A DNA stretch of 50,235 nt from Candidatus Binatia bacterium. GTDB taxonomy: Bacteria; Vulcanimicrobiota; Vulcanimicrobiia; Vulcanimicrobiales; Vulcanimicrobiaceae. Location: positions 1-50,235 of the forward strand of contig DATKMJ010000028.1 in the NCBI GenBank assembly GCA_035541935.1. The letters are read 5' to 3'. This document shows positions 1 to 50,235 of the stretch, one piece after another; within the stretch, counting starts at the first letter, position 1, and each line of letters opens with the position of its first letter. The translations under genes and the position numbers were made by a program. The notes under the pieces were generated by a model, which was given only the letters and a program-made list of their open reading frames with translations, did no database searches and had not been told where the DNA came from.

Positions 1-1271
1 CGCTCTTCGCCTTCGCCGTCCATCATGAAGTTGACGTATGCTCCGCCGGCGCCGAATGGGTGCAGCGCGTCGAAATACGCCCGCGTCCAGTCGGTGATCG
101 CGCTCCTGTTTGCGGGATCCGGGTCTACGCCGACGATCACCTCGGCGAAAGCCGCATCGCGGTAGCTCCACGGCGTATCGCCATTCTTGGGCTTCTGCGC
201 GGCTCCGCCGATCGGATAGAGGTGCATCGTCGAATGCATCGTCGGAAGCAGCGCGCCGTGCTTGGCGTGCAGCGCGATCGCCTCGTCGGGGAGCGCGTTG
301 ACGAAATCGGCCTTCCAGTACCACTGTAGACCGCTGGGGTAGAGCGGGTCGAACATGCTCTGCAGCACCGGGAACGGCATCGGACCGACGAACTCGAACG
401 CGGGCTTGCGGAACGCACGCAACGGAGCAAGGAGCTCGTCCATCTCCTCGAGATCGCCGTTGTAGCACCAGACGATGCCGCACATCTTCTTCAGCTGGAG
501 GTTCTCGGGAAACGGCGGGGCCGGCGGCACGACTAGGAACGCGAAGAATCCGTTGAGGTTCTGCGGCGCGTTCACGATGAAGTCGCTCCACCATTTCATG
601 ACCGCCGGCGCGTCGTCGAGCTCCCAGAGCATCGGACCGGCGCAGACGACCGAGACCGGATGTCCTTGAAACAGGAACGAGGTCACCACGCCGAAGTTCC
701 CGCCGCCGCCGCGGATCGCCCAAAAGAGATCCGCGTGCTCGTCGGGACTCGCAACGACGAACGAACCGTCCGCGAGCACGACGTCGGCCGCCAAGAGGCT
801 ATCGATCGTCAAACCGTATTGGCGCGTTAGATACCCGATGCCGCCCCCGAGCGTGAGCCCCGATACGCCCGTACTCGAAATAAAGCCGCACGGCACGGCC
901 AAACCGAATGGATGCGTCGCGTGATCCACGTCGCCCCACGTACAGCCGGCGGCGACGCGAACCGTCTTGTCCGCCGGATCCACCCGGACGAATTTCATCG
1001 GTGAAAGGTCGAGCACGAGACCATCGTCGCAGATGCCGAGGCCACCGGCGTTGTGGCCACCGCCGCGAATCGCTACGGCAAGCCCTTGCGCACGCCCAAA
1101 GCGCAGACCGGCAATGACGTCGGCGACATCGGCGCATCGCGCGATCAGCCGGGGCTTGCGGTCGATCATCCCGTTGTAGACCTTGCGGGCCTCTTCATAT
1201 CCGGCGTCCGAGGGCTCGATGAGCTCGCCTCGTAGTTGAGCCTTGAGGGAAACTACGTCTTCGCCGGTCAT
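1..1271 (-). CDS. FAD-linked oxidase, BBE family (3' end outside window)
   Basis: Translated from the minus strand, this is a berberine-bridge/6-hydroxynicotine-oxidase type flavoprotein that probably oxidises a small alcohol, sugar or amine with covalently held FAD. The N-terminal FAD_binding_4 part has the RGGGHN motif, whose His is the usual flavinylation site, followed by GGGIGYL and RGGGGNFGVVTSF. The C-terminal BBE signature NFMMDGEGEER is reached just before the window edge, so only a short tail is missing. The ATG at 1271 is preceded by GGAGG five bases upstream, which fixes the start. No signal peptide is visible, suggesting a cytoplasmic enzyme. The substrate cannot be told from sequence. 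Confidence 0.9.
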   Translation of the reverse strand, partial: MTGEDVVSLKAQLRGELIEPSDAGYEEARKVYNGMIDRKPRLIARCADVADVIAGLRFGRAQGLAVAIRGGGHNAGGLGICDDGLVLDLSPMKFVRVDPADKTVRVAAGCTWGDVDHATHPFGLAVPCGFISSTGVSGLTLGGGIGYLTRQYGLTIDSLLAADVVLADGSFVVASPDEHADLFWAIRGGGGNFGVVTSFLFQGHPVSVVCAGPMLWELDDAPAVMKWWSDFIVNAPQNLNGFFAFLVVPPAPPFPENLQLKKMCGIVWCYNGDLEEMDELLAPLRAFRKPAFEFVGPMPFPVLQSMFDPLYPSGLQWYWKADFVNALPDEAIALHAKHGALLPTMHSTMHLYPIGGAAQKPKNGDTPWSYRDAAFAEVIVGVDPDPANRSAITDWTRAYFDALHPFGAGGAYVNFMMDGEGEE

Positions 1272-1754
1272 GGTCGCCTCCGATGCGCGGAGATCCCCGC
1301 GGGACCAGAGGAGTTCAAGCAGGATTAATGTCGGCCCTGGAAGTGCCCACCTGCCTGCCGGAGACAGAGAGAGAGGGAGCCTGGTCGTCGGGCCTATTTC
1401 TGCACGGAGACTGCCGCGATTCCGAGATATTCTTCACGCGCCTGAGGGCTCGGCGACGGGCGGTGACGACGTTCCATGGGTCCAGATTGGCATTGGTGCG
1501 ATCGTGCTGATTGTCGTAATTTTCTGGTTCATCAGAATGCAAGTGGGCCCGTGATACGTAGCGCCGCCGGTCACGACGTCTGCTGCCGATAGTCAACCGC
1601 CCGTAACGGGCCGCCCTTTGTTTCGAAAGAAGGTTCGCAAATCTCGCGAACGTTGCGGGTTGCCCTCCCGCCCTCCGCAGTAAAAAAGGCCGCGCTGCTC
1701 GGAAACACGAACGGCCTTCCATCGCCGACGGGTGCGGTTCAAGGAGCGTATCGC
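1272..1754. other. Intergenic region with palindromes and a possible tiny membrane ORF
   Basis: This 483-base gap separates the divergent FAD oxidase and NHL lipoprotein genes. It holds a 13-base palindrome (GCCCGT-A-ACGGGC, 1599-1611) and a short inverted repeat (GTTCGC at 1633-1638, GCGAAC at 1646-1651), either of which could be an operator or hairpin in the leader of the downstream gene. A plus-strand reading frame ending at 1554 encodes a hydrophobic stretch (VQIGIGAIVLIVVIFWF) but has no clear ribosome-binding site. Nothing else was recognised. Confidence 0.4.
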
Positions 1755-2654
1755 ATGAGAACCTACGTCGCATCGCTCGCGTTCGTCGCTCTACTCGCTG
1801 CCTGCGCAGGGTCGCGCCCTTTTGCCGTAACTCCTCCCGGCTCGAGCGTGGATGCGAGCGCGTCGAGACCCCAAACAATTAGCACGAAAGATCTCTTCGT
1901 CGTCTTCCAATACGGCAGCACCGGCTTTGCCTTAATCCTCCAAAATGGAACGTTCAAATATGTCGGCGAAATAAACGGCCTCGGGTTGCCGTACGGGAGT
2001 TGGGTCGACTCGCACGGTCTCTATATTGCAAGTTATTCTCGCTACCCTGACATCGTCGAGTTTAGTTCTCCAAGTAAGGCGCCGTTCAGTTACACGGCGC
2101 ACGTTTCATATCCACTCGCCGTTACGACCGATTCTTCCGGCAACGTTTACGAAACCGATAACTCAGGCTGGATAAACGAGTACGCACAGAGGAAAGACGC
2201 GACGAAGAAGCGCTGCGCCGTAACCTACCCCGTCGGCGTTGCCGTGGACGGCGCGGGACACGTGTTCGTGACCTTGGACTCTACCGGCGCGAGCCAGATC
2301 GTAGAGTTTACGGACTTCAGCACGTGTTCTAGCCAAACCCTCGGCGTCAAGTTGCGGCGGGGCGAGGAAATGGCTCTCGACAAGAGCGATAACATCATCG
2401 TCTGCGACGCGGACGCCAGGACGGTCGATATCATCAAGCCGCCGTACAAGTCGGTGTCGGGCCATCTCGGCTCGGGCTTTAAGGGCCCCGTCGACGTGAC
2501 GATCAATAGCGCAAATAACCGTGTATGGATCGTCGACGCAACGGCGAAGATCGTCTACGATCTCTACTACCCCAGCGGCAAACTAGTAGCGAAGCTCGCT
2601 TTTACCGCCGGCACGCCCATCAGTGCCGTGGATGGAAGCAACTACGTCCCGTAA
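1755..2654 (+). CDS. NHL-type beta-propeller lipoprotein
   Basis: Predicted exported lipoprotein of 299 residues. The N-terminus is a type II signal peptide (FVALLAAC, Cys near residue 16). The rest consists of repeated blades of the NHL/SMP-30 kind, with recurring elements such as GVAVDGAGHVFVT, MALDKSDNIIVCD and VDIIKPPYKSV. The last two also occur in the lipoproteins at 23.4-25.6 kb, so these are distant paralogs. The ATG at 1755 follows AAGGAG and is preferred over an earlier in-frame ATG at 1653, which would bury the signal peptide. The stop overlaps the next start by one base (TAATG). The function is unknown; such propellers usually bind ligands or proteins at the cell surface. Confidence 0.8.
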   Translation: MRTYVASLAFVALLAACAGSRPFAVTPPGSSVDASASRPQTISTKDLFVVFQYGSTGFALILQNGTFKYVGEINGLGLPYGSWVDSHGLYIASYSRYPDIVEFSSPSKAPFSYTAHVSYPLAVTTDSSGNVYETDNSGWINEYAQRKDATKKRCAVTYPVGVAVDGAGHVFVTLDSTGASQIVEFTDFSTCSSQTLGVKLRRGEEMALDKSDNIIVCDADARTVDIIKPPYKSVSGHLGSGFKGPVDVTINSANNRVWIVDATAKIVYDLYYPSGKLVAKLAFTAGTPISAVDGSNYVP

Positions 2655-3049
2655 TGAACGGGGCGGGAACCGTTCAGGCATTTGCCGTGGCGCTCGATGC
2701 GGAGGACTACGAGACCGCGCTAGCCCTGCTGGAGCCCGCGGCCGCGTACCATCGCGACGGGCAGTTGATTAGCGGCGCCCCCGCGATCGTCGAGAGCTTT
2801 CGTAAGTCGGCCGAATGGGGGCGCAGCAAGGTGGACGCGCTGGAGTTCAGCCACGAGATCGACGAGGCGTTGCCCTCAGAGATCGTGTTCATAGACATTT
2901 TCCGTTGCGAAAACGATGCGCTCGAGATTCGACATGCCATGGAACTAACGATCTCGCAACGAGGCCTCATTTCAGAACTGCGATTCGTCTCGACGCCGGG
3001 CGAGCGTGAGATGCTTAACGAGTTTCTCCGGCGCCACGGGGTACGATAG
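2654..3049 (+). CDS. SnoaL/NTF2-like protein
   Basis: A 131-residue protein whose start overlaps the stop of the preceding lipoprotein gene by one base, which implies translational coupling. The opening pattern (VQAFAVALDAEDYETALALLEPAAAYHRDG...ISGAPAIVESF) matches the NTF2-like/SnoaL fold: an N-terminal helix pair followed by a beta sheet forming a ligand pocket. Members include small isomerases, cyclases and many uncharacterised stress proteins. There is no signal peptide, so it is cytoplasmic, unlike its partner. The family call is moderately sure; the substrate is unknown. Confidence 0.65.
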   Translation: MNGAGTVQAFAVALDAEDYETALALLEPAAAYHRDGQLISGAPAIVESFRKSAEWGRSKVDALEFSHEIDEALPSEIVFIDIFRCENDALEIRHAMELTISQRGLISELRFVSTPGEREMLNEFLRRHGVR

Positions 3050-3087
3050 GAAACGGCGCGGCCGCCGTCAGACTCTGTCCGTTTCCT
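3048..3087. terminator. Bidirectional terminator-like inverted repeat
   Basis: AGGAAACGG (3048-3056) pairs with CCGTTTCCT (3079-3087) in the 55-base space between two convergent genes. There is a GC-rich centre but no long T run, so termination efficiency is uncertain. Confidence 0.5.
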
Positions 3088-3104
3088 CGGCGCTGAGATG
3101 CGAT

Positions 3105-4097
3105 TTATTTCCTCGCCGCCGTCACGCCGAGCGGCAGGACGAAATCGCCGGTAAAGACGGCAACCGGCGATCCGCCGTCCGGATACTTGAAGAGTTCGCC
3201 GCCGTTGTTGCCGGCATCCGCGCAATAGACGAAGCCCTTAACGATCCATGTCTGCGAGCAGTCGCCCGCGCCGGCCAATTGCACCGAGCTCTGCAGCGTC
3301 GCCGTCGTTCCGTTGATCGTGTACCGATAAAACTCGCTCGTATCCTGATCGAAGACGGTGAAATACTTTCCGTCCCATTGGAGGGAGCCGGGAAACTTCA
3401 CGGTGTTGCTGATCGTGACCGTCTTAAACTTACTGCCGCCCTTCGGCAGCTCGACGAGCTGGAAGTTCGCCCTGCTGTCCCAGCCGTCTGCGAAGAGATC
3501 TCCTCGGTCGTCATATCCGTCGAAGTACTCGGCGGTCAACTGTGTGGTGTAGACTTTGCCCGAGCCGGTCGCGCCCTTATAGACGACGACGTCGCCCCTG
3601 CCGGTGCCGCCGAATATGCCGACCGCAAGATCGCCGTCGGTATTCATCGCACAGCTGGACGGCATGCCCACGGCGTCGCCCAGCTTCCGGACGAATTTAT
3701 TCGGAACCCGGTACTCGATGATGCGGCCGTGCGCTTGGACGATCCAGAATACGCGCTTTCCATAGCCGTACAGGACGTTCGTGCACGCCTGTCCGCCGAC
3801 GTGGTCGATCGTGCCGACCGCCTCATCGCTCTGAGGATAGTCGAAGATGTCGGCGTACGTGCTGTAGTTATTGCTGATGTACTCGTAGTGATTCGATTTT
3901 GGAATTTGATCGGGAACGATCGTTGCATACCGCGGCATCGGATTCAGCCGAGCCGCGGTGACGGGCCTTCCGGCTATCCAGAGGATCTTGCCGTGGTACT
4001 CTCCGCCGTCAAACGTGGCGGTCGACGGCGCTCCGACGGAGGCGCCGCTGCACGCCGAGCAGAGCGCAAACGCAGCGATGATGAGGGCGCGTTTCAC
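3105..4097 (-). CDS. Propeller-like lipoprotein
   Basis: A 330-residue predicted lipoprotein. The signal peptide ends in ALCSACSG, with the lipid-modified Cys at about residue 16. The mature part carries repeated beta-strand blades (for example GDLAVGIFGGTGRGDVVVYKG, FADGWDSRANFQLVELPKGG, LQWDGKYFTVFDQDTSEFYRY) typical of an NHL/YVTN-like propeller, diverged from the other lipoproteins in this window. It is the last gene of a three-gene exported-protein cassette: its ATG overlaps the stop of the glycine-rich gene by four bases. A surface binding or scaffolding role is plausible, but no enzyme motif is seen. Confidence 0.7.
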   Translation of the reverse strand: MKRALIIAAFALCSACSGASVGAPSTATFDGGEYHGKILWIAGRPVTAARLNPMPRYATIVPDQIPKSNHYEYISNNYSTYADIFDYPQSDEAVGTIDHVGGQACTNVLYGYGKRVFWIVQAHGRIIEYRVPNKFVRKLGDAVGMPSSCAMNTDGDLAVGIFGGTGRGDVVVYKGATGSGKVYTTQLTAEYFDGYDDRGDLFADGWDSRANFQLVELPKGGSKFKTVTISNTVKFPGSLQWDGKYFTVFDQDTSEFYRYTINGTTATLQSSVQLAGAGDCSQTWIVKGFVYCADAGNNGGELFKYPDGGSPVAVFTGDFVLPLGVTAARK

Positions 4098-5086
4098 CAG
4101 GAGATCAAAACGCGGCCGTCTCCAGTCCGCGCTCCTCCTCGGACGTTTTTGATGATCTTCGCGGACTTTTCGATGAACGAAGATCCGCCGCCGCCACCAC
4201 CGCCGCCACCCCAGGCGCAGTAGCCAAATTCACCATAGTAGGTGCCGCCGCAGTTCATGGCGGCTCCGCCGCCGCCACCGCCGCCGTAGCGCCCGCCGCC
4301 GCCACCGCCGCCGCCGGCGTAGCAACCCCCGCCACCGGCGTTACCGCCGCGTCCGCCGTGGTGCCGCGCGCCCGTGCCGCCGGTTCCGCCCGAACAACTG
4401 TCGCCACTGGCGCCCCGGCCGCCGCCGCCGCCCGCGCTCTGACTGCCGCCTCGGCCGCCACTACCGCCGCGGGCTTCATAATCTCCAACCGCGCCGGCGG
4501 TACCGTCGCCCGCAGTCGTTCCGCCTCCGTCGCCGCCCTGGCCGTAGCCGCTGGCCCCACCGCGAACGCGGGCGTCTCGGTGATAGTGCTCTCCGGCGAG
4601 GGAACCCGCTCCGCCGCCGCCGCCGGCGACGATGATGCGAACACCGGTAGCGAGCCGCACGTCGGATGCGCCGCCGCCGCCGGCGCTGTGGTGATGCCGG
4701 CTTCCCGAGCCGGCGCCGCCGCCGTTGAATGCCGTGTGAACGCTTCTGCGGCCGATTCCCCCGACGAAAATCGAGAGCGACTCGCCGGGCTCGACGGAGA
4801 TCGCCGCTTTCACGAGCCCGCCGTGTCCGCCCGGATAGGAGCCAATGGCGCCGCCGCTCGCGCCGTAAGCCGTGATCGTCAGCAGCGTTACGCCGCTCGG
4901 CACGACGAACGTCTGCTTCTTCCCCGTGTAGGTGAACGTTTGGCTGCCGGCCGGCGCGTTTGCGGCGATAACCGAGCTCGGCAGCACACGCGTGTTCGAG
5001 CGCATCGCACAGTCCGCGAGACCCAGCGCCAAGATTCCACCTAGCGTGGCGGAGAGAATACGGCGGCCGGCATCGCAGACGTTCAT
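4094..5086 (-). CDS. Glycine-rich exported protein (ALK-type glycine-rich domain)
   Basis: A 330-residue protein, extremely rich in Gly. The N-terminus has a signal peptide ending in LALGLADC, a possible lipobox. Next comes FTYTGKKQTFVVPSGVTLLT and TAYGASGGA, the conserved opening of the bacterial glycine-rich domain related to PF12810. A long Gly-repeat region with scattered paired Cys and His follows, closing with GGGSSFIE and DGRVLISW. Similar proteins may form poly-Gly-II-like rigid surface modules. The ATG at 5086 is preferred to one at 5122 because it leaves the signal peptide at the N-terminus and lies four bases after the upstream stop. Downstream it overlaps the next gene by four bases. 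The GGC/GCC triplet density here is the strongest compositional anomaly in the window. Confidence 0.75.
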   Translation of the reverse strand: MNVCDAGRRILSATLGGILALGLADCAMRSNTRVLPSSVIAANAPAGSQTFTYTGKKQTFVVPSGVTLLTITAYGASGGAIGSYPGGHGGLVKAAISVEPGESLSIFVGGIGRRSVHTAFNGGGAGSGSRHHHSAGGGGASDVRLATGVRIIVAGGGGGAGSLAGEHYHRDARVRGGASGYGQGGDGGGTTAGDGTAGAVGDYEARGGSGGRGGSQSAGGGGGRGASGDSCSGGTGGTGARHHGGRGGNAGGGGCYAGGGGGGGGRYGGGGGGGAAMNCGGTYYGEFGYCAWGGGGGGGGGSSFIEKSAKIIKNVRGGARTGDGRVLISW

Positions 5087-5090
5087 CGAC

Positions 5091-5612
5091 TTAGTGCAGC
5101 TGCTGGAGCAGCGTTCCGCCATCCTTGAGGGAGTTCGTCGTCGCGTCGCCGGCTTTCTTTCCCAGGTGATAGGTTAGATCGCTCCCGCCGGTGACAGGGC
5201 CGAACTTCTTGCACGTCGAGATGTTCCCGGTGCCGCTGCCCGTCACGCCGCCGTCCTTCGGATGCTTGCCTTTGATCTCGAAGCTCTCCGAGAAGTTCCA
5301 GACCGTCTGACTGCCGACGATCGCAAAGTTCCAGCCTCCGACCATCGTGAACTTTCCCTTCACTCGGCCCTTCGCCGTGCCGCTTGCGCTGAATTCGGCG
5401 ACTCCGGCAAGGCCCGACGGATTGCACTCGACCGTCTCGACGCTGATGTGCGTCGCCTTGAGGATTTCGTACGGCTTCTTCTTCTTGTCGATGCGATCGC
5501 CGGTTTGCACCCGGGCCGGGGAGAGAGCCGGTGCCGCCGGCGTTACGGTCGAGCAACCCGCCGAGGCGGCGATCGTTGCGGCGAGCGACAGCAAAGGAAT
5601 TATGGACTTCAT
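5091..5612 (-). CDS. Small lipoprotein of unknown function
   Basis: A 173-residue protein with a clear type II signal peptide (IAASAGC, Cys about residue 20), then a Pro/Ala linker and a KKKK patch. The mature domain is beta-rich and Gly-rich (AEFSASGTAKGRVKGKF, GWNFAIVGSQTVWNFSESFE, GVTGSGTGNISTCKKFG). The ATG at 5612 is set by GGAGG just upstream; a longer in-frame reading to 5801 overlaps the divergent gene and is unlikely. It is the first gene of the cassette with the glycine-rich protein and propeller lipoprotein, so all three probably work together in the envelope. I recognise no family. Confidence 0.7.
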   Translation of the reverse strand: MKSIIPLLSLAATIAASAGCSTVTPAAPALSPARVQTGDRIDKKKKPYEILKATHISVETVECNPSGLAGVAEFSASGTAKGRVKGKFTMVGGWNFAIVGSQTVWNFSESFEIKGKHPKDGGVTGSGTGNISTCKKFGPVTGGSDLTYHLGKKAGDATTNSLKDGGTLLQQLH

Positions 5613-5728
5613 GCGACCTCCTTCTTGCTTGCCCACGCGGGGTTCAAGCAAGGGGAAGCCCGGGCCTGGGAGCGCCGCCCTGCTTCCCCCCGGGGAAAGC
5701 CGGCCAAGCTGGAGAAGCGGCCCGCTCG

Positions 5729-6280
5729 ATGTTCGCTCTCCAACGCAACCGTCCGATGCTTCGCGCGATTCCGATCGCAATCTCGATCTGTCTCGTCGCA
5801 AGCACCCGTTCTTTTGCCGACGACGCGGCGACGCTCGAATCGTGGCAGAGCTCGTTCCACGACGTATGGCAGTCGGATCAATGCGCCACCGAATTCGAGA
5901 GCTGGAACAAGTACTGGGGCGCAGTGCACGCCTTTTATTTCGGCGGGAGCGGTTACGCGGGTTGGTTCCCGGATAGCCAAAAGATCCTCGCGCACGTCAC
6001 CGACGCTGCCGCCAACGCGACGATCGCGGCGCAACTCGCCGCACTCGGCCGGCGAGTCGGCGGAGAGTGGGCGAAGGGCGACGGCTGCCGTTCGGTTCGC
6101 ACGCGCACGAGCTGGATGGAGAAGGTCGCAGAGCCGGGGAAGCCGGCGCTTCTCGATTGGGAGACGCAACTCAACAAAGCCGCGGCTGCCGACACCGGCA
6201 ACGGCGCTTCGATCGAGGCCGCAATCGCGTCGATCAACAAGCAACTCGACGCACTCGGAGTCGCGGCCGTTCCCGCGTAG
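5729..6280 (+). CDS. Secreted protein of unknown function
   Basis: About 183 residues from ATG 5729, or 174 from ATG 5756. The second start puts a signal peptide (LRAIPIAISICLVASTRSFA, cleavage near ADDA) at the very N-terminus and may be the true one. The mature protein is mostly helical and Ala-rich, with WQSSFHDVWQSDQCATEFESW near its start and a single internal Cys later (GDGCRSV). It is transcribed with the GT87-like gene four bases downstream. No family was recognised; the two Cys could form a disulphide in the periplasm. Confidence 0.6.
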   Translation: MFALQRNRPMLRAIPIAISICLVASTRSFADDAATLESWQSSFHDVWQSDQCATEFESWNKYWGAVHAFYFGGSGYAGWFPDSQKILAHVTDAAANATIAAQLAALGRRVGGEWAKGDGCRSVRTRTSWMEKVAEPGKPALLDWETQLNKAAAADTGNGASIEAAIASINKQLDALGVAAVPA

Positions 6281-6284
6281 GCCG

Positions 6285-7391
6285 ATGCCCAGCCTCGCCA
6301 TCTCGCGAGATCGCATCTATCTCTACGGCGCGGCGCTGGTCGCAGTGGGCCTGTGCGCGTTGCTGATCGCCGCTCGGTGGCAGACCGATTGGATCGCGTT
6401 TCGGACCGGCGGAACGCTCGCCGGACATCCCGACTTACTCGACCCTCGGCGCTATCCGGTCGTCTCGTTTGTCTATCCGCCCGGCGTCGCCTGGCTCTTC
6501 GTGCCGGCAGCGATGCTGCCGACAACGGCCGGATTCTATATGAACGCCGTCTTTATGCTCGGCGTCTGCGCGATCGCGGGAACGATTGCGGCGCGGGTCT
6601 ACAATCTCTCGATTCCGTTCGCCGCGCTCGCCGTCTTCGCGTGGGTGCCGGCCACCCAGGCGGGATTCCTCGGCCAGTTCACCCCGGTCGCACTCGCGCT
6701 GACGCTGCTCGCCATTCTCGGCCTCGTGCGTCGCAACGATTTCCTTGCGGGCGTCGCGATCGGCCTTCTTCTCTACAAGCCGACCGATGCGGTTCCGTTC
6801 GTGCTGCTCGTGCTCGTGCGCCGGGAGTGGCGGGTCCTCGCGATCGTCGGCGGGATCTCGCTCGCGTGGTACGTCGCGGGGGTCGCCGCTACGGCGTTCG
6901 ATTGGAACTGGCCGGCTCATTATCTGGCAATGCTGCGCGGCTACTATGCCGCTGAATTTGCCCGCACCGCGCTCAAGACCGTTAGCCTTCCGGGGTTGCT
7001 CGTCTATGCCGGCGCGTCGCCTGCGACCGCGACGCTCGCATCGCTGCTCCTTCTGCTCTGCGCCATTCCGCGCTTCGCTCGCTCTTCGATGCTCGCGGCC
7101 GCCAGCATGGCGCCGCTGGTCGGGCTCGCTTCGAGCGTCCACGCGTATATGTACGAAGCGGTGCTCGTCCTGCCGGCGCTCTTCTACGCCATGACGCAGA
7201 CGCCCGAACCGTGGCGGACGCGATTCGTCGTCGCGGCGTACGTCATCGCGCCGATGTGGGTCTTCGGGCCATGGATTCGTTTCGATCCTCTCGCGATCGT
7301 CGTTCTCGCCGGCGCGGGGCTATGGATCGCGGGCGCGTTCCCCGCCGCAGATCCGATACGCCGGCCAACGCTAAAAGGGAGTGCGACATGA
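6285..7391 (+). CDS. GT87/DUF2029-family membrane glycosyltransferase
   Basis: A 368-residue polytopic membrane protein with roughly nine or ten hydrophobic segments. The first (YGAALVAVGLCALLIAARW) is followed by a periplasmic loop with DWIAFRTGG and YPPGVAWLFVP, the pattern of DUF2029/GT87 proteins. These use polyprenyl-phosphate mannose as donor, and an acidic residue in the first loop (the D of TDWIAF here) is the usual catalytic candidate. A later membrane segment carries LLLYKPTDAVPF. It likely adds a sugar to an envelope glycan or lipid on the outer face of the inner membrane. It lies four bases after the secreted-protein gene and overlaps the next gene by four bases (ATGA). Confidence 0.7.
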   Translation: MPSLAISRDRIYLYGAALVAVGLCALLIAARWQTDWIAFRTGGTLAGHPDLLDPRRYPVVSFVYPPGVAWLFVPAAMLPTTAGFYMNAVFMLGVCAIAGTIAARVYNLSIPFAALAVFAWVPATQAGFLGQFTPVALALTLLAILGLVRRNDFLAGVAIGLLLYKPTDAVPFVLLVLVRREWRVLAIVGGISLAWYVAGVAATAFDWNWPAHYLAMLRGYYAAEFARTALKTVSLPGLLVYAGASPATATLASLLLLLCAIPRFARSSMLAAASMAPLVGLASSVHAYMYEAVLVLPALFYAMTQTPEPWRTRFVVAAYVIAPMWVFGPWIRFDPLAIVVLAGAGLWIAGAFPAADPIRRPTLKGSAT

Positions 7392-7672
7392 ACGACGATC
7401 GCGTCGACCGCGTAGCGAGCCTTCTGCACCAAGCCGGCGAGGTGCACCATACGGTCTTTGCCGACACCGACGGGAGCGACGACGACTGGGCGACGTTCTA
7501 CTCCGACTGGCTCCTGAGGCACTCGGATCTCTCTCAGCTGCTCGGGAAGGCCCCGGTTCGCAGCCATCTCACGCGATCGCTGGTCGACCTCGACGAAGAA
7601 TTCGCCAAGCAACGTCCGCCCGAGCGGTGGGAGACGTGGTACGCACAACGCTTAATCGCGCGTTATGGCTAG
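7388..7672 (+). CDS. Small conserved hypothetical protein
   Basis: A 94-residue acidic protein coupled to the upstream glycosyltransferase gene through an ATGA overlap. The pattern RVASLLHQAGEVHHTVF...DGSDDDWATFYSDWLL...ELLGKAPV-like...PPERWETWYAQRL is one I recognise from uncharacterised small proteins of actinobacteria and Chloroflexi. It is helical and Trp-rich with no signal peptide or membrane segment. The function is unknown. Confidence 0.65.
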   Translation: MNDDRVDRVASLLHQAGEVHHTVFADTDGSDDDWATFYSDWLLRHSDLSQLLGKAPVRSHLTRSLVDLDEEFAKQRPPERWETWYAQRLIARYG

Positions 7673-7686
7673 CCGAACCAACCCCT

Positions 7687-7737
7687 AGACGCGAGCGGTG
7701 AGGCGAGGAGAGGACTCCCCGCCTCATCGATGCGTCT
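7687..7737. terminator. Bidirectional terminator between convergent genes
   Basis: Nested inverted repeats: AGACGC (7687-7692) with GCGTCT (7732-7737), and TGAGGCG (7699-7705) with CGCCTCA (7720-7726). The inner loop contains a further GGAG/CTCC pairing. The structure fills the gap between a plus-strand and a minus-strand gene end and is followed by TT on the plus strand. Confidence 0.65.
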
Positions 7738-9348
7738 TTACTGGATCGTGACGTTCACCGGCTGCGAGGCGATGCCGTTCGCTATCACTTCCAGCGTGCT
7801 CGCACCGGTATCGATCGTCGACGGGACGTCGAACATCGTCGAGACCTTTTCCTTCGACGCGACGCCCATGAACGTCGTGCCGTGGGTTCTCGCGTAGAAC
7901 ACGTGTCCGGTCGAGTTGTTCGTGATTCTCACGAGCGGGTAGTTCGTCGCCGACTGCGCGTCGTCGCCGTACATGTTCGTCTGCGAGACGCCGTTGAATC
8001 CTTTTCCACTGATCTGATACGTGTTGCCGTGGGTGAGGGTCGTCGGCACCTTCGAGATGTGCGGCGCGTACTTGTGACCGCCTTTGCGGCTTGACGTATA
8101 GACCTCGATATCCGTCGAGCCGTCGATCTCGAGAACTTGGCCCGTCGGGAGCACCATGAGGCGAATGTTATACGTCGAGTCGTTCGGCGCGTCGGGCGGC
8201 GCGGTGATCTGCTTGAGCTTCTTGCCGTTGAACAGGTAGAACAGCGCCGGCGCTTGATAGAGGCCGGGACTCGCCGGAATCATCACTTGGCCGTCCGTCA
8301 GAAGCGCCGAGGGGCCGTCTGCAACGTCGAGCTGCTGTCCGCTGACGACCGGGAAGGTTGGACCCTGGACGAACGTCGCGCTTTTCGAGTTATAGATCGC
8401 GGTATAGCCGCTCGCGCCGGCGACGAAAACCGTGCCGTCGGGACGCAGCGTGGACGGCCCGATCTCTTCTCCGGAAGTCAGGTTCACGGGCGCCGCAGTC
8501 GTCGAGGTCCACGTATTCGACTTCTCGCTGTACAGCTGCGCGCCGGGCTCGGAGATAACGTTCACGACGAACACGTCGCTGTTAGGAAGCAGCGCCCAGC
8601 CTTCTTCGCTGTTCGCATCGGTCTTGCCGTTGCCGGGCCCGGTCTGCGTCCACGAGAGCGACGTCTCGTTGAGGAGCGCCTGATACGTGTAGCAGCAGTT
8701 GCCGATCATATACGTGCCGTCGTCGAGAACGACGCTCTGACCGTCGCCGATCGATCCCCAGCCGCTCGGCGCCGCGACGGCGGTCCAGCTGTTGGCGACC
8801 GGATCGTAGATCGCGCCCAGCGGCGTCTCGACGGGGCTGCACGAACCGCCGTTATACTCGCCGCCGTTGACCATGACTTTTCCGTCTGCGAGTACCGCTG
8901 AGGCAAAGTAGAGCGGTCCGTAGTTCGACGGCATCGACGCCATCTTCGTCCACGTGCCGTTGACGTAGTTGCCGGTCTGATCCGGCTTGAGGCTATACCA
9001 GTTCGGCGTGCAGTAGTCGTGAACGAGGATCGTGCCGTCGGTCATCTGCAGCGGCGTATCCGGACCGTTCGTCCACGAGGGAGCCGACGCGATCTCTTGC
9101 CAGCCGGCCGCGCGCGCGCGTTCGCGCTCGGCCGCGGTGATGCGGTGCCGGTGCGCCGGCGGGCGCGGCGGCGTATGCGCGAGCCGCAGGAAACGCGGCT
9201 TGCCGGGCTCCGGCGCCGGCAGATGCGCGGCATACGGCGGGGCCGCTACGTTCGAAGTCGTCGCCGGCGTCGTGGCGCTCCCGCCGCTGCACGCCGTGAA
9301 GAGCAGCGCCGCGGCGGCGCCTGAAAGAAAAACCTGGGTGCGTTGCAT
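7738..9348 (-). CDS. Kelch/galactose-oxidase-like lipoprotein with C-terminal E-set domain
   Basis: A 536-residue exported protein. The signal peptide ends in ALLFTACSGG, a lipobox with Cys near residue 20. A Pro-rich linker leads into Kelch-type blades (ASAVLADGKVMVNGGEYNGG, SVVLDDGTYMIGNCC, STLRPDGTVFVAGASG, LTDGQVMIPAS) forming a seven-bladed propeller like that of galactose/glyoxal oxidase. The last ~110 residues (from YAPHISKVPTTLTHGNTY) resemble the Ig-like E-set domain (DUF1929) that caps those enzymes. I did not identify the full copper-ligand set (Tyr-Cys, Tyr, two His), so enzyme activity is unproven. The ATG at 9348 follows GGAGG and is favoured over 9372. Confidence 0.75.
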   Translation of the reverse strand: MQRTQVFLSGAAAALLFTACSGGSATTPATTSNVAAPPYAAHLPAPEPGKPRFLRLAHTPPRPPAHRHRITAAERERARAAGWQEIASAPSWTNGPDTPLQMTDGTILVHDYCTPNWYSLKPDQTGNYVNGTWTKMASMPSNYGPLYFASAVLADGKVMVNGGEYNGGSCSPVETPLGAIYDPVANSWTAVAAPSGWGSIGDGQSVVLDDGTYMIGNCCYTYQALLNETSLSWTQTGPGNGKTDANSEEGWALLPNSDVFVVNVISEPGAQLYSEKSNTWTSTTAAPVNLTSGEEIGPSTLRPDGTVFVAGASGYTAIYNSKSATFVQGPTFPVVSGQQLDVADGPSALLTDGQVMIPASPGLYQAPALFYLFNGKKLKQITAPPDAPNDSTYNIRLMVLPTGQVLEIDGSTDIEVYTSSRKGGHKYAPHISKVPTTLTHGNTYQISGKGFNGVSQTNMYGDDAQSATNYPLVRITNNSTGHVFYARTHGTTFMGVASKEKVSTMFDVPSTIDTGASTLEVIANGIASQPVNVTIQ

Positions 9349-9433
9349 GATACCTCCGAGTGCGTGGGTCACGAGCGCCGCGTGACGCGGTGCAAGGTCC
9401 GCGCCTTCGGGGGAGAACGGAGCTCGGTCGTGA

Positions 9434-9808
9434 TTAGCGCTTTCTGCGTCCGCTCGCTTTGCGGGCTACGGCCTTGCGCACCGCCGTCTTCTTTGCTGCC
9501 TTCTTGCGGGCGCCGCCGCCGCGAGTGCCGCGCTTTGCCATGACGGCGTCGCGCAGCGCCTTTGCGGCCAAAAACTTGAAGACGCGCTTCGCCGGGACTT
9601 TCACTTGCTCGCCGGTTGCGGGGTTGCGGGCCATGCGGGCCGCGCGATCGCGCACTTTGAATTGACCGAAGCCCGGGATCTTGACGGGCTCGCCGGCGAT
9701 TACCGAAGCTTCGATGTCTTCGAACACGCCGTCAATGAGTGCGACCGCGTCCTTGCGCGAAATCTCGAGGCGATCGAGCGCCGAGCGCACCAAATCTACT
9801 TTGTTCAT
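9434..9808 (-). CDS. HU-family DNA-binding protein with basic C-terminal tail
   Basis: A 124-residue histone-like protein. Residues 1-90 are a standard HU/IHF fold (MNKVDLVRSALDRLEISRKDA, GEPVKIPGFGQFKVRDRAARMARNPATGE), including the RNPATGE beta-arm tip that contacts the minor groove. Residues from about 93 are a Lys/Arg/Ala-rich tail (ARKKAAKKTAVRKAVARK) like that of mycobacterial HupB or eukaryotic H1, which adds non-specific DNA compaction. SD-like AAAGGA lies upstream of ATG 9808. It is divergent from aroA. Confidence 0.92.
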   Translation of the reverse strand: MNKVDLVRSALDRLEISRKDAVALIDGVFEDIEASVIAGEPVKIPGFGQFKVRDRAARMARNPATGEQVKVPAKRVFKFLAAKALRDAVMAKRGTRGGGARKKAAKKTAVRKAVARKASGRRKR

Positions 9809-9824
9809 CTGGTCCTTTCGTGTG

Positions 9825-9863
9825 AAAAAAGCAGCCGTTTTCTACGAAATGCTTCGCGCTGCT
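9825..9863 (-). terminator. Hairpin plus U-run in the HU leader (possible attenuator)
   Basis: On the minus strand AGCAGC (9863-9858) pairs with GCTGCT (9835-9830), with a weaker inner pairing, and runs directly into six U residues (9830-9825). This looks like an intrinsic terminator but lies only 17-55 bases before the HU start codon. It could be the end of an upstream transcript or an attenuator controlling HU. Confidence 0.35.
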
Positions 9864-9907
9864 TGCTACGAGATGATGATGGACTCCTTGTTTGAAATCC
9901 GGCTCCA

Positions 9908-11185
9908 ATGGCCGCCAAGGTCGTGATTTTTCAGCCCGGGCCGCTGCGCGGCGAGGTCGGCGTTCCCGGGGATAAGTCGATCTCCCATCGGGCGCTCATC
10001 GCCGGCGCCTGCTGCAACGAGCCGTTGCGCATCGCTCGGCTCAACCAGGGGCGCGACGTGCTTGCGACGCGCGAGGCGCTGACGGCGCTCGGCGCGCGCA
10101 TCGAAGCCGATGGCGACGGCGTCGTCGTCCACGGCGGGCGATTGCACTCGCCGCCGGGCGCCCTGGAGTGCATGAACTCGGGCTCGACGGCGAGGATGCT
10201 CCTTGGCGTCTGCGCCGGCGCGAACGTAGCCGCTCGCTTCGATGGGGACGAATCCTTGCGATCCCGTCCGATGGAGCCCGTCGCCGCACAACTGCGAGCG
10301 TTCGGAGCGAGAATCGAGACGACGGGAGGTCGGCTCCCGCTCGCGATCGCCGGCACGCCGGAGATCGAGACGCGGCGCTTCATCCTGCTTGAACCCTCCG
10401 CCCAAGTGAAGTCCGCGCTGCTCTTTGCCGGTCTCTTCGCGGGCGTGAGCGTCGACGTGACCGGCGATCGCGGCTCGCGCGACCACACGGAGCGTCTCTT
10501 GCGCTACCTCGCCGCCGAGATCGAATGGAACGGCCGCGAGATCCGTCTGGGGGAGGCGCGTCCAGCGAGCAGGCCGATCGAGGTCGCCGGCGACTTCTCC
10601 GCCGCAGCCTTCCTCATAACGGCGGCGGCGGTGACGCCGGGGAGCTCGATCGTCGTGAGGGACGTCGGAACGAATCCAACCCGGACCGGCCTGCTCGACG
10701 CACTGCTCGCCATGGGGGCCGCGGTGGAGCTTCGGCGGCCGCGGACGCTCTGCGGCGAGCCCGTGGCGGACGTCGCCGTCGAATGGCGCCCACTCCGGGG
10801 CACGACGGTATCGGAGGGCGTCGCCCTCCGGGCGGTCGACGAGATCCCGCTCATCGCGGCCGCGGGCGCCTTCGCAGCGGGAGCTACTGCGATCTCCGGC
10901 GTCGCAGGTCTGCGGGCCAAAGAGTCGGATCGGATCGCCGCCATCGAGCGGCTGACGGCCGCCGTCGGCGTCGAGGCCAGTTTCGAGCGTGGAGTCCTGA
11001 CCGTCCGCGGAGGCCGGCCCGCGCCGACCGGCGCCGCCATCGAGACGCAAGGCGACCACCGCATCGCCATGACGGCTGCGGTTCTGGCCTGCGGGGCGGG
11101 GCGGATATCGGCGGACGGCGAGGAGAGCCTCGACGTCAGTTTCCCGGGCTTTCGAGCGGCCTTGGACGGCCTGCAGCGGGGTTAG
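9908..11185 (+). CDS. aroA: 3-phosphoshikimate 1-carboxyvinyltransferase (EPSP synthase)
   Basis: A 425-residue cytoplasmic enzyme of the shikimate pathway that joins shikimate-3-phosphate and phosphoenolpyruvate to give EPSP. Diagnostic motifs are PGDKSISHRALI (Lys23 binds both substrates), NSGSTARMLLG near residue 89, LRAKESDRI near residue 338 and GDHRIAMTAAV near the end. The length is normal for the family. ATG 9908 has no good Shine-Dalgarno sequence. The last codons overlap the stop of the convergent FmdB-like gene by four bases. It sits apart from other aromatic biosynthesis genes. Confidence 0.95.
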   Translation: MAAKVVIFQPGPLRGEVGVPGDKSISHRALIAGACCNEPLRIARLNQGRDVLATREALTALGARIEADGDGVVVHGGRLHSPPGALECMNSGSTARMLLGVCAGANVAARFDGDESLRSRPMEPVAAQLRAFGARIETTGGRLPLAIAGTPEIETRRFILLEPSAQVKSALLFAGLFAGVSVDVTGDRGSRDHTERLLRYLAAEIEWNGREIRLGEARPASRPIEVAGDFSAAAFLITAAAVTPGSSIVVRDVGTNPTRTGLLDALLAMGAAVELRRPRTLCGEPVADVAVEWRPLRGTTVSEGVALRAVDEIPLIAAAGAFAAGATAISGVAGLRAKESDRIAAIERLTAAVGVEASFERGVLTVRGGRPAPTGAAIETQGDHRIAMTAAVLACGAGRISADGEESLDVSFPGFRAALDGLQRG

Positions 11186-11460
11186 GCTGCGGGCTCCGCT
11201 TTGGCGGACGGCGAGGGCTTCGGCGGCTCTTCTTTCGGCTTCTCGGCCGCGGTATCGCTCTTGACGCTCGAGCCCGATGTCGATCCCCTCGAATCGGTTA
11301 CGTAGAAGCCCGAGCCCTTGAACAGGACCGGGGCCGGATTGAAGACGCGGCGCAGGGGCGCCCCACAGGCCTCGCACGGCTCGCCGTAGGTCTCGTCGAA
11401 GCCGTGGCGCACCTCGTGGACGCGGCCGCACTTCGTGCAGGCATAGTCATAGAGCGGCAT
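11182..11460 (-). CDS. FmdB-family zinc ribbon protein
   Basis: A 92-residue protein. The first ~45 residues are the FmdB/CxxC_CxxC_SSSS domain (MPLYDYACTKCGRVHEV, EPCEACGAPLRRVF): two CxxC pairs binding one Zn, then the typical GSGFYVTDSRGS. The rest is a Lys/Glu/Pro low-complexity tail. FmdB was named as a putative regulator of formamidase genes; the biochemical role of the family is unclear. No ribosome-binding site precedes ATG 11460. Instead a consensus promoter with an overlapping CIRCE operator ends six bases upstream, so the mRNA is probably leaderless and repressed by HrcA. The 3' end overlaps aroA on the other strand by four bases. Confidence 0.88.
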   Translation of the reverse strand: MPLYDYACTKCGRVHEVRHGFDETYGEPCEACGAPLRRVFNPAPVLFKGSGFYVTDSRGSTSGSSVKSDTAAEKPKEEPPKPSPSAKAEPAA

Positions 11461-11466
11461 GGAGAG

Positions 11467-11495
11467 AGTATAGTTGTCTTAGCACTCGGGGTCAA
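11467..11495 (-). promoter_or_regulatory. Sigma-70 promoter of the FmdB-like gene
   Basis: Minus-strand -35 TTGACC (11495-11490) and -10 TATACT (11472-11467) are separated by exactly 17 bases. The -10 box ends six bases before ATG 11460, placing the expected transcription start on or beside the A of the start codon. Confidence 0.75.
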
Positions 11496-11505
11496 TGAGT
11501 GCTAG
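11479..11505. promoter_or_regulatory. CIRCE operator (HrcA binding site)
   Basis: TTAGCACTC (11479-11487), nine spacer bases, then GAGTGCTAG (11497-11505). The CIRCE consensus is TTAGCACTC-N9-GAGTGCTAA, so only the last base differs. It covers the -35 box of the FmdB-like promoter and reaches into the stop codon of the upstream SRPBCC gene. HrcA normally represses groESL and dnaK operons through this site, so heat-shock control of the FmdB-like gene is inferred. Confidence 0.85.
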
Positions 11506-12002
11506 AAGTCGGCGAGGGCCGCCCCGTCCCGCTTGAACTCGACCAGGCCTTTGAAGTGCACGAGCGAGTCGTCGAGCGCGCTCGCCACGCGCCGCCCCCG
11601 CTGCCACCGGTCCAGAATCGCGCCGACGCGTCCGTGGTACGCCGGGTAGGCCAGGCGGACGTGGAGCCGTGAGGACGTCGTGCGCCGCTCGATTCTAAAC
11701 TCGAGCCGCCGGCGAAGCGAGTATGCCCCGACGAGCGAGAGGCGGTAGTTGGAGATCAGGCCGTCGATCTCGTAAAGCTCCTCTTCCTCCCCGGGAAGCC
11801 ACGAACGCAGCGCTACCTCGCTGCCGAGCCGTAACTCTGGCTCCGCGCCGGCACGGCGCGCGCTGCGTAGGAAGGAAAGCCACACCGGCCATTTTTCGAC
11901 CGCGCAGAGCAGCGCGAACGCCTCTTCAGCGGGGCAATCGAGGTCGAGGCTGGCGGCGTGCGTTTGGAGTCCCGGTATGAATGCGTCGTCGCGAATCGCC
12001 AT
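11502..12002 (-). CDS. SRPBCC (polyketide cyclase/START-like) protein
   Basis: A 166-residue protein with the helix-grip pattern HAASLDLDCPAEEAFALLCAVEKWPVWLSFL near its start: a strand, then the P-E-AF-L-D/E-W-P-W signature of SRPBCC coenzyme-Q-binding or cyclase-like proteins. It then has alternating strands and a long C-terminal helix (FKGLVEFKR). It probably binds a hydrophobic ligand. ATG 12002 has no clear Shine-Dalgarno sequence; a longer in-frame reading starting at 12059 is unlikely. Its stop codon lies inside the CIRCE element of the next gene. The ligand is unknown. Confidence 0.65.
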   Translation of the reverse strand: MAIRDDAFIPGLQTHAASLDLDCPAEEAFALLCAVEKWPVWLSFLRSARRAGAEPELRLGSEVALRSWLPGEEEELYEIDGLISNYRLSLVGAYSLRRRLEFRIERRTTSSRLHVRLAYPAYHGRVGAILDRWQRGRRVASALDDSLVHFKGLVEFKRDGAALADF

Positions 12003-12073
12003 ATCGGAAGAATTACTTTGCGCGTCGCGCACTCGCGTCCTTCGCCTGCGTATCCACAACGAAATGTGGATCG

Positions 12074-13249
12074 TTATGAACTGATTTCACCGCTCGTCAC
12101 CCCGACGGCAAAAAGCGTTAACGTCTCAACGCCGAGCCGCAGCGCCGCCTCGTCGATCCGAAAGAGCGCGCTGTGACCCGGATGAATCGCTCCGGAAGAT
12201 TCGCTGCGAACGCCGAGCCAGATCATGAGGCCGGGAACGCGCTCCGCGAAGTACGAGAAGTCTTCCGCGCCCATCGTCGGGGGCGCGTCCGCGAACCGCA
12301 GCGAGCTGCGCTCGCGCGCGTAGCGCGTAAAGCTCGCCGCGAGGCCGGCGTCGTTGACGACCGGCGGATAGCCGCGAATCACGCGTATCTCTACCTCGAC
12401 GTTGTACGCCGACGCGACGCCCGTAACGATGCGGCGCAGGCGCGTTTCGAGTTCGTCGCGCACGACGGGATCGTGCGCGCGCAGCGTGCCGCTAAGCTTC
12501 ACTTCGTCGGCGATGATGTTGTTGCGATACCCGCCCTCGATCGTGCCGACGGTAACGACCGCGCTCGCAAGAGGATCGCTTTCGCGCGCGACAATGTTCT
12601 GTAGCGCCAGCACGACCGCGGCGGCGGCGGGGATCGCGTCGATCGCACGGTGCGGGTAACCGCCGTGCCCTCCGCTGCCGTGAATCGTCAGGTGAAATTC
12701 GTCGGCAGATGCGTTTGCGGGGCCGTGCCGAACGCCGATCGTTCCGACGTCGAGCTTCGAGTCGACGTGCAGCATCGCGATCGCCTCGACGCCCCAGCGA
12801 TCGAGCGCGCCTTCTTCGATCATCGGCAGCGCGCCGCCGGGACCTTCTTCGGCCGGCTGGAAGATCAGGACGACGCTGCCGTGCAGATCCGCTTTGCCTT
12901 TCGAGAGAACGTGCGCGGCGCCGAGCAGCATCGCGGTGTGCGCGTCGTGTCCGCAGGCGTGCATCTTCCCCGCGATCTCCGAGGCGAAGGGCAGCCCGGT
13001 GCGCTCCCCGATCGGCAGCGCGTCCATGTCGGCGCGCAGCCCGGCGACCGCTCCCGGCTTCGCGCCTTCGATTCGCGCGACGATCCCCGTTCCGGCGGCT
13101 CGCCGGTGCTCGATTCCGAGCGCGTCGAGTTCGCGCTCGACGAGCGCGGCCGTCTCGTGCTCCTCGAAGCCGAGCTCCGGCCGGCGATGAATCGACCGCC
13201 GCAGCTCGACGATTCGCGCGGCTAGGGCATCGTTTACCTCGGTCACCAT
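12074..13249 (-). CDS. M20-family amidohydrolase (hippurate hydrolase-like)
   Basis: A 391-residue metallopeptidase/amidohydrolase of the M20D group, which cleaves N-acyl amino acids, hippurate, indole-acetyl-amino acids or N-acetyl-diaminopimelate. Visible motifs are RRSIHRRPELGFEE, GLRADMDALPI, MHACGHDAHTAMLLG (metal-binding Cys/His-Asp), FQPAEEGPGGA (catalytic and metal Glu), GSGGHGGYPHRAIDA from the lid/dimer domain, and PTMGAEDFSYF near the C-terminus. ATG 13249 gives the normal family length; the upstream in-frame extension to 13813 lies over the divergent gene and is a shadow. It is cytoplasmic. The exact substrate is not predictable. Confidence 0.88.
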   Translation of the reverse strand: MVTEVNDALAARIVELRRSIHRRPELGFEEHETAALVERELDALGIEHRRAAGTGIVARIEGAKPGAVAGLRADMDALPIGERTGLPFASEIAGKMHACGHDAHTAMLLGAAHVLSKGKADLHGSVVLIFQPAEEGPGGALPMIEEGALDRWGVEAIAMLHVDSKLDVGTIGVRHGPANASADEFHLTIHGSGGHGGYPHRAIDAIPAAAAVVLALQNIVARESDPLASAVVTVGTIEGGYRNNIIADEVKLSGTLRAHDPVVRDELETRLRRIVTGVASAYNVEVEIRVIRGYPPVVNDAGLAASFTRYARERSSLRFADAPPTMGAEDFSYFAERVPGLMIWLGVRSESSGAIHPGHSALFRIDEAALRLGVETLTLFAVGVTSGEISS

Positions 13250-13309
13250 TGCGAGCGAAGTTACCACACCGGTACTTTCGTTCCCGCCGCCGAAACGGTA
13301 CGCATCGCA

Positions 13310-14056
13310 ATGATGACCCCCGACCTCGCGTTCGCGCTTTTGATCAACCGCACGACCGCCTTCTACAAGGCCAGTCCTCCCACGTACATGACGTACGTCG
13401 AGCACACGCACGTTAGCGCGCCGACGCTCGGCCGGGCGCAGGATATCGATCGTTCGATCGCGGTACGCGTCGCCGACGACTACGCGGTCATGAAGGATCT
13501 GCCCAACGGCGGCGAGCGCGTCGGCCAGGCGTTTCCGATCGTCGCCTATTTCGATCCGATGTCGAGCTTCAAGTTTAGTTACTTCGCGAACCTCAAGCGC
13601 GTCGACATCGCGTTGGAGCGCGGCGCTCCCTTCACCCTCGCGATACCCGAGCCCGACCCAAGCGTCAACGTCGTCGTCCCGTACAATAGCTACTGGGCCG
13701 CCCGCTATGCCGCGGACTCGAACGACGCGGCGATCCATCTGCTGATCGATCCGACGCCCCGCGTGCGCCAGGGGCTCTATCCGTCGGAGATCGTCGAAGA
13801 CGCAGCGACGCATCTGCCGTCGAAGATCGAGATGCGCGTCGCCGGGGGCAGCGACGAGATGATTTCCCTAGACTACTCCGTCGTGGACGGGCATTGGGTC
13901 ATCGTCCACGGCACGTTCAGCCAGACGATGCACGTCGCGTTTCTCACGTATAAGATCGTCGCCGACATTACGTTCAGCGAGATTGCCTTTCCAACCGAGG
14001 CTCCAGATCCACGCTTGAGCGGTACGCCCGTGCCGGCTTCCGCTCCAACTCCGTAG
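13310..14056 (+). CDS. Hypothetical protein
   Basis: A 248-residue protein divergent from the amidohydrolase. It is rich in beta strands with no recognised motif; the C-terminal half (HWVIVHGTFSQTMHVAFLTY, then DITFSEIAFPTEAP) is reminiscent of LolA/LolB-like sheets, but this is only an impression. No signal peptide is seen from ATG 13310, and no start codon exists nearby upstream that would add one. The last 83 bases overlap the 3' end of the RND transporter gene on the opposite strand, an unusually long convergent overlap. Confidence 0.55.
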   Translation: MMTPDLAFALLINRTTAFYKASPPTYMTYVEHTHVSAPTLGRAQDIDRSIAVRVADDYAVMKDLPNGGERVGQAFPIVAYFDPMSSFKFSYFANLKRVDIALERGAPFTLAIPEPDPSVNVVVPYNSYWAARYAADSNDAAIHLLIDPTPRVRQGLYPSEIVEDAATHLPSKIEMRVAGGSDEMISLDYSVVDGHWVIVHGTFSQTMHVAFLTYKIVADITFSEIAFPTEAPDPRLSGTPVPASAPTP

Positions 14057-17000
14057 GCGCTACCCACATATAAACGTTCGGGATCAGCAGCAGCGTCAGC
14101 ACCAGCGAGCTGAAGACGCCCCCGATTACGACCATGCCGAGGCTGGACCGCGAGGCGGATCCCGGATCGAGCGCGAGCGCGAGCGGAACGTTGCCGGCCA
14201 TCACCGAGAAGCTCGTCATGATGATCGGGCGGAACCTCGTGTGGGCGCTCTCCGTAATGGCGGAAAGCTTGTCGAGGCCGCGCGCTCGCAGGGTGTTGGC
14301 ATAGTCCACCAAGAGTATCCCGTTCTTCGTCGCTATGCCGATCAGGAGAATCGTTCCGATCAGCGAGAAGAGGTTGAGCGTACGATGCGTTAGGAAGAGC
14401 GCTCCGATCGCGCCGATCGCGGCGACCGGAACCGAGAAGATGATGATGAGCGGCGAGACGTAGCTGTTGTAGAGCGCGACCATCAGCAGGTAGACGAGGA
14501 CGATCGAGACGATCATCGAGAGCCCCATGCCGACGAGCGTCTGGTGCATGAAGTCCTGCTGGCCGAGCGGGGCCGGGCGCACGACGATGTTCGGCGGCAG
14601 ATGGAGCGAAGGGAGCCGCTTGATCAGGCCGCGCTCGACGGCCGAGAGCGACGAGTTTCGGGCATAGTTGGCCGAGACGTGGATGACGTTGTTGCGATTC
14701 GTCCGCGTGATCAGCGGCGAGGTCGGCGTCGATTCGAAGCGCGCGATGTCGCCGAGATAGACGAGCCCGCCGCTCGAGGAGCGGATCGCGACGGACTTGA
14801 GAGCATCGATGCTCGTCTGGTAACTCTGCGGATAGATCACCTGCACTTGCTCGAGCCCCGAGGTCGTCTCGAACTGCGTCGCAACGCTGCCTCCGAACGC
14901 CGCGCCCGCCGCCTGGGCCGCCTGCCCGAGATCGACGCCGAGCGCCTGGGCCTTATTGCGATCGAACTGAATCGAGATCTCCGGGGCGAGCTGCGTCCCG
15001 CTGCTGTTGACGCTTATCGCGCCCGGCACTTTCTCCAGCAGCCTCTCCACTTGCAGCGCGTACGACGTCGGGTCGCCGCCGGTCACGTCGGTTACGAGAA
15101 AGTCTATGGGCTGCGCGTTGCCCCCGGCGGTCGAGGTGGCCGGGACGACGACGGCGGTTACGTCCTGCGGCAGATTCTTCTGCGCGAGATCGCGAAACTG
15201 CGTGACCCAGTACGACGTTGGGTGACGCCGTTTGTCCTTGAGCCAGATGTGGATCTGCCCGACGTTGCTCTGCGCGACGAACCCGCCGAACGAGGCGGCG
15301 TACGCCCCGGCGACCGCGGTGTTCGCGAACGTGTCGGGCGTGCCCAAAATCTTTTTTTCCAGATCGAACGTGCCGTTCTCGACCGTCGCGATCGGCGTGC
15401 CGATGGGATAGACCAGTTGAAGGTATATCTCGCCGCGATCCACTTGCGGAATGAACTCCTCGCCGACGGCGCCGAAGCCGACGAGTGCCAGCGCGAGCAC
15501 GGTGCTCCCCGCGCAGAAGAGCGCGACCGCGCGGCCGTGCGCGAGGCTCCAGGGCAGGACGCGTTGCGTGTACCAGTTCCGCGTCTCGTCGAACTTTCGC
15601 CCGAACCAATCGACGATGCCCCAGGGCTTCCAGTGCGATCGCAGCGCCCAGAGACCGGCAAGCGTCGGCGTGATCGTGAAGGATACGAAGAGCGAGGTGA
15701 GCGTCGAGATGACGACGACGATCGCGAATTCCGCAATCTGCCGGCCGACCTGGCCCTGAATGAATGCGATTGGGAAAAAGACGACGACGTCCACGAGCGT
15801 GATCACGACGGCGGCGGCGCCGATCTCCTCGCGGCCTCGGACCGCCGCTTCCTCCGGCGGCTGCTCGAGCTCGGTGAAGTGGCGCTCGATGTTCTCCAGC
15901 ACGACGGTGGAATCGTCCACGAGGATGCCGATCACGAGCGACATCCCGAGGAGCGAGATCGTGTCGATCGTGAGGTGCAGGAGCTTCATCGCCGTCACGG
16001 CGATCGCGAGCGAGGTCGGAATCGAGACGCAGACGACGATCGCGCTGCGCCACGACCGCAGGAAGAATACCATCGCGAGGCCGGTCAGCACGATCGCAAG
16101 GATCAGAGTCCGCGTGACGATCTGAATCTGCTGGTTGGTGAACTTCGATTGGACGTTGATGACGCGGAAGTGTATCTCGGGAAATTGCTTCTCGATCTGC
16201 GGAAGCGCCCGGAGGACGTTGTTCGACGCGTCGACCTCGCTGCCGTTCGCGCTCTTCTGCACCTGCATGAACAGCCCGGTCTCGCCGCTGATATGCGCGT
16301 ATTGGAGGCGAGGCTCGTAGCTCTCCGTCACCGTTGCGACGTCGCCGACTCGAACGACCGAGTTGCTCGCGCTCCACGGATTGACGACGCCGGGGAGCGC
16401 CGCCATGCCGCCTTTATAATCCTCGACTTGGGCGCCCGTCGAGTTCGCGACCGATGCGAGCGCGCCGCCCGCGCGAACGATCGCGAGGTTGCGGACGCTG
16501 TCGAGGCTTTGAATGTCGCCCCGAATGTCGATCGTGGTCTGGCGGTTCGGCTCGTAAGCAAAGCCGCCGGGAACGCGCTGGTTGTCGGTTTGGAGCGTGC
16601 CGACCACGTCGTTGAGCGTCAGGTTCGCTGCGGCGAGCCGGACGGGGTCGACGACGACCTCGTAGGCGGGGGTGACCGAGCCGCCGACGTTGACGAACGA
16701 GATCCCCGGCACTTGCTCGATCTGCGGCGCGATAACGTTGACGGCGTAGAGCGCGAGTCGCGAGAGCGAGAGCTTCTCGGAGTAGATCGCGAGCGTGACG
16801 ACGACCGACTGCGTCGGATCGTAGAGGTTTACCGTCGGCGGCGTAAGGTTCGTCGGCAGGTAGCGTTCCGCCGATTGAATGGCCTTATTCGTCAACGCGA
16901 GGTCGGTCGCGGTGTCTGAGCTGATGTCGAAGATCGCGGTGATCGTCGCCTGGCCTTGCTGCACGACGGAGTTAAACGTTTGGAGATCGGCCGTTCCGGC

Positions 17001-17219
17001 CAGGCTCTGCTCGATCGGCTGCACGATGTTGTCGCGCATCTCCGTCACCGAGGCGCCGCTGTAGCCGACGGATATCGTGACCGTCGGCTGCGTGACGTCC
17101 GGGTAGAGCTGCTTCACGATCGTTGCGGTCGAAAGGAGGCCGGCGAAGATCATGAGCGAGACGATGACGAAGACCAGCGTCGGCCGATTGATGAAGAGCC
17201 TGGTCAGGCTAAAGTTCAC
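13974..17219 (-). CDS. RND efflux transporter, HAE1/AcrB family
   Basis: A 1081-residue inner-membrane proton antiporter, full length for the hydrophobe/amphiphile efflux family. The N-terminus (MNFSLTRLFINRPTLVFVIV) starts the first membrane helix. ILVDDSTVVLENIERH carries the paired Asp of the proton relay in the fourth helix. The large periplasmic porter loops and the second-half helix (LFSLIGTILLIGIATKNGILLVDYAN) are all present. It exports drugs, detergents or metabolites through an adaptor and an outer-membrane channel. The start overlaps the adaptor stop by four bases. No TolC-like gene is adjacent, so an unlinked channel must be used. Confidence 0.95.
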   Translation of the reverse strand: MNFSLTRLFINRPTLVFVIVSLMIFAGLLSTATIVKQLYPDVTQPTVTISVGYSGASVTEMRDNIVQPIEQSLAGTADLQTFNSVVQQGQATITAIFDISSDTATDLALTNKAIQSAERYLPTNLTPPTVNLYDPTQSVVVTLAIYSEKLSLSRLALYAVNVIAPQIEQVPGISFVNVGGSVTPAYEVVVDPVRLAAANLTLNDVVGTLQTDNQRVPGGFAYEPNRQTTIDIRGDIQSLDSVRNLAIVRAGGALASVANSTGAQVEDYKGGMAALPGVVNPWSASNSVVRVGDVATVTESYEPRLQYAHISGETGLFMQVQKSANGSEVDASNNVLRALPQIEKQFPEIHFRVINVQSKFTNQQIQIVTRTLILAIVLTGLAMVFFLRSWRSAIVVCVSIPTSLAIAVTAMKLLHLTIDTISLLGMSLVIGILVDDSTVVLENIERHFTELEQPPEEAAVRGREEIGAAAVVITLVDVVVFFPIAFIQGQVGRQIAEFAIVVVISTLTSLFVSFTITPTLAGLWALRSHWKPWGIVDWFGRKFDETRNWYTQRVLPWSLAHGRAVALFCAGSTVLALALVGFGAVGEEFIPQVDRGEIYLQLVYPIGTPIATVENGTFDLEKKILGTPDTFANTAVAGAYAASFGGFVAQSNVGQIHIWLKDKRRHPTSYWVTQFRDLAQKNLPQDVTAVVVPATSTAGGNAQPIDFLVTDVTGGDPTSYALQVERLLEKVPGAISVNSSGTQLAPEISIQFDRNKAQALGVDLGQAAQAAGAAFGGSVATQFETTSGLEQVQVIYPQSYQTSIDALKSVAIRSSSGGLVYLGDIARFESTPTSPLITRTNRNNVIHVSANYARNSSLSAVERGLIKRLPSLHLPPNIVVRPAPLGQQDFMHQTLVGMGLSMIVSIVLVYLLMVALYNSYVSPLIIIFSVPVAAIGAIGALFLTHRTLNLFSLIGTILLIGIATKNGILLVDYANTLRARGLDKLSAITESAHTRFRPIIMTSFSVMAGNVPLALALDPGSASRSSLGMVVIGGVFSSLVLTLLLIPNVYMWVAPTELERKPARAYRSSVDLEPRLERQSR

Positions 17220-18490
17220 TGCTGGAACGAGACCTTCTCTCCGTCTCCCACGCTCGTCTGACCGTTGCTTACGATGCGAGTGCCCGCGGGCAATCCGGTG
17301 ACGACCGACGTCGTGCCGTCGCTTGCGGTTTCGGCGACCTTGACGGTCTTGATGCTGCCGTCGGGCAGGACGGTCATGACCGCGTCGTGGTTGTCGTCGG
17401 TGAAGGCGCTCACCGGGACGCGTATGCCGCGAATCGGCGTCGTCGCGATCGTGCCCTGCACGACCATGCCGGGACGGAGCCGCTGCTGTGGGTTGGGGAG
17501 GAGCACTTTCACCTGAAAGTCGGTCGATCCCGGGTTGATCTCGTTGAGGACGCCCGTCACGCGACCGGCAAAATGCTGCGAGCCGCTGAGATCGACGGCG
17601 ATGATGCTCGCAGGCGCGCCGTTTTCGATCCGCGCGACCTGCTGGCTCGACGCGTGCAGCACGGCGTAGATCGGATTGACCTGCTGCAGCGTGAATATCT
17701 CTCGATTCCCGGGATACTCGCCGGGATTGATGTTGCGGTTGACGACGACGCCGTCGATCGGCGAAACGATCGTTGCCTTCGCGATCTGCACGCGCACCTG
17801 ATCGGCCTGCGCGAGCGCTACCTTCACCTGCGCCTGCGACTGTTGCACCGCGGAAGCCTGAAGCCCGCCGCCGGAGAGATTTCCGTTCGCCTGCACCGTC
17901 GAGCGCGCCGAGGCGAGGTTGGCGTTCGCCGAGCTCAACGCTTGCTCGTCGTTCTTCACGATCGTCGCCTGCGCGTCCGCCGACTGCTGCGAGATGTATC
18001 CCTGCGCGAGCAGATTCTGGTCGCGCTGCAAGTTCAGCCGGTCGTTCGCGAGCGTCTGCTTCGCCTGCGCGACGGCGGCTTCGTCGGTCTGCTGCGTGTC
18101 CACGCCCTGCGCGATCGAGAGCGATCCTTGGTAGACGGTATGGGTGGCGCTGGCCCGATTGCTATTTGCGGTTGCGAGGTCCGATTCAAGTTGCGCCTCG
18201 AGATCGGCCGTGTCGAGCCGCGCAAGCACCTGCCCCGCTTTTACGGGATCGCCTTCGCGAACGAGCACGGAATCCGCAGGCTCGGCGAGCGTGCTCTGCA
18301 TCGCGACGTTCTGATACGGGGCGACGATCCCGGCGAGCTGCCGGCCGGGCTCGATCTCGCCGAAGGCGGCGACCGAGGTCTCTACGAACGGGGCCGCCTG
18401 CGCGGGGGCTTGGCGCGCCGCGCAGCCGCTTCCGGCCAGGATGGCGAAAGCGAGGGGGAAGAGCGGCGAGGGCCTGGCGCTCGGCTTCAT
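17216..18490 (-). CDS. RND periplasmic adaptor (HlyD/MFP) lipoprotein
   Basis: A 424-residue membrane-fusion protein. The signal peptide ends in AILAGSGC (Cys23), so it is probably lipid-anchored. It then shows the barrel-sandwich half-motif REGDPVKAGQVLARLDTADLEAQ, a long Gln/Ala-rich alpha-helical hairpin (about residues 105-215), the second lipoyl half (ATIVSPIDGVVVNRNINPGE) and a beta-barrel domain. It bridges the RND pump to an outer-membrane channel. It is the first gene of the pump operon, with a four-base overlap to the transporter, and is divergent from a two-component system 55 bases away that may control it. Confidence 0.93.
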   Translation of the reverse strand: MKPSARPSPLFPLAFAILAGSGCAARQAPAQAAPFVETSVAAFGEIEPGRQLAGIVAPYQNVAMQSTLAEPADSVLVREGDPVKAGQVLARLDTADLEAQLESDLATANSNRASATHTVYQGSLSIAQGVDTQQTDEAAVAQAKQTLANDRLNLQRDQNLLAQGYISQQSADAQATIVKNDEQALSSANANLASARSTVQANGNLSGGGLQASAVQQSQAQVKVALAQADQVRVQIAKATIVSPIDGVVVNRNINPGEYPGNREIFTLQQVNPIYAVLHASSQQVARIENGAPASIIAVDLSGSQHFAGRVTGVLNEINPGSTDFQVKVLLPNPQQRLRPGMVVQGTIATTPIRGIRVPVSAFTDDNHDAVMTVLPDGSIKTVKVAETASDGTTSVVTGLPAGTRIVSNGQTSVGDGEKVSFQQ

Positions 18491-18545
18491 GGCTGGCCCG
18501 ATTGTAACGAAAGGCTGCGTTCGGAGTCCTGGAGTGAGTCTGAGA

Positions 18546-19238
18546 ATGAGCGAGGGTGAGCCGCCGCGCGTCCTGGTCGTCGACGACGAACGGGGCCTGC
18601 GCGAGCTGCTCGAACTCGGGCTGGGACAAGCCGGTTTCTCGGTCCGCAGCGTGACCGAGGAGTCGGCCGCATTTGCGGTGCTCGAGTCGTGGCAGCCGGA
18701 CGTGATCGTCCTCGACGTCATGCTCCCCGGTCGCGATGGGTTCGAGCTGCTTCCCGAGATACGGCGGCTGACGACCGCGCCCGTCGTAATGCTCACGGCG
18801 CGCACCGAGGTTGCCCAGCGCGTCGCCGGCCTCTCCGCGGGGGCCGACGATTACGTCGGCAAACCGTTCGACCTCGAAGAGTTGGTCGCACGGCTACGGA
18901 CGCTTCTGCGGCGCCCGCAGATCGAACGGCGCGAGACTTTGACCTACGAGGATCTCAGCATAGACGTTCCCAGTCGCGCTGTCTACCGAGGCAACCGCCG
19001 CATCGAGCTCTCGGCGCGGGAGTTCGATCTTCTTCGCGTCTTCGCGGAGAATGCGGGAGAGGTGCTCACCCGCTCGCAGCTGCTCGATATGGTCTGGGGC
19101 ATCGATCGCGACGTGATCCCGAACACCGTCGAGACCTACGTCTCGTTTCTTCGCGCGAAGATCGATAGCGGCGAGTCCGTAAAGCTCATTCAAACGCTGC
19201 GTGGCGCCGGCTACGCGTTGCGTGCGGCCGCGCCGTGA
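18546..19238 (+). CDS. OmpR/PhoB-family response regulator
   Basis: A 230-residue two-component regulator. The receiver domain has Asp13-Asp14 (VVDDE), phospho-acceptor Asp57 (VIVLDVMLPG), a conserved Thr in MLTAR and Lys in DDYVGKPF. The C-terminal winged helix (about residues 130-228) has SAREFDLLRVFAENAGEVLTR and TVETYVSFLRAKI, ending RTLRGAGYALR-like (LIQTLRGAGYALR). The ATG at 18546 is chosen because the receiver domain begins just after it; an upstream in-frame ATG overlaps the adaptor gene. It overlaps the kinase gene by four bases. The location suggests control of the divergent RND operon. Confidence 0.93.
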   Translation: MSEGEPPRVLVVDDERGLRELLELGLGQAGFSVRSVTEESAAFAVLESWQPDVIVLDVMLPGRDGFELLPEIRRLTTAPVVMLTARTEVAQRVAGLSAGADDYVGKPFDLEELVARLRTLLRRPQIERRETLTYEDLSIDVPSRAVYRGNRRIELSAREFDLLRVFAENAGEVLTRSQLLDMVWGIDRDVIPNTVETYVSFLRAKIDSGESVKLIQTLRGAGYALRAAAP

Positions 19239-20686
19239 GCACGCGGCTCGCGCGCCGGATCCAGACGCTCGCCGCGATCGAGATCTCGCTGCTGCTCTCC
19301 GCACTGCTGATCGCCGGCGCGCTGCTCGCCTTCGGCTTCTATATCCACACGCTCCAGAACGAGTTGAGCGGCACGCGAGCGCAACTGCTCGCCGCGCTCT
19401 CGCGAGCGCCGTTGCCGAACGCGCGGGCGGGAGGCAACTTCGCCGGATCGCTCCTGCTCGGAACGGGCAGCGAGATCGTCTTTCTCGACGCGACGACGCG
19501 CGTGACGGTCTATCGCTTCCACCGCGCGGATCCGCAGCCGATCGTCGTCGTGCGAAACCGCGGCGACCTTTCGGGCGATCCTCGTCCCTCCGGCCCGCTC
19601 ACGCGGGTCATTCTCGGGCTCGCGACGGCCTTCGGTCTTCAATCGCTCTACGCACACGTCGGAGCGCTCTACATCATCGTCAAGAGCAACGACCTTACGC
19701 TCGTCTCGAGCGTCCGCGCCTTCGCGCTTCCGCTGCTCGTCGCGCTCCTCGTCGCCGTCGCGTTGGGCTTCATGATCGCGCGCGTTCTAACGCGGCAGGC
19801 GCTGCGGCCGCTCGACGACGTAACGGCCGCGCTCCAGCGCTTCGCGTCCGGCGACCTCACGCCGCAGCTCATCGCGGCCGACCAGCGCCACGAATTAGGG
19901 GCGCTGGCCGCCGCCTACAACGGGGCGATCGAACAGATGGAACGCGCGTTTGCGGCCCGCGACCGAGCGAACTCCGGGATGCGGCAGTTCATCGCGGACG
20001 CCGGGCACCAGTTGCGAACGCCGCTGACCGTCGTACAGGGCTTCATTGCGATCCTGCGGCGCGGCGGCTTCGAGAGCCCGCCCGACCGCGATCGCATCCT
20101 CGACACGATGAACGATCAGAGCCGCATCATGGGCTCGCTCATCGATAAGCTCATCCTCCTCGAACGGTGGGAGAGCGTCGACGGAGAACCGCCCGCCGCG
20201 CCGATCGACGTCGGCACGCTCGTCGCCGATCTCGTCGCGCCGATCGCCGACGCGCATCCGAATCGCCGGTTCGCGCTCGCGACGCCGCCCGGAATACTCG
20301 CCTCGATCGATCCGACGGAGCTCGGGCACGTCGTGACCAACCTGGCAGACAACGCCCTGAAATACGGCGTCGGTGAGATCACGATCGCGGTGCGCTCGCA
20401 GCGCGGCGACGCGGTAATCGAGGTCGCCGATCAAGGCCCCGGCATCGCCTCGAGCGACTCCACTCGCGTCTTCGATCGGTTCTATCGGGGCGCGCAGCGC
20501 GACGTCTCCGGCTCCGGACTCGGCCTCGCCATCGTAAAGCGCGCGGTCGAACGCGCGCACGGCACCATATCGCTCGACACTAGCCCGTCAGGCTCACGCT
20601 TCACGGTCCGCTTACCCCTGCGCCCTTCGTCCTTCGACACGCGCGCTTCGCGCGCGGCTCAGGTTGACACCAGAAATTCACGATGA
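19235..20686 (+). CDS. HAMP-containing sensor histidine kinase
   Basis: A 483-residue membrane kinase starting at GTG 19235, overlapping the regulator stop (GTGA). Two membrane helices (about 15-37 and 163-184) enclose a ~125-residue periplasmic sensor domain. They are followed by HAMP (LTRQALRPLDDVTAALQRF), the DHp domain with phospho-acceptor His258 (FIADAGHQLRTPLT), and the ATPase domain with the N box NLADNALKYG, VADQGPGI and GSGLGLAIVKRAVERAHG. The last ~20 residues after RLPLRP are encoded by a REP-like repeat (20622-20670), so the natural C-terminus may have been altered by repeat insertion. It probably phosphorylates the adjacent response regulator. Confidence 0.93.
   Translation: MSTRLARRIQTLAAIEISLLLSALLIAGALLAFGFYIHTLQNELSGTRAQLLAALSRAPLPNARAGGNFAGSLLLGTGSEIVFLDATTRVTVYRFHRADPQPIVVVRNRGDLSGDPRPSGPLTRVILGLATAFGLQSLYAHVGALYIIVKSNDLTLVSSVRAFALPLLVALLVAVALGFMIARVLTRQALRPLDDVTAALQRFASGDLTPQLIAADQRHELGALAAAYNGAIEQMERAFAARDRANSGMRQFIADAGHQLRTPLTVVQGFIAILRRGGFESPPDRDRILDTMNDQSRIMGSLIDKLILLERWESVDGEPPAAPIDVGTLVADLVAPIADAHPNRRFALATPPGILASIDPTELGHVVTNLADNALKYGVGEITIAVRSQRGDAVIEVADQGPGIASSDSTRVFDRFYRGAQRDVSGSGLGLAIVKRAVERAHGTISLDTSPSGSRFTVRLPLRPSSFDTRASRAAQVDTRNSR
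20622..20670 (+). repeat. REP-like palindromic repeat in the 3' end of the kinase gene
   Basis: CCCTTCGTCCTTCGACAC is followed by the perfect palindrome GCGCGC-TTC-GCGCGC (20641-20655) and CTCAGGTTGACAC. This is the same CCTTCGAC...CTCAGG(N)TGAC framework as the cluster at 49.9-50.1 kb. Confidence 0.6.
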
Positions 20687-20698
20687 CACGCTAGGAGG

Positions 20699-20835
20699 CG
20701 CCGGCTGACGTAATGCTAAGGAGGCTCCGACCGACGAGCGGAGCCATGGATGGCGAGAGCGAGGAGGCGGCGCAGCCTGAGCGCAGCCGTGATGGCGGAG
20801 CGAAGAGCGTCTCCGAAGCGTTACGTCAGCCGGCG
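20699..20835. repeat. Nested inverted repeat, ~137 bases (possible ncRNA or MITE)
   Basis: A perfect 15-base inverted repeat (20699-20713 with 20821-20835; arm begins CGCCGGCTGACG) continues inward with GCT/AGC and GGAG/CTCC after small internal loops. Inside it lies a second hairpin, GGCTCCG...CGGAGCC, around 20723-20745, and a third weak one around 20768-20790. There is no open reading frame of note and no T run. It sits between the kinase gene and tRNA-Ser. Confidence 0.65.
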
Positions 20836-20847
20836 ACGACGATTATC

Positions 20848-20938
20848 TGGCGGAGAGGGTGAGATTCGAACTCACGGAACGCTCAACACGTTCGCCCGCT
20901 TTCGAGGCGGGTGCCTTCAACCACTCGACCACCTCTCC
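20848..20938 (-). tRNA. tRNA-Ser (anticodon CGA)
   Basis: Acceptor GGAGAGG/CCTCTCC-type pairing, a D arm, an anticodon stem CCCGC/GCGGG with loop CTCGAAA (anticodon CGA, reads UCG), a long class II variable arm, and a T loop with TTCGAAT. A CCA end appears to be encoded at 20848-20850. Confidence 0.93.
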
Positions 20939-20966
20939 GAGGCCTTGGGTTGGGATGACCCGCGCG

Positions 20967-21431
20967 TTATACCTGCTTGCTCTCCGAGCGGCGCTCTCGG
21001 AAGAAGCGCTGCAGCTGCGCTGCAGCTTCCGCTTCCAGAACTCCGGCCGTCACGTCGATGCGGTGGTTCGTGCTCGGCGAGCGGAGGATATTGAAAGCGC
21101 CGCCGTCGGCCCCGCCCTTCGGGTCGCGCGCGCCGTAGACGACGCGTTTGATCCGCGCCGCGATCATCGCGCCGGCGCACATGACGCACGGCTCCTTCGT
21201 TACGTAGAGCGTCGCCTCCGAGAGCCTCCACGCACCGGCACGCCGCGCGGCTTCCCGTAAGAGCAGCATCTCGGCGTGTGCCGTAGGATCGCGGCGGCTC
21301 TCCTTCTCGTTCTTCGCTTCGAGGACGAGACCGCCGGCGACGAGGATCGCGCCGATCGGCACGTCGCCGCAGCGTCGCGCTTCCTCCGCCAGCTCGAGCG
21401 CGCGTCGCAGGCGCGTTTCGTCGTCAGTCAT
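20967..21431 (-). CDS. tadA: tRNA-specific adenosine deaminase
   Basis: A 154-residue enzyme that converts adenosine-34 to inosine in tRNA-Arg(ACG), letting one tRNA read CGU, CGC and CGA. Zinc and catalytic residues are all present: His52-Ala-Glu54 (TAHAEMLLL) and PCVMC (Cys82, Cys85). Also present are GDVPIGAILV and the downstream VVYGARDPKGGA typical of TadA rather than cytidine deaminases. The length is normal. It is flanked by tRNA genes, and its substrate tRNA-Arg(ACG) lies 4.3 kb away on the same strand. Confidence 0.95.
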   Translation of the reverse strand: MTDDETRLRRALELAEEARRCGDVPIGAILVAGGLVLEAKNEKESRRDPTAHAEMLLLREAARRAGAWRLSEATLYVTKEPCVMCAGAMIAARIKRVVYGARDPKGGADGGAFNILRSPSTNHRIDVTAGVLEAEAAAQLQRFFRERRSESKQV

Positions 21432-21452
21432 CGGCTTTAGCGATCGCGAATG

Positions 21453-21526
21453 CGCGCCCGGAGGGATTCGAACCCCCGATCCCAGCCTTCGGAGGGCTGT
21501 GCGTTATCCAGCTACGCTACGGGCGC
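21453..21526 (-). tRNA. tRNA-Arg (anticodon CCG)
   Basis: The acceptor stem GCGCCCG pairs with CGGGCGC. The anticodon stem CAGCC/GGCTG has loop CTCCGAA (anticodon CCG, reads CGG). The T arm has GGTTCGAAT. CCA is not encoded. Confidence 0.95.
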
Positions 21527-21538
21527 ACGCGATCGCGG

Positions 21539-21778
21539 CTACGTTCGAGGGGCGTCGGGCGGCGAGCCCGCGCTCGGGATGTGCTTGAAGAGATCGAGTT
21601 TATGATCGACGAGCGTACGGTAGAACTTGCGCACGCAATCCGGATGCCCGAAAAAGTACGTGCGCGCGTATGCGAGGTCTTCGCCGGAACTGTCCGGCAC
21701 GTAGTGTGAGATCTCGATCTCCTCCATCTGGCCGCGATCGACCGGATGAGGACAGAAATCGCACGGAATCGTCGACAT
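21539..21778 (-). CDS. Small Cys-containing hypothetical protein
   Basis: A 79-residue protein lying between two tRNA genes. ATG 21778 follows a GAGGTGG ribosome-binding site; an earlier in-frame start at 21799 is less likely. The N-terminus has CDFCPHP, and a later Cys/His set (FGHPDCVRKFY) could complete a small zinc site. It is acidic and has no membrane segment. No family was recognised. Confidence 0.55.
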   Translation of the reverse strand: MSTIPCDFCPHPVDRGQMEEIEISHYVPDSSGEDLAYARTYFFGHPDCVRKFYRTLVDHKLDLFKHIPSAGSPPDAPRT

Positions 21779-21805
21779 GAAGCACCACCTCGGAAACAAA
21801 ACAAA

Positions 21806-21877
21806 TGGCTCGGGTAGGACTTGAACCTACGGCCAAGGGCTTATGAGTCCCCTGCTCTACCACTGAGCTACCGAGCC
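21806..21877 (-). tRNA. tRNA with CAU anticodon (Met elongator or Ile2)
   Basis: The acceptor GGCTCGG pairs with CCGAGCC, discriminator A, and CCA is not encoded. The anticodon loop CTCATAA gives CAU. The anticodon stem GGGGA/GCCCT has an A31-G39 mismatch next to the loop and a terminal G-U pair. Elongator Met and lysidine-modified Ile2 cannot be told apart here. The acceptor starts with a normal G-C pair, so it is not initiator tRNA. Confidence 0.88.
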
Positions 21878-22004
21878 GCCGCCGTCTCGCTGCCGATTCG
21901 ACACCGCAGTATAGCAGGCCCCGCCCGCGCCGACAACGCCCATAGGGAGCAGGCGAACGGCGAACGAACCTCGTCTCACGTTTTTCCGGAACTAGGAGCA
22001 CGAC

Positions 22005-23372
22005 ATGGTTGCCAGGCCCCTCCTCGCCCTTGCGTTCCTTGGACTCGCCGCCGGTTGCTCTGCAACCTCGGAGCCGACCGGGCAGAATCTGCTCCCGGCT
22101 GCATCGCGCTGGTTGACGAAACCGGCAAGCGGCGGCGTCAGCCCGTACATTCAGCACGTCGTCGTCATCATCCAAGAGAATCGCAGTTTCGAGAATTTCT
22201 TCGCGGGTTATCCCGGCGCGAACGCGCCGACCTTCGGATACGCGCTCCACTCGCACAAGCGCGTGAAAGTCTCGCTGCATCAAACGACCTTCGAGACGAA
22301 TCCCAACCTCCCGCATAACTGGCAGGCTGCGATTGCGGGTTATCACGACGGTAAGATGGATGGGTTCCATACGGGACCGAAGACGAACTACGCGGCGTAC
22401 GCGTATATGGACCACACCGAGATCGCGCCCTACTGGGCGATGGCGCAGCAGTACGTCCTCGCCGATGCGATGTTCCCGACCGAGTTCGGAGGGAGTTTCA
22501 CGGCGCACCTCAACGCGATCGCCGGGACGGACAACATGAGCCCGACCACCGCGCAGGTGAACTACCCGACGCACACGCCGAACGATTGCGATTCGCCGCC
22601 GGGAACGACGAGCTCGCTCGTCGACCAGAACAGGGACGTCGGCCGAGGGAACGGCCCGTTTCCGTGTTTCACGCAATTCAATACGATGGCACAGCTGCTC
22701 GACAACGCCGGCGTCACGTGGAAATACTACGCCGATAAGCACCTCAATGCCGGCATATGGTCGCCGTTCGAGGCAATCTCGTACGTGCGCTACGGCAGCG
22801 ATTGGAACAACAACGTGATCGCGCCGCAGACGAAAGTGCTAACCGACATCGCGAACAATCAGCTCGCGTCGGTTAGTTGGGTGACGCCCGATCACGAGAC
22901 CTCAGACCATCCCGGCGCGCACAGCGACATGGGTCCGTCGTGGGTCGCCTCGATCGTCAACGCCATCGGCGAGAGCCCGTACTGGGACTCCACGGCCATC
23001 GTCGTGATCTGGGACGATTGGGGAGGGTGGTTCGATAATGCAGCGCCCCCGCAGCTTGATTTTCGAGGGCTGGCAATCCGCGTGCCCTGCCTCATCATCT
23101 CGCCGTATGCGAAGGAGGGTTCGACCTCTCAAGGCTACGTGTCGCACACGCAATACGAGTTTGGCAGCATCCTCAAGTTCATCGAGGAAGCCTTCAACAT
23201 GCCGACGGTCGGCCCGGGGTTTCAAGGCTACACCGATACGCGCGCAAACAGCCTGTCCGACAGCTTCGACTTCACGCAGTCGCCGCGGACCTTCACGCCG
23301 TTCGGCTCGAAGTACTCCGAGTCGTTCCTCCTCCACCGGCCGCCCTCCGACGAGCCGGTGGACGATGAATAA
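22005..23372 (+). CDS. Phosphoesterase-family lipoprotein (phospholipase C/acid phosphatase-like, PF04185)
   Basis: A 455-residue exported hydrolase of the alkaline-phosphatase superfamily. The signal peptide LALAFLGLAAGC ends in a lipobox (Cys18). Motifs of the PF04185 family are HVVVIIQENRSFENFFAGYPG (metal and nucleophile region), the Asp/His set in TPDHETSDHPGAHSDMG, and VVIWDDWGGWFDNAAPP near residue 340, followed by RVPCLIISPYAKEG. Bacterial phospholipases C and some acid phosphatases have this layout. The substrate may be phospholipid or a phosphate monoester. ATG 22005 has an upstream AGGAG. It stands alone and converges with the NHL lipoprotein gene eight bases away. Confidence 0.88.
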   Translation: MVARPLLALAFLGLAAGCSATSEPTGQNLLPAASRWLTKPASGGVSPYIQHVVVIIQENRSFENFFAGYPGANAPTFGYALHSHKRVKVSLHQTTFETNPNLPHNWQAAIAGYHDGKMDGFHTGPKTNYAAYAYMDHTEIAPYWAMAQQYVLADAMFPTEFGGSFTAHLNAIAGTDNMSPTTAQVNYPTHTPNDCDSPPGTTSSLVDQNRDVGRGNGPFPCFTQFNTMAQLLDNAGVTWKYYADKHLNAGIWSPFEAISYVRYGSDWNNNVIAPQTKVLTDIANNQLASVSWVTPDHETSDHPGAHSDMGPSWVASIVNAIGESPYWDSTAIVVIWDDWGGWFDNAAPPQLDFRGLAIRVPCLIISPYAKEGSTSQGYVSHTQYEFGSILKFIEEAFNMPTVGPGFQGYTDTRANSLSDSFDFTQSPRTFTPFGSKYSESFLLHRPPSDEPVDDE

Positions 23373-23380
23373 CCGCTAAC

Positions 23381-24400
23381 CTATTTCAGCGTCGAGTAGG
23401 TCGCAACGCCGGACGGATCGGTAAGCCCGTTCTTCGAGCCGAGCGTGGCGATGCGCCCGCCCGACGGATACTTGTCGACGAGAACGTCCGCATCGCTGCT
23501 GGGATCGGCGATGAAGATCGTCGTGTTTGCCGCGTCGAGCGCCACGTGGAAGCTGTCCTGGCCGCCCTTGATCGTCGAGCCGACCGATTTGTACGGCGGC
23601 GGCACGATGTCGACCCCGATCGTCTGATCGCAGACGACGAGGTTCTGCTTCGCGTCGAGCTGGAGACCGCCGGCGTATCCGAGCGGCACCTTTAGCATCG
23701 TCGCTTTGCAGCCTTTGAGGCCCCCCTTGTACTCGATGATGTTCGCCGTGCCGTTGGAGTTGTTGCCGGAGACGAATACGTCGCCTTTGGAGTCGACGAC
23801 GACGCCCTCGTTGGCAAGCTTCGTGCTGCAGCTGGCGATCGGGTTATCCCGACCCTGCGGGTACTCGACGACGACGCTGGGTTGACCGCTCGCGTAATCT
23901 GCGACGAAGACGTGGTTCTTTTTGTCCACGGTCACGTTGACCGGATCGAGCAGATCGACGGAGTAGGTGTGCGTGAGTTTACCCGTTTTACTGTACTCCG
24001 TTACGTTGACGCCGGCATAGTCTGCAACGTACAGGTTGCCCTTGGCGTCGTAGTAGTCGCCGTCGGGACCGTTGAGACCGTCGGTGATCGTCTCGGCAAG
24101 CTTATACGAGGGGTTGAGCACTTCGACCGCACCCGAGCCCCAGTCGGAGACGGCGATATCGGCGAGCTTGCTGACGTCCGGATGCGTGTCCGGACGCACG
24201 TACGGCGCCTGACCGAAGCGAAGCATCTGAAGATATTGGGGTGCGACGCCCGTACGCTCCGGCGCAAACTGCGAGTTGCGGAGTTGCGATTGTACACCCG
24301 GTACCGCCGATTGCATCCCGGTCAGGCCGTTGCCGGAACACGCAGCGAGAAGGGCCGCGCCGGAAAGGGCAGCAGCCGCGAGTGTTAAGTTGGTTCGCAC
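23381..24400 (-). CDS. NHL-repeat lipoprotein (paralog 1)
   Basis: A 339-residue surface lipoprotein with signal peptide LSGAALLAACSGNGL (lipobox Cys near residue 20) and a linker carrying RTGVAPQYLQMLRFGQ. Six or so NHL blades follow (LNGPDGDYYDAKGNLYVADYAG, VTVDKKNHVFVADYASG, EGVVVDSKGDVFVSGNN, LQLDAKQNLVVCDQ). The GTG at 24400 is chosen as start: AGGAG (24408-24412) sits seven bases upstream, whereas the ATG at 24418 lies before that site. The aligned paralog has TTG at the same place. The two genes are adjacent, in the same direction, and share leader sequence, so they arose by duplication. Their role is unknown. Confidence 0.82.
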   Translation of the reverse strand: MRTNLTLAAAALSGAALLAACSGNGLTGMQSAVPGVQSQLRNSQFAPERTGVAPQYLQMLRFGQAPYVRPDTHPDVSKLADIAVSDWGSGAVEVLNPSYKLAETITDGLNGPDGDYYDAKGNLYVADYAGVNVTEYSKTGKLTHTYSVDLLDPVNVTVDKKNHVFVADYASGQPSVVVEYPQGRDNPIASCSTKLANEGVVVDSKGDVFVSGNNSNGTANIIEYKGGLKGCKATMLKVPLGYAGGLQLDAKQNLVVCDQTIGVDIVPPPYKSVGSTIKGGQDSFHVALDAANTTIFIADPSSDADVLVDKYPSGGRIATLGSKNGLTDPSGVATYSTLK

Positions 24401-24480
24401 AGAATTTCTCCTATCCATAGGAACGCGATCTGGCTTGCTTGGTTTTTAGCAAAGGCCAAACGGGCCGTCTCAAACGACCC
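24401..24480 (-). promoter_or_regulatory. Conserved promoter/leader of NHL paralog 1
   Basis: Shares with the leader of paralog 2 a block GAGACGGCC, then GCAAGCCAGATC, TTCCTAT and GGAGAAATT in the same order. A possible -35 TTGAGA and a weak -10 GCTAAA are 17 bases apart inside the block. Confidence 0.45.
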
Positions 24481-24540
24481 GGTCTCCCTATGGGGCAACT
24501 CCTTCGCGGCCGGGGGTTCGCCCCCTCTCAACCTGCCCGA

Positions 24541-24575
24541 AGCGAAGGGCGCGCCTCGCGGCGCGCCCTTCGTTT
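24541..24575 (-). terminator. GC-rich hairpin after NHL paralog 2
   Basis: CGAAGGGCGCGCC pairs with GGCGCGCCCTTCG around a four-base loop, just downstream of the paralog 2 stop. Read on the plus strand it is followed by TTTT; on the minus strand the T run is missing. It may act in both directions or end transcription by stem strength. Confidence 0.6.
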
Positions 24576-24593
24576 TGGCTACGGGAGCGGTTC

Positions 24594-25604
24594 TTACGGT
24601 CCGTAGGGCGTCGTGGCGACGCCGGCCGGATCCGAGAGTCCGTTACCCGAGCCGAGGGTCGTTATCGGGGTACCCGAGGGATACTTGTCCACGACTACCT
24701 CGGCTAAGCCCACATCGGCAGTGAAGAGCGTCTTGTACTTCTTGTCCATGGCGACGTGGAACGGATCCGAGAAGCCCGAGATCGTCGACGACACCGAGGT
24801 GTACGGCGGCTTGATGATGTCGACCGTCGGTCCCAGTTGGTCGCAGGCAACGAGGTCCTTCTTCTTGTCCAGCTGGAGGCCGCCGGCAAACGCCAGCGTA
24901 ACGCTGAGCGTGGTACCGGAGCATCCCGAGAGACCGCCGCTGTACTCGATGATGTTGCCCTGGCCGGTGTTCGGGTTGTTGCCCGAAACGAAAACGTCGC
25001 CTTGCTTGTCAACTGCGATGCCTTCGTTCGCGAGACCCGTGTTGCAGCTGTTCGACGGGCTGTTGCTGCCTTGCGGGTACTCCACAACGACGCTGGCCGA
25101 GCCCGAGCCGTAGTCGGCAACGAAGACGTGGCCGGCCTTATCGGTCGTGACTCCGACCGGGTCACCGAGGCCGCTGGAGTACGTGCTGACCAGCGAGTTC
25201 GATTTGTTGTACTCGGTCACGTCCACGCCGGCGTAGTTTGCGACGTAGAGGTTGCCTTTCGTATCGTAGAAGTCGCCGTCCGGACCGTTGAGGCCCGACG
25301 TGATCGTCGACGAGAGACCGTACGACTTGTTGAGGATTTCGACGGCACCGCTGCCGAAGTCGGAGACCGCGAGGTACTTGAGCTTGCCTCCGTCGGGCCG
25401 CACGTGCACGCCTTGGCCGAACCGGAGCATCTGAAGATACTTCGGTGCGACGCCGGTGCGCTCGGCCGTCATGTGCGAGTGCTGGAACTGCGTTGACGTT
25501 CCGGGCACCGACTGCATTCCGGATAGGCCGTTACCGGAGCACGCAGCGAGCAGAGCCGCGCCCGTAAGCAGGGCTGCGGCCGCGATTGTTGAGCTATTTC
25601 GCAA
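24594..25604 (-). CDS. NHL-repeat lipoprotein (paralog 2)
   Basis: A 336-residue lipoprotein closely similar to its downstream neighbour throughout (ALLTGAALLAACSGNGLSGMQ; RTGVAPKYLQMLRFGQG; LNGPDGDFYDTKGNLYVANYAG; EGIAVDKQGDVFVSGNNPN; VDIIKPPYTSV). The start is taken as TTG 25604: AGGAG (25613-25617) lies eight bases upstream, and the next codons align with those after the GTG of paralog 1. The ATG at 25643 would precede the ribosome-binding site. The product is probably an outer-membrane or surface propeller. It shares the VDIIKPPY blade with the lipoprotein at 1.8 kb. Confidence 0.82.
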   Translation of the reverse strand: MRNSSTIAAAALLTGAALLAACSGNGLSGMQSVPGTSTQFQHSHMTAERTGVAPKYLQMLRFGQGVHVRPDGGKLKYLAVSDFGSGAVEILNKSYGLSSTITSGLNGPDGDFYDTKGNLYVANYAGVDVTEYNKSNSLVSTYSSGLGDPVGVTTDKAGHVFVADYGSGSASVVVEYPQGSNSPSNSCNTGLANEGIAVDKQGDVFVSGNNPNTGQGNIIEYSGGLSGCSGTTLSVTLAFAGGLQLDKKKDLVACDQLGPTVDIIKPPYTSVSSTISGFSDPFHVAMDKKYKTLFTADVGLAEVVVDKYPSGTPITTLGSGNGLSDPAGVATTPYGP

Positions 25605-25690
25605 GGGAATTTCTCCTATAGGAAGTTGATCTGGCTTGCGCAATTTGGCTTAGACGCCGAGGAGGCCGTCTCTTAAATGAGCCAGGCTCG
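25605..25690 (-). promoter_or_regulatory. Conserved promoter/leader of NHL paralog 2
   Basis: Contains the same ordered blocks as the paralog 1 leader (AGAGACGGCC, GCAAGCCAGATC, TTCCTATA, GGAGAAATT). Candidate -35 TTAAGA and -10 TCTAAG are 16 bases apart. Upstream sequence beyond the block is not shared. Confidence 0.45.
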
Positions 25691-25757
25691 ACGGCTGTCG
25701 CAGAGCGTTCGAGGCTCGCCCAAACCACCCTTTGAGGGACTGGACTTTTCGAAGAAT

Positions 25758-25831
25758 CGCGGTCGGAGGGACTCGAACCCCCAACCTACAAGTTCGTAGC
25801 CTGTTGCTCTATCCAATTGAGCTACGACCGC
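25758..25831 (-). tRNA. tRNA-Arg (anticodon ACG)
   Basis: The acceptor GCGGTCG pairs with CGACCGC. The anticodon stem ACAGG/CTTGT has loop CTACGAA (ACG, modified to ICG by TadA). The T arm has GGTTCGAGT. CCA is not encoded. Confidence 0.95.
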
Positions 25832-25853
25832 GTGCGCGCCTCCGTGAGGAACC

Positions 25854-25943
25854 CGGAGAGAGAGGGATTCGAACCCTCGATACGACTTTACATCGTATAA
25901 CGGTTTAGCAAACCGCCGCCTTCAGCCGCTCGGCCATCTCTCC
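25854..25943 (-). tRNA. tRNA-Ser (anticodon GCU)
   Basis: The acceptor GGAGAGA pairs with TCTCTCC. The anticodon loop TTGCTAA gives GCU, reading AGC and AGU. There is a long class II variable arm (TACGATG...) and a T arm with GGTTCGAAT. CCA is not encoded. Confidence 0.94.
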
Positions 25944-25996
25944 AGAACGGGCAAACCACTATACCACGCCGCCGCGCGCGGGCCCTAGCGTTATCC

Positions 25997-26539
25997 TCAC
26001 TGCGGCGGCGCGCTGGGGGCGTCGAGCGGACGTTCCGGCACGACCTCCGCAACGACCTTGACGCGGCGTTGCCGTCTGCGCGCGAAGAGCGCGTCGAAGC
26101 CCGCGACGCGGCCCGTCGGCAAGACGAGACTCAGCGCCGAGAGGAGCATGATGCACGCGTCGATCGAGCCCCAGCCGCTGACGCTCGCGGCCGCGCCGCG
26201 CGCCGCGATGTAGTTCAACGGCAGCGCGACGCCGATCGCTCCACCGAGCCGCGAGAAGAGACCCAGCGCGAGCGAAACGCCCGCGGCGACCTCACCGAGC
26301 CGCACGAGCTCCGCGAAGATGGCTGCGTTCGGCTGCACGACGCTCGCCAGGAAGTCGCGATACGGCCCCGAGGTCGCTGCGATGCCCTTCTGCAGGTAGT
26401 CGGCGAAGAATCCGCCCGGCGGCAAGAAGCGGTCGCCGTGCAAGAACTTCGGGACGCCGTGGATCAGCCAGATGACGCCGGTGAGGAAACGCGCCAGTGC
26501 GAGCCAGCCGCCGTAGACGCGCTGCGCCGGCAAGTTCAC
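25997..26539 (-). CDS. DoxX-family membrane protein
   Basis: A 180-residue protein with four predicted membrane helices. The first (LALARFLTGVIWLIHGVPKFL) carries the R-x-x-x-G...H-G-x-x-K pattern of the DoxX/TQO small-subunit family. LVRLGEVAAGVSLALGLFSRLGG is the second and matches the conserved E-x-x-x-G-x-x-L-x-x-G-x-x-R block. The C-terminus is a basic then Pro-rich cytoplasmic tail. DoxX proteins are linked to thiosulfate:quinone oxidoreduction in archaea and to redox-stress complexes in bacteria. It overlaps the upstream glycosyltransferase gene by four bases and ends that operon, so a lipid-related role is equally possible. Confidence 0.8.
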   Translation of the reverse strand: MNLPAQRVYGGWLALARFLTGVIWLIHGVPKFLHGDRFLPPGGFFADYLQKGIAATSGPYRDFLASVVQPNAAIFAELVRLGEVAAGVSLALGLFSRLGGAIGVALPLNYIAARGAAASVSGWGSIDACIMLLSALSLVLPTGRVAGFDALFARRRQRRVKVVAEVVPERPLDAPSAPPQ

Positions 26540-27669
26540 GCAACGCTCCGCTTACGTTGCGCGACGAGGCTCGCGACGATCGCTGCCGCCGATGCAGCGG
26601 AGTCGGGATGGCCGAGCCGGCGCGCGGCGGCAATCATCCGCTCGCGCAGCGTTGGGTCGCTCAACACCCGCTCGAGCGCTTCGGGCAGATCGTCGACGCG
26701 CCGCGCGCGCAGCGCGGCGCCCGCGTCTACCAGCACGCGCGCGTTGCGCTCTTCCTGACCCGGCAACGGCTTGCAGAGCACCATCGGAACCTGCGCGACG
26801 AGCGCCTCGGCAGTGCTCAACCCCCCCGGCTTGGTGACGAACGCGTCCGCGGCGTGCATGTAGTCGTAGACGTTATCAACGAAGCTCAGGCCACGAACCG
26901 GATAGGGCACGCGTTCGGCCGTCTGCTGCAGGCGCCGCTCGATCCGCGCGTTTCTGCCCGCCACGACGACGACGGCGAACGGCACCTGCACCGCGGCCAG
27001 CGCCTCGAGCATTCCCTCGATCGGTGCGATGCCAAGCCCCCCACCCATCATGAGCGCGACGTAGCGGTCTTTCGGAAGATCGAGGCGCTCGCGTAGAGCG
27101 GCCCGGTCCTGGCCGGGCGCGAACTCGGCGCGCACCGGGATCCCGCTGACGGAGATCGCCTCGGCGGGAACGTCGCAGGCGACGAGCGCGTCGCGCATCG
27201 GCTCGGTTGCGACGACGTAGCGATCGATGTTCGCGTGCATCCAGAAGCGATGGACGGCAAAATCCGTAACGATGGCGACGACCGGCGGCGAGTCGGCGAA
27301 GCAACGCTTATACTCCGCCATCGCGCCACACGGAAACGCGTGCGTGCACACCACCACGTCCGGGCGTTCGCGCAGCATGAGCGGGCGCAGATTGCCGGCC
27401 GTGAACTGATGCGCCCAAGAGCGGAAGCGGCCGACCTCCGTGGCGCGCTCGGCGCGGTCGTAGATGTAGCGGTACATCTGCGGGATCGTCTTCACCATGC
27501 GCAGGTAGCCGTCGGAGACGACCCGCGAGACGACGAGCGCGGCATACTCATACGCGTCGACGATCTTCGTCTGCGCCGACGGGTCGATCGCGCGCAGGGC
27601 GGCGCTTACGGCGTTCGCCGCCGAGAGATGCCCGACGCCGACCCTCGCCGAGAGGAAGAGGACTCTCAC
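26536..27669 (-). CDS. MGDG synthase/UgtP-like glycosyltransferase (GT28)
   Basis: A 377-residue glycosyltransferase of the MurG/MGDG-synthase type, which moves a hexose from a nucleotide sugar to diacylglycerol at the inner membrane. The N-terminal acceptor domain begins VLFLSARVGVGHLSAANAV; the usual motif is GxGGH, and here the loop reads GVGH. The C-terminal donor domain shows MMGGGLGI, GLSFVDNVYDYMHAADAFVTKPGGLSTAEAL and LPGQEERNARVL, the conserved nucleotide-sugar site. It likely makes glycolipid; its position beside mltG and DoxX fits envelope work. It overlaps both neighbours by four bases. Confidence 0.85.
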   Translation of the reverse strand: MRVLFLSARVGVGHLSAANAVSAALRAIDPSAQTKIVDAYEYAALVVSRVVSDGYLRMVKTIPQMYRYIYDRAERATEVGRFRSWAHQFTAGNLRPLMLRERPDVVVCTHAFPCGAMAEYKRCFADSPPVVAIVTDFAVHRFWMHANIDRYVVATEPMRDALVACDVPAEAISVSGIPVRAEFAPGQDRAALRERLDLPKDRYVALMMGGGLGIAPIEGMLEALAAVQVPFAVVVVAGRNARIERRLQQTAERVPYPVRGLSFVDNVYDYMHAADAFVTKPGGLSTAEALVAQVPMVLCKPLPGQEERNARVLVDAGAALRARRVDDLPEALERVLSDPTLRERMIAAARRLGHPDSAASAAAIVASLVAQRKRSVA

Positions 27670-27962
27670 TCGCCATCCTCGGCGTAACCGAGGAACTCGT
27701 CGATGATCTCCTGCGCGAGATTCCCGTCCTCCACGAGGTTGCCCTGAAGGTCGGTCACGATGAAGGACCCATCGCTCTGGTCCTCGCTCTCGTTGACGAG
27801 CACGGCGTACGACTTCCCCTCGTCGGCATCTTCGAGAATGCCGACGACTTCGAACGTCAGGCGCTTGCCATCGTTCGTCTCGATCGTCACGACGTCGTCG
27901 AGCTCCAGCGGTGCGCCCTCCATGCGACCCTTGCCGTTGCCCGAGTTCACTGGTTCAGACAC
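27666..27962 (-). CDS. DUF1292 protein (YrzB-like)
   Basis: A 98-residue acidic protein of the DUF1292 family: DDVVTIETNDGKRLTFEVVGILE, then YAVLVNESEDQSDGSFIV, then a Glu/Asp-rich C-terminus. Its function is unknown, but in Bacillus the homolog yrzB lies between ruvX and mltG. Here the order is ruvX-mltG-DUF1292, a local rearrangement of the same trio. It overlaps mltG by 16 bases and the next gene by four. Confidence 0.85.
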   Translation of the reverse strand: MSEPVNSGNGKGRMEGAPLELDDVVTIETNDGKRLTFEVVGILEDADEGKSYAVLVNESEDQSDGSFIVTDLQGNLVEDGNLAQEIIDEFLGYAEDGE

Positions 27963-28945
27963 CGCGCGACGTTGGCTTGGTGCTCCGCCAACGTCTTTGC
28001 GAAGACGTGTGCGCCATTGCCGCAGTAGACGTAGTAGAGATTCTCCTCGTTCGACGGATGGAGCGCAGCTTCGATCGAGGGCCTTCCCGGATTGGCGATC
28101 GGGGTCGGCGGGAGGCCGGGGTGCACGTAAGTATTATACGGCGAGTCGATCTTGAGGTCGGTAAGCGAGAGTTCGCTCTTGTGCCGCGGCAGCGCGTACT
28201 CGATCGAGGCATCGATCTGCAGGGGCATGCGCAGGCGCAGGCGGTTGTAGATCACCGCAGCGATTCGCGGGCGATCGGCTTCGCGCTTCGCCTCGCGTTC
28301 GACGAGCGACGCCACGATGACCGCCTGCGGCACGCCCACGCCCAAGGCGCGAGCTCGCGGACCTGCATCGGGCGGCAACTCTTTAAAAAACTCGGTGATG
28401 AACTGGTCTCCGATCTGATCGGGCGACGCCCCGAGCGGAACGAGGTAGGTGCTTGGAAAGAGGTAGCCTTCCAGGCTCTTCGTGGGGACGCCGTCGACTA
28501 CCAGCGAGCGGTGCATAAACTCCGCGAGAATTTCCGATGCCGATCCGACCCCGGCCTTCTCGAGACGCGTCGCGATCTGCGCGGCCGTGAAGCCTTCCGG
28601 AATCGTGATCCAGGCGGCTACCTGCCCGCTGCCGCTGACGAGGGCTCGCAGCACCTCGTTTTGCGTGACGTGCTCGGGGAAGCGGTACTCGCCGGCGCGG
28701 ACCTCACCTTCCTGCCCGCGCAACCTCGCCAGCATTCGGAAGGTGAGCACGTTTCCGATCACGCCCGACTCGGCCAATTGCCGGCTCACTTCCGAGAAGC
28801 TGGCCCCGCGATTGATGAGGATCTGCGTCCGCGCCGCCGGATGCGAGCGATCGGCGTAGATTGTGAACCCGAGCCAGCCGCCCGTTGCCGCCGCGAGGGC
28901 GAGGACAGCGCTAAAAGAGGCTGCAATCCACCAGCCGGCCCTCAC
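27947..28945 (-). CDS. mltG: Endolytic murein transglycosylase
   Basis: A 332-residue inner-membrane enzyme that cuts nascent peptidoglycan strands to set their length. There is one N-terminal membrane helix (residues 4-30), then a LysM-like subdomain (QILINRGASFSEVSRQLAESG) and the catalytic YceG domain with LEGYLFPSTY, ASLVEREAK (catalytic Glu216) and SPYNTYVHPGLPPTPIANPG. The length is normal. It overlaps ruvX by four bases. Confidence 0.95.
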   Translation of the reverse strand: MRAGWWIAASFSAVLALAAATGGWLGFTIYADRSHPAARTQILINRGASFSEVSRQLAESGVIGNVLTFRMLARLRGQEGEVRAGEYRFPEHVTQNEVLRALVSGSGQVAAWITIPEGFTAAQIATRLEKAGVGSASEILAEFMHRSLVVDGVPTKSLEGYLFPSTYLVPLGASPDQIGDQFITEFFKELPPDAGPRARALGVGVPQAVIVASLVEREAKREADRPRIAAVIYNRLRLRMPLQIDASIEYALPRHKSELSLTDLKIDSPYNTYVHPGLPPTPIANPGRPSIEAALHPSNEENLYYVYCGNGAHVFAKTLAEHQANVARCLNQ

Positions 28946-29376
28946 GCGCGCGATCCGCCGCGGCGCCGCGCCAAGAACGACTCGAGGATCAGCGCTGCGG
29001 CCATGCGATCGACGACGGTGCGGCGCTTCGCGCGCGAAACGTCGGCGGCGATGAGGCTCTTCGTGGCCTGCGCCGTCGTCAACCGCTCGTCGACGCGATG
29101 TATCGTGCCGCCGAAAACCTCGCGCAGCCGCTCGACGAACTCGTCGATTGCCGCCGCCGCGACGCCACGATCGCCGGCCAGCGTGATCGGATCGCCGACG
29201 ACGAGCTCGCCGACGCCGTATTCGTCGAGATACTCCTTGATGCGGTCGAGGTCCGCGCGCCGGTTCGTCCGCTCGATCGTCGCCACCGGAAGCGCGAACG
29301 TCTCGCTCGGGTCGGCGACCGCGACGCCGATTCGTTTGCTTCCGACATCGAGCGCCATCAGCATCGCGTCACGCAC
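28942..29376 (-). CDS. ruvX: YqgF/RuvX Holliday-junction resolvase-like nuclease
   Basis: A 144-residue RNase H-fold protein, implicated in 16S rRNA 5'-end maturation (E. coli YqgF) and possibly in recombination. It shows ALDVGSKRIGVAVADP (first catalytic Asp), VVGDPITLAGDRG, VDERLTTAQA (second acidic residue) and a C-terminal DRMAAALILESFL (third). The listed start is GTG 29376, overlapping recO by eight bases; ATG at 29364 or 29358 is also possible and gives a more usual N-terminus. Confidence 0.92.
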   Translation of the reverse strand: MRDAMLMALDVGSKRIGVAVADPSETFALPVATIERTNRRADLDRIKEYLDEYGVGELVVGDPITLAGDRGVAAAAIDEFVERLREVFGGTIHRVDERLTTAQATKSLIAADVSRAKRRTVVDRMAAALILESFLARRRGGSRA

Positions 29377-30115
29377 CGAGCGCGGCGAGATGCGCGAGCG
29401 CCTTCGGGCGCTTGCCGAGGTGGTGCGCGACCAGTTCTTGCGCGGCGTGGGCGGCCGCCGGCGTCGCCGTCAGCGTTGCGCCCGGGCCCGCTCCCTTGGG
29501 AACTGCGAGCGCGCGCAGATTCTCGAGGTCGGCGGACCCCAACTCGGGCAGGTCGCGCCAGCGCTCGCGACAGGCCGCATCCGTGAAACCGCCCGCGGCG
29601 GCGTCGAGCCAAACGGGCTCGGTGCCGAAGGGAGCGCCGCATCGCACGCACTCGCCCAGCGGCGGCGCCAAGCCGAGCATTTCGAGCAGGCGCAGCGAGA
29701 AGCGCGGGAGCAGCGTGCGTGGAGCATCGCTGGCGGCGATCGCGGCGATCGCGGCGGTGAGGAGCGCGTAGACGTCGGGCAGCGCGAGATCCGGCTCGCA
29801 AAAGGCATCGACCAATTCTGCGATCACGGCTGCAACCGCATACCGTTCCGGTTCGACGATCTGCGCCCACGGCGCCCGGACGATCTCGGCCGAGACGATG
29901 ACGTCGAGGGACCGGCCGCGGTGCATCACGAGATCGCACTCGTTGCCGAATTCGAGCCGGCCGGCGAAGTGGCTGCGCGGGCGCCGAATTCCCTTCGCCA
30001 CCGCGTCGATCTTGCCGCGTTCGCTGGTAAAGAGCGTAACGATGCGGTCGGCCTCGCCGAGCTGTCGCCCGCGCAGTACCACGCCCCGCGTCTTATAGGC
30101 GCGCGGCTGCGTCAG
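29369..30115 (-). CDS. recO: DNA repair protein RecO (start uncertain, CTG proposed)
   Basis: RecO loads RecA in the RecFOR recombination pathway and anneals single strands. The OB fold begins [24 protein letters not shown] and GKIDAVAKGIRRPRS. The C-terminal helical part has CVRCGAPFG and a later lone Cys, so the family's zinc site is incomplete. Between the upstream CBS gene and the conserved YKTRG there is no ATG, GTG or TTG in frame. The nearest ATG-class starts are at 30238 (46 extra residues inside the CBS gene) or GTG 30082 (loses YKTRG). CTG 30115, ten bases after AGGAG, gives the normal ~248-residue length. Confidence 0.88.
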   Translation of the reverse strand: MTQPRAYKTRGVVLRGRQLGEADRIVTLFTSERGKIDAVAKGIRRPRSHFAGRLEFGNECDLVMHRGRSLDVIVSAEIVRAPWAQIVEPERYAVAAVIAELVDAFCEPDLALPDVYALLTAAIAAIAASDAPRTLLPRFSLRLLEMLGLAPPLGECVRCGAPFGTEPVWLDAAAGGFTDAACRERWRDLPELGSADLENLRALAVPKGAGPGATLTATPAAAHAAQELVAHHLGKRPKALAHLAALGA

Positions 30116-31427
30116 GGTTCTCAGACTCCTCCGCGCGACCGATCGCGCCGTTCGTGTAGATGCGCACCGCCAAGATCCGCCTTCCGCGGGTGCGATCGAC
30201 GCGCAGGCGCGTGTGGGCGGCGCCGTCGACCTCTTCACCTTCGTTCGGGAGCCGGCCGAAGAGTCCGACCGTGTAGCCGCCGATCGTCTCGAAATCCTCG
30301 GTCGGCAGCTCGATGCCGAGCCGCGCGTTCACGTCCTCGATGTTCGTGCCGGCTTCGACGACCGCTTCGCTCTCCGAGACGACGAAGATCGACTCTTGCT
30401 CGTCGGTATCGTGCTCGTCGCGGATCTCGCCGACGATCTCCTCCAACAGATCTTCCATCGTAACGAGCCCGGCCGTGCCGCCGTACTCGTCCACGACGAT
30501 CGCGAGCGAGAACTTGTCGCGCTGCATCTCGCGCAGGAGGTCGGCGATCTTCTTCGTGTCGGGAACGTGCACCGCGGTGCGCATGAGCGCTCGCACGCCC
30601 GTATGCGCGAGGGAGCCGTTCGCCAATGCGACGAGCAATTCTCGGTCGTGAATGACCCCAACGATGTCGTCCTTCGATTCCTGATAGACCGGAAGCTTCG
30701 AGTAGCCTTCGGCGATGACCACGTCGAGCACGCGACGCGGCGAGTCGTCGATCGAGACGGCGACCATCTCCGGCCGCGGCTTCATGATCTCCCGAACGAT
30801 CGTGTCGCCGAACTCCATGACGGAGTGGATCATCTCGCGCTCCTGCTCTTCGATGACCCGCTGCTCGGCGCCGACGTTGACGAGCGCGCGAATGTCTTCT
30901 TCGGTCACGTATGGGCGATGAGCGTGCTCGATGCCGAAGAGCCGGAGAATGAGGTCGGTGACGACCTCGAACGCGCGAGCGATCGGCGTCAGGACGTATG
31001 CCGCATAGCGCATCGGCACGGCGAGGCGCAGCGCCCAGCGCTCGCTATCGCCGGTCGCCACCGTCTTCGGCACGATCTCGCCGAACAACAGGAAGACGAC
31101 GGTCATGACGATCGTCGAGAGCGCGATGGGTGAGGGCAGACCCAACGAGATCGCGATCGTCGTCGCAAAGGAGTCCGCGGCGAGCAAGACGATCGTGTTG
31201 CCGACCAAGATCGACGTGAGAAATCGGCTCTTATGGTCGACGAGGTGCTCGAGGTCGGCGGCGCCGCGGAGGCGCCGCTCCGCGATCGCACGTGCTCGAA
31301 GGCGCGAGATCGAGACGAGCGCCGCCTCGCAAGCGGCAAAGAACCCCGCCAGGAGAACGAGCACGACGAGCGCGGCGATCTGGTAGGGCAGGGCTTGCGG
31401 GCTACTTCGAGACGGGTCCGTGTTCAA
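30093..31427 (-). CDS. CNNM/CorC-type CBS-domain membrane protein
   Basis: A 444-residue protein often labelled hemolysin C; the family probably exports or senses Mg2+ or Co2+. It has an N-terminal DUF21/CNNM membrane domain with helices at [40 protein letters not shown] and [21 protein letters not shown]. Two CBS domains follow ([20 protein letters not shown]..., [18 protein letters not shown]...[24 protein letters not shown]) and then a C-terminal CorC/HlyC domain. The start is taken as TTG 31427, nine bases after a TATAAT box; no ribosome-binding site exists. Longer in-frame readings run into dgkA. The 3' end overlaps recO. Confidence 0.88.
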
Positions 31428-31436
31428 GTCGGCGCC

Positions 31437-31442
31437 ATTATA
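31437..31442 (-). promoter_or_regulatory. Extended -10 box before the CBS-domain gene
   Basis: TATAAT preceded by TGT (extended -10) at the very end of dgkA, nine bases before TTG 31427. No good -35 box is seen. It suggests an internal promoter with a very short or absent leader. Confidence 0.45.
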
Positions 31443-32199
31443 ACATAACGTGCGGCCGCACCAGCACGTAGATCGCCAGGGCGGCCAGCGTCCCGAGGAT
31501 CGCTCCCCAGAAAACCTCGAACGGGCGGTGAATTCGCGCCTCGACGCGGCTCTGGGCGACCAGGAAGGCGACGAAGTAGGCGAGGATTGCGGCGAGCGGC
31601 TTTTGATAGAAGAGCGCGAGCATCGTCGCCGCAGCAAAGGCGAGGGCCGCGTGACCCGAGACGGCGCCTCCTTGCAGGGCAGAGCCGCGGCGAGCCCGCG
31701 CTTTAGTCACGACGGTCGCGATCGCGACGACCGCGAGCGAGATCAGCGCCACGTTCGCCGGAACCGCCTGTACCGCCGCGAAGACCCGCGCGCCGCCGCT
31801 AATGATCCCTTGATAGAAGATCAAATACGCGCAGAGCGCGGCGCCGACGGCCGCTACGAGCACGGCCCCTGCGGCGGCGTCTTTTGCCGTCTTTGCCAGC
31901 GGATGATGCGCGACCGTCAGTAAGTCGACGAGCGACTCGATTGCGGTGTTCATCAACTCGAGGCTCAAGACGAGCGAGACGAGCGTCACCGTCGCGACGA
32001 CGTAGTAACGATCGAGCCGAAGGATGAGCGTCGCGAGCAGGACGAGCGCGGCGATCAAAAAGTGAACGCGCATGTTCTTCTGCGTGCGCGTCGCGTAGAT
32101 GATGCCTTCGAAAGCGTGGTGGAACGAGCGCAGGAACGGACTGCGCTCGATCGGGAGATAGTGCGGCTGGCGGCCGCGGTCGTCGATCGGATGCTGCAT
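31438..32199 (-). CDS. Diacylglycerol/undecaprenol kinase fused to PAP2 phosphatase domain
   Basis: A 253-residue membrane protein with two domains. Residues 20-140 are a DgkA-type kinase: FHHAFEGIIYATRTQKNMRVH, ELMNTAIESLVDL and AKTAKDAAAGAVLV are the family signature, used to phosphorylate diacylglycerol or undecaprenol. Residues 150-253 resemble a PAP2 phosphatase (SGHAALAFAAAT, then SRVEARIHRPFEVFWGA). One polypeptide therefore carries lipid-alcohol kinase and lipid-phosphate phosphatase parts, probably for undecaprenyl carrier recycling. The start overlaps the ybeY stop by four bases. Confidence 0.88.
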   Translation of the reverse strand: MQHPIDDRGRQPHYLPIERSPFLRSFHHAFEGIIYATRTQKNMRVHFLIAALVLLATLILRLDRYYVVATVTLVSLVLSLELMNTAIESLVDLLTVAHHPLAKTAKDAAAGAVLVAAVGAALCAYLIFYQGIISGGARVFAAVQAVPANVALISLAVVAIATVVTKARARRGSALQGGAVSGHAALAFAAATMLALFYQKPLAAILAYFVAFLVAQSRVEARIHRPFEVFWGAILGTLAALAIYVLVRPHVML

Positions 32200-32642
32200 C
32201 AGCTATTTCCGTACGGCCAGGGCAGCTCGATCGCGGCTGCGAGCCGCCGCTCCTCGCGCTCCATCGCGCGGCGCTCCGCCGGCTCGTGGTGATCGTGACC
32301 TTTGAGGTGCAGCAGGCCGTGAATCAGCAGCCGGTAGATCTCGCGCTGGAGCGTCGCGTCGTAATCGGCGGCTTGCCGCCGCGCGGTCTCGATCGAAATC
32401 ACGACGTCGCCGAGCAGGCGTTCCGGCTCCGGGTCCCCGTCGAGCGGGAAGCTCAGCACGTCGGTCGCGGCGTCGAGTCCGCGATACTTTCGATTGAGAT
32501 CCCGAATGGCGGCGTCCCCGACGAGCGTGAGCGAGAGGGCGGACTCGCGCTCGTCTACCTCGGCCATCAGATGCCGCGCCACGGCAACGAGCGCGCGGCC
32601 GTCAACGCCGCTGCGGCGCACGTCGTTACGATAGTAGATCAC
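32199..32642 (-). CDS. ybeY: Endoribonuclease YbeY
   Basis: A 147-residue zinc-dependent RNase for 16S rRNA 3'-end maturation and ribosome quality control. It has the complete metal motif HGLLHLKGHDH (His108, His112, His118), preceded by NRKYRGLDAATDVLSFPL and LGDVVIS. ATGA overlaps link it to phoH upstream and dgkA downstream, the usual order in Firmicutes. Confidence 0.95.
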   Translation of the reverse strand: MIYYRNDVRRSGVDGRALVAVARHLMAEVDERESALSLTLVGDAAIRDLNRKYRGLDAATDVLSFPLDGDPEPERLLGDVVISIETARRQAADYDATLQREIYRLLIHGLLHLKGHDHHEPAERRAMEREERRLAAAIELPWPYGNS

Positions 32643-33589
32643 TCGCCGCGCGGCTCGGCGCTTGCATAGGCCCGGACTATCTCTGCGACGAGCGGGTGGC
32701 GCACGACGTCGCCTTCGCCGAGCTCGACGACGCCGACGCGCTTAATCCGGCCCAGGCGCGCCGCCGCGCCGCGCAGACCGCTGCGCTGGCCGCTCGGAAG
32801 GTCGATCTGCGTCACGTCGCCGGTGACGACCATCTTCGCCCCGCGGCCGAGGCGCGTTAGAAACATCTTCAGTTGGTCGTCGGAGGCGTTCTGCGCCTCA
32901 TCGAGGATCACGAACGAGTCGGAGAGCGTGCGCCCGCGCATGAACGCGAGCGGCGCGACTTCGAGCGTGCCGCGCTCCATGTATTTATTGACGGTGGCGT
33001 CGTCGAGCAAGTCGCCGAGCGCGTCGAAGAGCGGCCGCATGTAGGGGTCGAACTTTTCGCGCAGATCGCCGGGAAGAAAGCCGAGCCGTTCGCCGGCTTC
33101 GACCGCAGGCCGCGAGAGGACGACTCGTGCGACCTCACGCTGCCGAAGCGCGCGAATCGCCATAACGACCGCAAGATAGGTCTTCCCGGTGCCCGCGGGC
33201 CCGATTCCGAACGTCAACGTCTCTTCCTGAATCGAACGCACGAAGTCGCGTTGCCCTTGCGTGCGCGGCCGGATCTCGCGCCCGCGACGGGTCTGGAGCA
33301 GCGTGCTCAGCTCCGCATCGGGCCGAGCGCCGCGCGCGTCGGAGATCGCGAGCGCTACGTCGTCGGGGGTGATGTGCGCTCCGCCCACCGCGGCGTGAAG
33401 CACGCGCCGGACCACCGCCGCGGCTCGCTCGACCGCGGCATCGTCCCCCGCAAGCAACAGCCTGTCGCCGTCCGCATGGACGGCCACATCGAGGTTGGAC
33501 TCAATCGCCGTGAGGTTTGCGTCGTACTCCCCAAAGAGACGGACGCGGTCGGAGAGTTCGCCGAGATCGATCGATCGTTGCGCGGTCAA
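32639..33589 (-). CDS. phoH: PhoH-like ATPase
   Basis: A 316-residue cytoplasmic ATPase. An N-terminal KH-like region precedes RTQGQRDFVRSI, the Walker A GPAGTGKTYLA (residues 130-140), SRPAVEAGERLGFLPGDL, the Walker B FVILDEAQNASDDQLKMFLTR and VTGDVTQIDLP. PhoH proteins are RNA-helicase-like and usually sit beside ybeY, suggesting a part in rRNA processing. The start is TTG 33589, overlapping the previous stop as TTGA; a longer in-frame reading lies inside the upstream gene. Confidence 0.93.
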   Translation of the reverse strand: MTAQRSIDLGELSDRVRLFGEYDANLTAIESNLDVAVHADGDRLLLAGDDAAVERAAAVVRRVLHAAVGGAHITPDDVALAISDARGARPDAELSTLLQTRRGREIRPRTQGQRDFVRSIQEETLTFGIGPAGTGKTYLAVVMAIRALRQREVARVVLSRPAVEAGERLGFLPGDLREKFDPYMRPLFDALGDLLDDATVNKYMERGTLEVAPLAFMRGRTLSDSFVILDEAQNASDDQLKMFLTRLGRGAKMVVTGDVTQIDLPSGQRSGLRGAAARLGRIKRVGVVELGEGDVVRHPLVAEIVRAYASAEPRGE

Positions 33590-33975
33590 CGAGGAGAGTA
33601 TTCGTCGCTCAACCCGCGGGGCTTGCCGAGCACCTCGGCCGCGATCACCGCGCGCACCCAGGCTTGCCTGCCGGCAAAGAGCCGGTGCCGGCCGCGCTGC
33701 GGGCGGGCCGGGACCCCGTGCGGCCGCGCGTCGTGCTCGGGGAGAGGCGGCGGCTTCGGGGGCGCCGGAGGACGAGCCGCGGCCTCGGGCGGGCCCTGCG
33801 GCTGCTCGTGGGCCATCTGCTCGACGACGCGTTGGAGCCACTCGGGCGGCTCCGCGGCGACGGGCCGCTGCGTCCGCTGGCCCTGCTGAGCCTGCTTGCG
33901 CAGGCTCGAGACCATCGAGCCGGCGACGCCGACGATGAGGAACGCGACCCAGATCAGGATCCCGACATCGCGCAT
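33586..33975 (-). CDS. Small membrane protein with proline-rich tail
   Basis: A 129-residue protein with one membrane helix (ILIWVAFLIVGVAGSMVSSL, residues 6-25), followed by a basic, Gln-rich segment and a Pro-rich stretch (PPAPPKPPPLPEHDARPHG). The tail then becomes Arg-rich. It sits between floA and phoH, where Bacillus has unrelated small genes. ATG 33975 is eight bases from the floA stop; the end overlaps phoH by four bases. It could be a partner of the flotillin. No family was recognised. Confidence 0.65.
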   Translation of the reverse strand: MRDVGILIWVAFLIVGVAGSMVSSLRKQAQQGQRTQRPVAAEPPEWLQRVVEQMAHEQPQGPPEAAARPPAPPKPPPLPEHDARPHGVPARPQRGRHRLFAGRQAWVRAVIAAEVLGKPRGLSDEYSPR

Positions 33976-33983
33976 CGCGGCGA

Positions 33984-34994
33984 TTACTTCGGAGGCGGAC
34001 CCGAGAGCGGCGGCGCTTGCGTGTCGGCGGGCGGCTCGGTCGAGGCGCCGATCGAAGAGCGCATCTCCGTATCGGCCTGCACGTTCTTGAGGCGATAGTA
34101 ATCCATCACGCCGAGATTGCCGCGCAGGAACGCCTGCGCGATCGCCTGCGGTATCGTTGCCTCCGCCTCGACGACCTTCGCCCGCATCGCCTGCGTCTCG
34201 GCCTTCTGCTCTTGTTCGGCCGCGAGCGCCGCGTACTGCCGCTCGGCCGCCTTTGCCTGCGCGATGCGCCGATCGGCTTCGGCCTGACTCGTCTGCAGTT
34301 CGGCACCGATGTTCTTGCCGACGTCGACGTCGGCGATGTCGATCGAGACAATCTCGAAGGCAGTGCCGGCGTCGAGGCCTTTCGCCAGTACGGTCTTGCT
34401 GATGCGATCCGGATACTCGAGCACTTCCTTGTGATCCACGGCCGCGCCGACCGCCGAGACGACGCCCTCGCCGACGCGCGCGACGATCGTCGGCTCTCCG
34501 GCGCCGCCGACGTAACGGTCGAGATTGCTGCGCACGGTGATTCGTGCCTTGACGTTGAGCTGGATGCCGTTCTGCGCGACCCCCTGGAAGATGGGCGTCT
34601 CGATCACCTTCGGATTGACCGAGGTCTGGAGCGCCTCGAGCACGTTGCGGCCCGCCAGATCGATCGCCGCGGCTCGTTGCCACTCCAGCGGAATCTGGGC
34701 TCGCTGCGCGGCGATCATCGCGAGGGTCACGTTCTCTACGTTGCCGCCGGCGAGATAGTGCGATTGCATCTGATCCACGGTCAGGTTCAGTCCCGCCTTC
34801 CGCGCGCGCACGTAGTTCGTGACGATGACGCCCGGCGGAATGCCGATGAGCCGCATCCGGACCAGCGCGATGATACCGAGCGGAACGCCGGCGGCGATCG
34901 TTCGGATCCAGAGCCCGATCGGGAAGTAGTACAGAAACGCGAAGAAGGCGACGAGGACAAGAACGATGACGATCACGCCGCTGACGGCTATCAT
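33984..34994 (-). CDS. floA: Flotillin-like protein FloA
   Basis: A 336-residue SPFH/flotillin scaffold of the UPF0365 type that organises membrane microdomains. There are two close hydrophobic segments at the N-terminus (residues 3-25 and 28-47), then [26 protein letters not shown], the SPFH core ([30 protein letters not shown]) and a long Ala/Glu coiled coil ([26 protein letters not shown]). The start is set by AGGAG before ATG 34994. It lies eight bases from nfeD; FloA and NfeD proteins act together. Confidence 0.95.
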
Positions 34995-35002
34995 ATCTGC
35001 TC

Positions 35003-36301
35003 CTATGAAGAGGCGGGCTCGACGAAGATGCGCGCCCCTTCGACGCGCACGACGCGGACCTGAGTTCCGGCGGCGATGAACTCGCCCTCGGTGAGAACGT
35101 CGACGCGACGCCCGTCGATCGTGGCGATGCCGGCGGGTCGCAGAAAACTGACGGCGGTGCCCGAGCGTCCGCGCAGCTCGCGATAGTCGCCGCTCGCGAC
35201 GTACTCCGGCCCCTGCGCCGCAGCGAGCGCCAGCCGCTGCGCCCACGCGTTCTGCGGTACCGCGCGCACGACGAGCGTGAACGCTATCACGGTTAGAACG
35301 ATCGCGGTCGCGATCGTCTCGATCCCGACGAAGAGAAACGGAAGGCCGAAGGCCCAGAGCACGGCGCCGAGGAGCGCCGCGGCTCCGAGAATCCCCGGCA
35401 AGCCGTGCCCGGGTACGACGTGAAGCTCCCACAGGATGCCGCCGATCCCCAGCAACGCGAGCACGATCACGAAGCCATCGGAGAAGCCCGCGTAGATATG
35501 CGCTCCGAAGAAGAGCGCGAGCGCCCCAACGCCGATGATTCCGGCAATCGCATGCAGCGTCTGCATCTCGATCAAAAGCCCGAGCATCCCGAGCGTCAAG
35601 AGCAGCCCGCTCACTACGGGATCGGTTGCAAAGCGAGCCAGACGCTCGCCCCAGGTAAAGCCTTCGGTGACTCGCGGCGCGCCGGCAAGGTCGAGCTGCG
35701 TCAGGGCGGCTTCGAGGTTCGGCGCGGTTCCCGACGCGATGCCGGACCGCACCGCGTCGTCGGTATTGAGCGTCAAGATCGCGCCCGCGCGCTTATACTG
35801 CGGCAGATCGACATTCTTATCAACCATCGCGCCGGCGATCTTCGGATCGCGATGATTCCGTTCCGCGGTGGATTCGAACTCGCCGCGTAATCCGGAGATC
35901 ATCTTGACCGTTGCGGGAATCGGCTCCGCCGCGCCGATCGACGCGCCGGGACCCATGACGATCCGGTTCGCGGCGAGCGAGATCAGCGCGGCCGCGGAGT
36001 ATGCGCGCTCGCCGACGTACGCGACGACTGGTTCGCGCGCCGAGAAGAGCGCATCGCGAATCGTGAATGCAGCCTCGACGAGTCCGCCGGGGCTGTTGAC
36101 GTTCAAGACGATCGCGCGAGCGTGCGCCGCGTTCGCCTCTTCAACCGAGCGCTGGACGAGATGCGCCATACCGTCGTCCACCGTCCCGGTAATCGGGACT
36201 ACGACGACCGGGCGGTCGCTCTGCGCTCCGGCGGACAAGCCCGCCAAACCGCAGAGGAAGAACGCGCACGAAACGACCCCGGTAAGCCGAAAACCCTTCA
36301 T
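35003..36301 (-). CDS. nfeD: NfeD-family membrane serine protease
   Basis: A 432-residue long-form NfeD. A signal sequence (residues 8-26) is followed by a ClpP-like protease domain with [20 protein letters not shown], then [15 protein letters not shown], where Ser102 is the candidate nucleophile, and ASIGAAEPI. The middle has four or five membrane helices ([16 protein letters not shown] onward), and the C-terminus is the small OB-fold NfeD domain ([22 protein letters not shown]). The family partners with flotillin/stomatin proteins, here floA immediately downstream. Confidence 0.93.
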
Positions 36302-36364
36302 GCCGCTTGCTACCTTATGCCGCCCCCGAAGGTTACGCGTGGTATCCCGAGCGTAGTCGACGGA

Positions 36365-36811
36365 TTACCGTGCGAGCTCTTCGGTCACGAGCTGGCGGAC
36401 GAGGTTGCCGTCTGCGACGCCGCGCAGCTGCGGCATGACGACCTTCATCACGGCCCCGGCGTTGCGCGACTCGGCGGGAAGCTCGGCCAGGACGCTCTGC
36501 ACGATCTCGCGGATCTCCGCCGCGGATCGCTGCGCGGGAAGGTAGGCGAGCAGAATCTCGCGCTCCGCGCGCTCCTTCTCGGCGAGGTCGGTGCGTCCGG
36601 CCTTTTCGAACTCGGTCAGAGAGTCGGCGCGCTGCTTTACCAGCCGCCGCACGACGTCGAGCTCGTCCGACTCGGAGAGATCTTGCCCGCTCTCCGTCCG
36701 CTTATAGATGAAGCCCGAGAGGGCCGACCGGAGCGTATCGAGGCGAAGTTGGTCGCGCGCGCGCATCGCCTCTTTCAAATCCGAGGCGATGCGATCTTTG
36801 AGAGTGCCCAC
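36365..36811 (-). CDS. GatB/YqeY domain protein
   Basis: A 148-residue helical protein of the YqeY family: LKDRIASDLKEAMRARDQLRLDTLR, then AEREILLAYLPAQRSAAEIREIV and VMPQLRGVADGNLVRQLV. The fold matches the tRNA-binding tail of GatB, though the free-standing protein is uncharacterised. It begins two bases after the rpsU stop, the usual rpsU-yqeY pair. Confidence 0.93.
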   Translation of the reverse strand: MGTLKDRIASDLKEAMRARDQLRLDTLRSALSGFIYKRTESGQDLSESDELDVVRRLVKQRADSLTEFEKAGRTDLAEKERAEREILLAYLPAQRSAAEIREIVQSVLAELPAESRNAGAVMKVVMPQLRGVADGNLVRQLVTEELAR

Positions 36812-36813
36812 GA

Positions 36814-36984
36814 TTAGGCGCGACGCTTGCGCGCTGCGGCCGACTTCTTCTTCTTGCGAACGCTCGGCTTCTCGTAATGCTCGTGCTTGCGCGCCTCGGC
36901 GAGAATACCCGCCTTTTGGGTGGCCTTCTTGAAACGGCGCAGCGCGCTCTCGATCGTCTCGCCTGGTGCGATGCGAACTTCCAT
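36814..36984 (-). CDS. rpsU: 30S ribosomal protein S21
   Basis: A 56-residue protein read directly from the minus strand: [18 protein letters not shown], then [20 protein letters not shown] and a Lys/Arg-rich end. This is S21, needed for normal initiation on the 30S subunit. The ATG at 36984 follows a strong AAAGGGGGG purine run. It is the first gene of the rpsU-yqeY unit. Confidence 0.95.
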
Positions 36985-37019
36985 TCTTACGACCCCCCTT
37001 TCAACGCGCTCGTCGAGCG

Positions 37020-37043
37020 CAAAATTTTGGCCCCGATGGGGCC
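37020..37043 (-). terminator. Intrinsic terminator or attenuator upstream of rpsU
   Basis: On the minus strand GGCCCC pairs with GGGGCC around a three-base loop (37043-37029), followed by AAAATTTT. It lies downstream of the HIT-protein gene and 36 bases upstream of rpsU, so it can end the pyrG-to-HIT transcript or attenuate rpsU. Confidence 0.65.
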
Positions 37044-37050
37044 GGACTCA

Positions 37051-37079
37051 GACTAACATACCCCTTGCTAGAGCGTCAA
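37051..37079 (-). promoter_or_regulatory. Possible promoter upstream of rpsU
   Basis: -35 TTGACG (37079-37074) and a weak -10 TTAGTC (37056-37051) are 17 bases apart, immediately before the hairpin. The weak -10 keeps confidence low. Confidence 0.35.
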
Positions 37080-37085
37080 ATCTCG

Positions 37086-37424
37086 CTAACCCGGCGGCCA
37101 GGTCATCTGCCGCCCTGCAAGCACGTGCAGATGCACGTGGCCGACGGTCTGGCCGCCGTCGGGCCCGGTATTGACGACGAGCCGAAATCCGTTCTCTCCT
37201 CCGCGCTGCGTCCCTAAGCGAGAGGCGGCCGCCACGAGCTTCCCCACGAGTCCTCCCGCGGCCGATGCCGAAACGATGGTCGCGTGGTGCTCCACCGGCA
37301 TGACCAGCAGATGCGTCGGGGCCTGCGGATTGAGGTCCTCGATCGCGACGATCGCTTCGTCCCGGTATACAACCGTCGCGGGCACGGCGCCCGCCGCGAT
37401 CTTACAGAAAATGCAGTCCGTCAT
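37086..37424 (-). CDS. HIT-family nucleotide-binding protein
   Basis: A 112-residue histidine-triad hydrolase that acts on AMP-linked nucleotides such as adenosine phosphoramidates. It has CIFCKIAAGAVPA with two of the zinc ligands, DLNPQAPTHLLVMPVEHH, and the catalytic triad GHVHLHVLAGR. Full family length. Its start overlaps the stop of the stalk-domain gene by one base. Confidence 0.94.
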   Translation of the reverse strand: MTDCIFCKIAAGAVPATVVYRDEAIVAIEDLNPQAPTHLLVMPVEHHATIVSASAAGGLVGKLVAAASRLGTQRGGENGFRLVVNTGPDGGQTVGHVHLHVLAGRQMTWPPG

Positions 37425-38908
37425 CAGCGCGTTCGAATAGTAAAGTCCCAGGATTTCGTCGTAACGTTGCCGGCTTGGTCCGCGACTCGCAGCGTCACGC
37501 GCACCGGCCCATCCGGATACGAATACGATGGAAGATACTGAATGAACTGCGCGGTGCGCACGCTCTCGCTCGTAACGTCCCGGCCGTCTATGGAGAGCGT
37601 CGCGCTGGAGGGGTTGACGGGCACGGCGTCCGCCACGAAGCTCGCATAGATCGCGGGGCGCGTCGTATTGACCGTCGCCCCGGAGTCGGGCGCGAAATCC
37701 GAGATGCCCGGACCGATGCTCGCCGCGGAGACCGTCTGCGCCGCCGGCGCTTGTGCCGTTTGGTTCCCGATCGAGAGCCGGCCGATCAGCGCGACGTCGC
37801 CGAAGTTCGCTCCGCGCGGGATCGCGTAGCTTCCGACGTAGACGCCGGGCGAACGCTGTTGCATCGCCTGGTCCACGACCGCCGAACCGATGTCGAACGT
37901 AGCGGAGCCGTTCGGCGTGCCGCGCAGCGTCACGTGGATCGTCTCGCCCGGCCGGAGCGGATGATTCGCATCGCTCTCGACGCCCGCGATCGTGACCGCC
38001 GCTGATGCATTTGCCGGGCCGGTCGCCGCGCTGCGGCTTGCGAGGATCTCGCGAACTTCGTTCGACTCGACGTTATAGCGAACGGTGACTTGATCGCCCG
38101 GTTTGAGGTCCGCGAACGATGCCGCTTGACCGTTGAGCGAGATCTCCGTCGTGCGCCCCGCCGCCGCGACTTGTCCGTCGGCGAGCACGAACTGATTCGC
38201 CGCGATCGCCACGATGTGGCCGTTGCGCGATCCGTACTCGTCCACGATTCGCTCGACCCGCCCGTCCTTTCGCATATCCACGCGCGCGAAGTCGCCCGGG
38301 CGCACGTCGCCGAGCTCGCCGGGCGAGGTGACGTTCACGTTGACGTCGGCGACCTCGATCGTCGCGTTCGGAGCAACCGCGATCGTTTTGATGCGGCCGC
38401 CCTGCGTCAGCGTAATCGTCGGGGGATCGGAGAGCACGTCCACGGCGGCAACGGTCCCGAAGCGCTCGTATCCGTTCTGCACGGTGACGAAGCCGGTCGT
38501 CGAGCGCCCGACGAGTTGCGCCACGATCGTCACCGAGTTTGCGCGCCGGTCGAAACGCGCTTGCGCGCCCAAGACGTCGGTGAAGAACCGCAGCGGCACG
38601 TAGAGTACGCTCTGGATCTCGAGCGACGGCGCGCCGAGCGAGAGCGGCTCGCCGTCAATCTCCGCGATACGGCTTCCGATCGTCAGGACGACGGATTTCG
38701 AGCCTATCTGGGTGAGGATGCGATTCCCGCTGCGGGTGAATTGCAAGCCGAGAGCCTCGATCGTTCGGCGCACCGGCACGTAGAGGAGGTTCTCCCTCAC
38801 GATCGGGGGCGGATTGAGCGCGAGCGTATCGCCGTTGATGACGATCGCGATCGGACGCGGCTGCGCCGCGACGAAGAGCATCGCCAAAACCGCCAAGCCG
38901 CGTTTCAC
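37424..38908 (-). CDS. Exported copper-amine-oxidase N-terminal (stalk) domain protein
   Basis: A 494-residue exported protein. After a short signal peptide (LAVLAMLFVAAQ) come two stalk-domain halves: ALNPPPIVRENLLYVPVRRTIEALG and SLEIQSVLYVPLRFFTDVLGAQ, the PF07833 pattern. The rest is beta-rich modules (KTIAVAPNATIEVADVNVNVTSPGE, LADGQVAAAGRTTEISLNGQ) and a C-terminal Ig-like domain (SATLSIDGRDVTSESVRT...VTLRVADQAGN). It has no catalytic domain, so it is likely a surface or cell-wall-associated structural protein. It overlaps the GT4 gene by four bases. Confidence 0.82.
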   Translation of the reverse strand: MKRGLAVLAMLFVAAQPRPIAIVINGDTLALNPPPIVRENLLYVPVRRTIEALGLQFTRSGNRILTQIGSKSVVLTIGSRIAEIDGEPLSLGAPSLEIQSVLYVPLRFFTDVLGAQARFDRRANSVTIVAQLVGRSTTGFVTVQNGYERFGTVAAVDVLSDPPTITLTQGGRIKTIAVAPNATIEVADVNVNVTSPGELGDVRPGDFARVDMRKDGRVERIVDEYGSRNGHIVAIAANQFVLADGQVAAAGRTTEISLNGQAASFADLKPGDQVTVRYNVESNEVREILASRSAATGPANASAAVTIAGVESDANHPLRPGETIHVTLRGTPNGSATFDIGSAVVDQAMQQRSPGVYVGSYAIPRGANFGDVALIGRLSIGNQTAQAPAAQTVSAASIGPGISDFAPDSGATVNTTRPAIYASFVADAVPVNPSSATLSIDGRDVTSESVRTAQFIQYLPSYSYPDGPVRVTLRVADQAGNVTTKSWDFTIRTR

Positions 38909-39920
38909 CGGTCCTCAAGCACCTCTCGATAGACGTCTGCCGTGGCGCGAGCACAGCGATCCCATGTCAGCTCTCTCGCGACCTCTCGGCCTGAGTTGAC
39001 CGCACGCTCGCGCAGCCCCTCGTCCTCGAGAACGCGCTCCAACAACGCGCCCAGCGCGCCGGCATCGCGCGAGGCGAACGTCAGCGCGGCGCCGGCGAGC
39101 GCGACCGGAACCGCGTCGGCGTTCGCAAGGACCGGGCAGCCCGCGGCCATCGCCTCGAGCATCGGCAGTCCGAAGCCCTCGCGCAGAGCCGGCTGGACGA
39201 GTGCCGCCGCGCCCGCGTAGTACGCAACGAGACGCTCCGTCGAGACGTCCCCCAACGCGACGATCTCACGGCCGGCTCCGCTGCGCCGCTGCAGCTCTCC
39301 GCCGAAATCGTCGGGTCCGGTAACGTACAGATCCACCGCCCAGCGCGACGGCAGCGCGCGCCACGCTTCGAAGAGCGTTGGCAGACTCTTATGTTCGCGA
39401 TGGTTGCCGACGTAGAGCAGGTACGGCCGCGGGCCGGCGTACGGCGCGACCGGACGAGCGAAGATCTCGTCGACGCCGAGCGGGATGACGCGCACCTTCG
39501 CCCGATCGACGCCCAGCAGATCGTGGAGGTCCTCGACGGTGCGAACGTCGTCGGTGATCACCCGCTCCGCGCGCGCGCACGCGGACTTGACGAACGTTGC
39601 GTAGTATGGCCGGACCTTCGCTTTGAAATACTCCGGGAAGCGCAAGTGAATCACGTCGTGGACCGTTATGACGAAGCCGGCCGGCACGAACAGCGGCACG
39701 TACTGCGAGGTGAAGTGGATGAGGTCGAGGCGCGCGCGACGCATCGCGAGCGGGAGCGCGACCTGTTCGCCCCATCCGAAGTTCCCTCCGGCGGCAAACG
39801 TTTGGTAATCGTACTCCGGCGCGGCTCGCGGCAGCCGGGCGACGAGCTCGCGCACGTACGTCTTCATGCCGGCGGAGAGCTGTCGCGTCATTCGCGCATC
39901 GAGACCGACGCGCGCGCGGC

Positions 39921-39924
<4 letters not shown>
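38905..39924 (-). CDS. GT4-family glycosyltransferase
   Basis: A 339-residue GT-B enzyme. From GTG 39924 the protein starts SRARVGLDARMTRQLSAGMKTYV, the GLDAR...G...YV pattern of GT4 enzymes, so this start is preferred to the inner ATG. Other motifs are ITVHDVIHLRFPEYF, VRVIPLGVDEIF, YLLYVGNHREHKSLPTLFEAW and LREGFGLPMLEAMAAGCPVLA with the E-x7-E donor-binding motif. It builds an envelope or extracellular glycan. It overlaps the GT2 gene (GTGA) and the stalk gene by four bases each. Confidence 0.9.
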
Positions 39925-42325
<2,401 letters not shown>

Positions 42326-42348
42326 TTATGGTTCTGCCGGCCCGGCTG

Positions 42349-43191
42349 CTAAACCTGCGGGCGCTCGGCCCTCACGTAGCGGGCGAGGCCCGCGTAGTCG
42401 TCGCCGACGGCGACCGCAAACTCCGGCAGTGCGGACCGCGTGAGCTCCGCGAGGCGCGCGATCGTCGGCGGTGCCGCCTCGAGCAGTACGAGCGCGACCG
42501 GTTCGAGCAGCGGCGCCAGGCCCGCGAGCAGGCGCCGATAGAGCACCAGTCCGTCGGGACCGCCGTCGAGCGCGGCGCGCGGCTCGAACGATGCCGAATC
42601 GGGGCGTCGTGGGAGATCCCCGCTCGGCACGTACGGCAGGTTCGCCACGACGAGGCCGTAGCGGTTCGCGAGGACCGGTCCGATCAGATCGCCGAGATGG
42701 AACGTGCAGCGTCGCGCGACGCCCAGCCGCTCGGCGTTGCGCCTCGCGACTGCAATCGCTGCCGGCGACGAATCGGTAGCGTCGACGAACGCGGCGCCGC
42801 TCGCGGCAAGCGTGCACGCAATCGCGCCGCTGCCGCAGCCAACGTCGAGCGCGCGCATCTCTCCCCGGATGAAGCGCAGCGATTCGTCTATTAGATGCTC
42901 GCTCTCCGGGCGAGGGACGAGCACCGACTCGTCCACGGCGAACTCGCGGCCGTAAAACCCGGCGGTCCCAAGGACGTATGCGATCGGCACGCCCTCGCGC
43001 CGCCGGTTGCAGAGCGCCTCGAACGCCTCGATCTCCGGCCGTGCCGGCACCGCGTCTTCGTGGGCCGCAAGCCATTCGCGCCCGCGCGAGAGTGCGCTCG
43101 AAAGGAGCAGCGCGGCATCGGCGCGCGGCGAATCGCTGACGGCTCGGAGTGCCGCCGTCCCGTCCGCCAGGAGTGCGCCGACGCTTCTCAA
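42349..43191 (-). CDS. prmC: Peptide chain release factor glutamine methyltransferase
   Basis: A 280-residue enzyme that methylates the Gln of the GGQ loop in release factors. A helical N-terminal domain is followed by GVPIAYVLGTAGFYGREFAVDESVLVPRPESE and the SAM site ALDVGCGSGAIACTLA. The active-site motif, usually NPPY, reads NLPY here. TTG 43191 overlaps the prfA stop (TTGA). The placement directly after prfA, its substrate gene, is standard. Confidence 0.93.
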   Translation of the reverse strand: MRSVGALLADGTAALRAVSDSPRADAALLLSSALSRGREWLAAHEDAVPARPEIEAFEALCNRRREGVPIAYVLGTAGFYGREFAVDESVLVPRPESEHLIDESLRFIRGEMRALDVGCGSGAIACTLAASGAAFVDATDSSPAAIAVARRNAERLGVARRCTFHLGDLIGPVLANRYGLVVANLPYVPSGDLPRRPDSASFEPRAALDGGPDGLVLYRRLLAGLAPLLEPVALVLLEAAPPTIARLAELTRSALPEFAVAVGDDYAGLARYVRAERPQV

Positions 43192-44240
43192 ACGGCCGCC
43201 TCGCCGGCGAGCAGCCGCGCGCGCTCGTCGGCGATCAACTCCTCGCTGATCGGACCGAGATTGCCGTCCATGACGCCGCGGATGTTCCCGAAGCTGCGCC
43301 CGATCCGATGATCGGTGATGCGATCTTGGGGGAAGTTATAGGTGCGGATCTTCTGCGCCCGCTCGCCGCTGCCGACCTGCGCGCGCCGCATCGAGCCGAC
43401 CGCCTCTTCTTGCTCGCGCCGCTTGCGATCGGCGATCGTCGCGCGAAGCATCTGCATCGCCTTCTCGCGATTCTGCTGCTGCGATCGCTCCTGTTGCGAT
43501 GCGACGACGATGCCCGTCGGCAGGTGCGTGATGCGGATTGCGGACTCCGTCTTGTTGACGTACTGCCCGCCGGCACCCGAGGCTTTATACGTATCTATCT
43601 GCAGTTCGGCGGGCTTGATCTCGATCTCGCCGTCGTCCTCGACCTGCGGCAGCACCGCGACCGTCGCGGTGCTCGTGTGAATCCGCCCCTGCGCCTCCGT
43701 TTCCGGGACCCGCTGAACGCGGTGGACGCCCGATTCGTGCTTCAGGTAGCGGTACGGATCGTCTCCCTTGAGCGCAAAGACGATCTCTTTATAACCGCCG
43801 GCCTCGCTCGGGCTCTCCGAGACCAGCTCCGCCTTCATGCCCTTCGATTCCGCGAAACGCATGTACATGCGCGCCAGGTCGCCTGCGAAGATCGCGGCCT
43901 CGTCGCCGCCGGTTCCGGCTCGAATCTCCACGAAGACGTCGCGCGAATCGTTCGGATCGCGCGGAGCCATCAATTCGGCAAGCTCGGCCTCGAGCGCCGC
44001 CGCCCGGGCGCGCAGGGTGACGTTCTCCTCGTGGGCGAGCGCGCGGAGCTCCGCGTCGTCTTGACGCGCGAGCGCTTCGTTGGCTTCGATCTGCGTGCGC
44101 GTTGCGTGAAGCGCGCGATAGGCTCGAACGGGCGCCTCCAACTGCGCGCGTTCCTTTACGAGTGCGGTGTAGCGGGTCTGGTCGAACTCACCGGTGGGGT
44201 TGGCGAGCTGCGCTTCGATCTCGTCGAAGCGTCGCGCCAT
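43188..44240 (-). CDS. prfA: Peptide chain release factor 1
   Basis: A 350-residue RF1 that ends translation at UAA and UAG. It has the GGQ loop in YKASGAGGQYVNKTESAIRITHLPTG and, just upstream, HRVQRVPETEAQGRIHTSTATVAVLP. The stop-codon-reading motif region is TYKA/PET-type, as in RF1. The listed ATG is 44240. A CTG at 44261, seven codons earlier, overlaps the rpmE stop as CTGA and gives the N-terminus [19 protein letters not shown], which matches the usual RF1 start position better. Confidence 0.95.
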   Translation of the reverse strand: MARRFDEIEAQLANPTGEFDQTRYTALVKERAQLEAPVRAYRALHATRTQIEANEALARQDDAELRALAHEENVTLRARAAALEAELAELMAPRDPNDSRDVFVEIRAGTGGDEAAIFAGDLARMYMRFAESKGMKAELVSESPSEAGGYKEIVFALKGDDPYRYLKHESGVHRVQRVPETEAQGRIHTSTATVAVLPQVEDDGEIEIKPAELQIDTYKASGAGGQYVNKTESAIRITHLPTGIVVASQQERSQQQNREKAMQMLRATIADRKRREQEEAVGSMRRAQVGSGERAQKIRTYNFPQDRITDHRIGRSFGNIRGVMDGNLGPISEELIADERARLLAGEAAV

Positions 44241-44257
44241 CGCGTCGAGGCGCGCGG

Positions 44258-44530
44258 TCAGAGTGCGGCTGCCGCCTTCTTCGCCTCGCGCGCGGCCTTG
44301 CGAGCGGCGGCTTCCTCTTGCTTGCGCCGAGCGGCTGCCGAGCGCTGGTTGAACTTGTCGACGCGGCCCGCGGTGTCGACGAGCTTCTGTTGGCCGGTAA
44401 AGAGCGGATGGCACGCGGCGCAGATCTCGACGGCGATCTCCGGCAACGTCGAGCCGGTGACGAACGAGTTCCCGCACGCGCAGTGCACGCGCGCCTCCGG
44501 ATACCACTTGGGATGAATCTGGGTCTTCAC
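44258..44530 (-). CDS. rpmE: 50S ribosomal protein L31, zinc-binding type, extended
   Basis: A 90-residue L31 with Cys17, Cys19, Cys37 and Cys40 (CAC...CAAC), the zinc-binding C+ form, and [23 protein letters not shown]. The usual length is about 66-72 residues; here a Lys/Ala/Arg-rich tail of ~20 residues is added. The start is GTG 44530, nine bases after TATAAT and without a ribosome-binding site. The product is part of the intersubunit bridge and helps store zinc. Confidence 0.94.
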
Positions 44531-44539
44531 AGCCTTTGC

Positions 44540-44548
44540 ATTATAACA
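44540..44548 (-). promoter_or_regulatory. Extended -10 promoter of rpmE
   Basis: TGT-TATAAT on the minus strand ends nine bases before GTG 44530. A TTGACA nearby is only seven bases from the -10 box and cannot be its -35 element. The transcript would have a leader of about two or three bases. Confidence 0.55.
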
Positions 44549-44592
44549 GGAGTGTCAAAGGAGCCGCTCCCGCGCCTCCCAAAGCCACCCGC

Positions 44593-45195
44593 GTGAGGCT
44601 TTCTTTCTCTGTTTTCACCGCCGCCGCGACCCTCGCGGCGGCCGCTCTCTTCGTCGCCGCCCCCGGTACCCGTCTAGCGGCCGTCGCCGCGACTCCGCCC
44701 CCAACGCCCCCGCCGATCGGCAACCCCGCGACGCCGCATCCGAACTCGTCACTGCTGCCGGCGCCCGAGATAACGGCGCCGCCGACTCCCGCGGGCAAGC
44801 CGACGCCGACGCCGCCGCCGAACGCGCGTAAAGGGCTCGAAGGCGTTTGGGAAGTCGCTATCCAGCATTCGAACGGCACGACCTACACGCACTTCCTTCT
44901 CAAGCAAGACGGCGACGCGCTAACCGGGACGTACGTGGATACGAACGGCAAGAAGTTTCCGCTCGTCGGAACCGTAGACGGCCAGGCCGTTCGGCTGATC
45001 GTCACGCGACCCGACGGCACGACGGTCCTCGCCGAAGGCAAACTCGACGGCACGACCGATATGGTCGGCATGCTGACGATGTCCGACGGAACCGTTCCGT
45101 TCACGGCTTCGTATCGTGCGAAAGAGAAGTGGATCGAGAACGTCAACCCGTCGCCGGGCGGAATCAGCCAACCCGGCGGCTACACTCCACCCTAA
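44593..45195 (+). CDS. Secreted protein with proline-rich linker
   Basis: A 200-residue exported protein starting at GTG 44593. The signal peptide (FSVFTAAATLAAAALFVAAPG) is followed by a Pro/Thr-rich linker (residues ~35-75) and a compact beta domain: LEGVWEVAIQHSNGTTYTHF, LLKQDGDALTGTYVDTNGKKF, then VRLIVTRPDGTTVLAEGKL. That domain resembles small lipocalin-like or amylase-associated sheets described in uncharacterised secreted proteins (G-x-W...L...G-x-L-T-G). It is divergent from rpmE and convergent with leuD. The function is unknown. Confidence 0.7.
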   Translation: MRLSFSVFTAAATLAAAALFVAAPGTRLAAVAATPPPTPPPIGNPATPHPNSSLLPAPEITAPPTPAGKPTPTPPPNARKGLEGVWEVAIQHSNGTTYTHFLLKQDGDALTGTYVDTNGKKFPLVGTVDGQAVRLIVTRPDGTTVLAEGKLDGTTDMVGMLTMSDGTVPFTASYRAKEKWIENVNPSPGGISQPGGYTPP

Positions 45196-45243
45196 CCGAT
45201 CTCGTTCGGGCTCGTTGTCGGTCCGAACTAAAGCAGAACTTCG

Positions 45244-45744
45244 TTAATGCGACAGGCGGGCCTCGACGTACGGGACGAGGCCGCCGGCGTCGATCAGCGA
45301 TCGCATGAACGGCGGAAACTCCGCGGCGCGATACTCCGTGCCGCGCGTGATGTTCCGAACGATCCCGCTCGCGGGCTCGAGCTCGATCTCGTCGCCGGAT
45401 TCGATGCCGTCCACGGCCTCGGGCGACTCGAAGATCGGAAGCCCGATATTCAGCGCGTTCCTGTAGAAGATCCGCGCGAAGCTCTTTGCCACCACCGCCG
45501 CCGTCCCCGAGCCCTTGATCGCGATCGGAGCGACCTCGCGGCTCGAGCCGCAACCGAAGTTCGTGTCGGCGACGATGATGTCGCCGGCTTGCATCCGCGC
45601 GGCGTACTCGGGATCGAGCCCCTCGAGCGCGTGCTTGCCGAGCTCCGCCTGATCGGTGATGTTGCAGTACTTCCCCGGAATGATGACGTCGGTGTCGACG
45701 TTCTTTCCGTACTTGTGCGCGCGGCCGCGAAGTTTCGATTCCAT
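45244..45744 (-). CDS. leuD: 3-isopropylmalate dehydratase, small subunit
   Basis: A 166-residue small subunit of isopropylmalate isomerase in leucine synthesis (possibly also acting on homoaconitate-type substrates). It has the swivel-domain motifs [37 protein letters not shown] and [17 protein letters not shown]. The short form is typical of archaeal and Thermus-type enzymes. It follows leuC by ten bases. Confidence 0.93.
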
Positions 45745-45754
45745 CTTTTTCCCT

Positions 45755-47041
45755 CTACGAGGACATTGCGAGCTCGAGGACTCGCGGATCGGCGATGCGG
45801 CCGGCGAGCGCCGATGCAGCGCAGGTGGCGGGAGAGGCCAGATAGATCTCCGCCTTCGGCGAACCCATCCGGCCGACGTAGTTCCGGTTCGTCGTGGAGA
45901 TCGCGCGTTCGTGGTCGCCGAGCGTTCCCATATGGCCGCCGAAGCACGCCCCGCATCCGGGGGTATTGACGGCGCAGCCCGCCGCGGCGAGCGTCGTGAG
46001 AATGCCCTCTTGCGCGGCCTGCATCCAGACTTTCTGCGAACCGGGGTTTACGATGACGCGCAGGTTTGGGGCGATCTTCTTCCCGTCGAGGATCTTCGCG
46101 ACGATGCGAAGATCGTCGATGTAGCCGTTCGTGCACGAACCGATGAAGACTTGATCGACCGGCAGGTCTTCGCGCGTCACCTGCGAGATCGGATGGACGT
46201 TGTCCGGCGTGTGCGGACAAGCGATCTGCGGCTCGAGCTCGCCGACGTCGATCGAGATCGTGCGCTCGTAGACCGCGTCGGGATCGGCCCGCTCGACGAT
46301 GAACGGACGATCCGTCCGCTCCTTCACGTAGGCGATCGTCTTTTCGTCGGCGTGGAAGATGCCGTTCTTCGCACCCGCCTCGATCGCCATGTTCGCCATC
46401 GTGATGCGCCCGGTGATCGAGAGCTCGTCAACGGTCGAGCCGTGGTACTCGATCGCGCGATAGGTCGCACCGTCGATCCCCAGCTCGCCGACCGTGCGCA
46501 GCATAATGTCCTTCGCGAAGACCAGCCGCCCGGGCGTTCCGCTGTAGACGAGTTTGATCGACGCGGGAACCTTGAGCCAGACCTCGCCGAGCACGAACGC
46601 TGCGGCGATGTCGGTCGAGCCCATTCCCGTTGCGAAGGCTCCGAATGCGCCGTACGTGCACGTGTGCGAGTCGCCGCCGACGATCAGCTCGCCCGGCGCA
46701 ACGAGGCCTTCTTCCGGAAGGACGACGTGCTCGATGCCGCCGCGGCCGACGTCGAAGAAGTGCTCGATCTCCTGCTCGGCCGCGAAGTCTTTCATTAACT
46801 TCGCGAGCTTTGCGGACTGCGCGTCCTTCGCCGGCACGAAGTGGTCGGCGACGAGCGCGATCCTGCTCGGATCGAAAACTTTCGTCGCGCCCTTCATCCC
46901 GCGCATCACGCCGATGGCGACCGCCGCCGAGAGCTCGTTCGCGAGCACGAGGTCCACCTTCGCGTTGATGATTTGGCCCGGCTCGACGCTTTGGAGTCCC
47001 GCGTGGCGCGCCAGAATCTTCTCGGTAAGTGTCATGCCCAT
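45755..47041 (-). CDS. leuC: 3-isopropylmalate dehydratase, large subunit
   Basis: A 428-residue iron-sulfur subunit of the LeuC2/homoaconitase type. It has VGGDSHTCTYGAFGAFATGMGSTD, the cluster ligands in GSCTNG and CGACFGGHMG, and a C-terminal SPATCAASALAG. It works with LeuD to isomerise 2- to 3-isopropylmalate. ATG 47041 lies nine bases after a TATACT box, with no ribosome-binding site; ATG 47035 is the alternative. It is divergent from metY across 44 bases. Confidence 0.93.
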   Translation of the reverse strand: MGMTLTEKILARHAGLQSVEPGQIINAKVDLVLANELSAAVAIGVMRGMKGATKVFDPSRIALVADHFVPAKDAQSAKLAKLMKDFAAEQEIEHFFDVGRGGIEHVVLPEEGLVAPGELIVGGDSHTCTYGAFGAFATGMGSTDIAAAFVLGEVWLKVPASIKLVYSGTPGRLVFAKDIMLRTVGELGIDGATYRAIEYHGSTVDELSITGRITMANMAIEAGAKNGIFHADEKTIAYVKERTDRPFIVERADPDAVYERTISIDVGELEPQIACPHTPDNVHPISQVTREDLPVDQVFIGSCTNGYIDDLRIVAKILDGKKIAPNLRVIVNPGSQKVWMQAAQEGILTTLAAAGCAVNTPGCGACFGGHMGTLGDHERAISTTNRNYVGRMGSPKAEIYLASPATCAASALAGRIADPRVLELAMSS

Positions 47042-47050
47042 GATACGAGG

Positions 47051-47056
47051 AGTATA
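47051..47056 (-). promoter_or_regulatory. -10 box close to the leuC start
   Basis: TATACT nine bases before ATG 47041, the same spacing as at rpmE and the CBS-domain gene. There is no clear -35 box. Confidence 0.4.
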
Positions 47057-47085
47057 AGGCGAAGTAAGGCCCGGGACCTTTGACG

Positions 47086-48327
47086 ATGAACGACGAGCGG
47101 GAATTCGGCTTCGCGACGCGCGCTCTCCACGCCGGCACTCCTCCGGACCCGGCAACCGGCTCGCGCGTCGTGCCGATCTATCAAACGGCCGCGTACGTCT
47201 TCGGCTCGACCGAGCAGGCGGCGGAGCTCTTCGCGCTGCGCGGCTACGGGCATATCTATAGCCGCATCAGCAACCCAACCGTCGCCGCGTTCGAGGAGCG
47301 CATGGCGAGCCTCGAACGGGGCCTCGGCGCGATCGCATTCTCGAGCGGTTTGGCCGCACAGCTTTGCACCGTGCTCTCGCTCGCGCAGGCCGGCGACCAC
47401 ATCGTCTGCACGCAGAACGTTTACGGCGGAACCGTGACCCAGCTCACGGTCACGATCAAGCGCATGGGGATCGAGACGACGTTCGTTCCCGTCGACGATA
47501 TTGCGGCGATGCGCGACGCCATTCGTTCGGAGACGAAGCTTCTTTTTGTCGAGACGATCGGCAACCCGTCGGGCACGGTCGCGAACCTGCGGGCCGCCGC
47601 CGAGCTCGCGCACGCCGCGGGCATACCGCTGGTCGTAGATAACACGTTCGCGACACCGTACTTCTGCCGTCCGATCGAGCAGGGCGCCGACGTCGTCGTC
47701 CACTCGGCGACGAAATTCATCAACGGCCACGGAACGTCGATCGGCGGCGTGCTCGTCGAGTCGGGGAAATTCCCCTGGTCGAACGGCCGGTTTCCGCTCC
47801 TCTCCGAGCCGAGCCCCGGCTACCATCAGAAGGTATTCACGGAGACGTTCGGCGAGTACGCCTTTCTCATGCGGGCGCGAGCCGAGGTTCTGCGCGACGT
47901 CGGCGCGGCGATGGCGCCGTTCGATGCGTGGCTGCTCCTGCTCGGACTCGAGACGCTCCCGCTCCGCATGGAGCGCCACGTCGCGAACGCTCGCGAGGTC
48001 GTGGCGTTTCTGAAGGCGCGCCCCGAGATCGCGTGGGTGCGCGAGCCGCAGATGGGATCGATCTTCACGATCGGCCTGCGCTCCGGACGCGAAGGCGCGC
48101 GACGCTTCATCGACGCGCTCGAGCTCTGGAGCCACCTCGCCAACGTCGGCGACTCGAAGAGTCTCGTGATTCATCCCGCATCCACGACGCACTCGCAGCT
48201 CTCCGACGAGGAGTTGCGGAGAGCCGGCGTCGAGCCGGAGTCCGTCCGCCTATCGGTCGGCCTCGAAGACGTCGCCGATCTTCTCTGGGATCTCGGCAAC
48301 GCGCTCGACGCGGCGGGCGCGGGGTGA
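47086..48327 (+). CDS. metY: O-acetylhomoserine sulfhydrylase-type PLP enzyme
   Basis: A 413-residue Cys/Met-metabolism PLP enzyme. It has the N-terminal signature FATRALHAGTPPDPATGSRVVPIYQTAAYVF, YSRISNPTVAAFEERMASLE, the PLP lysine in VVHSATKFINGHGTSIGG, and the insert SPGYHQKVFTETFGEYAFLMRAR, which is typical of MetY rather than cystathionine gamma-synthase. It makes homocysteine (or cysteine) directly from sulfide. ATG 47086 is chosen; a TTG six bases earlier is also in frame. The stop overlaps the next GTG. Confidence 0.92.
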   Translation: MNDEREFGFATRALHAGTPPDPATGSRVVPIYQTAAYVFGSTEQAAELFALRGYGHIYSRISNPTVAAFEERMASLERGLGAIAFSSGLAAQLCTVLSLAQAGDHIVCTQNVYGGTVTQLTVTIKRMGIETTFVPVDDIAAMRDAIRSETKLLFVETIGNPSGTVANLRAAAELAHAAGIPLVVDNTFATPYFCRPIEQGADVVVHSATKFINGHGTSIGGVLVESGKFPWSNGRFPLLSEPSPGYHQKVFTETFGEYAFLMRARAEVLRDVGAAMAPFDAWLLLLGLETLPLRMERHVANAREVVAFLKARPEIAWVREPQMGSIFTIGLRSGREGARRFIDALELWSHLANVGDSKSLVIHPASTTHSQLSDEELRRAGVEPESVRLSVGLEDVADLLWDLGNALDAAGAG

Positions 48328-48803
48328 TCCTCGCGACCGTCGCAGCGCGGCGTGCGCTGCTCGATCGCGTCAAGAGCGTAGCGGTCGTCGGTGCGTCCCG
48401 CAATCCGGCGCGGCCGAGTTACACGGTCTTCTCGTACCTGCGCCGTCAACGGGGCTACGAGGTGACGCCGATCAATCCGACGATCGCCGATATCGACGGC
48501 GTCAAAGCCTACCCGTCGCTCGCCGCGTACGCCGCCGAGCACGGTCCGCCCGACGTCGTCGACGTCTTTCGCAGGCCCACCCACCTGCTCGGCATCGTCA
48601 ACGAAGCGATCGCCGCCGGCGCAAAGGCGATCTGGCTGCAGTACGGCGTCGTTGACGACGCGGCGATCGCAGCCGCCGATCGCGCGGGGCTCGACGTCGT
48701 GATAGACCGCTGCATGAAGGTCGAGCACGCGCGCTTTCACGGCGGGCTTGCGACGGCCGGACTTAACAGCGGCTTGATTACCTCGCGAAGGCGCGCGCTC
48801 TAG
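48324..48803 (+). CDS. CoA-binding domain protein (YccU-like)
   Basis: A 159-residue protein with a single CoA-binding Rossmann domain: VKSVAVVGASRNPARPSYTVFSYLRRQ, YEVTPINPTIADIDGVKAYPSL, VDVFRRPTHLLGIVNEAIAAGAKAIWLQYGVV and a C-terminal CMKVEHAR. The conserved Cys-Met-x-x-E-H end is typical. Its role is unknown, though such genes often accompany metY. GTG 48324 overlaps the metY stop (GTGA), so the two are co-translated. Confidence 0.9.
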   Translation: MILATVAARRALLDRVKSVAVVGASRNPARPSYTVFSYLRRQRGYEVTPINPTIADIDGVKAYPSLAAYAAEHGPPDVVDVFRRPTHLLGIVNEAIAAGAKAIWLQYGVVDDAAIAAADRAGLDVVIDRCMKVEHARFHGGLATAGLNSGLITSRRRAL

Positions 48804-48810
48804 GAACTTC

Positions 48811-49863
48811 CTACCTAACCAGTTGTTCGGCGTCGAGCGAACAGCCACGCGGCGGCGCGTCCGTCTGCCGACCGAGAAGAACGAGGCCGTCTTCAGTCTG
48901 CATCCCGGCATCGTCGGTCTGCAGCGCGACACACGACGAACGATTGGCAAGATCCACGTGCAAGAGCGATCCGGCGATGCTCCACGGCAGCGTCGTTCGC
49001 TCGGGCCCGACGACGCGCGTGCGCAGCCACGGCGGCCCGGCGAACGGGCCTCCGGCGCGGGCGTAGTACTGCGACGTTAGTTCGGTCATGCCGTACTCCG
49101 CGACGATCTCGCCGGCCCCGATGCCGAGTGCGGACGATAGCGCCGCGTAGAGCTCCCCGCGATCCACCGCTCGCCTGCGGCCCTTAAAGCCGCCGGTCTC
49201 CATGATGCGCGAGCCCGCCGGCAGCGCGAACCTCGCGCCGCGCGCGGCCAGCGCTTCCAATAGGTCCGCCGCTGCGAAGGCCGTGGCGGCGATGCAGACC
49301 GGCTGCCGCTCCGCGATCGCCGCGCGCAGATCGCGCTCGAAACTCTCGACGAGAAGCGCATCGCCCCGCACGTACCACCCGGTCCGCCCGTCGCCGCGCG
49401 CCTCCGCAACGCGCGCCATCATGTAACCCAGCGAAGAGCGCGGCCGCTCCGCGGGGTTTGGGAGCAGGTTGAGATAGCGCAGCTGCGCGCCGTCGCGCAG
49501 TGCGAAGCGGTCGAAGCCGGCGAGCAGCGCCGCGTCGTAGAGAGCGGCCGATTCCATGTAGTGCAGTCCGCCGGCGCCGCGCGTCGTTCCGCTCGTCTCG
49601 AAGACGAGCGCCGCGCGCTCGACGGGAAAGGTCGCTACGGCCGCCTCTTTGAACGCTGCGACCGGAACGGCGGGAATCTCTTCCCACGATTTGAGTGCGG
49701 AGGTTACCCCGAGCGCCGCGCAATAGCGCGCGTACGGCTCGTTATGGCGTCGCTGAAAATCGAAGAGCCGCAACGCGAGATCGTTGAAGTCCGCGTCGCT
49801 TATTGCGTCGCCGCGCTCGCGCCACGCTTCGATGACGCCGAGAATCTCGGCATCGATCGCCAT
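48811..49863 (-). CDS. LuxE-like acyl-protein synthetase
   Basis: A 350-residue adenylate-forming enzyme of the LuxE/acyl-protein synthetase group, which activates a fatty acid as acyl-AMP and transfers it to a Cys or carrier. It has ETSGTTRGAGGLHYM (the P-loop-like SGTT motif), LGYMMARVAEARG, RIMETGGFKGRRRAV and AEYGMTELTSQYYA, then LHVDLANRSSCVALQTDDAG. ATG 49863 is set by GAAGGA; the longer GTG 49884 form is less likely. No luxC or luxD reductase/transferase is adjacent, so this is an orphan. It may act in surface lipid or polysaccharide modification. Confidence 0.85.
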   Translation of the reverse strand: MAIDAEILGVIEAWRERGDAISDADFNDLALRLFDFQRRHNEPYARYCAALGVTSALKSWEEIPAVPVAAFKEAAVATFPVERAALVFETSGTTRGAGGLHYMESAALYDAALLAGFDRFALRDGAQLRYLNLLPNPAERPRSSLGYMMARVAEARGDGRTGWYVRGDALLVESFERDLRAAIAERQPVCIAATAFAAADLLEALAARGARFALPAGSRIMETGGFKGRRRAVDRGELYAALSSALGIGAGEIVAEYGMTELTSQYYARAGGPFAGPPWLRTRVVGPERTTLPWSIAGSLLHVDLANRSSCVALQTDDAGMQTEDGLVLLGRQTDAPPRGCSLDAEQLVR

Positions 49864-49902
49864 CGCTTCCTTCTCGTAGCTCACGCGTATCTCACGCTCC
49901 GT

Positions 49903-50106
49903 CCTTCGACTCCGCTGCGCCCTTCGACTTCGCTCAGCCCTTCGACTCCGCTCAGGATGACATGCGGAGTTCCGCTTAGCCCTTCGACTTCGCTCAGGGT
50001 GACAAGGCGGAGTTCGACTGATGACAGATTTTCCTTAGCGCCTGCGCGAAGCGCAGTCCTGAGCGACGCTGAGCTTGTCGAAGCGGAGTCGAAGGGTCAG
50101 GGTGAC
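49903..50106. repeat. Cluster of REP-like repeats
   Basis: At least four direct copies of a CCCTTCGAC(T/C)(T/C)CGCTCAG-type unit (near 49903, 49920, 49938, 49980), two of them followed by G(A/G)TGAC. One inverted composite copy is at ~50057-50096 (CCTGAGC...GCTGAGCTTGTCGAAG...CGGAGTCGAAGGG). They fill the space between the acyl-protein synthetase gene and rplQ. The copy at 20622-20670 belongs to the same family. Confidence 0.75.
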
Positions 50107-50123
50107 GTAGGGGTGGGGCGGGG

Positions 50124-50235
50124 TTACGAGACGAGTTCGATTACCGAGAGTTCGGCTGCGTCGCCCGAGCGGACGCGGGTCTTCGTGATCCGCGTGTAAC
50201 CGCCGGAGCGTCCCTTGAGAGCCGGCGCGATCTGC
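50124..50235 (-). CDS. rplQ: 50S ribosomal protein L17 (5' end outside window)
   Basis: Only the last 36 codons are present: [20 protein letters not shown], then [16 protein letters not shown] and a stop at 50124-50126. The GGYTRI...R.GDAAE...IEL pattern is the conserved L17 C-terminus. It implies the rpoA-rplQ end of the large ribosomal operon just beyond the window. Confidence 0.93.

Follow-up and report, generated by a model that had tools for sequence, protein, structure and literature searches.

A predicted bacterial lipoprotein with an ALK/LTK-type glycine-rich module and its recurrent pairing with beta-propeller lipoproteins in Eremiobacterota

Three tightly packed genes, P0001, P0002 and P0003, lie in a 50,235-nucleotide stretch (hereafter, the window) of the genome of a soil bacterium of the Eremiobacterota (2.4 Mb in 71 contigs). 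The product of the middle gene, P0002, contains a TNF-like and glycine-rich (TG) module resembling that of the receptors ALK and LTK, and the product of the gene downstream, P0003, is a six-bladed beta-propeller. In related species, genes of these two families are adjacent far above chance, a pattern that points to a diversified system of recognition at the cell surface. We put at roughly 55% the probability that P0002 and P0003 represent a recognition module displayed on the surface, its tips variable, in which the glycine-rich protein is co-expressed with a propeller lipoprotein from a small operon, with P0001 as an accessory component. The fold classes of both proteins are already known; in the literature searched, with most subscription journals outside its coverage, we found no description of a TG family that is encoded by cells, anchored by lipid and coupled time and again to propeller lipoproteins.

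If this reading is correct, the ligand-binding module of an animal receptor has free-standing, lipid-anchored kin in soil bacteria that diversified as in phage tail tips and were repeatedly coupled to a propeller. Such proteins would provide a tractable minimal system for exploring what TG modules bind and how the ALK/LTK ectodomain originated, as well as a first way into the function of two Eremiobacterota gene families with many copies.

Gene layout and export signals

All three genes are on the minus strand. P0001 (5091..5612; 173 aa, ATG start) is the first gene of the set and is preceded by a Shine-Dalgarno sequence, AAGGAGGT (5616..5623, minus strand), read directly from the sequence. 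Four bases (5090-5087) separate its stop codon from the start of P0002 (4094..5086; 330 aa), and P0003 (3105..4097; 330 aa) begins with a GTG that lies in a four-base overlap with the P0002 stop (GTGA, 4094..4097, minus strand). The spacing and overlap by which an earlier note had tied three exported proteins together are thus correct in every coordinate. By eye, no Shine-Dalgarno sequence is evident ahead of the P0002 and P0003 starts. The single Shine-Dalgarno sequence, the four-base spacing and the four-base overlap together suggest one message with translational coupling; P0001-P0003 would then form a small operon encoding lipoproteins predicted for the envelope, with P0003 made by coupling with P0002. 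These are real genes, and homologues of all three exist in other species.

A scan for promoters and terminators produced nothing exceeding chance, and an Rfam scan returned tRNAs only. In the P0001 leader (5610-5728, minus strand), a modelled hairpin pairs the Shine-Dalgarno sequence, yet is no better than those of shuffled sequences (z -0.34); its 15-base core is absent from the fetched loci except for three that overlap this same place. Among the genes neighbouring the set, those matched to Pfam families encode a GT87 protein and a kelch protein. The latter is a kelch-type predicted lipoprotein (7738-9354, minus strand); facing the set on the other side is an NHL-type propeller gene with a lipoprotein-like start (1653-2651, plus strand; Pfam NHL E 1.9e-7). 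The kelch gene brings the number of propeller-like genes within 8 kb to three. Farther along the window, two tandem propeller-family genes with 66% mutual identity (23384-24316 and 24597-25517, minus strand) adjoin a tRNA-Arg/tRNA-Ser pair.

Each of the three products starts with a hydrophobic signal terminating at a lipobox-like Cys, which is C20 of SAGC in P0001, C16 of SAC in P0003 and C26 of LADC in P0002, where the Asp is atypical. The earlier claim that all three are exported is borne out at the level of prediction: the signal peptide with a terminal lipobox Cys that is diagnostic of bacterial lipoproteins is present in P0001, P0003 and, in an atypical form, P0002, and lipidation is predicted. 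C26 is invariant in an alignment of seven members including relatives of P0002, and a lipobox-like motif precedes the domain in 64 of the 67 distinct full-length members of the glycine-rich family, when sought with a permissive pattern that accepts LADC as well. This conservation makes it likely that P0002, like the other two, is a lipoprotein, a point beyond the earlier note.

The glycine-rich module of P0002

The glycine-rich nature noted for P0002 is confirmed: Gly accounts for 107 of the 330 residues overall and for 96 of 228 in the glycine-rich part (residues 75-302; 4181..4864, minus strand). The identification goes further, because P0002 matches a single Pfam family, PF12810 (ALK_LTK_GRD), with an E value of 2.4e-7 and 31.4 bits against a cut-off of 24.5, although at E 0.01 only 3 of the 7 members of the P0002 alignment match this model. 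Residues 1-50 comprise the signal, the Cys and a linker. The opening FTYTG..QTFVVPSGV, which had been noted as conserved, is nearly fixed across the 67 sequences (F51 96%, G55 94%, Q58 97%, F60 97%, V62 100%, P63 99%).

The AlphaFold2 model of P0002, built from the 7-row alignment, has a mean pLDDT of 63.5 and a pTM of 0.68; the jelly-roll strands are confident and the loops are poor, with several loop regions below pLDDT 50. At this confidence, the model follows the order that characterizes the ALK/LTK TG module, that is, a jelly roll, then packed glycine-rich strands, then a return to the jelly roll. When the model was searched with Foldseek, the top 21 matches were all ALK or LTK (best, 7nx0_B of LTK, E 2.5e-8), with TM-scores of only 0.24-0.42 and large rmsd. 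In VIA-align comparisons, residues 43-330 align with ALK/LTK TG structures at Z 13.9-15.2 over 169-185 residues (2.7-3.4 A, 23-33% identity), including Z 14.4-15.2 for 7nx1, 7lrz and 9g5i. Domain order and fold in the model are thus those of the ALK/LTK TG module (PF12810; 7nx0, 7nx1, 7lrz), and these matches support a recognition-type module in P0002. Unlike ALK and LTK, P0002 is a 330-aa bacterial predicted lipoprotein that lacks the intracellular kinase domain of these receptor tyrosine kinases as well as their EGF-like and MAM domains, and its loops differ from theirs. Searches of PDB sequences were far less informative: the P0002 profile reached LTK only at E 4, and single proteins of the set returned nothing useful.

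Sequence conservation within the family is sharply partitioned. The alignment of the 67 members (rows with at least 85% coverage) has 280 columns, of which 65 reach an identity of 95% or more; Gly occupies 49 of these 65, whereas variation in both sequence and length is concentrated in eight loops (residues 81-85, 113-117, 128-133, 163-180, 199-207, 229-232, 251-255 and 277-292). Near-fixed Gly combined with variable loops is the pattern expected of a fixed scaffold with changeable contacts. We picture P0002 as a putative cell-encoded version of the TG recognition module: the jelly-roll base would sit near the lipid anchor, the packed glycine-rich strands would form a rigid conserved stem, and the loops at the far end of the stem would contact a ligand, be it a polymer, a surface structure or a partner cell. 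In some relatives (L048, L053 and L191), a longer predicted lipoprotein carries the TG module as its C-terminal part.

Springtail antifreeze proteins consist of packed glycine-rich helices, and the record titles of several relatives refer to palsa metagenomes, which would fit a coat protein with a structural or cryoprotective, ice-binding-like role in place of ligand binding. The nearest folds, however, are receptor and fibre recognition modules, the variation is carried by loops rather than by a flat repeated face, and a pasture sample is also among the recorded sources, so that we consider this explanation highly improbable.

After ALK and LTK, the P0002 model is most similar to the fibre of cyanophage Pam3 (gp24, 7ypx; Z 10.1 and 9.1) and the tail-tip protein of mycobacteriophage Bxb1 (9d93; Z 9.8), with which it has the TNF-like and glycine-rich end in common; beyond these, Z falls to 3.8. 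In PMC9608196, this architecture is presented as the host-recognition end of the Pam3 fibre, with a conserved stem and a hypervariable tip, a pattern like that seen in P0002. In PHROGs, P0002 is matched by three families, 7388, 1589 and 5811 (E 6e-13 to 7e-8), and one viral contig (L265, 4935-6209) encodes a TG-type protein among genes that, by eye, are tail-like and lysin-like. It is accordingly conceivable that the cell captured an adhesin from a phage tail tip and uses it, as the glycine-rich lipoprotein, to decoy phages or to block host receptors. Nevertheless, we deem such a role quite unlikely: the three PHROGs families carry no assigned function, a search of 50,697 phage and 72,556 plasmid records with P0002 yielded no match, and we recognised no phage genes in the neighbourhood of the set. 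Moreover, P0002 has neither the N-terminal alpha-helical trimerisation and baseplate-docking domain nor the tail-gene context of Pam3 gp24-type adhesins; a predicted lipid anchor takes the place of that domain, and the Z scores to ALK/LTK exceed those to the phage proteins. Viral relatives account for at least four loci among the matches listed; the TG-type protein of L265 looks, again on reading by eye, as though it terminates in a T9SS-like sorting tail.

The P0003 propeller and the distribution of the three families

The earlier description of P0003 as a propeller is supported. Its model (pLDDT 78.3, pTM 0.78) aligns with six-bladed YWTD and NHL chains at Z 24.4-21.1, led by the propellers of megalin (24.4) and nidogen (24.3), and the family profile finds Pizza6 (E 8.6e-51) and the NHL propeller of PknD (E 1.8e-26). 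P0003 by itself has no Pfam match above the cut-off; at E 0.01, NHL is matched by 9, SGL by 5 and SBBP by 3 of 48 family members, the SGL matches being the point of contact with propeller enzymes of the SMP-30/gluconolactonase type. Compared with the NHL/YWTD propellers that have the same fold (PknD 1rwi, nidogen 1npe, LDLR/LRP6 and the Pizza designs), P0003 is a single-domain predicted lipoprotein without kinase or EGF modules, and its family is present in many copies per genome within one genus (23 matches, P0003 included, in its own genome). A further difference is that the close P0003 subfamily (56-61% identical) keeps four Cys beyond the lipobox (105, 149, 280 and 292), and these might form extracytoplasmic disulfides. 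Under the recognition reading, P0003 would most likely provide a second binding face co-displayed with P0002, possibly within a physical complex, and the pair might function in adhesion or recognition at the cell surface.

Of 149 phylum genomes, 25 have relatives of P0002 and 26 have relatives of P0003; each of the two families is present in all 18 genomes of the same genus. The PF12810 model itself matches 21 of 148 phylum genomes and none of 14 control genomes. When the P0003-family alignment was compared with 84,980 named species genomes, all 44 loci retrieved carried the titles of Candidatus Eremiobacterota or Eremiobacteria metagenome-assembled genomes. P0001, which has no match in Pfam, NCBIfam or PHROGs, has relatives in only 6 of the 149 phylum genomes and in 4 of the 18 of the same genus.

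Recurrent pairing without fixed partners

We analyzed gene adjacency for 56 glycine-rich genes from 9 genomes, a subset of all matches chosen for fetching; the material comprised 40 regions surrounding such genes in eight other genomes, together with stretches of the host's own genome; genes were called with a crude codon-usage script instead of a standard gene finder, and propellers with a broad profile threshold (E 1e-5). The control consisted of 60 regions of 20 kb, taken at round rather than random coordinates, in four of these genomes (G042, G050, G038 and G108). A propeller gene is the immediate neighbour of 22 of the 56 glycine-rich genes. In the control regions, the corresponding figures are 5 of 50 for lipobox genes (Fisher P 7e-4) and 45 of 820 for other genes. 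For a propeller directly downstream on the same strand, the counts are 15/56 glycine-rich, 1/50 lipobox and 16/820 other genes. Within the four control genomes alone, propeller neighbours were found at 12 of 32 glycine-rich genes, against 51 of 871 in the control; when genes had been called more strictly, the figure for glycine-rich genes was 15 of 51, and a first control count over 20 regions gave 13 of 305 genes. By genome, the counts are 2/3 in the host (G000), 4/15 in G038, 0/4 in G040, 2/6 in G042, 5/8 in G050, 2/4 in G051, 6/12 in G052, 0/1 in G107 and 1/3 in G108. Four-base overlaps between glycine-rich and propeller genes were observed in three genomes (in the window, in G042 and in G038), with the overlap ATGA at L089 and L103.

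The first gene behaves differently. At the 11 places where P0001-family genes could be scored (a match on contig C133 of G040 lies in a stretch too short to score), a glycine-rich neighbour was found once, in the window itself, and a propeller neighbour at six. Furthermore, no such set is located beside the orthologues of the flanking genes examined in G042, G051, G050 and G037. We reject a fixed three-gene operon in view of this absence and of the rarity and the adjacency record of P0001. The cassette that the earlier note proposed is, therefore, not conserved as a unit of three; of the three-family co-occurrence that it named as a check, the glycine-rich/propeller pair recurs across genomes above the level of other lipoprotein genes, whereas P0001, among the places scored, adjoins a glycine-rich gene only here, where it would be an accessory lipoprotein.

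The pairing does not follow descent. In the propeller tree (62 rows with at least 80% coverage), the 14 propellers adjacent to glycine-rich genes require 12 changes, compared with a mean of 12.9 for shuffled labels (89 of 300 shuffles at or below), which leaves no excess clustering and led us to reject a clade of dedicated glycine-rich partners. Since the partners are scattered over the tree, no more clustered than shuffled labels, the pairing is a mosaic and no fixed partner pair is inherited: the association is between families rather than inherited partners. In the glycine-rich tree, we counted 45 changes of genome label, against a mean of 49.2 and a minimum of 45 in 200 shuffles, which argues against a recent lineage-specific burst of these genes in each genome.

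The main rival to the recognition module holds that there is no functional unit, and that both families are expanded sets of independent exported proteins in variable islands whose adjacency is a by-product of shared tolerated sites. This account, which we regard as possible but rather doubtful, draws on the same trees, in which propeller partners are scattered and glycine-rich paralogues hardly cluster by genome, on the 34 of 56 glycine-rich genes without a propeller neighbour, and on the missing set beside the flanking-gene orthologues. The lipoprotein control speaks against it, given that other lipoprotein genes in four of the same genomes do not pair in this way, and so do the orientation bias and the four-base overlaps.

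For the recognition module, the mosaic would mean that, across the genus, the two families are interchangeable pools, with a glycine-rich lipoprotein, often upstream, combined with one of many propeller lipoproteins. An extension that we consider speculative and fairly unlikely is that Eremiobacterota of this genus practise combinatorial surface recognition, translationally coupling a pool of receptor-like TG lipoproteins, with tip loops variable in sequence and length, to a larger pool of interchangeable propeller lipoproteins and thereby maintaining species-specific repertoires for partners, polymers or phages. If so, it would be a bacterial cellular counterpart of the module used in animal ALK/LTK and in phage tail tips. 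The densest locus observed (L096; 724000-743000 of contig C3 in G050) contains nine propeller-family and two glycine-rich genes within 19 kb.

Follow-up and report, generated by a model that had tools for sequence, protein, structure and literature searches.

The window, that is, the whole stretch of 50,235 nucleotides that was analysed, belongs to a genome of 2.41 Mb, 98.95% complete, from a member of the phylum Eremiobacterota, and it carries on the minus strand an fmdB/ruc-like gene (11182-11460) coding for a protein of 92 amino acids. This gene is monocistronic and converges with aroA (EPSP synthase, plus strand, 9908-11185), the ends of both genes overlapping by 4 bp. Upstream of fmdB, on the same strand, there is a gene (11502-12059) whose product only shows a weak polyketide-cyclase/SRPBCC-like match. 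The fmdB product matches TIGR02605 ("FmdB family zinc ribbon") with 50 bits (cut-off 31.3) and Pfam PF09723 with 44.7 bits (cut-off 34.4), and its gene is the single FmdB/TIGR02605 gene of the genome.

The protein can be divided into an N-terminal zinc ribbon, with a FKGSGFYVTDSR motif (FKGSGFYxTDSR), and a hydrophilic, disordered tail that begins at about residue 59. The four cysteines of the ribbon (C8, C11, C29 and C32; CxxC-N17-CxxC near the N-terminus) are invariant across 33 sequences. Structure prediction gives a pLDDT of about 88 for the ribbon and of 45-56 for the tail, which comprises about 34 residues without secondary-structure elements. Four cysteines with this spacing and a hydrophilic unstructured tail, whose length within the class ranges from 7 to 61 residues, are the marks of Ruc-class proteins. 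The window protein is 45% identical over 58 residues to a homologue of Mycobacterium chelonae, whose gene also has a CIRCE element. A search of the PDB with the FmdB alignment yielded zinc-finger cross-matches and no informative structure.

A palindrome, TAGCACTC-N9-GAGTGCTA, is located at 11479-11505 and agrees with the CIRCE consensus at 17 of 18 positions (one mismatch). It is the only match of the window at up to three mismatches, none being found in 100 shuffled windows (0 expected). Read on the minus strand, the region is CTAGCACTC-ATTGACCCC-GAGTGCTAA-GACAAC-TATACT-CTCTCC-ATG. The -35 box TTGACC (11490-11495, minus strand) lies in the middle of the nine-base CIRCE spacer and is separated by 17 nt from the -10 box TATACT (11467-11472, minus strand). 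Both boxes together match 10 of 12 consensus positions and constitute the sole promoter-like site between 11100 and 11700, where 0.1 were expected. The sequence-only reading had described a CIRCE element one base off consensus, covering the -35 box of a 17-base-spaced promoter that reads into an FmdB-like gene, and each of these points is borne out. The TAG stop codon of the upstream gene falls within the left arm of the palindrome.

Only 6 nt separate the end of the -10 box from the ATG. Transcription is therefore predicted to start at about 11460, at the start codon or immediately beside it, and a ribosome-binding site would not fit between the -10 box and the ATG. To judge from the position of the promoter, the fmdB mRNA is probably leaderless or nearly so. 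The palindrome itself is very probably a genuine HrcA operator, to which HrcA is predicted to bind.

HrcA and other CIRCE elements of the genome

Placing the fmdB gene in an HrcA regulon presupposes that the repressor exists in this organism. The genome does contain hrcA, in a single copy at C39 and with its own CIRCE upstream (hrcA-dnaJ), and groESL is also preceded by a CIRCE. A weaker element, with three mismatches, is found at an hsp20-lon pair (G000:C70:2141-2167, L009) and is conserved in several genera of the family, which suggests that the Lon protease is under putative HrcA control in this group; the element was also observed at L073, L153, L154, L282, L284 and L289. The gene for DnaK (HSP70) is present, and no CIRCE was found at it, the best candidate across 4.7 kb showing four mismatches.

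A further CIRCE, with one mismatch in this genome, precedes mraZ, where the cell-division cluster begins (G000:C56:21891-21917; L007, 7892-7918). Six or more members of the genus have it (also at L152, L155, L278, L279 and L280), some 75-150 bp away from mraZ. Which gene it serves is uncertain, as its spacing from the mraZ promoter is not constant; it may connect mraZ with the heat-shock repressor.

Conservation of CIRCE before fmdB

Upstream regions of fmdB were compared at 91 loci of the same family, at four in the sister family and at 12 in the next one (f3), using the pattern TAGCASTC-N9-GASTGCTA and 1820 shuffled regions as control. Within the genus the element occurs at 16 of 16 loci, 15 of them matching the pattern exactly and one with a single mismatch, and it always stands 19-20 nt from the ATG. 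Across the family it is found at 59/91 loci with up to one mismatch and at 65/91 with up to two, in 25 of 35 genera, while none of the 1820 shuffled regions had a match with two mismatches or fewer. All four loci of the sister family have it (two mismatches or fewer). Thus, conservation before orthologous genes, by which the proposal could be checked, holds in the genus, the family and the sister family, and extends to other phyla as described below. Among the features that define a CIRCE/HrcA regulon, the inverted repeat, an hrcA gene with its own CIRCE, overlap with the promoter and conservation before orthologues are found here, and HrcA binding and heat induction are predicted.

Where the element is present, its spacer nearly always contains TTGAC, followed 16-18 nt on by a TATACT-like box. 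Among the 59 family elements with up to one mismatch, TTG is present in the spacer of all and TTGA in 58. The -10 box lies no more than 12 nt from the start codon, with no Shine-Dalgarno sequence seen, at 47 of 69 loci; the other 22 show a Shine-Dalgarno-like sequence in a longer leader. The occurrence of both short and long leaders indicates that the element tracks the promoter rather than the start codon, as is expected of an operator.

The element is missing at all 12 loci of f3, and ten of the 35 family genera have no clear element. Therefore, HrcA control is not essential for fmdB. For instance, CIRCE is missing before fmdB at all 15 loci of the genera g32 (G099-G105, seven loci) and g35 (G109-G116, eight loci), which looks like lineage-specific loss or another mode of control. 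In g32 a TATACT box is still located at the start codon, and in g35 fmdB closely follows an upstream gene.

In about 85,000 species, starts of reading frames beginning with MPxYx[YF]xC were searched for a canonical CIRCE no more than about 70 nt away. This arrangement, with the element immediately in front of an FmdB start, occurs in at least 118 stretches, against approximately 0.03 expected at uniform composition. All 80 loci that were read are FmdB reading frames, and 77 show the full CxxC...CxxC arrangement in the available part. The matches listed come from about eight phyla, and the groups named by their records are Actinomycetota, Chloroflexota, Eremiobacterota, Riflebacteria, Acidobacteria, Ignavibacteriales, Myxococcales and Deltaproteobacteria. 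An hrcA gene was found in each of 12 genomes tested among those with CIRCE-fmdB. The fmdB regions of two records, Rubrivirga sp. NP52 (L199) and a Bifidobacterium breve MAG (L177), are near-identical to those of freshwater or marine actinobacteria among the same matches; these contigs are probably misbinned actinobacterial sequences.

In random samples the strict pattern was present in 3/198 Actinomycetota and 2/201 Chloroflexota genomes, the centre genomes counted in, and the reversed-pattern control gave 0. CIRCE-fmdB in its strict form is thus a minority state in the sampled members of both phyla. TTGAC within the CIRCE spacer also occurs at seven loci outside Eremiobacterota (L157, L158, L209, L211, L215, L226 and L230), mostly from Chloroflexota/Dehalococcoidia or near them, where it opens the spacer and is shifted by one base relative to its place in Eremiobacterota. 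These loci may represent a similar fusion of operator and -35 box in another phylum.

A proposed heat-shock switch for an FmdB-type protein

We consider it very probable that the fmdB gene of the window is an HrcA-repressed gene for a Ruc-type chaperone, the binding of HrcA, the induction by heat and the leaderless start being predicted from the sequence and the chaperone function being likely by homology to Ruc of Mycobacterium tuberculosis. During normal growth, HrcA would occupy 11479-11505, hiding the -35 box of fmdB and excluding RNA polymerase. In Bacillus, HrcA loses its activity under stress as GroE is titrated. Heat or the accumulation of unfolded proteins would lead to the loss of HrcA activity, and the derepressed fmdB would then be expressed, from a leaderless or nearly leaderless mRNA, together with groESL, hrcA-dnaJ and probably hsp20-lon. 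The reduced protein would be zinc-bound and inactive, whereas oxidation of its four cysteines would release the zinc and convert it into a holdase, whose disordered tail would hold unfolded proteins and hand them over to DnaK/DnaJ.

The function of the protein is the part of this proposal that admits a rather unlikely alternative, in which HrcA controls fmdB and FmdB is not a chaperone but a small zinc-ribbon regulator or adaptor needed under heat stress. Such a role would suit the name "FmdB regulatory protein" and the facts that most FmdB proteins are uncharacterised and that zinc ribbons have many functions (PMC7448276); besides, chaperone activity of an FmdB protein has been established in mycobacteria only. 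However, the cysteine positions of Ruc, the FKGSGFY motif and the disordered hydrophilic tail favour a chaperone, as do the co-regulation by HrcA and the location of FmdB genes in chaperone-gene neighbourhoods in several phyla (PMC7448276).

Another alternative concerns the identity of the repressor. At 52 of the 59 family loci with up to one mismatch, the fmdB operator carries a C-to-G change at arm position 7 (CACTC to CAGTC) in one or both arms, so that many relatives show TAGCAGTC-N9-GACTGCTA, which could be taken for the site of a different repressor resembling CIRCE. This is highly improbable and was rejected, because the operator of hrcA itself has the same change in other family genera (L049, L069, L072, L074, L075, L281, L283 and L286; the genomes include G035, G054, G057, G059 and G060). 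That fmdB and hrcA operators share the variant is best explained by a single HrcA that reads both. Moreover, the arms are canonical at fmdB in this genome and in five congeners, canonical CIRCE elements precede fmdB in other phyla, and there is one hrcA here. Least credible of all, and rejected too, is that the palindrome works at the RNA level, forming a hairpin in the transcript of the upstream gene or marking its end: it overlaps the stop codon of that gene in this genome, but no terminator-like site was found, the palindrome precedes the predicted transcription start, and in other genera the element is clear of the upstream stop yet still tied to the -35 box.

Returning to HrcA control of a Ruc-type gene, a tentative generalization, whose chances we put slightly short of even, is that fmdB/ruc is an old, overlooked and recurrent member of HrcA regulons across phyla, that FmdB proteins are generally heat-induced, redox-activated chaperones, and that in Eremiobacterota the module has turned into a compact, leaderless switch, its operator and -35 box being a single element. 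The FmdB family occurs in most bacterial phyla and yet its members are annotated as "regulatory protein" of unknown role; the sole functional study found places the family in proteostasis. The operators, an independent line of evidence from about eight phyla among the matches listed, support such a role well beyond mycobacteria. CIRCE before fmdB could serve as a simple predictor of stress-induced FmdB genes, and part of the putative heat-shock regulon of the uncultured phylum Eremiobacterota is hereby described.

Known HrcA regulons and Ruc

The ruc gene (Rv0991c) of M. tuberculosis is a direct target of repression by HrcA and is induced by heat (PMC7448276), and it also appears in the HrcA regulon of this bacterium reported elsewhere (PMC8557902). 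HrcA control of an FmdB-type gene was therefore already known. The sequence-only reading had assigned the gene to the HrcA regulon, which hrcA and the conservation of the operator support, but this kind of target is not new. Neither is the zinc ribbon as poorly understood as it had stated: Ruc is a redox-activated chaperone that binds one zinc through C8, C11, C29 and C32, its disordered tail is required for activity, and its oxidised form acts as a holdase that blocks aggregation and passes clients to DnaKJE (PMC7448276). No paper naming both HrcA and FmdB was found in our literature search, which did not extend to RegPrecise; the Ruc paper uses another name for the family, and the connection runs through Rv0991c. 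As far as this search goes, the novelties are the depth of conservation in Eremiobacterota, the leaderless form in which operator and -35 box are fused, the shared C-to-G variant and the recurrence in multiple phyla.

The window gene and ruc share the FmdB-type ribbon with C8, C11, C29 and C32 and a disordered tail; direct repression by HrcA at a site over the promoter, induction by heat and common control with GroES/GroEL are known for ruc and predicted for the window gene. The tails themselves are unrelated in sequence. While ruc is driven by SigH and heads an operon with rv0990c, the window fmdB has a housekeeping-type promoter and stands alone; in addition, its -35 box is inside the CIRCE spacer and its mRNA is probably leaderless. 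HrcA control of such a gene has been demonstrated by experiment in M. tuberculosis only.

The classical CIRCE/HrcA regulon, as described for delta-proteobacteria, comprises groESL and hrcA-grpE-dnaK-dnaJ, with TTAGCACTC-N9-GAGTGCTAA placed over the promoter (PMC545781). Both this regulon and the present genome have hrcA-dnaJ and groESL as CIRCE targets. In contrast to the classical case, dnaK is without CIRCE here, and the genome adds to the set fmdB and, with a weaker but conserved site, hsp20-lon.
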